From: an uncultured Candidatus Saccharibacteria bacterium
Lineage (GTDB): Bacteria; Patescibacteriota; Saccharimonadia; Saccharimonadales; Saccharimonadaceae
Length of the DNA: 38,249 nucleotides
NCBI GenBank assembly: GCA_947306585.1
Contig: CAMZGX010000005.1
Coordinates: 1-38,249 of the forward strand
Direction: 5' to 3'
Shown here: in pieces, positions 1-38,249 of the stretch
How the letters are laid out: each line of letters opens with the position of its first letter
How positions within the stretch are numbered: the first letter of the stretch is position 1
Program-made: the position numbers and the translations under genes
Notes under the pieces: model-generated
Seen by the model: only the letters and a program-made list of their open reading frames with translations
Database searches by the model: none
What the model was told of the DNA's origin: nothing

Positions 1-52
1 TTAACTTGCTGGTTTTCAAGACCAGTGCCATCAACCACTCGGCCACCCTTCC
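1..52 (-). tRNA. tRNA-Ser (anticodon UGA), 3' part cut by window edge
   Basis: Reverse complement GGAAGGGTGGCCGAGTGGTTGATGGCACTGGTCTTGAAAACCAGCAAG: class II tRNA acceptor/D arm and anticodon stem CTGGT-CTTGAAA-ACCAG with anticodon TGA. Confidence 0.85.
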
Positions 53-125
53 ATGTGCTATTATAACAAAAAATTCACCTGTTGTAAAGTTTATTTACAA
101 AGAACTTGTGTGATATAATAATCTT

Positions 126-518
126 ATGAAAAAACGAGGTTTTACAATTATTGAACTAGCCGTCGTAATCGTCTTTGCGACCCTTCTCGTCGTCTTGTTC
201 TTTATTCAGAAAATAAACACTGATGCTATGCATCGCGATGAGCAAAGAAAAGAAGCAATCAATGCAATGTTCTATGCGCTTGAAGAGGATTTCTATGTAG
301 AAAATGGTTATTATCCAGAGGAAATCTCTGAAGAGAATCTTAAAGTTATGGACCCACAGCTTTTCACTGATCCAAATGGCATCAATCTTGGTATTGAAGG
401 CAGCTCTCTTGTCTATGAGCCAGCAAACTGTGATAATGGCAAGTGTAAAGAATATACTCTACGCGCAATTCTTGAAAAAGAAGACGAATATATCAAAAAG
501 AACCGTGAGAATAAATAA
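126..518 (+). CDS. Type IV pilin-like / pseudopilin protein
   Basis: N-terminal MKKRGFTIIELAVVIVFATLLVVLFF: prepilin peptidase motif G|FTIIE with Glu at +5. Confidence 0.8.
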   Translation: MKKRGFTIIELAVVIVFATLLVVLFFIQKINTDAMHRDEQRKEAINAMFYALEEDFYVENGYYPEEISEENLKVMDPQLFTDPNGINLGIEGSSLVYEPANCDNGKCKEYTLRAILEKEDEYIKKNRENK

Positions 519-1099
519 TGATCGCGCATATTAATGGCGAAATTGCAGAAAAATTTGACAGTTCCGTTATCGTTGACGTCAATGGTGTTGGCTACGAAAT
601 CGCTCTGACCGCTCTCGATTTCGATGATGCCGTCGTTGGTGAAAAGAAAAAATACTACACCCATCATTCAGTCCGTGAAAACGGGGAGGATCTCTATGGT
701 TTTTCATCGCTTGCTGCAAAAAAGCTCTTCGAACTTCTAACTTCTGTTAATGGCGTTGGACCAAAAGCTGGCATGGCAATCTTAAGCTTAGCCGCTCCAG
801 AAGATGTAAGAAATGCTATTGCGAACGCTGATGTCGCTTTCATCTCCAAAGCTTCCGGTGTTGGCAAAAAGTCTGCAGAACGTGTAATTGTTGATCTTCG
901 TGATAAAGTTGGCTTGCCATCACATGTTGGTGCAACTGCCGTCTTCGTTCCATCCGGCAACAATAAACTTGAAAAGGATGAAGCGCTCGATGCTCTGATT
1001 GCACTCGGTTTCCCACTTAAAGAAGCAACTGAAGCACTTGAAAAAGTCGATAAAAACTTGAGTGTTGAAGAACGCATTAAAGCCGCATTAAAAAGATAA
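518..1099 (+). CDS. ruvA: Holliday junction branch migration protein RuvA
   Basis: MIAHINGEIAEKF..., SVNGVGPKAGMAILS, SGVGKKSAERVIVDLRDKV helix-hairpin-helix motifs; starts on the preceding stop (TAATG). Confidence 0.95.
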   Translation: MIAHINGEIAEKFDSSVIVDVNGVGYEIALTALDFDDAVVGEKKKYYTHHSVRENGEDLYGFSSLAAKKLFELLTSVNGVGPKAGMAILSLAAPEDVRNAIANADVAFISKASGVGKKSAERVIVDLRDKVGLPSHVGATAVFVPSGNNKLEKDEALDALIALGFPLKEATEALEKVDKNLSVEERIKAALKR

Positions 1100-1101
1100 A
1101 A

Positions 1102-1132
1102 AAGACCCCCCGGAAGTCCGGGGGGATTTTTG
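1102..1132. terminator. Rho-independent terminator between convergent ruvA and hppA
   Basis: CCCCCCGG-aagt-CCGGGGGG stem followed by ATTTTT on + and preceded by A-run (usable on both strands). Confidence 0.85.
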
Positions 1133-1150
1133 AGGAGTTTAAAGTGCTAC

Positions 1151-3277
1151 TTAAAGTAAATGTATTGTGGCAAACACTGGAGCTAGTGTATTTGCAACTG
1201 TTGACATAGTCTTAATGAAAATATCGAGGGCGACGCCAACAACGTCCTTACGAGTGTCACCGATTGTATCGCCGGCAACTGCTGCTTTGTGTGCAGCTGA
1301 GCCTTTTCCGTGTCCAGCAAGGAGTCCTGCCTCGATGTATTTCTTGGCATTATCCCATGCACCACCGGAATTACCCATAAAGATAGCGCGAGGAATTGCT
1401 ACAACTGTTGCGCCGACGAGCATGCCGCCGACAAATTCAACGCCGCAGATGAATCCACCAAATACCGGAATAAATAACGCCAAGAGTGAAGGAACTAACA
1501 TTTTCTTGAGTGCCTGCTTTGCAGCCATCTCGATAATCATGTTATAGTCAGGTTTAACTTTTCCTTCGAGGACTTCCGGAGTCAACTGTTTGTCACCTGC
1601 ATCAGCAAGCAACTTCGCTGATTCAATAGTGTTATCGGTAAGCATAGCGCTGAAATACTCAACTAATGCACCACCAATGATGGCGCCAACGATTACGAGT
1701 GGGCTCGCAATATTCAGTACTGCTTCACCGGTCGAGTAACTTCCGACATATGCGAAAATCAGGGAAACGGTTGCATAGGCTGCTGAGCCAATAGCGAAGC
1801 CTTTTCCGATTGCAGCTGTAGTATTTCCAACAGCATCAAGCTTGTCGGTAATAGTACGAATTTCTTCAGGTAAGTGACAACCTTCAGCGATACCGCCTGC
1901 ATTGTCTGCGATTGGCCCAAAAGCATCAATTGAAACGGTAGTTGCTACAAATGATAACATACCAAGTGCCGCAACTGCGATTCCATAGATGCCACAAAGC
2001 CACCATGACATCAGCAGGGAAATGCCGATTACGAGGCATGGCAAGAGTACTGAACGAGAGCCAATTGCATCACCCTTAGTTACGACAAAAGCCTCGCCTT
2101 CAGTTGCGATTTCAGCTAGTGACTTAACTGGTTTATAGTCTGTGCCTGTGTAATATTCAGTTATTCTTCCGACTAAAACACCAGAAATAATTCCGAATAT
2201 TGCTGCAACCCATGGTGAAGCCCAGCCAATCTTGAATGAATCATAAAGATTAAGACTGTTGAAGAAATAACTTGCTGCGCCTGCACTTCCAAGAACTGTA
2301 ATTGCCGCCGAAATGTATGTTGCCATATTAAGTTCGAGTGACGGATTGTCTGAGTTCTTGTGGTGTAATGAATATGCAAGTCCAATGATGCATGCAAACA
2401 GTCCAATTCCAGCTAAGGCAATTGGGAACTTTAGTGTTGCAAGATAGAGATTAATGTCAGGTTCACCAGCTGCCTTGTAAACTGTTCCGGCCAGAAGCAG
2501 ACATGCGACGATAGTCGCAACAAAGCTCTCCAGAAGGTCTGAGCAGTTACCAGCAATGTCGTTTACATTATCGCCAATAAAGTCTGCAATAGTGTTTGGC
2601 ATTCTGCTGTCGTCTTCGGGTAAATCATTTCTTACCTTTCCGACAATATCTGCACTGATGTCGGCTGCCTTGGTGTAGTTACCGCCGGCAACACGGTTGA
2701 ACATCGCAACGAGCGAACAACCAAGTGAATAAGTCGTCAGTCTCATTGTAATCGGATTGCAAACCATATTTGCTAACAATCCATGTGACGTCGCATCCAG
2801 ATTGATTCCGCCTGAGGCGAAAAGGATGATTAAAAGTCCAAGAATTCCGAATGCTTCAACCGACAATCCACTTACGCTTCCTCCCTTTAAAGCAGTACGA
2901 ACTGTCCGTCCAACCTTCTTACAGCGAAAAGCACGTCTTGCTACTCTAAAATTAGCATGTGTTGCACTAATCATTCCGAGAATACAAGCCGCAGAACTCA
3001 TGCACGCACCGAGTAGGAATGTCAATCCAGAAGAAACCTCGATGAATAATGAAAATGTTACAGCAAGCGTCAGTACAACCACGATAATAATCTTATATTC
3101 CGTGATCATGAATGTTTTTGCTCCGTCTCGGATAATTTTCGAGAGATCATACATTTCCTGAATCTTTGTTTCTTCTGGTAAAATCTTCTTCGGTTTTTTA
3201 ATATTCAGATAGTTTTTCATTGCCATCGAAATGGCCCCAACAACTATTAATAAAACCAACAATAAGATTTGCTCCAT
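1151..3277 (-). CDS. hppA: Membrane-bound ion-translocating pyrophosphatase (GNTTAA motif, suggests K+-dependent type)
   Basis: 708 aa polytopic; AGGNYTKAADISADIVGKV, DNVNDIAGNCSDL, GNTTAAIGKGFAIGSAA, GDTIGD near C-terminus. Confidence 0.93.
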   Translation of the reverse strand: MEQILLLVLLIVVGAISMAMKNYLNIKKPKKILPEETKIQEMYDLSKIIRDGAKTFMITEYKIIIVVVLTLAVTFSLFIEVSSGLTFLLGACMSSAACILGMISATHANFRVARRAFRCKKVGRTVRTALKGGSVSGLSVEAFGILGLLIILFASGGINLDATSHGLLANMVCNPITMRLTTYSLGCSLVAMFNRVAGGNYTKAADISADIVGKVRNDLPEDDSRMPNTIADFIGDNVNDIAGNCSDLLESFVATIVACLLLAGTVYKAAGEPDINLYLATLKFPIALAGIGLFACIIGLAYSLHHKNSDNPSLELNMATYISAAITVLGSAGAASYFFNSLNLYDSFKIGWASPWVAAIFGIISGVLVGRITEYYTGTDYKPVKSLAEIATEGEAFVVTKGDAIGSRSVLLPCLVIGISLLMSWWLCGIYGIAVAALGMLSFVATTVSIDAFGPIADNAGGIAEGCHLPEEIRTITDKLDAVGNTTAAIGKGFAIGSAAYATVSLIFAYVGSYSTGEAVLNIASPLVIVGAIIGGALVEYFSAMLTDNTIESAKLLADAGDKQLTPEVLEGKVKPDYNMIIEMAAKQALKKMLVPSLLALFIPVFGGFICGVEFVGGMLVGATVVAIPRAIFMGNSGGAWDNAKKYIEAGLLAGHGKGSAAHKAAVAGDTIGDTRKDVVGVALDIFIKTMSTVANTLAPVFATIHLL

Positions 3278-3359
3278 AAACTCACCTCCCTTTTAATGTG
3301 CGTGTTTGCCAACAATAAAATCGGGCCGCGCTCCTCAACGCACGCCCTACATAATTTGT

Positions 3360-3388
3360 ATTTTAACATATTTTTGAGAAAATTTCAA
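3360..3388 (-). promoter_or_regulatory. Putative hppA promoter (-35 TTGAAA, 17-nt spacer, -10 TAAAAT)
   Basis: Minus strand TTGAAATTTTCTCAAAAATATGTTAAAAT. Confidence 0.55.
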
Positions 3389-3460
3389 CCATTCGTCTCT
3401 TATGTGTGGTATAATATATACAAAGAATTTCATTAACGTTAATTTTTTAAGGAACAAATA

Positions 3461-4162
3461 ATGTCAGGACACAGTAAATGGGAAACCACCAAGCGTCAAA
3501 AAGCTGTTGTTGATGCAAAACGTGGTGCTCTCTTCACAAAAATTGGAAACCAAATTGCTATTGCAGCTCGCGCTGGTCAAGATCCAGCAATGAACCCATC
3601 TCTCGCAATGGTTCTTGAAAAAGCTCGTCACGCAAACATGCCAAAAGCAAACATCGAACGCGCAATCGCTCGTGCTGCTGATAAAAACGCTGCAGCTATG
3701 ATCGAGGAAACTTATGAAGCTTATGGTCCAGCAGGCGTTGGTATTATTATCGAAGTTGCAACCGACAACAAAAACCGTACTATGCCAGAAGTTCGTCACA
3801 CTCTCGATAAAAACGGCGGCCGTATGGCTGATCCAGGTTCTGTCATGTTCCAATTCGAGCGCAAAGGTGTAATCTTTATCGCTGATAAAGGTGAAGACGC
3901 TCTTATGTCTGCTCTTGATGCTGGCGCAGAAGATGCTACTGAAGAAGAAGATGGTATTGAAATCATTACTGCTCCAACCGAACTTATGAAAGTTCGTCAA
4001 AGCTTAATCGACGCTGGTATGACTGTTAACTCAGCAGAACTTAAATATGTTCCAAACACTACTGTTCCTGTTGAAGGTGAAGATGAAGAGAAAGTCTCAA
4101 AGCTTCTTGACGCAGTTGATGATCTCGACGACGTCGTAAACGTCTTTACTAACGCCGCTTAA
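3461..4162 (+). CDS. YebC/PmpR family transcriptional/translational regulator
   Basis: MSGHSKWETTKRQKAVVDAKRGALFTKIGNQIAIAAR...; classic YebC N-terminus. Confidence 0.95.
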   Translation: MSGHSKWETTKRQKAVVDAKRGALFTKIGNQIAIAARAGQDPAMNPSLAMVLEKARHANMPKANIERAIARAADKNAAAMIEETYEAYGPAGVGIIIEVATDNKNRTMPEVRHTLDKNGGRMADPGSVMFQFERKGVIFIADKGEDALMSALDAGAEDATEEEDGIEIITAPTELMKVRQSLIDAGMTVNSAELKYVPNTTVPVEGEDEEKVSKLLDAVDDLDDVVNVFTNAA

Positions 4163-4180
4163 AATGTGGAAAAACTTGAA

Positions 4181-4206
4181 AAGCACCAGAAAATGGTGCT
4201 TTTTTC
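4181..4206 (+). terminator. Rho-independent terminator after yebC-family gene
   Basis: AAGCACCA-gaaaa-TGGTGCTT then TTTTT. Confidence 0.8.
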
Positions 4207-4256
4207 TTGACAAACCCAAAAAGCTTATGTTATAGTTTAATTGTATTAAGGTCATA
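4207..4256 (+). promoter_or_regulatory. Paralog-family promoter: TTGACA-N18-TATAGT (TATG extended -10) plus AGGTCATA element
   Basis: TTGACAaacccaaaaagcttatgtTATAGT; AGGTCATA at 4249-4256. Confidence 0.7.
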
Positions 4257-4295
4257 TATACAAACAAAAACAAAACAATAACAAAAAGGTAAAAA

Positions 4296-4934
4296 ATGAA
4301 AAGTTACCACACGAGGTGTGCCCATCGTGAGTCTCGTTTGGGCACCATTAATAAGCTTGGTTTTTTTGCGAGCTCGGTGATGGTTGCGGCTTCTGCTGCA
4401 TATATTTATTCGCCAGCCAATAGAACATATGCCGATAGTACGGCAACTACAAGAGTGTCAGTTGACATTAATAGGGTAATTGCATTGACTTTAGATACGG
4501 ACAATCTTGTGCTAAATGCCCCGGCTCCAACTGCTTCGGGCGTTTTTGTTCAGGACTCAATTAATGCCAATGTAACCACAAATAGCCTTTATGGCTATGA
4601 ATTGTATTTCTCGACAGACGGCAACAGTGCAGATATGACTCATGAGGATGAGTCGATAGAAGATGTGATCAGGTCGGATTTTGATGGAGCTATCACTTCG
4701 TCGACTATGGCGGCTAATAGATGGGGCTATAGTCTAAATGGCGTAAACTATATGAAAATACCGGTCGTAGCGACACCTCAAGTAATCAAAGATATTGAAC
4801 AATACCCAACGGAGGCAGAAAAACAAACGGAGATATATATAGGCGCAAAAATATCATCAGCCATAGCGTCTGGCGCCTATTCGAGCAGTCTCGTATTCAC
4901 AGCGGTTGCTCACTCCGGTCCGGATGAGAGTTAA
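4296..4934 (+). CDS. Secreted paralog, subtype A, short form without C-terminal domain
   Basis: KLGFFASSVMVAASAAYIYSPANRTYA signal; TNSLYGYELYFSTDGNSADM ... MAANRWGYSLNGVNYMKIP; ends at ...VFTAVAHSG. Confidence 0.75.
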   Translation: MKSYHTRCAHRESRLGTINKLGFFASSVMVAASAAYIYSPANRTYADSTATTRVSVDINRVIALTLDTDNLVLNAPAPTASGVFVQDSINANVTTNSLYGYELYFSTDGNSADMTHEDESIEDVIRSDFDGAITSSTMAANRWGYSLNGVNYMKIPVVATPQVIKDIEQYPTEAEKQTEIYIGAKISSAIASGAYSSSLVFTAVAHSGPDES

Positions 4935-4947
4935 AAGAGTACCATTA

Positions 4948-4975
4948 TACCTACGGCTAAACCGTAGGTATTTTT
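4948..4975 (+). terminator. Rho-independent terminator
   Basis: TACCTACGG-ctaaa-CCGTAGGTA-TTTTTG. Confidence 0.85.
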
Positions 4976-4984
4976 GTTGCAAGC

Positions 4985-5038
4985 TTGACATACGAACGAC
5001 GCTTATGCTAAGCTTAAACTAGGTTGAATTAGGTCATA
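4985..5038 (+). promoter_or_regulatory. Paralog-family promoter TTGACA-N18-TAAGCT (CTTATGC extended) plus AGGTCATA
   Basis: TTGACAtacgaacgacgcttatgcTAAGCT; AGGTCATA at 5031-5038. Confidence 0.7.
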
Positions 5039-5041
5039 AAA

Positions 5042-6301
5042 ATGGGAAAAATTGAATATCTAGGGAAAGATTATAAAAATATAATCGGTAAACTAGGTAT
5101 TTTTGCGGGTACACTTTTAGTTACAATTTTAGCCGCATACATCTATTCGCCAATTTCTGGTAGCCACGCTACCGAAGATGAAGAAGCAAAAATTTCCGTG
5201 GGGCTCAATACTACACTATCTTTAAACATAGATGTTAATCGATTAGATTTTTCATTCCAACCGTCAGAAGACGGAACATTCTTATCTCAGCCAATTACTG
5301 CTACGGTAAGTACGAACAGCGCCGATGGCTATGAGTTATATTTCTCATCGATTGATAATGAGACAGATATGATTAATGCCTTTTACGGTGTTAATGATGT
5401 TATTTCGTCAGGCTTTAATGGCACTGTCACGAATTCTACTATGACGAAAAATACTTGGGGCTATTCACTAAATAATACTGATTTTAGTAAGATTCCAACC
5501 TTGTCTAATCAGCTAACTGTAAAAAACCTGGATCATATTCCATCAAGCGCCGAAAAAACTTCGGTTGTAAATATCGGCATCAAGGTAGCATCGGACATTG
5601 CTGCTGGATCCTATGAGAAGAGTGTAGTTTTTTCAACCATCGCACATGAATCAGTAGCAAAAATGCAAGAATTCTCTTGCTCAGATTTGCCAAATGTCGG
5701 AGATACTACGGTTCTAATGGATGTAAGAAACGGTAAAAACTATAGAGTAGGACGCTTGGCTGATAATCAATGTTGGATGTTAAATGAACTTGGTATAGGG
5801 GATGGGGCCAGAATTTCTTCCGACGATAGTGATTTGCCAGAAGGCGAAACTTTTACTGTCGGTAGTTATACAGTTAATACAGTTGGATGGTATACTTATG
5901 GTACAGCTACTGCTGGCTGGGGAAGAGTAAATGAAAACTATGCAGCTGGAGCAAACTCACCTAAATCAATCTGTCCAAAGGGGTGGAGGCTACCAACGGG
6001 TGGACCAAATAGTGACTTCTCGTGGTTGATGGAAACATATAATACCATTGATGCTCTAGAAGCTCAACCGTTTAACTTGAATATTGGAAACTCATATGCG
6101 ATGAACGGTGACAGTGGCAGTGTGCAAGATGGTGGTATCGTGGGACTTTTATCATCAACAGCGTATTCGCTTTATAATAACAATAAAAGATATTATATGT
6201 TTTATGTAACGTCATATCCTTCAAAACTTGGTGGGAGTATTACTAATAACTACACAACTTCAAGCTATGGTTACAACGTCCGTTGCATAGCTAGAAATTA
6301 A
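5042..6301 (+). CDS. Secreted paralog, subtype A, with C-terminal FISUMP-like (Fibrobacter succinogenes major paralogous) domain
   Basis: KLGIFAGTLLVTILAAYIYSP...SHA signal; NGKNYRVGRLADNQCWMLNELG, CPKGWRLPTGG, C-terminal VRCIARN. Confidence 0.75.
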   Translation: MGKIEYLGKDYKNIIGKLGIFAGTLLVTILAAYIYSPISGSHATEDEEAKISVGLNTTLSLNIDVNRLDFSFQPSEDGTFLSQPITATVSTNSADGYELYFSSIDNETDMINAFYGVNDVISSGFNGTVTNSTMTKNTWGYSLNNTDFSKIPTLSNQLTVKNLDHIPSSAEKTSVVNIGIKVASDIAAGSYEKSVVFSTIAHESVAKMQEFSCSDLPNVGDTTVLMDVRNGKNYRVGRLADNQCWMLNELGIGDGARISSDDSDLPEGETFTVGSYTVNTVGWYTYGTATAGWGRVNENYAAGANSPKSICPKGWRLPTGGPNSDFSWLMETYNTIDALEAQPFNLNIGNSYAMNGDSGSVQDGGIVGLLSSTAYSLYNNNKRYYMFYVTSYPSKLGGSITNNYTTSSYGYNVRCIARN

Positions 6302-7112
6302 GAGACTTACGAATTAAATCGTAAGAAAAACCCTGACGTGCAAGATATTGTGTGAGTTTAGCGTCGTCGTAGCCGCGGCGACGCTTTTTCTCGATCATCT
6401 TCATGATTTCAACTTCATCATCACGGATCTTCTCGCCAAATTCATCGACCGACAAGACTTCTTTTATGATCGAATCCGAAACACCTTTGTTTTTGAGTTC
6501 CATTTTTAGTTTCTTCTCGGATGTTCCTTTGATTTGATTGCGGTTAGCAACAAAAAACCTCGCGAAATTTTCATCATTAATAATGTCTAGATCGATTAGT
6601 TTAGCAATTACAGCTTCAATATCTTCATCAGAAATGGCTGCGCCGGGCTTGCTCGGAAGTCCAGTCTTTGCGCGTCCAACATACTCGAAGCGGTTGTCTT
6701 CTGTGAAATCTTTTTCTTGAAGTTTTTTATTCTTTTCGCGAACATTCGAGCGAATCTCTTTAATTTTTTCGCGGTACTCCGCATCTGATTCAAGCCTTTC
6801 TAAGAAGCTATCATAGCGTTTTTGCTCGATTTCGCGCTTCATTTTTTTGCGCTTCAAATAATCACGGATCTCTTTCTCGGAATGTGGACGAGATAATGCG
6901 TATTCGATTGAGCGTTGTAAAAGTTTTCCAAAATCCGAAGCGGATTGGATCTTTGTGATTTCTTCTGGCGTGAGGATCATCCCACGCTTCAACTTGAAAT
7001 CAGAAACCTGGGCAATCGTGAGAGAAAAGGCAAACTTATTATCAAGAAATACGTTTACGCGGTTCTCATCACGAACCCCAACTCGAAGGTCAGTAACCTT
7101 CTTAGCTTCCAA
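6291..7112 (-). CDS. recX: Regulatory protein RecX
   Basis: ALSRPHSEKEIRDYLKRKK; VIAKLIDLDIINDENFARFFVANR; EKKLKMELKNKGVSDSIIKEVL; directly downstream of recA. Confidence 0.88.
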   Translation of the reverse strand: MEAKKVTDLRVGVRDENRVNVFLDNKFAFSLTIAQVSDFKLKRGMILTPEEITKIQSASDFGKLLQRSIEYALSRPHSEKEIRDYLKRKKMKREIEQKRYDSFLERLESDAEYREKIKEIRSNVREKNKKLQEKDFTEDNRFEYVGRAKTGLPSKPGAAISDEDIEAVIAKLIDLDIINDENFARFFVANRNQIKGTSEKKLKMELKNKGVSDSIIKEVLSVDEFGEKIRDDEVEIMKMIEKKRRRGYDDAKLTQYLARQGFSYDLIRKSLNF

Positions 7113-7114
7113 AA

Positions 7115-8155
7115 TTATTCCTCCGCTGCAGTTGCTTTTTCGCGAACTTTAGCTTCGATTTCAGCCATTAATTCTGGCTTTTCTTTGAAGAGCTTCTTTA
7201 CGGCTTCACGGCCTTGGCCAATGGTCTCACCATTGTATTTAAGGAAGGCGCCAGCTTTATCGAGCACTCCGTATTGAACTGCGAGATCAAGAATATCGCC
7301 GGTCTTTGAGATACCTTCATTGTACATAATATCGAATTCTGCAGTTCTGAATGGTGCAGCAATTTTGTTCTTTACGACTTTAATTTTTGTACGGTTACCA
7401 GATACGTTGTCACCATCTTTGATTTGGCCGATACGACGAATATCAATGCGGACAGAAGCGTAGAACTTAAGAGCGTTACCGCCGGTTGTAGTTTCAGGGT
7501 TACCAAACATCACGCCAATCTTCATACGAATCTGGTTGATGAAGATAACGGTTGCCTTTGACTTTGCAATAATACCGGTGAGTTTACGCATAGCCTGGCT
7601 CATCAAGCGAGCTTGAAGACCCATCTGTGAATCACCCATGTCGCCATCAATTTCAGCTTGTGGAACGAGAGCAGCGACGGAGTCGACTACGATGAGATCA
7701 ACTGCACCAGAGCGAACAAGAGTTTCACAAATTTCGAGTGCTTGTTCACCATTATCAGGTTGTGAAATCAAAAGGTTCTCAGTGTCAACGCCAATACGAC
7801 GTGCATATGCTGGATCGAGTGCGTGCTCAGCATCGATAAATGCAGCCTGGCCACCAGTCTTTTGGATCTCAGAAATTGCATGAAGTGCGAGTGTAGTTTT
7901 ACCTGAAGATTCAGGACCATAGATTTCAATGATACGACCTTTTGGATAACCACCACCGAGAGCTAAATCTAGAGAAAGTGAACCAGAGTGAATAAGCTCA
8001 ACGTCGATCTTCTTGGTTTCACCAAGCTTCATAATTGAACCTTCACCAAATTGCTTTGTAATTTGTGCGACAGCTAATTTGAGAGCCTCAGATTTTCCGT
8101 CGTTTTTTTCAGTCTTTTCTGCCTTTGCGGACTTATCAGAAACGGACTTTGCCAT
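7115..8155 (-). CDS. recA: Recombinase RecA
   Basis: [15 protein letters not shown] Walker [57 protein letters not shown]. Confidence 0.99.
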
Positions 8156-8349
8156 TTTTACCTCCTAATATATTACTTATATTGTATCATTCTTCACCTC
8201 AAAAATGAAGAAGTAGGCTATCTGTTTCGGTCACGACTTTTTGAGTAAGTGCGTTGGTTTTGGAACTTTAGGCAGAAACCTTACTTAAAACTTAGCAAAG
8301 AACTTTTGGCGATGCAAGCAGAAGCATTGTCTCGTGGTATAATATAGAC

Positions 8350-8571
8350 ATGATAAAAATCTATACGACTGAAGACTGCGTTTACTGTCATGCTCTGATG
8401 GAATGGTTTGAGGAGCAGGGAATTAAGTATGAGGAACATCATGCTTCAGAGGATAAAACTATCCACTCCGTCCCAGTCACCCGTATCGATTTAAAAGATG
8501 GTGAAGTGGCCGAAGTTGTCGGCTTTGATCGTCCGGCTATTAAGAAGGCATTAAAAAATATTGCAGTATAA
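8350..8571 (+). CDS. Glutaredoxin-like / NrdH-type thiol protein
   Basis: MIKIYTTEDCVYCHALMEWFEEQGIKYEEHH, CxxC motif, VPVTRI cis-Pro loop. Confidence 0.85.
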   Translation: MIKIYTTEDCVYCHALMEWFEEQGIKYEEHHASEDKTIHSVPVTRIDLKDGEVAEVVGFDRPAIKKALKNIAV

Positions 8572-8572
8572 A

Positions 8573-9304
8573 ATGAAAAAGCCAGAATTACTATTTATCC
8601 ATGGATTTAGAGGAAACCACCTTGGTTTATTGGAGGTTAAGAAATATTTTGAGGCTAAGGGTTACAAATGTTATGCCCCAGACATTCCTCCAGCTTACAA
8701 TACTCAGAAGGAAAAGATTCCAAGACTATCTGAGCATACCGCTGATGGCTACGCTAAATGGGTTGCAGATTATATTTTAGAAAAGAAGCTTGATCACCCA
8801 ATTTTAATTGGTCACTCAATGGGCTCGATCATCAGTGCAGCTACTGCTGAAAAATACCCAGAATTAATTAACGAGAAGATTTTCTTCTTGTCGCCAATCT
8901 GCGTTACTCCACCAAAGTTTATCTGCAATCTCGCTCCGCTTTCTGTAATTTTGCCAACCAAGATGATCGGTTATATTACCACAAAGTATCTTCTTATCCC
9001 AAAAGATAAAAAGACTTTGAAAAAAGTGCTTGATATTACCTATAAGTGTGCTGAAAAATTCACATCAAAACGCGATTCTGGCCGTGCTGCTAAATTTAGC
9101 ATCAGCTACGCGATCTCAGATTTTGATTTCCAGAAAAATGCCTACTTTATTGCTGGTGAAAGTGATAAACTAAACAGCCAAGATCAGATTAAGAAAGTCG
9201 CTAAAAAGTTTAATACTAGCCCGATCTTCCTTAAAAAATCCGGACACCTTATTAACTATGAATGTCCGGAAGAGTTGGCTAAAGCGATCGATAATAATCT
9301 TTAG
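8573..9304 (+). CDS. Alpha/beta hydrolase (RBBP9/YdeN-like)
   Basis: LLFIHGFRGNHLG, ILIGHSMGSIISA nucleophile elbow GxSxG, C-terminal KSGHLINYE; ATG at 8573 preferred over track start 8561. Confidence 0.78.
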   Translation: MKKPELLFIHGFRGNHLGLLEVKKYFEAKGYKCYAPDIPPAYNTQKEKIPRLSEHTADGYAKWVADYILEKKLDHPILIGHSMGSIISAATAEKYPELINEKIFFLSPICVTPPKFICNLAPLSVILPTKMIGYITTKYLLIPKDKKTLKKVLDITYKCAEKFTSKRDSGRAAKFSISYAISDFDFQKNAYFIAGESDKLNSQDQIKKVAKKFNTSPIFLKKSGHLINYECPEELAKAIDNNL

Positions 9305-9849
9305 ATCCACTTAATCAAGCGTTTATATTCTTCGGAATCTTTATCGTATGAATCCAAGATATCTTGGGTGTAAGTTTTGCCGTTTGTAATATTGAGAGTT
9401 TCGACGTCTGGACAAGCTGCGAGCAAACGGATGATTGCTTCATCGGTATCAATGTTGGTCATTGATTTGTGTTTATCTGAAGAATGTGAATGTACGCGTA
9501 ACTCTTTATAGACAAAGCGCTTAATGCCAGCTTGTAAACAGTGTTTAAGACAGTTTTCGCAAGTTGCGATCATGTTGTAGAGAGTGCAACCATTAAGATC
9601 ACGACCAGCAAAGATTAAGGCATTCATCTCGGAATGAATTGCGAAATAATACTTCATTGGACGCTCAGAAAGTGTCATTTTTGATTCATCTGCACCTTGG
9701 ATTGTGCCATTATATCCAAATGAAACTGGACGCTTTCTTTCATCGACAATTACGCAGCCATTTTGCGAGCTAGGATCTTTGGATTTCTTTGCTACAGTCT
9801 CAGCAATCTCCATAAAATATTCATCCCACGAAAGTTTTTTGTCTGACAT
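9301..9849 (-). CDS. dCMP deaminase-like cytidine/deoxycytidylate deaminase
   Basis: HSEMNALIFAGRDLNG zinc motif plus CENCLKHCLQAGIKRFVY. Confidence 0.85.
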   Translation of the reverse strand: MSDKKLSWDEYFMEIAETVAKKSKDPSSQNGCVIVDERKRPVSFGYNGTIQGADESKMTLSERPMKYYFAIHSEMNALIFAGRDLNGCTLYNMIATCENCLKHCLQAGIKRFVYKELRVHSHSSDKHKSMTNIDTDEAIIRLLAACPDVETLNITNGKTYTQDILDSYDKDSEEYKRLIKWI

Positions 9850-9886
9850 ATCTTAAACCTCTCTAATTTTTCTCATTATATCACGT

Positions 9887-11530
9887 GTGGAAAAATATGG
9901 TATTATGAAGTTAGACTTTTTAGCTAGTAGAATAGGATTTTTTATGAAGCCATATCAACTAGCAATTCTTATTATATTGGGTGGCGTAGGAATACTTTCA
10001 AGCTCAGCGAGCTCTTCGAGCGGCGACGACTGTTCGGATTATGAGTTTATCTTTGCACGCGGTTCTGGCCAAAGTCTGAACGATGTCGATTATATGACAC
10101 TTAAAACTGAGGTTGAGGCAGCTCTAAAAGAAGAGAATATTAGTTTCTATGAACTAGGTGAGAACGGCGGCTATCCAGCTTTCTCTCCCGGCTTTAAGGA
10201 TGTGCTTGGAACTTATTTATCTGCTGGTGAATCTTATAAATTTGGTGAATCAGTTGAAAAAGGAACTGAAGAATTATTGTCTCATTTAAAATCGGAAACA
10301 AAGAGATGTGGTAATGAAAAATATATTCTTGCCGGTTACTCTCAGGGGGCTTTTGTGATAGATAAAACTTTGCCATATTTAACTGCAGAGAAAATTATTT
10401 ATGTAGCAACCTTTGGTGATCCGAAACTTTATCTCCCAGAAGGTAAAAATCGTAATGCCTGCAAGCAGATTGGCTTGTCGAGCTACCGAGTATACGTGCC
10501 AGATTGTGAGGTTGATGAGGGGATTTTTGGCGGACTTAACCCTTATGAAAGCCAAAACTTTGACGGTAAACGTGGTGCCTGGTGTAATCAGAATGATTTT
10601 ATCTGTGGGGCAAAACTTAACATTACCGATCTCTGGAAGGGACATACAAATTATACTAGCGAAAATGGTTATCAAAAATTTGCCAGTATTATAGCTGAGA
10701 AAATATCTAATTCTAAAGAGGATTCCGAAACGACTGCCCGCTATTCGGAAGCTAAGAAACGTGACATCGTTTTGATTAACGATTATTCAAATAGCCCACT
10801 CAGTAGCTCACTCAAAAAACGCTTAGTGGAACTAGCAAATCACGGGTCGAGAATATCGGTTTATAACCTTTATTCTTTTATAAACTATTCTTTGCAATGT
10901 GTCGAAATGATACCATTCACCAATGACCATCTTGAAGAACAACTAGCCCGGATCGACTCCGCGACTTTTGCTAATATTAGTGATATTAATGACAATATTT
11001 TCTTAGGTATAAGAGACGTCGCTAGACTAGTAAAATGGGAGCCTGGTAGTGAACGGCATATCTTTGTCTATTCGAATAAGAACTATAATAATTCGCTTAG
11101 TATAGACACTATTTCTTCAAAAGATGTTCTGAAAGTCTTGAAAGAGAATAATATAAAATTATCGATACTTAGTGAATCAGGCTTAGAGAAAGATGAAAAA
11201 TATCATGACCTAGTGATAGAATCTGGCGGACAGCTAATTGGTAGCCAGTACGACAAGATTATTCTAAGTCAAAATCAGACAGAGCTAAAACCGGAATATT
11301 TTTCTAAAACATTCGAAGTTAACCAAAATTCAGAGAATTCACTCGTTATAATTAACGGCGCCCTCTATGGTATTACCAATAAAAAGAAAATCGTCATTAG
11401 AAACCTCGATAAAAACCGGATTAATGACATTCAGTTTATAGGCTATGATGAAGCCGGCAATAAGGTGGATCAAAAAACCTTCCAGGTTGGCCAGGTAAAA
11501 ACGCCAGACACCGGGAAGGCTAAGCTCTAG
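9887..11530 (+). CDS. Secreted cutinase-family esterase with C-terminal vWA-like region
   Basis: DCSDYEFIFARGSGQ; CGNEKYILAGYSQGAFVID (GxSxG); CNQNDFICG...DLWKGHTNYTSENGYQKFA (Asp/His); then DIVLINDYSNS DxSxS-like motif; start codon uncertain (9887 GTG, 9905 or 9944 ATG). Confidence 0.78.
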   Translation: MEKYGIMKLDFLASRIGFFMKPYQLAILIILGGVGILSSSASSSSGDDCSDYEFIFARGSGQSLNDVDYMTLKTEVEAALKEENISFYELGENGGYPAFSPGFKDVLGTYLSAGESYKFGESVEKGTEELLSHLKSETKRCGNEKYILAGYSQGAFVIDKTLPYLTAEKIIYVATFGDPKLYLPEGKNRNACKQIGLSSYRVYVPDCEVDEGIFGGLNPYESQNFDGKRGAWCNQNDFICGAKLNITDLWKGHTNYTSENGYQKFASIIAEKISNSKEDSETTARYSEAKKRDIVLINDYSNSPLSSSLKKRLVELANHGSRISVYNLYSFINYSLQCVEMIPFTNDHLEEQLARIDSATFANISDINDNIFLGIRDVARLVKWEPGSERHIFVYSNKNYNNSLSIDTISSKDVLKVLKENNIKLSILSESGLEKDEKYHDLVIESGGQLIGSQYDKIILSQNQTELKPEYFSKTFEVNQNSENSLVIINGALYGITNKKKIVIRNLDKNRINDIQFIGYDEAGNKVDQKTFQVGQVKTPDTGKAKL

Positions 11531-11717
11531 AAGACAAGTGCCAGTGGTCGCCGTACTCACATTTATAGACTGAAAGCTCTGGTGCGCCGTAGTCGTATTG
11601 AGCAACTTTTGCGGCTACCTCTGCTTCTTCGCGAGTATCATAACAAATCTTCTGGGTTTCTCCAACCCAGCACTTCTTCGGCTCGAAAATTCCTTGATTT
11701 TGTTGACTTCTACTCAT
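11520..11717 (-). CDS. Small conserved-looking protein with YKCEYGDHWHL motif
   Basis: 65 aa ORF MSRSQQNQGIFEPKKCWVGETQKICYDTREEAEVAAKVAQYDYGAPELSVYKCEYGDHWHLSSRA; fills the gap between genes; two Cys plus HWH. Confidence 0.6.
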   Translation of the reverse strand: MSRSQQNQGIFEPKKCWVGETQKICYDTREEAEVAAKVAQYDYGAPELSVYKCEYGDHWHLSSRA

Positions 11718-11742
11718 GCTAAAGTATTATATAATAAAATTA

Positions 11743-12309
11743 ATGAGACGAAAAGGCACTAGCTCAGTCTATCTCGGAAGTGAGAAGAGTCTGCTTGATG
11801 CTTTGTCTAAATTACTTGATGAGCATCGCTCATTCTATATTCGGCCAAGAGATATAACCAGGGAGGCTGATCTAGCTAGCTCGTCTTTCTACATTCACTA
11901 CAGCTCAGTTCAAAATTTAATCGAAGTAAATGAAAAGAAAGTCCTAAACGCCGTTGAAAGACTAATTAACTCCGATAAATATAGACGGATGCCTAGCGAA
12001 GTGAAGTGGCGAAATATATTATATTGTTTATATCAGTACCGAGAATACTTGGCGATTGTAATAAAATCAGAAAATATCGGACTTTTGAGAAAACTATTTA
12101 TACTCATAAAAGACAATACCCCGACTACACGCCTAAATTGGTGTATTAAAAACAAAAGGCTAGTTAACACGACAATCTATTGTCTGATCTCGGTTCTAGA
12201 ATTGTGGCAAAAAGAAGACTTTAATATTGATAAGATTGATGAATACGCTAAAAGGCTTAATCAAATTTCAGCTTCAACGCCACATTTTTTCTGGCAATTT
12301 TTTCCTTAA
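11743..12309 (+). CDS. TetR/AcrR-like transcriptional regulator
   Basis: SLLDALSKLLDEHRSFYIRPRDITREADLASSSFYIHYSSVQNLIEVNEKKVL: TetR-type HTH; ATG 11743 lies 7 nt after TATAAT. Confidence 0.7.
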   Translation: MRRKGTSSVYLGSEKSLLDALSKLLDEHRSFYIRPRDITREADLASSSFYIHYSSVQNLIEVNEKKVLNAVERLINSDKYRRMPSEVKWRNILYCLYQYREYLAIVIKSENIGLLRKLFILIKDNTPTTRLNWCIKNKRLVNTTIYCLISVLELWQKEDFNIDKIDEYAKRLNQISASTPHFFWQFFP

Positions 12310-12355
12310 CCTATTATCGTTGTAAATATTACAATAAAATATAAGCAGAATCGTA

Positions 12356-12384
12356 TTGACACCCCACATTTAGTGGTCTAAAAT
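12356..12384 (+). promoter_or_regulatory. nrdD promoter (TTGACA-N17-TAAAAT)
   Basis: TTGACAccccacatttagtggtcTAAAAT. Confidence 0.75.
12362..12377 (+). promoter_or_regulatory. NrdR box 1
   Basis: CCCCACATTTAGTGGT, similar to NrdR box ACACWATATATWGTGT, lying between -35 and -10. Confidence 0.65.
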
Positions 12385-12392
12385 AATATCAG

Positions 12393-12408
12393 ACACTAAA
12401 TATAGTGG
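12393..12408 (+). promoter_or_regulatory. NrdR box 2
   Basis: ACACTAAATATAGTGG, 31 bp start-to-start from box 1. Confidence 0.75.
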
Positions 12409-12482
12409 TCAGCAAGTATCAGAAAAAAGCAAAAAAATACTAAAATTTAGAGGTTTGGACAGAAATAGGAGGTATAATTTTT

Positions 12483-14840
12483 ATGTTCAAAAAAATCCAG
12501 AAGCGCGACGGAAAAATCGTAAACTTCAACCCCGAAAAAATTGTCGATGCAATCGCTGCTGCAGGTGCGGCAACAGAGGAATTTAAATACGAACGCGCAA
12601 AATCACTCGCTGAAAAAGCAGTAAAACGTGCCGAAGAAACTATTACTCAACGTACTCCAAAGGTTGAACAAATCCAGGATATCGTAGAGCAAGTTCTTAT
12701 GGAATCAAGCTTTAAGCGCACCGCAAAAGCTTACATTACTTATCGCCAAGAGCGCAACCGCACTCGTGAAGCAAAATCAAACCTTATGGATTCATACCGC
12801 AAGATCTCTCTTGCTGATGCATCTGAAGATTCAGACATTAAACGTTCAAACGCAAACGTTGATGGTAACTCAGCAATGGGCAAGATGCTTCAATTCGGTG
12901 CAGAAGGTTCAAAGGAATTCGCAAAAGCAGTTTTGATGGATCCAAGATTTTCTGCTGCTCACGATAATGGTGACATCCATATCCATGACCTCGATTTCTA
13001 TGCGACCGGTACCCTCACTTGCTGTCAAACCGATCCACTAAACCTCTTCAAGGATGGTGGTTTCAATACTGGACACGGCCATCTTCGCACTCCAAACTCA
13101 ATTGGTTCATACGCTGCGCTCGCTGCTATTATCCTTCAAGCAAACCAGAACGAGCAACACGGTGGTCAATCAATTCCAAACTTCGATTATGCAATGGCAC
13201 CAGGCGTTGATAAAACCTTCAGAAAGTCATTGAAGCGCAATCTCGAGAAATACAACGAGTTTACTGGTAAAGACATCAAAATCACCATTCCAGAAGATAT
13301 TAAATATGGTGAAGATGATAAGCTCAAGAAACTCAAAGTCCCTGAAGGTGTCATCAAGACTTCAAGTGAAGACACTGAAAAACAAACTTTCCAAGCTATG
13401 GAAGGCTTCATTCATAACCTCAATACTATGCACTCACGTGCTGGTGCACAGGTTCCATTCACATCAATCAACTTCGGTACTGACACTTCTGCATCCGGCC
13501 GTCTCGTCTCAAAGTACCTCCTTGAAGCAACTATGAATGGTCTTGGTAAAGGTGAAACTCCAATCTTCCCAATCTCAATCTTCAAGGTTAAGGAAGGTGT
13601 CAACTACAACCCAGAAGATCCAAACTACGATCTCTTCAAGCGCTCAATGGAAGTATCTGCAAAGCGTCTTTTCCCAAACTTCTGTTTCATCGACGCTCCA
13701 TTCAACCTTCAATATTATAAGAAGGGTGACTACCGCACTGAAATCGCAACCATGGGCTGCCGTACTCGTACTTTCGGTTCAGTCTTCCCAGAATCAGATG
13801 GTATCGTAACTGGTCGTGGTAACTGTTCATTCACAACTATCAACCTCGTCCGCCTCGGCATCAAACACGGTATCGCTCTTAAAGAACGTAAAGAGGCAGA
13901 CTGGTCTGGTTTCTACAAAGAACTCGATGAGAAGATGGAACTCGTTCGTGATCAACTCCTCGAACGCTTTGAATTCCAAGCAAACCAGCATGTCCGCAAC
14001 TTCCCATTCCTCATGGGCCAAGGCAACTGGTTTGGTTCAGAAAAACTTGGTTGGAACGACACTCTTCGTGATGTCATCAAACACGGCTCACTTTCAATCG
14101 GCTTTATCGGCCTTGCTGAAACTCTCGTTGCTATGGTTGGCAAACACCACGGTGAAGATGAAGAAGCACGCGAACTTGGTCTCGACATCATTACTCACAT
14201 GCGTGAGAAATGTGATGAATTTAGCAAGAAATATAAACTCAACTTTACACTTCTTGCAACTCCAGCTGAAGGTCTTTCTGGTCGCTTCACTAAGATGGAT
14301 CGCAAAGAATACGGCAAGATCAAAGGTGTAACCGACAGGGAATTCTACACTAACTCATTCCACGTACCTGTATACTACCCAATCTCTGCATTTGATAAGA
14401 TCGACATCGAAGCTCCATATCACAACCTTTGTAATGCTGGTCACATTTCATACATCGAACTTGATGGTGACCCAAGCGATAATATTGAAGCTTTTGAAGC
14501 TGTTATCCGTCACATGCACGACAAGGGAATTGGTTATGGCTCAGTTAACCACCCAGTTGACCGTGACCCAGTCTGTGGCTTCTCTGGTATCATCAAAGGC
14601 GATCGCTGTCCAAGCTGTGGTCGCAAAGAAGATGATGTTCTCTTTGAGAGACTTCGCCGTATCACCGGCTACCTCGTAGGATCACTCGAACGCTGGAACG
14701 ATGGTAAAAAAGCTGAGGAAGCAGCACGCGTAAAACACACTGTCTGCCTAAGCGACAAAAACGGTGTTTACACTAAAGCTCAAAAAGCTGCACGCGAAAC
14801 TGCAAAGCAGACTGCTAAAAAAGCTATCGGCGCAGAATAA
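12483..14840 (+). CDS. nrdD: Anaerobic (class III) ribonucleoside-triphosphate reductase
   Basis: N-terminal ATP-cone KRDGKIVNFNPEKIVDAI; CSFTTINLVRLGIKHGI; zinc CGFSGIIKGDRCPSCG; glycyl-radical RRITGYLVG. Confidence 0.97.
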   Translation: MFKKIQKRDGKIVNFNPEKIVDAIAAAGAATEEFKYERAKSLAEKAVKRAEETITQRTPKVEQIQDIVEQVLMESSFKRTAKAYITYRQERNRTREAKSNLMDSYRKISLADASEDSDIKRSNANVDGNSAMGKMLQFGAEGSKEFAKAVLMDPRFSAAHDNGDIHIHDLDFYATGTLTCCQTDPLNLFKDGGFNTGHGHLRTPNSIGSYAALAAIILQANQNEQHGGQSIPNFDYAMAPGVDKTFRKSLKRNLEKYNEFTGKDIKITIPEDIKYGEDDKLKKLKVPEGVIKTSSEDTEKQTFQAMEGFIHNLNTMHSRAGAQVPFTSINFGTDTSASGRLVSKYLLEATMNGLGKGETPIFPISIFKVKEGVNYNPEDPNYDLFKRSMEVSAKRLFPNFCFIDAPFNLQYYKKGDYRTEIATMGCRTRTFGSVFPESDGIVTGRGNCSFTTINLVRLGIKHGIALKERKEADWSGFYKELDEKMELVRDQLLERFEFQANQHVRNFPFLMGQGNWFGSEKLGWNDTLRDVIKHGSLSIGFIGLAETLVAMVGKHHGEDEEARELGLDIITHMREKCDEFSKKYKLNFTLLATPAEGLSGRFTKMDRKEYGKIKGVTDREFYTNSFHVPVYYPISAFDKIDIEAPYHNLCNAGHISYIELDGDPSDNIEAFEAVIRHMHDKGIGYGSVNHPVDRDPVCGFSGIIKGDRCPSCGRKEDDVLFERLRRITGYLVGSLERWNDGKKAEEAARVKHTVCLSDKNGVYTKAQKAARETAKQTAKKAIGAE

Positions 14841-14855
14841 AACTAAACGCTTAAG

Positions 14856-14884
14856 GTTTACCCCGAGACAAATTCGGGGTAAAC
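14856..14884 (+). other. Perfect 11-bp intercistronic hairpin between nrdD and nrdG
   Basis: GTTTACCCCGA-gacaaat-TCGGGGTAAAC, no T-run following. Confidence 0.85.
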
Positions 14885-14902
14885 TTATCTAAAGGAAAAA
14901 AT

Positions 14903-15427
14903 ATGAAAGAATGGAAATCTCCAGTGCCGGGTTCAGATAAAACCCACATTAGACTATCTGGTCCAATCGAACATGATTCGATTGTGAATGGCTATGGTCT
15001 TCGTGCTGTCGTCTGGACACAAGGCTGTTTTATTCATTGCAAAGGCTGTCAAAATCCTGAAACTTGGGATCCGGAAGCTGGCGTTTTAGTTGATATTGAG
15101 GATATTAAAGAAGAACTTCGTAATCTCAAAGGGCAATCCGGTCTTACATTTTGCGGTGGCGAGCCATCAGTCCAGGCCGAAGCTTGTATTGAAATTGCTC
15201 GATTTGTAAAACAGGAGCTTGGTTGGAATGTCTGGAGTTTTTCTGGTTATACCTACGAAATGCTAAAAGAAAAAGGTGGCAAGCAATGGGAATTTGTGAA
15301 AGAGCTTGATGCTTTGATTGATGGACCATTTGTGCTTGCTGAACGCGATTTAACTTTGAAATTCCGTGGTTCACGCAACCAACGTCTCCTCCACTTAAAA
15401 AATGGTGAAATCACCAAAGTTGAATAA
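14903..15427 (+). CDS. nrdG: Anaerobic ribonucleotide reductase activating protein (radical SAM)
   Basis: TQGCFIHCKGCQNPETWD CxxxCxxC; LTFCGGEP; adjacent to nrdD. Confidence 0.92.
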   Translation: MKEWKSPVPGSDKTHIRLSGPIEHDSIVNGYGLRAVVWTQGCFIHCKGCQNPETWDPEAGVLVDIEDIKEELRNLKGQSGLTFCGGEPSVQAEACIEIARFVKQELGWNVWSFSGYTYEMLKEKGGKQWEFVKELDALIDGPFVLAERDLTLKFRGSRNQRLLHLKNGEITKVE

Positions 15428-16303
15428 TTAAATCTTGAAATAATTCTTGTGAATTGTAATCAACCTGTCTTCTGGCAGGTTGAATTTTTTCTCCGGGACA
15501 TACGTGCGGATTGCCGTGAGAAAATCAGCTAGCTGTGGTCCAGTAAGTTTAATGCCATTCTTCTCGAGTGCGAAACGCAAGAACTCGATCGCGGTTTTAT
15601 CATCCAAAACTTTGAACCATGCACGTTCAAAAACACCGTCTTTCGGCATTAAACTCTCTAAAATCTCTTCAATTTCAGTGCGAATTTTTTGTTGGGAAAA
15701 ATACATTTCCTTCATAGTTTGATTTAGATCAAAACGTACGCCTGGATCCATAATCTTAATGGCCCAGCGGATGCGATTTCTAAGATATTTATCGGAAGAG
15801 TTAGTTGGGTCTTCGCGGAAAGAAATTTTATGTCTTGCAGCGTAAGTTAAAATGTCGCCTTTAGATTCTGGAAGTAAAATGTCTCCGGAAAGAAATGGAC
15901 GAAAAGTACCAGGCATATTGAAGGGGGTGAGTCCGCGCCAGCCGGTGCCGCGTGAAAGATTAATGAAAATGCTTTCAACTAGATCATCTAAATGGTGCGC
16001 AGTATAAATTAAAACTTCTTCGCCAGGAACACGCTTTTTAATATCATCGCGTAATCCAAACAGAAACTTATAGCGTGCTTCGCGCGCAGCTTCCTCAGAA
16101 GTATTCTCGCCGAGTTTAGCATGTCCAGCCGTAAATGCAACATTGAGTTCTTCGCATTTTTTTCTAACGAACTCTTCGTCTTCGTCAGCAGATTTTCTGG
16201 TGCCATGGTTGAAATGTGCCACCAAAATATCTGGGTCATTCTTGAAAAGATCAAGAAGAACCATGGAATCCACCCCGCCGGAAACCGCTAAAACTTTTTT
16301 CAT
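15428..16303 (-). CDS. tilS: tRNA(Ile)-lysidine synthase
   Basis: MKKVLAVSGGVDSMVLLDLF PP-loop; VAHFNHGTR; TAHHLDDLVESIFINLSRGTG. Confidence 0.9.
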   Translation of the reverse strand: MKKVLAVSGGVDSMVLLDLFKNDPDILVAHFNHGTRKSADEDEEFVRKKCEELNVAFTAGHAKLGENTSEEAAREARYKFLFGLRDDIKKRVPGEEVLIYTAHHLDDLVESIFINLSRGTGWRGLTPFNMPGTFRPFLSGDILLPESKGDILTYAARHKISFREDPTNSSDKYLRNRIRWAIKIMDPGVRFDLNQTMKEMYFSQQKIRTEIEEILESLMPKDGVFERAWFKVLDDKTAIEFLRFALEKNGIKLTGPQLADFLTAIRTYVPEKKFNLPEDRLITIHKNYFKI

Positions 16304-16322
16304 GTGTTATACTAATTATAAC

Positions 16323-16919
16323 ATGTTACTAAAATCATCTCGTCTTATCGGTTGTCCAGTATTAAGCCTTCATCTTGGTGGCCCAATTGGACGTGTCGTA
16401 AGTGAAGTAGTTGATCCAGAAAATTTAAAGATTATTGCTTTAAACGTTGATGGACCCCAAACTGGCGACGGTGAGCATGGTGATATCCTTGATCTTCGTA
16501 GTGTTCGTGAATATTCAAACATCGGTATGATTATTGATTCGATTGACGACCTTGTTTCTCGTGGTGACATTATTAAGCTCGACGAAATTATGGACTTAAA
16601 TTTCAATGTCGTTGGGCTTGAAGTTAAAACCAAAAAGGGAACTAAACTTGGTAAAGTTGTTGATTATTCTTTTGATCCAAATACTATGGAAATTATGCAA
16701 TTCACCGTAAAACGTCCGCTCATGAAATCATTCTTAGATCCAGAATTAATTATTGGCCGTTCACAAATTAAAGAAGTTAATGATTACGAATTAATCGTTA
16801 AAGACGAAGAAGAAAAAATCAAAAAAGAATCTGGTCGCAAAGATTTTGTACCAAACTTCGTTAACCCATTCCGTGACGGAAAACTTGCTACTAATGAAGC
16901 AACGATAAAAGATGAATAG
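16323..16919 (+). CDS. PRC-barrel domain protein
   Basis: MLLKSSRLIGCPVLSLHLGGPIGRVVSEVVDPENLKIIAL and second repeat VKTKKGTKLGKVVDYSFDPNTMEI; ATG 16323 preferred over track start 16143, which would read through tilS. Confidence 0.8.
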   Translation: MLLKSSRLIGCPVLSLHLGGPIGRVVSEVVDPENLKIIALNVDGPQTGDGEHGDILDLRSVREYSNIGMIIDSIDDLVSRGDIIKLDEIMDLNFNVVGLEVKTKKGTKLGKVVDYSFDPNTMEIMQFTVKRPLMKSFLDPELIIGRSQIKEVNDYELIVKDEEEKIKKESGRKDFVPNFVNPFRDGKLATNEATIKDE

Positions 16920-16971
16920 TTGACATTACAAAAACGCTTATGCTAAACTTATAGTATACAATTAGGTCGTA
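16920..16971 (+). promoter_or_regulatory. Paralog-family promoter TTGACA-N18-TAAACT (CTTATGC extended) plus AGGTCGTA
   Basis: TTGACAttacaaaaacgcttatgcTAAACT; AGGTCGTA 16964-16971. Confidence 0.7.
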
Positions 16972-16975
16972 TGCT

Positions 16976-18463
16976 ATGAAAAAGAATAAAGCGCAAAGCT
17001 TGAATATGTTTAGTAAAGTTGGTATTTTTGCCGGTTCATTTTTAGTCACAGCTCTTGCTGTGTATTTTTATTCGCCAGTAATCAGGACTAATGCGACAAG
17101 CTCATATAATACGACAGACCAACGAGAACTGCAAGTTGGAATATTTGTGACTCCGCATATTGGAATAAGTTTAGATAAAGAGGAAGTTGATATCTCTGCT
17201 CTACCAGGTTCATTTGCGTCCGGCAATGTAAATGTTTATGTTGCGACAAACTCGTATTTGGGACATACGTTGACGATTGAGGATGCAGACGCTAACACTA
17301 GTATGATGCACGATAATCCGTCAGTTACAACTCAAATTCGTTCTAACTACGAAGGAACGAAGACTAGCTCTACTATGGAAGTTGAAAATTGGGGCTTTTC
17401 ACTAAATGCTACAGATTTTTATAGTATGCCTCCAAATGGAATATCAACCCTAATTAATAAGACTAATGCAGCCTCACCAGAAAATCCTGGCTATGATACA
17501 AAGACTGTAAGTTTTGGCGCTAAAGTTGGAATGGATACAATTTCAGGAACATATACTGACGTAGTAATCTTTACGGCATACGTAAATACGCAAGACGGAT
17601 TGTTCTATATTGAAGAAAATGGTGAAGACGTGAGGGTTCCAATTTATACCCTTGGTGGCACAACTGCTAACATGCAAAACTTTGACTGCGAGCGCGTCCC
17701 AATGGGCCAGATTGTAAACACGACCGATCTTCGCGACGGTAACGTCTATTCAGTTGGTAGGCTTGCCGATGGTAAATGTTGGATGCGTCAAAACTTGCGC
17801 TTAACAAATTATACTCTTACTCCTGAAGACTCGAATGTTGCAGAGAACTTTGTGCTTAAAGCTAGTGACATGTCTGGATTTGAATTAAGTCAAGAAGACC
17901 TAGACGCAAATGTGATGAATGATGCCGTCTATTACCTGGATGATAGTAATGGCGCATATTACTCGTGGTATGCTGCCACTGCTGGATCTATCGAAGCCTA
18001 CAATGATGAGGTCGATGGAAGTTTTATTGGGACACTCCAATATTCGGTTTGCCCAAAGGGTTGGCATATGCCGGACTATGATGATTATGAAAATTTGTTC
18101 TACATTGTCGATCCGACTCAGCTTTCAAGTGGTGGAGGTAGTGTAGTAGAAAGAAGCGGCGTAAGTTACCCTTATATATCTCTTGATTATACATTATTAA
18201 ACTTATATCTATCTGGATCCCTACGGAACGGCATATTTGATGAAGTAGGTGAAGCTGGCCTGATTTGGATGCCTGATACTTATTACTATAAAGAATCACC
18301 GTATATGCTTGAGACGTATAAGCTAAATATCGTCGGCGGCGAGGATGGTTTTGCTACACTTCAAGGTAAAGATGAAAACTATGGCGTGGGTCTTCCAGTA
18401 CGTTGTGTCACTGGCTCTACTATCAATAAATATCAGCGTGTAGAAGAGGGGGGTAGCTTTTAA
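16976..18463 (+). CDS. Secreted paralog, subtype B, with FISUMP-like C-terminal domain
   Basis: KVGIFAGSFLVTALAVYFYSPVIRTNA; TNSYLGHTLTIEDADANTSM; LRDGNVYSVGRLADGKCWMRQNLRLT; CPKGWHMP; LPVRCVTG. Confidence 0.75.
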   Translation: MKKNKAQSLNMFSKVGIFAGSFLVTALAVYFYSPVIRTNATSSYNTTDQRELQVGIFVTPHIGISLDKEEVDISALPGSFASGNVNVYVATNSYLGHTLTIEDADANTSMMHDNPSVTTQIRSNYEGTKTSSTMEVENWGFSLNATDFYSMPPNGISTLINKTNAASPENPGYDTKTVSFGAKVGMDTISGTYTDVVIFTAYVNTQDGLFYIEENGEDVRVPIYTLGGTTANMQNFDCERVPMGQIVNTTDLRDGNVYSVGRLADGKCWMRQNLRLTNYTLTPEDSNVAENFVLKASDMSGFELSQEDLDANVMNDAVYYLDDSNGAYYSWYAATAGSIEAYNDEVDGSFIGTLQYSVCPKGWHMPDYDDYENLFYIVDPTQLSSGGGSVVERSGVSYPYISLDYTLLNLYLSGSLRNGIFDEVGEAGLIWMPDTYYYKESPYMLETYKLNIVGGEDGFATLQGKDENYGVGLPVRCVTGSTINKYQRVEEGGSF

Positions 18464-19854
18464 TGAAAAAATATGATTTAGCAACGAAACTAGGAATCTT
18501 TTCAATCTCCCTACTTGCTACAGTTTTTGCCGTCTACGCATATTCTCCTGTTATAAAAACTCATGCAGACGGAAACGCGACAAGTTCGGTTGATGTTAAT
18601 TTAAGTGTAGCTCCGAGACTAAGTATATTTGTAGATGATTATGATGCTCGGAGGATGAAATCTAGAACTGATAATTTCGTATCTGAAACGGCACATATTT
18701 ATGTCGATACAAACTCCTCCTATGGCTATTCACTAATGCTTGAAGACGTTGACGAGAATACTAATCTAGAAAATAGATCTACATCATCAAACAGTAGATT
18801 TACCTCGACTTTTGCCGGATCTAAAACTAGTGAAACTATGGATCCTAACACGTGGGGCTATTCGATGGATTCGTCAAATTATTATAAAATTCCAGTGTTT
18901 GGAAATCCTGTGCTTCTGAGAAGTGTATCTTCTGCAATAAAAAATGAAAACGATGCAAAAACTGATGTTAAATTTGGTGTAAAAGTTGGTAGCTCAACAA
19001 TGTCGGGTTACTACGCCGACATGCTACTTGCCTCGGCAATTGTAAATGGTCAGGATGGAACACAAGTGTATACGATGCAAAATTTCAAATGTCCATCACC
19101 GTGGCCAGATTATGATGATGAAAATTGGGAAATGCCCGAAAGAACCTGGACGCTTAAGGATGAACGTGACGGCAGGACGTATGAAGTTGTTCTATTAAAA
19201 GACGGTAACTGTTGGATGACCCAGAATCTCGACATTACAGATTATTTAGCAAGTACCGATGATACGCAGTATGCTGGTCGTTTTAGCGGCAATAAGTACT
19301 TGATACCAGATTCTCTAAATGATTGGTCATTTACTTATAATAGTGGCGAGGTTTACGAGACAAGCACTGAGGGTTATGGCGCTTATTATAACTACAATGC
19401 AGCGTCCTTGGGCGAAACGCGCGGAGCGCAAAATAGCACAAATGAATATGGCAGAGGGATGTCATCTTGTCCAAGCGGAAAATGGTATTTACCAAGCAGC
19501 AATGACTGGTTGAATCTATTTAATGACTATAACCTAAGCTTGACCAACGGTATTAGTGCCGATGACTTACTGCAGGTGCACATTAATCTTGAAAAATCAG
19601 GATCATATACGCTCGAAAATGGCGTGAATGGTCAGGGGTCTATCGGCACCTGGTGGACCGACACGGCTCCAAGTAGTGTAGGAGATCGTGATACAAAACG
19701 TAATATTGTGTTATTAGATAATAACGGCCTAAGATTAGAAACTAGCGATAGAAGAAATGGCCATAGTATTAGATGTATAATGAGAGGCACATCTATTAGC
19801 AATAATCCAAGTGAGCCGAAAGACGAAGAAAGTGGAAGTACTGGCAGAGAGTGA
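18463..19854 (+). CDS. Secreted paralog, subtype B, with FISUMP-like C-terminal domain; coupled to the previous gene (TAATG)
   Basis: KLGIFSISLLATVFAVYAYSPVIKTHA; TNSSYGYSLMLEDVDENTNL; RDGRTYEVVLLKDGNCWMTQNLDIT; CPSGKWYLPSSNDW; SIRCIMRG. Confidence 0.75.
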   Translation: MKKYDLATKLGIFSISLLATVFAVYAYSPVIKTHADGNATSSVDVNLSVAPRLSIFVDDYDARRMKSRTDNFVSETAHIYVDTNSSYGYSLMLEDVDENTNLENRSTSSNSRFTSTFAGSKTSETMDPNTWGYSMDSSNYYKIPVFGNPVLLRSVSSAIKNENDAKTDVKFGVKVGSSTMSGYYADMLLASAIVNGQDGTQVYTMQNFKCPSPWPDYDDENWEMPERTWTLKDERDGRTYEVVLLKDGNCWMTQNLDITDYLASTDDTQYAGRFSGNKYLIPDSLNDWSFTYNSGEVYETSTEGYGAYYNYNAASLGETRGAQNSTNEYGRGMSSCPSGKWYLPSSNDWLNLFNDYNLSLTNGISADDLLQVHINLEKSGSYTLENGVNGQGSIGTWWTDTAPSSVGDRDTKRNIVLLDNNGLRLETSDRRNGHSIRCIMRGTSISNNPSEPKDEESGSTGRE

Positions 19855-19895
19855 TTAGTTGCGTTCTCTCTGTTAGTATTGTATAATTGCTCTTA

Positions 19896-21677
19896 ATGAA
19901 TTCCGATAAAATCCGAAACTTTTGTATTATTGCGCATATTGATCACGGCAAGTCTACTCTTGCCGATCGTATGATGGAAATTACGAACACCGTTGAAAAA
20001 CGTGAGATGAAATCTCAGCTCCTTGATTCGATGGAACTCGAGCGCGAAAAAGGAATTACTATTAAGCTCACACCAGTTCAAATGAACTATAAAGGTTACG
20101 AGCTAAACCTTATTGATACGCCAGGTCACGTCGACTTTTCTTATGAAGTTTCGCGTAGTCTTCAGGCAGTTGAATCTGCTATTCTCGTGGTTGATGCAAC
20201 GCAAGGCATTCAAGCTCAAACTCTCGCTAACGTTTATCTTGCAATTGAACAAGACTTAACAATTATTCCAGTTATTAACAAAGTTGATCTTCCAGCTGCA
20301 AACGTTGAAAAAGTTACGAACGAAATCGTAAATCTTTTAGGTTGTGATCCTTCAGAAATTATTCCAGTTTCCGCAAAGACTGGTATGAATGTCGAAAAAG
20401 TTCTCGACGCAATTGTTGAACGTGGCCCAGCTCCAAAAACCGAAGAAGAACACGAAACCCGTGCTTTGATTTTTGATTCATACTTTGATGATTACCGCGG
20501 TGTGGTGCTTTATGTGCGCGTTGTGAATGGTAAAATCCCAAAGAATGCAAACATTCACATGATGGAAAACAAGACTAATGGCATTGCACTTGAAGTTGGT
20601 ATTTTGAACCCAAAAATGAAACCAAAAGACGAGCTCGAAGCTGGTGAGGTTGGTTATATTGTTACGAACTTGAAAACCACTCGTGAGGCGAAAGTTGGTG
20701 ATACTGTAACACTGCAAAAAGAACCAGCAACAACTCCACTTCCAGGCTATAAAAACGTCTTGCCATTTGTTTATGCAGGTTTTTTCCCAGTTTCAAACGA
20801 TCAATACAAGGACTTAAAAGAAGCCGTTGAAAAACTTGCCTTATCGGACTCTGCACTTCGTTTTGAACCAGAAAACTCACCAGTGCTTGGTTTTGGTCTT
20901 CGCATTGGCTTTCTTGGTTTGCTTCATATGGACATTATTCGTGAACGTCTCGAACGTGAATTCGATCTTGATCTCGTCGTAACTAACCCATCAACCAACT
21001 ACGAAGTAGTTTTGAATAATGGCGAAGAAATTGAAATCAAATCCGCATCAGACCTCCCAGACATGTCTGAGGTTATGGAAATTCGTGAACCTTGGGTAAA
21101 AGGTGAAATCATTTTGCCAGTTTCAATGATTGGCAACGTTTTGAACTTAATCGTCGAAAAACGCGGTTTGCACAACAATATTTCCTACATGGAAGATCGT
21201 GCAGTAATTGACTTTGAAGCTCCAATGGCAAACTTGCTTACTGACTTCTATGATCAATTGAAATCCCTTACTTCCGGTTATGCCTCATTCAACTACGAAA
21301 TTTCTAGTTACAAAACCGAAGATCTCGTTCGCGTGGATTTCTTGGTTGGTGGCAATAAAATTGATGCTCTTGCTATTATGTGTCACCGCTCTGAATCTGA
21401 CGCAATTGGCCGCGATATTACAAAGAAATTGAAACAGGTCATTCCTCGTCAGAACTATGAAGTAGCTCTCCAGGCTGCAATCGGTGCGCGCATTATTGCT
21501 CGTGAAACTATCGGTGCTTATAGAAAAGATGTGACTGTAAAAATTCACACTGGTGACCGCGACCGTAAGGCAAAACTACTTGAAAAGCAGAAACGTGGTA
21601 AGGCTCGTATGAAACGCTTTGGAAAAATTGATATTCCATCCGAAGCCTTCACTGTCATGCTTAAACGCGACGACTAA
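19896..21677 (+). CDS. lepA: Elongation factor 4 (LepA)
   Basis: MNSDKIRNFCIIAHIDHGKSTLADRMME; NLIDTPGHVDFSYEVSRSLQAVE; C-terminal KQKRGKARMKRFGKIDIPSEAF; ATG at 19896 preferred over track start 19887. Confidence 0.98.
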   Translation: MNSDKIRNFCIIAHIDHGKSTLADRMMEITNTVEKREMKSQLLDSMELEREKGITIKLTPVQMNYKGYELNLIDTPGHVDFSYEVSRSLQAVESAILVVDATQGIQAQTLANVYLAIEQDLTIIPVINKVDLPAANVEKVTNEIVNLLGCDPSEIIPVSAKTGMNVEKVLDAIVERGPAPKTEEEHETRALIFDSYFDDYRGVVLYVRVVNGKIPKNANIHMMENKTNGIALEVGILNPKMKPKDELEAGEVGYIVTNLKTTREAKVGDTVTLQKEPATTPLPGYKNVLPFVYAGFFPVSNDQYKDLKEAVEKLALSDSALRFEPENSPVLGFGLRIGFLGLLHMDIIRERLEREFDLDLVVTNPSTNYEVVLNNGEEIEIKSASDLPDMSEVMEIREPWVKGEIILPVSMIGNVLNLIVEKRGLHNNISYMEDRAVIDFEAPMANLLTDFYDQLKSLTSGYASFNYEISSYKTEDLVRVDFLVGGNKIDALAIMCHRSESDAIGRDITKKLKQVIPRQNYEVALQAAIGARIIARETIGAYRKDVTVKIHTGDRDRKAKLLEKQKRGKARMKRFGKIDIPSEAFTVMLKRDD

Positions 21678-21680
21678 ATC

Positions 21681-21742
21681 TTGACCATCTTAATTAGCTT
21701 ATGTTAAACTTATATTAAGTTTAAGATTTTTGATAGGTGTTC
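21681..21742 (+). promoter_or_regulatory. Paralog-family promoter TTGACC-N18-TAAACT (CTTATG extended) plus AGGTGTTC
   Basis: TTGACCatcttaattagcttatgtTAAACT; AGGTGTTC from 21735. Confidence 0.65.
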
Positions 21743-21743
21743 A

Positions 21744-23216
21744 ATGGGGAAAATTCTTAGAAAAAGTTGCCATGTTGATAGTGTAATGAGAAAACTTGGC
21801 ATTTTTGCGGGTTCGTTTATGATCACAGCTTTTGCTGTGTATTTTTATTCTCCGGTTTTTAAAACTCATGCCGAAGATGATGGTCCGGTCACTGTTACAA
21901 CTGATGTTTTACCTTATGCTGGTGTAACCTTGAGTACTTATGATATAACAATGAATCTTACGCCAACTGCTGAAGGTAATTTCGAATCTGACTCAGTTAT
22001 AGCCACTGCTTCGACGAACAGTTCTGGTGGTTTTGAAATGTATTTTTCATCAGAAGATAACTATACCGACATGAAAAATACCGACCTGTCTATCAACGAT
22101 GTAATAGCTTCAGATTTTGATAGTACGGTCACAAGTGCAACGATGGCAGCTAATAAATGGGGGTACTCAACTGATGGTACTAATTTCTCAAAAATTCCAA
22201 CCTCGGCAAATCATGCCATATTAAAAAACATCGATCATTTTCCATCTACAGCAGAAAAAACCGCAACGGTTTATCTTGGCGCAAAAGTTGATATGAGTAT
22301 TGCTCCAGGTGCATATAAGAAGACGGTTATGTTTACGGTAATTGCGCACGAAATGCAAGATATGCGTACAATCTTTGATATCGCAAAGATGCAGGAAATG
22401 ACGCCAAAAATTTGTTCTAATACGCAAAAGCCAAATAAATCTGCAACTAACTTTGATTGGGATGGCTCAAAAAATGGGAATGAAAGTTATGTCCCACGAA
22501 CCGTTCTTGAAGATGAACGCGATGGGACTCGCTACTTAATTTCAAAGCTAGCTGATGGCAACTGCTGGATGTCACAAAACCTAAGCTTGATTCTTTATGC
22601 AAACGAACCAGTAATAACATCAACTAATACTGGTGGGACCAGTACATTTACACCGACAAACACAACGCAAACAGGCTCTGGCACTAGGTGGCCGAATTCT
22701 GAAAATATTGCTAGGAGCTACGAGCAAACTGGCAACTATGCTTATTATCGCGGCGGTAGAACACAAAATGCAAGCCCAACCGAAAATAGTAATGCATATC
22801 TTTGGGAGTCAGCTGGAGTTTCTTATAACTGGTATGCTGCAACTGGTGGTACTGGCATTACTACTTTAACAACAGGCGAAGCATCTGCTTCTATATGTCC
22901 TAAAGGCTGGAGGCTTCCGGCCTCTGGTAATACGAAATCATTCACTGGATTATTAGCTGCTTATGCAAGCGGTAGTAGTAATACACCAGCTGCTGCGTCA
23001 ATGATTACAGCTCCGCTAAACTTTACCCGAGCTGGATATTATCGTAACAATAGCACGCAAAGTCCATCTAGTCGTGGCACCTCAGGGCGTTACTGGACTT
23101 CATATACAACACAGGCCTCGAATGCCTCCTACATGTCATTCTCATCTACTGCAGTCAATTCGGTTCAATCAGGCTACCGAGGCCTCGGTCATAATATTCG
23201 CTGTGTTGCTATCTAG
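21744..23216 (+). CDS. Secreted paralog, subtype A, with FISUMP-like C-terminal domain
   Basis: KLGIFAGSFMITAFAVYFYSPVFKTHA; TNSSGGFEMYFSSEDNYTDM; DERDGTRYLISKLADGNCWMSQNLSL; CPKGWRLPASG; NIRCVAI. Confidence 0.78.
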   Translation: MGKILRKSCHVDSVMRKLGIFAGSFMITAFAVYFYSPVFKTHAEDDGPVTVTTDVLPYAGVTLSTYDITMNLTPTAEGNFESDSVIATASTNSSGGFEMYFSSEDNYTDMKNTDLSINDVIASDFDSTVTSATMAANKWGYSTDGTNFSKIPTSANHAILKNIDHFPSTAEKTATVYLGAKVDMSIAPGAYKKTVMFTVIAHEMQDMRTIFDIAKMQEMTPKICSNTQKPNKSATNFDWDGSKNGNESYVPRTVLEDERDGTRYLISKLADGNCWMSQNLSLILYANEPVITSTNTGGTSTFTPTNTTQTGSGTRWPNSENIARSYEQTGNYAYYRGGRTQNASPTENSNAYLWESAGVSYNWYAATGGTGITTLTTGEASASICPKGWRLPASGNTKSFTGLLAAYASGSSNTPAAASMITAPLNFTRAGYYRNNSTQSPSSRGTSGRYWTSYTTQASNASYMSFSSTAVNSVQSGYRGLGHNIRCVAI

Positions 23217-23221
23217 TAACC

Positions 23222-23285
23222 TTGACAAACTTAAAAAGCTTATGCTAAATTATAATTAGCGTATTATCTAATGCTAAGGGTCATA
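23222..23285 (+). promoter_or_regulatory. Paralog-family promoter TTGACA-N18-TAAATT (CTTATGC extended) plus GGGTCATA
   Basis: TTGACAaacttaaaaagcttatgcTAAATT; GGGTCATA 23278-23285. Confidence 0.7.
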
Positions 23286-23289
23286 TAAA

Positions 23290-24609
23290 ATGGGTAAAAC
23301 ACAAACACATGGGTATCAAGAAAAAATCAACCAGCTCGGTATTTTTGTGGGTGCATTTTTAGTTGCAGTCCTTGCTGTGTATTTTTATTCGCCGGTTATA
23401 AAGTCGCATGCAGACAGCCATGCTTCAGAAAGTCTGGATGTAAATCTTAACGTTGCTCCGGCAATAGCTATTCATGTTGACAAAAGTGAATTGAATCTTG
23501 ATGCTAATTTTCATAATCAATTTGTCCAAGGTCCAGTAAATGTAGATGTTACTACAAACTCGGTATATGGGTTTAGCCTTGGCCTTGAAGATATGGATTC
23601 TGATACAAATCTAGTGCACGAATCTGCTAACGTAGATGATGTTTTGACTTCAAATTTTCTAGGCTCAAAAACTGGTGACGATATGGATGGTAATACTTGG
23701 GGATTTTCGCTTGATGGCACTAACTTTTACAGAATGAATCCGAATGGCAAACCGATTCGTCTTAAAACTACTAATAGCCCAACCCCAGCAGACCCTGGTT
23801 ATGATCGTACCCAAGTTGACTTTGGCGCTAAAATTGACATGTATTTGACCGCTGGTGTTTATGCGGACACTGTAATCTTTACTGCTTATGTTAATGGTGT
23901 AGACGGCAACCCATCCGATGGTACAGTGCTTCATGCAAAAGGCGAGTCTCTATATCGAGCTATGCAGAACTTCGATTGTAGCACAATCAACAATGGTGAT
24001 ACTGAAACGCTCGTAGATCTTCGAGATGGCCAAGAGTATAACATTATAAGAGTTGGGAGCACTTGTTGGATGAAAGAAAACCTTAACCTGAAGGGTCCAG
24101 CTCAACTAACCCCAACTCTGTCTAATGTATCAGATTGGGATTTAGAACCAGAAGAAGAAGGCGGAGAGCCAGCTGAGTATGTACAACTTCCAGCAAGCTC
24201 ACTTCAAGGCTTCATTGATCCAATTCCACATAAAACGGATTGGCAGTACAAAATAGCGCCTGCATATTATGATAACGGAACATATGGTGGACTATATAAT
24301 CGTACGGCTTCCGATATCGTCTGTCCAAGAGGCTGGACGCTACCATCCTTATTTAATAGTACTCCAAATGAGGAAGAGGACGTAGACCTAACTGAATTAG
24401 CGTCCACCTTCTCAAAGGGTGGATATATCGATGATGGCGTATTAACCAGTGTCGGGACGGAAGGATTTTACTGGTATTGGGAAAAAGACGAAAGACGTTA
24501 TTGGCAATCTTATGGCTTTGATACTACCCCTTCCGTTAAGTACAATATAGATAATATCGATGGCATGGCGGTCAGATGCATAATTGATGTGTCTGGCTCA
24601 GATGCATAA
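23290..24609 (+). CDS. Secreted paralog, subtype B, with FISUMP-like C-terminal domain
   Basis: QLGIFVGAFLVAVLAVYFYSPVIKSHA; TNSVYGFSLGLEDMDSDTNL; DLRDGQEYNIIRVGSTCWMKENLNL; CPRGWTLPS; AVRCIID. Confidence 0.75.
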   Translation: MGKTQTHGYQEKINQLGIFVGAFLVAVLAVYFYSPVIKSHADSHASESLDVNLNVAPAIAIHVDKSELNLDANFHNQFVQGPVNVDVTTNSVYGFSLGLEDMDSDTNLVHESANVDDVLTSNFLGSKTGDDMDGNTWGFSLDGTNFYRMNPNGKPIRLKTTNSPTPADPGYDRTQVDFGAKIDMYLTAGVYADTVIFTAYVNGVDGNPSDGTVLHAKGESLYRAMQNFDCSTINNGDTETLVDLRDGQEYNIIRVGSTCWMKENLNLKGPAQLTPTLSNVSDWDLEPEEEGGEPAEYVQLPASSLQGFIDPIPHKTDWQYKIAPAYYDNGTYGGLYNRTASDIVCPRGWTLPSLFNSTPNEEEDVDLTELASTFSKGGYIDDGVLTSVGTEGFYWYWEKDERRYWQSYGFDTTPSVKYNIDNIDGMAVRCIIDVSGSDA

Positions 24610-24636
24610 TTAGCACTCTTGCATTTCAAGTGCTAA
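24610..24636 (+). promoter_or_regulatory. CIRCE element (HrcA operator)
   Basis: TTAGCACTC-ttgcatttc-AAGTGCTAA: 9-9-9 inverted repeat, one change from consensus TTAGCACTC-N9-GAGTGCTAA. Confidence 0.92.
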
Positions 24637-24653
24637 AGTCGTATAATTAAGGT

Positions 24654-25397
24654 ATGGAAATTACCGAGCGTCAAAAACAAATCTTATTTGCCATTATTGA
24701 AGAATTTGCAGAGGTCGCAACCCCTGTCGGTTCTGTAACTTTAGCAAAACTTTTTGACGTCTCATCTGCTACTATTCGTGCTGAAATGGCTCGTCTTGAA
24801 GAAGCTGGTTTGATCACTCAGCCACACACTTCAGCTGGTCGTGTTCCAACTGATGCTGGTTATCGTTTCTATGTTAACTCTTTGACCGAGCAACACGAAA
24901 ACGCTCTGCGCGAGCCATCAAGAATGCTCGGCTCTGGCACAAGTATGCCAAACCGCAACATCCATGCGCTTGAAGTTCGCGTCAATTCTCAGGAACGCAC
25001 CGATTATGCAATTCGTTCTGCAGTTGATATGCTTGCTGAACTTACTGGCAACCTTGGTCTTGGTACTATTGGTGAACAGCTCTATCTTTCTGGTATTTCA
25101 AAGCTCTTTTCTCAGCCAGAATTTCTTGATAACTCAAAGATTCAGGATGTAGCAAAATTACTTGATAATCTTGAACCATGGCTAAGAGAAGCTCGCCCAG
25201 GTGAGCCACTCAATATCTTTATTGGTCACGAAAACCCAATCGGCAAATCGTCTGGCGTTTCGTTAATTATTTCGAGATTTAGAAGCCCGTATTCAGATAG
25301 TAGCTATATTGGAGTGCTTGGCCCAACCCGCCAAAACTATGCCGAAACCATGAGCCTCGTCCGCCATGCTGGAAATATTCTTGAAAATACTTTATAA
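24654..25397 (+). CDS. hrcA: Heat-inducible transcription repressor HrcA (short form)
   Basis: MEITERQKQILFAIIEEFAEVATPVGSVTLAKLFDVSSATIRAEMARLEEAGLITQPHTSAGRVPTDAGYRFYV. Confidence 0.92.
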   Translation: MEITERQKQILFAIIEEFAEVATPVGSVTLAKLFDVSSATIRAEMARLEEAGLITQPHTSAGRVPTDAGYRFYVNSLTEQHENALREPSRMLGSGTSMPNRNIHALEVRVNSQERTDYAIRSAVDMLAELTGNLGLGTIGEQLYLSGISKLFSQPEFLDNSKIQDVAKLLDNLEPWLREARPGEPLNIFIGHENPIGKSSGVSLIISRFRSPYSDSSYIGVLGPTRQNYAETMSLVRHAGNILENTL

Positions 25398-25405
25398 GGA
25401 GAACT

Positions 25406-25861
25406 ATGGATCTAAAGAAAAAATCACCAAAAGAATCTGCAGAAACTGCAAAACTTGAAGCCGAAAAAACTGAACTTTTAAATGACCTTCAGCGTACTCG
25501 TGCTGATTTTGAAAACTTTAGAAAACAAGTTGAAATCCAGCGTGAACAAGCCAAAAAGATTGCTCAGGATGCAACCATTCTAAAAATGTTGCCACTTATC
25601 GACGACATGTCTCGTGCTATTGCTGCTAACCCAGAAACTCTAGCTCCAGTTGCTAAGACGCTTGAAAAAACAATGGATAGCCTTGGTCTTAAAAAGATTG
25701 AAACTAAAGAGGGAACTGATTTTAACCCAGATCTTCATGACGCTATTTCTATGGAAGAGTCTGATGGTGAAAAAGAAGTTGTAGCTGAAGAGCTTCGCCC
25801 AGGTTATCTTTATAACAATGAAGTTTTGCGTACCGCTATGGTCCGCGTCAAACGTATCTAA
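25406..25861 (+). CDS. grpE: Nucleotide exchange factor GrpE
   Basis: LLNDLQRTRADFENFRKQVE...; C-terminal FNPDLHDAISME..LRPGYLYNNEVLRTAMVRV. Confidence 0.93.
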   Translation: MDLKKKSPKESAETAKLEAEKTELLNDLQRTRADFENFRKQVEIQREQAKKIAQDATILKMLPLIDDMSRAIAANPETLAPVAKTLEKTMDSLGLKKIETKEGTDFNPDLHDAISMEESDGEKEVVAEELRPGYLYNNEVLRTAMVRVKRI

Positions 25862-25922
25862 CAAAGTTTAAATCAGACTCCTTGCTTTTTGATTCTTTTT
25901 ATGTTATTATAAAGACTATTAC

Positions 25923-25939
25923 TGGGATAATTCATCCCA
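25923..25939 (+). other. Palindrome/hairpin in leader of the 131-aa gene
   Basis: TGGGAT-aattc-ATCCCA just downstream of a TATTAT/TTATAA -10 candidate. Confidence 0.5.
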
Positions 25940-25970
25940 TAACGCACATTTTAAAAAGGAGGTCCATAAT

Positions 25971-26366
25971 ATGAGTATGGAAGAAAAGTACAAAGGGTTT
26001 AACTGTTTAGTAGTCTATGACAACAGCGAATGGAGTATCTACCTCAAAAGTCGCAACCACAAACACGAAGGCCAGCCTAATATGAAAGTCTGGATTGCCA
26101 GAAAAGGCATTGCAGTAGCACAATACACAGATAAATATCGTGGCTACAATGAATATCGTGTAGAGATGGTTGGCGATGAAATAATTCGTAACGGGGAAGA
26201 GCTCATACCAGAGCCAATTAGAGACTACGCCAAGGAGACTTGGGAAGACCTTTGTGCCGGTGTTTACACCGATGAAAAGCTAGCTAAGATTCGTGAACAG
26301 TTTATCCGAGGCTATGAAGCCGAAGAAAGACGAGCTAGAGAGCGAGCAAATAAACGAGTTAGCTAA
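25971..26366 (+). CDS. Hypothetical protein, 131 aa
   Basis: ORF with strong SD (AAAAAGGAGGT), followed by terminator; no family recognised. Confidence 0.75.
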   Translation: MSMEEKYKGFNCLVVYDNSEWSIYLKSRNHKHEGQPNMKVWIARKGIAVAQYTDKYRGYNEYRVEMVGDEIIRNGEELIPEPIRDYAKETWEDLCAGVYTDEKLAKIREQFIRGYEAEERRARERANKRVS

Positions 26367-26383
26367 AAGAAATGTATTATCAC

Positions 26384-26416
26384 CTCCGCCCCCGGACCCT
26401 AACCCGGGGGCTTTTT
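26384..26416 (+). terminator. Rho-independent terminator
   Basis: GCCCCCGG-accctaa-CCCGGGGGC-TTTTTT. Confidence 0.88.
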
Positions 26417-26447
26417 TATGTGTGTTATAATGGCTAAAAGGAGAAAT

Positions 26448-27053
26448 ATGGACGAAAGAGTCGGAAAAATCAAAAGTTGGTTAAAATCTGGAAGTATCAA
26501 TATCTTTGGACTTCCAATGAGCGGAAAAGATACAGTTGGTAAGCGTCTTGCAGAATTAATTGGCGGTGAATTTTTATCATCTGGTGACATTATTCGCGAT
26601 TATGAAGCAAAGAAAAATGATCACATGACGGAAAGTGGCGAGTTGATCCCAACTAATAAATTCTACGATATTGTCTTGCCACATTTTTATACCGAAGAGC
26701 TTATCGATAAGCCACTCGTTTTATCTTCAATCGGCCGCTGGGAAGGAGAAGAAGATGAAGTTATGAAGCATACTAAAGAATCTGGTCATGAAATCGGTGC
26801 GGTCATTTATTTGAAACTTTCTGAAGATGACGTTCGCTCACGTTGGCAGGCTGCTAAAGAACTTGGTGATCGCGGCATGCGCGGTGATGATGCTGATCCA
26901 AAAGTTTTCGAAACTCGTATCGAAGAGTTCCATGAAAAAACTGAACCGGTATTAAAGCATTACGATAAACTCAATCTTTTGATCGAAATCGATGCTTCTG
27001 GCACTCGTGATGAAGTATTTGAGAATGTTCTAAACGCTCTCTCTGTGTTATAA
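26448..27053 (+). CDS. Adenylate kinase-like nucleoside monophosphate kinase
   Basis: INIFGLPMSGKDTVGKRLAELIGGEFLSSGDIIRDY P-loop; ATG 26448 preceded by AGGAG, preferred over 26418. Confidence 0.7.
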   Translation: MDERVGKIKSWLKSGSINIFGLPMSGKDTVGKRLAELIGGEFLSSGDIIRDYEAKKNDHMTESGELIPTNKFYDIVLPHFYTEELIDKPLVLSSIGRWEGEEDEVMKHTKESGHEIGAVIYLKLSEDDVRSRWQAAKELGDRGMRGDDADPKVFETRIEEFHEKTEPVLKHYDKLNLLIEIDASGTRDEVFENVLNALSVL

Positions 27054-27060
27054 TAAGCTT

Positions 27061-28071
27061 ATGCTAGGAGTGGGCTATAATAAAGATAAAATCTTGAAAA
27101 AAATCCGTGCGGCAAACTATCTAACGGTTGCCCAGCTTTTCTTGCGCCAAAATTTCTTGCTTGAAAAAGAACTTGAATTTGATGATATAAAACCGAGACT
27201 ACTCGGACACTGGGGAACTTGTCCAGGTATTAACCTTGCTTACAATTGTCTAAAAACTTATGACGAAAATATTGATGTAGTAATTGGACCAGGACATGGT
27301 TTTCCAGCACTCCAGGCAAACTTATTTATTGACGGTGAACTTGAAGCTGTTGATAGTAAAGCTACGCGTGATGAAAATGGTATCGCCTATGTTTGCAAGA
27401 ATTTTTCATGGCCAGGCGGATACCCATCGCATGCTTCGCCAATGACGCCACACGTAATTTGCGAGGGTGGCGAACTTGGTTACGCACTCGCAACGAGTTA
27501 TGGTTTTTGTTTGGGCAATCCAGAAAAAACCGTTGCATGCTTGATTGGCGATGGTGAATTCGAAACTGCTACCGCACTTGCATCAATGAATTTAAATAAG
27601 TTATTTAGCGGCACCAGAAATGGTAATGTCTTACCAATTTTGCACCTTAATGGCTATAAAATTTCTGCACCAACTATTGCTGGTCGCAAATCCGATCGTG
27701 AAATTTCAGAACTCATTCGTGGTTTCGGTTTTACGCCACTTTTTGTTCGTGCTACAAATGAAGATGCTGAACTTGCATTGAATTATGCAGTAGACGATTT
27801 TAAAAATGCTTTAGATGAAGCTTACTCTATCTTCCGTAGTATCAAACACGGTGAAAAAATGAATCCACCATTTATTATTATGAAAACTGACAAAGGCTTA
27901 ACTGGTCCAGAAGAGCTTGATGGCTTAAAAATTCGTGGCAACTTCAAAGCCCACCAAATCCCGCTATTAAATGCTAAAACCGATGAAAAAGAATTAAAAG
28001 TATTGAATACTTGGATGAAATCATATCGCTTTAATGAGCTATTCGACAAAGAAAAAGGATTTACACTATGA
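27061..28071 (+). CDS. Phosphoketolase, N-terminal (TPP-binding) half encoded as a separate ORF
   Basis: LGHWGTCPGINLAYNCL; GPGHGFPALQANLF; WPGGYPSHASPMTPHVICEGGELGYALATSYG; GDGEFETAT; LPILHLNGYKISAPTIAGR; GPEELDGLKIRGNFKAHQIPL. Confidence 0.85.
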   Translation: MLGVGYNKDKILKKIRAANYLTVAQLFLRQNFLLEKELEFDDIKPRLLGHWGTCPGINLAYNCLKTYDENIDVVIGPGHGFPALQANLFIDGELEAVDSKATRDENGIAYVCKNFSWPGGYPSHASPMTPHVICEGGELGYALATSYGFCLGNPEKTVACLIGDGEFETATALASMNLNKLFSGTRNGNVLPILHLNGYKISAPTIAGRKSDREISELIRGFGFTPLFVRATNEDAELALNYAVDDFKNALDEAYSIFRSIKHGEKMNPPFIIMKTDKGLTGPEELDGLKIRGNFKAHQIPLLNAKTDEKELKVLNTWMKSYRFNELFDKEKGFTL

Positions 28072-29240
28072 CGAAAAAATCTTCTGCAAAAACTCTTGGT
28101 GAACTCATTAAAAACGAAATGAGAATTAACGAAAAATTCTACTTATTTTCACCGGATGAAACTACTAGCAATAAGCTTGATGCTGTCTACGAAACTGAAT
28201 CTCGCGCGTGGTCTAACCTTGATATAAAATCATGGGATATGAAAGAAAAAGATGGCGGTCGAATTGTTGAGCTGCTTTCTGAGAACACACTTTTCGCATG
28301 TATGCTTGGTGCAATTTTAGCTAAAAATAAAGCCATGATGACGAGCTATGAAAGTTTCTTTAGTATTATTACAAGCCAAATTATTCAGCATTTAAAGTTT
28401 CTTGAACAAAGCGAAAAAGTTTCATGGCGCGAAAAATATCCAGCTGTAAATCTGCTCAGTACTTCAACTTGTTGGCGCCAGGACCACAATGGTTTCTCGC
28501 ACCAATCACCAGTTCTAATTAGCACTTTGCTTGATCGTCCAGGAAAAAATGTAAACTGCTTTTTCCCAGTTGACTCTGAATCGATGAAAGCGGTTTTTGA
28601 TTACATGGTTCATTCCGAAAATGTAGTAAACCTTGTGACTTTTAATAAGACTGACGAACCGCAATATATTGACGGTGATCACGCCTATTATCAATTCGAT
28701 TTTGGTGCAAGTATTTTTGGTTTCGCTTCGGATGGCGATACATTCTATCTCGAATCGGATCAAAACCATTTTGATTTCATCTTTACTGCCGCTGGTGATA
28801 TTGCAACTCGCGAATCACTTGAAGCGATGAAAATTGTGCGCAGCGATATGCCGGAATTAAAACTTCGTTTTATTAATATTCTTTCGCTTACACATGAAAA
28901 AATCGGCACCTGTAGCCGCGTAATGAGCCAAGAAACTTTTGATAAACTCTACATCAAAGGCACACCAATCATTTCAAACTTCCATGGCTATAAAGACACT
29001 TTGAAACATATTTTGAAAAACTACACCAATGCCGAAATTTTCGCACACGGATTTGAAGAGCAAGGTTCAACTACCACTCCACTCGAAATGTTGACCTTAA
29101 ATCATGCATCACGTTTTGATCTCGCACTCGACGTCGCACGAAAAATGAATCGTACTGACTTAGTTGAGAAATACGAAAATCTTATTTTGCAGAACCGCGA
29201 GCACGCCCACGCGCTTGGCGTTGACCTTTTTGAGGTTTAA
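28068..29240 (+). CDS. Phosphoketolase, C-terminal half encoded as a separate ORF (ATGA overlap)
   Basis: FSPDETTSNKLDAVYE; GRIVELLSENTLFACMLGAILAKNKAMMTSYESF; CWRQDHNGFSHQSPVLISTLL. Confidence 0.85.
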   Translation: MTKKSSAKTLGELIKNEMRINEKFYLFSPDETTSNKLDAVYETESRAWSNLDIKSWDMKEKDGGRIVELLSENTLFACMLGAILAKNKAMMTSYESFFSIITSQIIQHLKFLEQSEKVSWREKYPAVNLLSTSTCWRQDHNGFSHQSPVLISTLLDRPGKNVNCFFPVDSESMKAVFDYMVHSENVVNLVTFNKTDEPQYIDGDHAYYQFDFGASIFGFASDGDTFYLESDQNHFDFIFTAAGDIATRESLEAMKIVRSDMPELKLRFINILSLTHEKIGTCSRVMSQETFDKLYIKGTPIISNFHGYKDTLKHILKNYTNAEIFAHGFEEQGSTTTPLEMLTLNHASRFDLALDVARKMNRTDLVEKYENLILQNREHAHALGVDLFEV

Positions 29241-29961
29241 CTTTATTGATGACAGCTTTTGGGATATTAGTTCTTCTTTTTGTGACTTTCTTTGCAAAAA
29301 GCATACGTCCACTAGCGGTCTGAATATACTTTTCAAAAATCACTTCAATTTCTTTACCGATAAGTTTATGTGCATCATCAACTACCACCATGGTACCTTC
29401 CGGAAGGTAACCGACGCCTTGTTTTGGGTTTTGGCCTTCAGTTGAAATTTTGAGTTTAAATTTGTCACCTGGAACAAATTCAGAGCGTAAATTATTCGCG
29501 AGTTCGTTTGGATTCAAGACTTCAATTTTTTCAGTCTCAGCAACTTTTTGCAAATTATAATCACATGTAAAAATCATGCCGTGATTACGTTTTGCAAGCT
29601 CGATCAAACGTTCATCGACTGGCGTACGATCAAGTGCGTCTTCAAGAATTTCAGTATTACAATAAACGACTCGTTCTAGTTCATTTGCAGTATCCATGCC
29701 AAGTCTTGCACGCATACGTTTTTCAGAATCTTTACCATCTGCGAGTAATTGTAATTCGCGAATAACTGAGCGGGGAATGATTAAATCATCGCCAATAAAA
29801 CCTGTCTTAGCGATGCTTAGAATTCTTCCATCCATCAGTGCGGAAGTATCCACATAAATTTTTCGTTTGCCGCTGCTGATCTTCGTTTTGCAACATGCCT
29901 TGCATGACAAAAACGTCGTTTGTAAAAGGATCAGAACGATCATAATATATAATACTGTCAT
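29182..29961 (-). CDS. PIN domain / TRAM domain protein (YacL-like)
   Basis: RKIYVDTSALMDGRILSIAKTGFIGDDLIIPRSVIRELQLLAD; TCDYNLQKVAETEKIEVLNPNELANNLRSEFVPGDKFKLKI; N-terminal TM; Arg-rich tail. Confidence 0.87.
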   Translation of the reverse strand: MTVLYIMIVLILLQTTFLSCKACCKTKISSGKRKIYVDTSALMDGRILSIAKTGFIGDDLIIPRSVIRELQLLADGKDSEKRMRARLGMDTANELERVVYCNTEILEDALDRTPVDERLIELAKRNHGMIFTCDYNLQKVAETEKIEVLNPNELANNLRSEFVPGDKFKLKISTEGQNPKQGVGYLPEGTMVVVDDAHKLIGKEIEVIFEKYIQTASGRMLFAKKVTKRRTNIPKAVINKVKPQKGQRQARGRARGSAK

Positions 29962-30064
29962 AGTGCTATAATTATAACATAAATCGTTATAAATTCAAAT
30001 TTAATATGTTTTGAAATAGGCCCTATTTGTGCTAAAATATAGTAAGTAGAAATTATAAGTAGAG

Positions 30065-32881
30065 GTGGAAATGGAGAAGAAAAAGAAACCCTTAGCTTCG
30101 AGAATGCCTGAATTCTCGAAAAAGGCCAGTGATAAACCAAAAAAATCCGCTAAACCGGAGAAAATTTTGAGGTCACCAAAGCCACTTAAATCTGAAAAAA
30201 CTGAAAAGAGCGAGAAAACTTCTAAAGCTCCAAAGAAAGCATTGCTTTCGAAAAAAGATAAAGCATTGAATGTTTATTCAAGCTTGAGTAATCGCTATAA
30301 AGCTAAGAAAGAGTCGCACGCTCGCAAGCGCGCTGAAGAGCTTGCTGATATGCCAAAGAACCCAGTTCTTCGCTTTTTCTATCGTCTCCATCCAAAACGT
30401 GTTGCTAAATTTATTTTTAGTAAACGCGGTTTATTCTTCTTCTTAAAGGCCTTCGCTGCAATGTTCCTTCTCGGCATCATTGCACTTGGTGGTCTTTTCC
30501 TCTACTATAAAAAAGATCTTGAATCAATCCGTCTCGACGAAATGCGTGTTTCAGAATCCGTAAACACCTATCTTGATCGTAACGGCAATGTCCTTTGGGA
30601 AGACCGTGGTGATGGTGACTATCGTCTTACCACCGATGCTGAATCAATCCCAGATGTCTTAAAACAGGCTACCGTCGCAATCGAGGACCGCAACTTCTAT
30701 AATCACAATGGTATTGATATTACTGGTATTACTCGTGCAGCTTGGTCAATCCTTACGCACCAAGGTGTCCAGGGTGGTTCAACTTTGACCCAGCAGCTTA
30801 TTAAGCAGGTCTACTTCTCAGATGAAGCTGCATCAGAAAACCGTGGTGGTCTTGCTCGTAAAATCAAGGAAATGATTCTCGCAATCGAAGTCGAGAAAAT
30901 GTATTCTAAGGAACAAATCATTACGATGTATCTTAACGAGTCTCCATATGGTGGTCGTCGTAATGGTGTTGAATCAGCTGCTCAAGCTTACTTTGGTAAG
31001 AGTGTAAAAGATATTACTCTTGCTGAAGCTGCTCTTCTTGCTTCAATTCCAAACAACCCTGCAGTATTAAACCCATATAATACTGCCGGAAACGAAGCGC
31101 TCGTTGCTCGCCAACAAAAGACCTTGGATGTGATGTGCGAAATGGGCTACATTTCTAAGGAAGAACGCGACGAAGCAAAAGCAATTAATATTCTCGATAC
31201 TATTCGCCCTGAAGGTGGCCAATATGATGGTATCAAGGCTCCACATTTCGTTCTCGAAGTTAAGAAACAACTCGAAGAGAAATATGGTATGAAGACCATG
31301 CGTGCTGGTGGTTTCACTATTAAAACCACAATTGATATCCGCGCACAGGAAATTGCAGAAGCTGCAGTTGCAACTGGTGCTGGCATGACCAACTTAAACG
31401 CTTCGGACAATATCGCTCTTGCATCTGTTGATGTTGAAACTGGTCAAGTTCTCGCAATGGTTGGTTCAATCGACTGGAACCGTCCAGGCTATGGTGAGCT
31501 TAATGCTACGACCTCACTTCTCGAGCCAGGTTCATCAATTAAGCCAATTCTTGATTATGGTCCACTCTTCATGCAACGTGATGGTCAAAACTACGGCCCA
31601 GGCACAATCTTGAAAGATGAAAACATCGATAAGATCTACTGTGGTGGTAACTCTGGTTCATGTAAGCTTCGTAACTACTCTGGCCAATTCTATGGCAACA
31701 TTACAATCAGAAAATCACTTGCAAACTCTCTTAACATTGGTGCAGTAAAAGCTCTCTATATTAACGGTGTTGAAAACTCACTTGATATAGCACATCAACT
31801 TGGTGATATTTCATACTGTGAAGGCCGTGATGCTTCAACTTATGGCCTCTCAATCGCAATTGGTTCAGGTTGTGGTGTTCGCGCAATCGAGCACGCAAAC
31901 GCATATGCATCAATGGCTCGTGGCGGTGTATATAAGCCACTCGCATACATCCTTGAGCTCAAGAACTCTAGCGGTGATGTCATCGAAAGCTGGACCGATA
32001 ACGAAGGCAAGCAAGTTTACGATCCACAGGTCGCCTACATGGTACTTAACATCCTTAGCGATGCTCAAGCTCGTACAATGATGTTCGGCTCAATGTCATA
32101 CGCATTCGGTTTTACTGTTCCTGGCGTTTGGACTGCAACTAAGACTGGTACTACAACTACTACTAACTCACTCGTTACTAAGGACTCATGGATTGCAAGT
32201 ACATCAACTGCAGTTGCAACCACAGTCTGGAATGGTAACCACGATGGTTCTGGTCTTTCAAGCTCATCAAACAACCTTGTTCGCCGCGTAGTTAACGATT
32301 ACATGGAACGCGTCCACAAAGAAATCTATGAACCAGAAGGTAGATGGCATCCAGGCGATCAACCACAGGCTCCATCTGGCATCCAAAGTATGACTGTAAA
32401 TGGTCAAAAGGATATCTGGCCAAGCTGGTTTAATTCAAAGACTTCTGGCGCAAAGAAAGAAACTCTCGTCTTCAACAAAGTTACTAAGAAACTTGCTAAA
32501 GACTGTACTCCAGAATCATTACAAGAATCAATCGAAGTTACCGTCATGGAAGACCCAGTAACAAAGACCAAGGTCTATAGCGGTATCCCAGAAGGTTACG
32601 ATCGCGAAAGTGAAGATACATGTACAATTAAAGGCCCAACCGTAGCAATCGAAAAACCGGTACTAGCTGGCACTACGGCTAAGGGTTCCTTCACCGCTTT
32701 GAAGGGAAGCTCAGACCTCGAATCATACATTCTTTACCTAAATGGCAATAAAGTCGAAGGTAAAACGATGACTACTGAGAAGGTGAACTTCAATATTTCA
32801 AACGCAAAATCTGGCGATACAATCAAAGTCGTCGTGACCGATAAAAACGGTATGAGCGACACCGCAACGGTTAAGATCTAA
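30065..32881 (+). CDS. Class A penicillin-binding protein (transglycosylase/transpeptidase)
   Basis: EDRNFYNHNGIDITGITRAAWSIL; GGSTLTQQLIKQVYF; YLNESPYGGRRNGVESAAQAYFGK; LLEPGSSIKPIL (SxxK); KTGTT. Confidence 0.96.
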   Translation: MEMEKKKKPLASRMPEFSKKASDKPKKSAKPEKILRSPKPLKSEKTEKSEKTSKAPKKALLSKKDKALNVYSSLSNRYKAKKESHARKRAEELADMPKNPVLRFFYRLHPKRVAKFIFSKRGLFFFLKAFAAMFLLGIIALGGLFLYYKKDLESIRLDEMRVSESVNTYLDRNGNVLWEDRGDGDYRLTTDAESIPDVLKQATVAIEDRNFYNHNGIDITGITRAAWSILTHQGVQGGSTLTQQLIKQVYFSDEAASENRGGLARKIKEMILAIEVEKMYSKEQIITMYLNESPYGGRRNGVESAAQAYFGKSVKDITLAEAALLASIPNNPAVLNPYNTAGNEALVARQQKTLDVMCEMGYISKEERDEAKAINILDTIRPEGGQYDGIKAPHFVLEVKKQLEEKYGMKTMRAGGFTIKTTIDIRAQEIAEAAVATGAGMTNLNASDNIALASVDVETGQVLAMVGSIDWNRPGYGELNATTSLLEPGSSIKPILDYGPLFMQRDGQNYGPGTILKDENIDKIYCGGNSGSCKLRNYSGQFYGNITIRKSLANSLNIGAVKALYINGVENSLDIAHQLGDISYCEGRDASTYGLSIAIGSGCGVRAIEHANAYASMARGGVYKPLAYILELKNSSGDVIESWTDNEGKQVYDPQVAYMVLNILSDAQARTMMFGSMSYAFGFTVPGVWTATKTGTTTTTNSLVTKDSWIASTSTAVATTVWNGNHDGSGLSSSSNNLVRRVVNDYMERVHKEIYEPEGRWHPGDQPQAPSGIQSMTVNGQKDIWPSWFNSKTSGAKKETLVFNKVTKKLAKDCTPESLQESIEVTVMEDPVTKTKVYSGIPEGYDRESEDTCTIKGPTVAIEKPVLAGTTAKGSFTALKGSSDLESYILYLNGNKVEGKTMTTEKVNFNISNAKSGDTIKVVVTDKNGMSDTATVKI

Positions 32882-32889
32882 TAAAAATA

Positions 32890-32920
32890 ACAGGGAGATG
32901 GAAATCTCCCTGTTTTTATG
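32890..32920 (+). terminator. Rho-independent terminator
   Basis: ACAGGGAGAT-gga-AATCTCCCTGT-TTTT. Confidence 0.85.
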
Positions 32921-32936
32921 GTAAAATATAGATATT

Positions 32937-34235
32937 ATGAAATTATCCGAAGAATTAATTTGGCGTGGTTTTCAAGCTGAGACCACAATAAAAGACCCTA
33001 CAAACCTTGACGAAAGAAAGTCAAAGAAATTCTATTTCGGAGCTGACCCTTCTGCTGACAGCTTGACCATCGGCAATCTTGCAGCTCTGATGATGTGTGC
33101 ATGTTTTGTGCGCCACGGATATAAACCATATCTTCTCGTCGGTGGTGCAACCGGCCAAATCGGTGATCCAAAAGAAACCGGCGAACGTGATTTGAAAACT
33201 CTTGAAGAAGTTGAACATAACAAAGCTTGCATCAAAAAGCAAATGGAATCTGTCATTTCTCCAGATGGTGCTGCTAATACTAAAGACGATGGTGACGCCG
33301 AAAATGATAACTGGGAAGTTACTCTGGTCGACAACTACGACTGGTTCAAGAATATGAACTACCTCGAGTTCCTTCGCTCTGTTGGTAAGGCTTTCTCAAT
33401 GACTCAGCTCCTTGATCGTAAATTCATTCAAAACCGTATCGGTGAAGGTGGCTCAGGTATCTCTTATGCAGAATTTAGCTACACCCTTATTCAAGGTTAC
33501 GATTTCTGGCATCTCTACAAAGAATACGGTATCGATCTTCAACTTTGTGGCGCCGACCAATTCGGTAACGCATCGACTGGTATTCGTTTAATTAATAAGT
33601 TTGAGAATGCTACTGCTGATGTTTGGTCAACTCCACTCATCATCGATCCAGCAACTGGCCGCAAATTCGGTAAGTCTGAAGGTAATGCAATCTGGCTCGC
33701 TTCAAGTGATAATGGTCAGGGCAACTTCACTCCAGTCTTTGACTTCTATCAGTTCTGGCTTAACCAAGCTGATGAATCAGTTGAATATCTCTTAAAGATT
33801 TACACCGTCTATAGCAGAGAGGAAATCGAAGCTATCTTAGCTGAACATAAAGCTGCTCCAGAAAAACGCGTCGCTCAGAAAGCTCTCGCTAAAGGTGCTA
33901 CCGAAGTTGTTCACGGCAAGACTTCTGCCAAAGCTGCTATTACTCTTACCGACATTCTCTTTGGTGGTAAGAAACTCGGCCAACTTACAGAAAACGAAAT
34001 CGAAAGCATCGCTTTACTTCTTCCAACCTTAAAACTCAGCGAAGAACGCCCAGCTATTTCACTCGTCGATGCTCTCGTTGAAACTGAACTTGTCAGCTCA
34101 AAGACCGAAGCAAGAAAAATGATTGCTGGAAATGCAATTTCTGTAAATGGTGAGAAAGTCACCGACGAAGCATTTGAAATCACCTCACTCTCAATCTTGA
34201 AACGTGGTAAAAACAAATTTGCTCTTGTAAAATAA
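32937..34235 (+). CDS. tyrS: Tyrosyl-tRNA synthetase
   Basis: FYFGADPSADSLTIGNLAALMM (HIGH-like); LQLCGADQFGN; GRKFGKSEGNAIWL (KMSKS-like KFGKS); C-terminal S4 domain. Confidence 0.96.
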   Translation: MKLSEELIWRGFQAETTIKDPTNLDERKSKKFYFGADPSADSLTIGNLAALMMCACFVRHGYKPYLLVGGATGQIGDPKETGERDLKTLEEVEHNKACIKKQMESVISPDGAANTKDDGDAENDNWEVTLVDNYDWFKNMNYLEFLRSVGKAFSMTQLLDRKFIQNRIGEGGSGISYAEFSYTLIQGYDFWHLYKEYGIDLQLCGADQFGNASTGIRLINKFENATADVWSTPLIIDPATGRKFGKSEGNAIWLASSDNGQGNFTPVFDFYQFWLNQADESVEYLLKIYTVYSREEIEAILAEHKAAPEKRVAQKALAKGATEVVHGKTSAKAAITLTDILFGGKKLGQLTENEIESIALLLPTLKLSEERPAISLVDALVETELVSSKTEARKMIAGNAISVNGEKVTDEAFEITSLSILKRGKNKFALVK

Positions 34236-34263
34236 TTGATTTATAAAACTTTAAGGAGGTAAC

Positions 34264-35052
34264 ATGAGAAAAGCACTCTCATTTGATATTGATCAAACAT
34301 TAAATATTGCAAAGACTCCGATTCCTGATGAAATCGCTGAGCTTTTAACTGACTGTCTTAATCACTTCGAAATTTGTCCTATTTCTGGCCAGAAATTTGA
34401 TCAGTTCTTAATTCAAATTGTCGATCGTCTCGTCGAGACCGGTCACGCAACCGAGGAGCAACTTAGCCACCTCCACCTTTTTGTCGCTCAAGGTACTCAG
34501 TACTATCGCTATATTCCTTCAGGCAATGGCTATGCTAAAGAAAACTGGGAACAGGTCTATAACTACCCACTCACCGACGAACAAGTCGCAAAGATTTCTA
34601 AAGCTATCGAAGACTCTGCAAGAGAACTTGGCTTCTGGGAAGAAGATAAGCTCGCTCCTGGCGATGAAATCATCGAAAACCGCTTATCACAGGTTACTTT
34701 CTCAGCTCTCGGCCAAAAAGCTGGCACCGAAGCAAAATATGCATGGGATCCAGATTGCAAGAAGCGCGAACAAATCGTTAAACTTTGTAAAGAAAAAGCT
34801 CCAGAATTCGAGTACGAAATTGGTGGTACTACTTCAATCAATGCTATCACCCCAGGCATGAACAAAGAGTTTGGTATGACTAAACTTCTTGAATATCTCA
34901 AACTTGAAAAGAAAGACGTCCTTTACTTTGGCGATATGACTCAGCCTGGTGGTAACGATTATCCAGTCGTTCAAATGGGCTTTGATACCATCACTGTCCG
35001 CTCACACGAAGACACCGCATATGCTCTTCGTGGCATCTTAATGAATCTTTAA
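34264..35052 (+). CDS. HAD-superfamily IIB phosphatase/mutase resembling eukaryotic-type phosphomannomutase (PMM2-like)
   Basis: FDIDQTLN (DxDxT); CPISGQKFDQF; ENRLSQVTFSALGQ; GGTTSINAITPGMNKEFGMTKLLEYL; YFGDMTQPGGNDYPV. Confidence 0.75.
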   Translation: MRKALSFDIDQTLNIAKTPIPDEIAELLTDCLNHFEICPISGQKFDQFLIQIVDRLVETGHATEEQLSHLHLFVAQGTQYYRYIPSGNGYAKENWEQVYNYPLTDEQVAKISKAIEDSARELGFWEEDKLAPGDEIIENRLSQVTFSALGQKAGTEAKYAWDPDCKKREQIVKLCKEKAPEFEYEIGGTTSINAITPGMNKEFGMTKLLEYLKLEKKDVLYFGDMTQPGGNDYPVVQMGFDTITVRSHEDTAYALRGILMNL

Positions 35053-35072
35053 GCTTATGCTATAATATACTT

Positions 35073-35849
35073 ATGAAAACGTATATTGTGGGCAACTGGA
35101 AGATGAATCTTACCGTAGGTGAATCTTCAATCTATCTTCAAAAACTTTTAAAGCGCATCCGTCCGGCAAAGGGAATTGAGGTCGCGGTTTCACCAAGCCT
35201 CATTGCAATCCAGCCATTGCGTATGCAACTTGATAAAAACAATTCTAAGGTCAAGTTGGTAGCACAAAATTTCTATCACAGGGATTACGGTGCTTTTACG
35301 GGCGAAGTTTCAGTTTCACAACTTCGCGGTCTCGTTAATTACGCTATTGTCGGTCACTCAGAACGTCGCTACGTTTTTGGTGAGACTAATAAAGATTTGA
35401 AGCAAAAAGTTGCTGCTGCAATTCGTAACGGTATTACCCCAATTCTTTGTATTGGTGAAACCGAAAATGAGAAGAACTTCGGCGAAACTGCCGATGTGCT
35501 CCGTGACCAACTTCTTGGCGGTCTTTCTGAAATCGACGCCGAGGATGTTAAGAAAGTCGTGATTGCTTATGAGCCAGTTTGGGCTATTTCAAGCAATAAA
35601 GGCGCTCGTCTTGCTGCCCCAGACGAGATTGCTGAATCAATCAAGTTAATTAGAAACGAACTCAAAGAAACCTACGGTAAAGAAACTGCTGACGAAACCC
35701 CAGTCCTCTATGGTGGTTCGGTCAACCCAAATAATGCTGGTGCCTACCTTACTATTCCAGGCGTAAATGGCCTCTTAATTGGCGGAAGCAGCCTTGTCTC
35801 TGATCACTTTATCGACATCATCGAGCTCGCAAAGCGCCTTAGAGCATAA
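35073..35849 (+). CDS. tpiA: Triosephosphate isomerase
   Basis: MKTYIVGNWKMNL; AIVGHSERR; VIAYEPVWAI; LYGGSVNPNNAG; GLLIGGSSL. Confidence 0.99.
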   Translation: MKTYIVGNWKMNLTVGESSIYLQKLLKRIRPAKGIEVAVSPSLIAIQPLRMQLDKNNSKVKLVAQNFYHRDYGAFTGEVSVSQLRGLVNYAIVGHSERRYVFGETNKDLKQKVAAAIRNGITPILCIGETENEKNFGETADVLRDQLLGGLSEIDAEDVKKVVIAYEPVWAISSNKGARLAAPDEIAESIKLIRNELKETYGKETADETPVLYGGSVNPNNAGAYLTIPGVNGLLIGGSSLVSDHFIDIIELAKRLRA

Positions 35850-35935
35850 AAACTTTGCAATTTTCAGATAAATACTATACAATGAAATAAGAAATAAATA
35901 GGTCATAACACAAATAATAATTTAGGGTACCGAAG

Positions 35936-37108
35936 ATGAATGACAACGTAGAAGAACGCGCAAAATCATCCGTCCGTTCTCGTGGACGCATGATGGATTT
36001 TGCTCCGAGGAATGCTATTTCTAGCCCTCGTCCTGTCAAAAGAAATATTACTGTAGCAGATGACGAACAGCGCCGCCGTGAGATTGCTCGCCGTGAGGTT
36101 GCTCGCCGCGAAGAAATTCACCGCCAAATTGAGCGTCAAAAAGAAGAAGACATTATTGCAAAACGCCGTGCTATTGCAGCGAGAAAAGACCTTGCTCGCC
36201 GCCTCGAAGCCGAGCGTGAAGAAAATCGCGAAGCTTTAGCTGCGCGTGAAAAAGAACTTGAACTCCAGCGTGAGCGTGAAGAGCGTGCAAAGCGCCGTGC
36301 TATGATCGAAGCTCGTGCTATGAGAGAACGCCAGAGAATTATTGCTGAGCGCCGCGCAAAACGTGCTCGTGCTGAACTCGAAGCTCGCCGCAAGGCAGAG
36401 AACATGTTGCGTCCAGGCCCTATCCGCGACATCAAGAATCCACGCGGTTCAAAAGATCCTTTAGCTCGTCAAATCGTTCCAGAAGAACCAAAGGCAGAAC
36501 CAGTTGTTGAAGAAGTTGTACGCGAAGAGCGTCGTACTGTATTTGGTCGCAAGAATAAAGTCGAGAACCGCCTCGGTTCAGTCGAGGATTTCGAACGCGA
36601 CCTTGATGAACTTGAACACTCAGAAGAGAAAACTACTGAGATTGATTTTGATGACTTTGCAGAAGATCGCAAAGAAGACGATTACTTTGACGATATCGAT
36701 GAGATTGAAAAGAGTGTTGAAGAGGAAGAGGATACCTCAAGAAACAATGACCGTTTTGTACTCGGTGGCCGCTCTCCATTCATCAATACTGCGGTTGAAA
36801 AACGCCCACTTTCTGGCGGAAATCGCACTTTTGAATCAACTGCTGCTGTAGCTGCAAAAGACGCTCGTCCAAGAAATCAGAAAGCTTCAAAAGTTCGTGG
36901 TCGTTACGTTCCATACGAAGAACCTATTCCACATAAGAATATCTACGCTCGTACCGTTGAAAAGGAAAAAGGTACCCGCGATGTTCCAACTATGGTAGTT
37001 GGTGAAGCTCCAAAAGGCTCAAAGATTTCACTTATCATTGCAATCATTTTAACTATCGTCCTCGGCGCAGCCGTTGGCGCAATCGCATACTTAGCACTCT
37101 TCCAATAG
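35936..37108 (+). CDS. Hypothetical Arg/Glu-rich coiled-coil or single-alpha-helix protein with C-terminal TM anchor
   Basis: Long RRxxEIARREVARREEIHRQIERQKEE... region; C-terminal SLIIAIILTIVLGAAVGAIAYLALFQ; AGGTCATA at 35900-35907 upstream. Confidence 0.8.
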   Translation: MNDNVEERAKSSVRSRGRMMDFAPRNAISSPRPVKRNITVADDEQRRREIARREVARREEIHRQIERQKEEDIIAKRRAIAARKDLARRLEAEREENREALAAREKELELQREREERAKRRAMIEARAMRERQRIIAERRAKRARAELEARRKAENMLRPGPIRDIKNPRGSKDPLARQIVPEEPKAEPVVEEVVREERRTVFGRKNKVENRLGSVEDFERDLDELEHSEEKTTEIDFDDFAEDRKEDDYFDDIDEIEKSVEEEEDTSRNNDRFVLGGRSPFINTAVEKRPLSGGNRTFESTAAVAAKDARPRNQKASKVRGRYVPYEEPIPHKNIYARTVEKEKGTRDVPTMVVGEAPKGSKISLIIAIILTIVLGAAVGAIAYLALFQ

Positions 37109-37115
37109 GAGAAAC

Positions 37116-37637
37116 ATGCGACAGCTAGTAGATGATAAAAACAAACTCGCTCGCGAGTTTGCGATGAAGAACGATCAAAAAAACGAGTTTTTCCACTCTT
37201 CCGCTTACGGAACTGTCCAGAACGAAGGTAGTATTGGTGCTGCTTCGACTGGCCTCACTATGGAAGAAAGAAAGGCAATTGAAGAAAAACGTAAATTTGT
37301 TAAGAAATATAACAACTCAAAGATTTTTGAGAGTACGTTTAATCTTCGTCATGCTAAGAAATTTATTCCTCGCACCGAAGGTGGCGAGAATGCGCTTTTT
37401 GATTCAAGGCAACATAATCGCGAAAATGTAACTGGCGATGCTAATGGTAACGTCAGAACTAGTTATGGCCGCACTGCTGGTTCTAGGGATAGTGGCGCCA
37501 TTGGCATTGGTGGCATGTCTGGAAAGCCAGGCGAACGCATGGGTGGAGGCTATACGCCGTATCGAACTGGCGGTTCAGCTCCATCGCGTCCAAGTGGTCC
37601 AAGTTTTTCAGCTGGTATTAAACCAAGCTTTAAATAG
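37116..37637 (+). CDS. Hypothetical Gly/Ser/Arg-rich probably disordered protein, operon partner of the preceding gene
   Basis: ORF starts 8 nt after upstream stop, with GGAGAAAC SD; low-complexity C-terminus. Confidence 0.7.
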   Translation: MRQLVDDKNKLAREFAMKNDQKNEFFHSSAYGTVQNEGSIGAASTGLTMEERKAIEEKRKFVKKYNNSKIFESTFNLRHAKKFIPRTEGGENALFDSRQHNRENVTGDANGNVRTSYGRTAGSRDSGAIGIGGMSGKPGERMGGGYTPYRTGGSAPSRPSGPSFSAGIKPSFK

Positions 37638-37639
37638 CA

Positions 37640-37690
37640 TTGCAACGCGAAAAAGCTTATGCTAGAATAAGCTTAAGTAATTAGGTTTCA
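37640..37690 (+). promoter_or_regulatory. Paralog-family promoter TTGCAA-N17-TAGAAT (CTTATGC extended) plus AGGTTTCA
   Basis: TTGCAAcgcgaaaaagcttatgcTAGAAT; AGGTTTCA 37683-37690. Confidence 0.6.
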
Positions 37691-37695
37691 TTATC

Positions 37696-38249
37696 ATGGG
37701 GAAAATTCAACATAAAGATGCGATAAATACTTTTTTAAAAATAGGTTTATTTTCGGGGTCTCTTTTAATCACAGCTTTAGCTGTGTATTTTTATTCTCCG
37801 ACCTTTAGTTCGCATGCGGATACGAGTGATCCGGAAAGTGTCGATGTTAGACTTAATGTAAAGCCAACTATCGCACTCACAACCGACGTAAGTGAGCTCG
37901 ATCTTGACGCGAGACTTAACGAATTCGTCTCGGGATCAGTAAACGTTGATATTGTTACAAACTCCCAGTATGGCTACACCCTTGCCCTTGAAGATGCGGA
38001 TAATGACACAAACATGAACTCAACCTCAAACGACGTAACTGACGTAGTTACCTCCACCTTCACTGGTTCGAAAACTAGCTCGACTATGGATGGAAACACT
38101 TGGGGCTACTCCCTCGATGCGGGCCCGCTGGGCGAGTTCTGCGACGTGTCCTTCTACGCCGCCGAGGCGCACGGGCATGCCCACGGCGTCTCGGTGCACA
38201 CGGGAACCGCAAAGGGCATCATGGTCAACGCATCCGAGGCCATCCTGCG
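37696..38249 (+). CDS. Secreted paralog, subtype B, N-terminal part only; sequence after about 38118 looks foreign
   Basis: MGKIQHKDAINTFLKIGLFSGSLLITALAVYFYSPTFSSHADT...TNSQYGYTLALEDADNDTNM...MDGNTWGYSLD, then high-GC sequence; runs off window. Confidence 0.7.
   Translation, partial: MGKIQHKDAINTFLKIGLFSGSLLITALAVYFYSPTFSSHADTSDPESVDVRLNVKPTIALTTDVSELDLDARLNEFVSGSVNVDIVTNSQYGYTLALEDADNDTNMNSTSNDVTDVVTSTFTGSKTSSTMDGNTWGYSLDAGPLGEFCDVSFYAAEAHGHAHGVSVHTGTAKGIMVNASEAIL

Follow-up and report, generated by a model that had tools for sequence, protein, structure and literature searches.

Saccharibacteria are ultra-small parasitic bacteria, and to our knowledge Patescibacteria lack lipid synthesis. 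The locus described here raises the question of what such an organism would do with an exported esterase carrying a vWA domain. Here we report that a single open frame of 547 codons, at 9887-11530 (+) of the window (the whole 38,249-nucleotide stretch of DNA that was analysed), almost certainly encodes a secreted esterase of the cutinase family that also carries a vWA domain, and we consider which function best fits its structure, conservation and distribution.

Although the frame opens at the GTG at 9887, the true start is probably the ATG at 9944 (MKPYQLAILII...; probable coding region 9944..11530, +), which we prefer because it yields a clean signal peptide, MKPYQLAILIILGGVGILSSSAS, and because the relatives point the same way. 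Sequence inspection places the probable Sec signal peptide at residues 20-42 (9944..10012, +), and the leaders of relatives are likewise hydrophobic, often ending in AxA directly ahead of a conserved Cys. In an AlphaFold2 model of the whole protein, built on 37 sequences, the cutinase domain is predicted with confidence and is followed by a Rossmann domain resembling vWA and, towards the C-terminus, by a small beta domain (residues 478-535; 11318..11491, +; pLDDT ~75-95). The last of these has no family match and corresponds to the small beta-rich tail that had been proposed from the letters alone.

The cutinase domain spans residues 49-264 (10031..10678, +). Its match to Pfam Cutinase (PF01083) scores 65.7 bits, where the cut-off is 25.9 (E=6.4e-18), far beyond chance; pLDDT exceeds 90 across most of it, and the predicted structure is the cutinase alpha/beta-hydrolase fold, with Fusarium cutinase 1oxm as the best PDB match of the whole protein in Foldseek (TM 0.75 on target). 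The expected catalytic triad aligns throughout: over 102 aligned members, scored wherever the position was readable, Ser152 in GYSQG (10340..10342, +) is invariant in 99 of 99 non-gap rows, Asp237 in the loop C233-x3-D-x2-C240 (10595..10597, +) in 100 of 100, and His253 (10643..10645, +) in 101 of 101. All of the cutinase cysteines are present, together with an additional pair, Cys192/Cys207, and the cysteines are invariant in about 100 members. The claim of the sequence-only reading that the N-terminal half is a cutinase is thereby borne out. Among family-level relatives of genus code g11, three cutinase homologues (L042, L046 and L056) contain one or two in-frame TGA codons and may be pseudogenes, errors or cases of recoding.

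The same reading had called the enzyme actinobacterial in type, as though recently received from Actinobacteria. Our comparisons do not favor this. In a tree of cutinase domains, a starred branch (98) unites the mycobacterial, Nocardia and Pseudonocardia enzymes and sets them apart from most Saccharibacterial ones, so that the window protein and the mycobacterial Culps fall on separate starred branches. The stretch from the GDP strand to the catalytic Asp loop is 59-65 residues long in the Saccharibacterial relatives vs 25-31 in the other bacterial cutinases compared (mycobacterial and Pseudonocardia-type). In the window protein, this length comparison with Culps marks out residues 180-232 (10424..10582, +) as an insert that holds the extra conserved Cys192/Cys207. 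Judged on sequence, the protein is a member of a distinct cutinase subfamily, spread across the order, with an insert larger by about 30 residues ahead of the catalytic Asp. A recent import from Mycobacteriaceae finds no support in either the tree or the insert length.

The only actinobacterial members of the subfamily that we found, in Arthrobacter sp. AFG7.2 and Rothia aeria, fall among Saccharibacteria in the tree and have the insert, with the same span of 59-65 residues. The Arthrobacter copy is also a cutinase-vWA protein, with a DSTGSM MIDAS, while that of R. aeria has a PKD/beta tail; both differ from the window protein in being sporadic, in lacking its P[ND]TG end, and in that their compared ORFs are without the N-terminal cutinase part. 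Cutinases above the cut-off occur in 4 of 198 Micrococcaceae genomes, and AU tests on the direction of exchange with Micrococcaceae gave p values of 0.31 and 0.45. Given these values and the separate subfamily, a transfer from Actinobacteria is not shown for the window's genus.

With the wider PF01083/CE5 family (Fusarium cutinase, Trichoderma cutinase 4psc and acetylxylan esterase) the window protein shares the fold, the triad, the C-x3-D-x2-C loop and two conserved disulfide positions; it differs in the Cys pair of its enlarged insert, the C-terminal vWA and the beta domain. Mycobacterial Culps such as Rv3802c and Rv3452 are likewise bacterial cutinase-family esterases that are secreted or located in the cell wall, but they are 22-34% identical over the cutinase part, have the shorter insert, form a separate clade and carry no vWA in the copies compared. 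Among solved sequences, the profile matches fungal cutinases and acetylxylan esterases most closely and mycobacterial and phage LysB relatives less well (LysB distantly, 3hc7, 5.6e-4), and the earlier suggestion of mycolate or TDM as substrate gains no support from this. Identity with the LysB mycolyl-arabinogalactan esterase was rejected, since LysB is not the closest similarity and a phage context is absent. Phage cargo was likewise set aside: we found no match among 50,697 phage records and one weak partial match in viral contigs, and the locus is chromosomal and syntenic.

The second half of the protein had also been read as vWA-like, and structure prediction agrees. AlphaFold2 gives a Rossmann vWA fold (residues 290-450; 10754..11236, +), also when the C-terminal half is modelled alone, and Foldseek matches of that half are led by integrin beta I-like domains (E~1e-8), inter-alpha-inhibitor heavy chain and TFIIH-subunit vWA folds. 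A profile search of this half against solved sequences returned no match, whereas the fold search did. In Pfam, 13 of the 17 members of one alignment of relatives match VWA_4, and some match VWA_2 or VWA; the window's own second half has no Pfam vWA match, and we attribute this to the divergence of this copy. As for the predicted metal site, the DxSxS motif is present as D299-Y-S301-N-S303 (10781..10795, +), aligned with DSTGS of relatives, and D366 is retained; the loop-3 Asp, part of an LTD in most relatives, is Asn397, so that the MIDAS of the window protein is only partly intact. The site (DxSxS, a loop-2 T/D and the loop-3 Asp) is complete in most relatives, Ca. Nanosyncoccus alces among them, and decayed in the window copy and its nearest relative (G027). 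Because the triad is invariant while the MIDAS decays in some members, selection appears to guard catalysis more than metal binding. A role of the vWA domain as an adhesin is plausible, with a MIDAS that is partly degenerate in the window.

Matches among genome contigs come mostly from Saccharibacteria of ruminant guts, including Ca. Nanosyncoccus alces, in line with the source suspected at the outset. As Ca. Nanosyncoccus alces (G771) and a member of the window's genus (G001) give identical match coordinates and score, the window organism appears to be a Saccharibacterium from a ruminant gut and to share its genus with Ca. Nanosyncoccus alces. We found the cutinase in 93 of 99 genomes of this genus, mostly 0.5-1.2 Mb in size. 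Wider samples, all of which take in the window's genus, gave 38 carriers among 151 genomes for the family, 44 among 246 for the order and 11 among 382 for the phylum; only three of the 11 carriers in the phylum sample fall beyond the order, and a single one of these three exceeds the cut-off. The gene is nearly universal in the genus, patchy across the order and almost absent in the rest of the phylum, and most other sampled Saccharibacteria are without a cutinase-vWA protein.

The locus is mostly syntenic, running from a uracil-DNA glycosylase through a divergent dCMP deaminase, the cutinase-vWA gene and a convergent small ORF to TypA or NrdD. The dCMP/cytidine deaminase (9301..9849, -; identified by Pfam) accompanies the gene in 32 of the 51 loci that were compared and is a syntenic marker with no part in the mechanism. 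The small conserved ORF (65 aa; 11520..11717, -), which overlaps the cutinase stop and is a neighbor in many loci of the genus, ends in YKCEYGDHWHLSSRA and has no Pfam family. Carriage by 93 of 99 congeners with small genomes, mostly at one syntenic place, rules out contamination or a chance passenger. Between the window and G027, identity is 58% over the cutinase domain and 35% over the vWA and C-terminus, as against 89% for the deaminase and 79% for the next hydrolase; genus-wide, median identity is 55% for both domains vs 76-77% for two neighboring genes. Such divergence, faster than that of its neighbors, is as expected of a surface-interacting protein, and the conservation and identity data together describe a protein that is kept, catalytically constrained and fast-changing.

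Elsewhere in the window, two overlapping ORFs (27061-28071 and 28068-29240, +; XFP_N, then XFP and XFP_C) together encode a split phosphoketolase; the identical split in congeners G027 and G378 makes this look like a conserved two-gene form, not a sequencing error. Of four proteins matching Fib_succ_major (FISUMP), at 5042-6301, 16976-18463, 21744-23216 and 23290-24609, one exceeds the Pfam cut-off and the others fall slightly short of it, and the many FISUMP paralogues in G027 suggest an expanded surface-protein family. A membrane H+-pyrophosphatase is encoded at 1151-3277 (-) in this reduced-genome epibiont.

The window protein ends in KTPDTGKAKL (11498..11527, +; TPDTG at residues 539-543), a sortase-like P-[ND]-T-G motif with no transmembrane anchor. 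Among genus members, 67 of 73 end in P-[N/D]-[T/S/A]-G (P-x-[TSAC]-G), with the stop 2-9 residues past the motif, mostly 2, and those residues often basic; a hydrophobic C-terminal end occurs in only two of the 73. The membrane segment and long charged tail that follow the motif in LPxTG sortase substrates are absent from the window protein, although the [AT]P[ND]TG end of its genus resembles the PxTG proteins with a transmembrane segment in the same genomes and sortases are present, two to three per genome in the six genomes checked. Readthrough or a frameshift into a hidden membrane tail was rejected, as no frame at the stop encodes a hydrophobic tail in the window or in ten relatives. In a survey of two congeners, G027 and G378, for comparable motifs, the cutinase-vWA protein was the only one of 786 ORFs of G378 to end in P[ND]TG without a membrane helix; in about four surface proteins of that genome, such a helix does follow a comparable motif. 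The DNA pattern for PKxP[ND][TS]G was present in 15 of 30 genomes, mostly within the cutinase gene; relatives outside the genus are without the motif, and 8 of 29 end in a transmembrane helix. According to an excerpt of one study, a synthetic peptide containing LPETG can be incorporated into a cell wall by a route that depends on sortase A (PMC3929722), which suggests that a motif without an anchor might in principle serve; its use here is speculation. We think it highly improbable that the motif is a real sortase tag on a released lipid esterase, by which a sortase, possibly the host's, would link the enzyme covalently to the surface of host or epibiont. If true, a parasite would be planting an enzyme on the wall of its host.

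A function in lipid supply is suggested by what the cell itself seems to lack: ketoacyl synthase was found in 0 of 12 genomes and in 14 of 14 controls. Mycobacterial Culps act as phospholipase A or lipase, reportedly without cutinase activity (PMC10865251), and a Saccharibacterium causes lipid droplets to form in its host (PMC10939385). We propose that the Sec-type leader would export the protein, that the vWA domain (metal-dependent in most relatives, partly degenerate in the window) and the C-terminal parts would dock it on a partner cell or surface, and that the docked cutinase domain would then cleave acyl esters, with phospholipids or glycerolipids in the envelope of the host bacterium as the likeliest substrates. 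The fatty acids or lysolipids set free would nourish the epibiont, itself without a fatty-acid synthase. We put the probability of this full mechanism, a secreted and docked acyl-ester hydrolase of phospholipase or lipase type that feeds its producer, at roughly 0.4; leader, fold and triad come from sequence and prediction, and substrate, target and benefit are what we infer. Counting against lipid feeding, polyester hydrolases and acetylxylan esterases belong to the cutinase family too, the nearest solved sequences are fungal, we recognised no gene for lipid uptake next to the cutinase-vWA gene, and most other Saccharibacteria in our samples do without the protein. A PlsC-type acyltransferase could use the product of the esterase; its retention in 6 of the 12 genomes is counted for the mechanism, and its detection in no more than these 6 against it.

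Other functions must be weighed on the same evidence. The fungal cutinases and acetylxylan esterases that are the nearest solved sequences and folds, and genus records taken for the most part from the gut of sheep, goat, cattle, deer, yak and buffalo, would suit an esterase for plant or dietary esters in the ruminant gut (cutin, acetylated xylan, chloroplast galactolipids), with the vWA binding plant or mucus surfaces. We regard this as unlikely, since genomes of about 0.7 Mb would hardly belong to polymer degraders, homologues occur elsewhere in the order beyond this genus, and the Culps, as noted, reportedly do not act on cutin. Hydrolysis might instead weaken the host envelope in the manner of phage LysB, not to feed but to breach or compete, as a resemblance to PHROG endolysin and PE-PPE in the region of the catalytic Ser could suggest. 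The distant LysB match and the near-absence from phage and viral records speak against this function, and we know of no reason to expect mycolates in common gut Actinobacteria. Even with the extensive host death that an excerpt of one report describes early in an epibiont infection (PMC10768705), we consider an envelope-breaching enzyme improbable.

The remaining alternatives concern where the protein acts and which part of it matters. Were it mainly an adhesin, with the vWA and C-terminus important and the esterase secondary, the vWA fold and a MIDAS intact in most members would be accounted for; that the triad is retained in all members, including two relatives without an obvious vWA (L114 and L118), while the MIDAS decays in some, the window and G027 among them, makes this quite improbable. 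We give equally little credence to self-envelope maintenance, in which the enzyme would trim the acyl chains carried by lipids on the epibiont's own surface: the non-genus relatives with a terminal transmembrane helix would indeed keep it on the producing cell, but members of the genus lack that anchor, and fast divergence suggests an outside partner.

We return to the secreted, docked hydrolase that would feed the epibiont. Its modules are individually known; in the open-licence literature we found no prior description of their combination, of its near-universality in a genus of reduced-genome epibionts, of the distinct insert or of a sortase-like end without an anchor. A recent perspective states that no mechanism of lipid uptake or breakdown has been identified so far in Patescibacteria (PMC11665869). 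The near-universal secreted cutinase-vWA protein of this one genus, catalytically intact by its sequence, is a concrete candidate for the means by which bacteria unable to make fatty acids may acquire them from their surroundings or their host.
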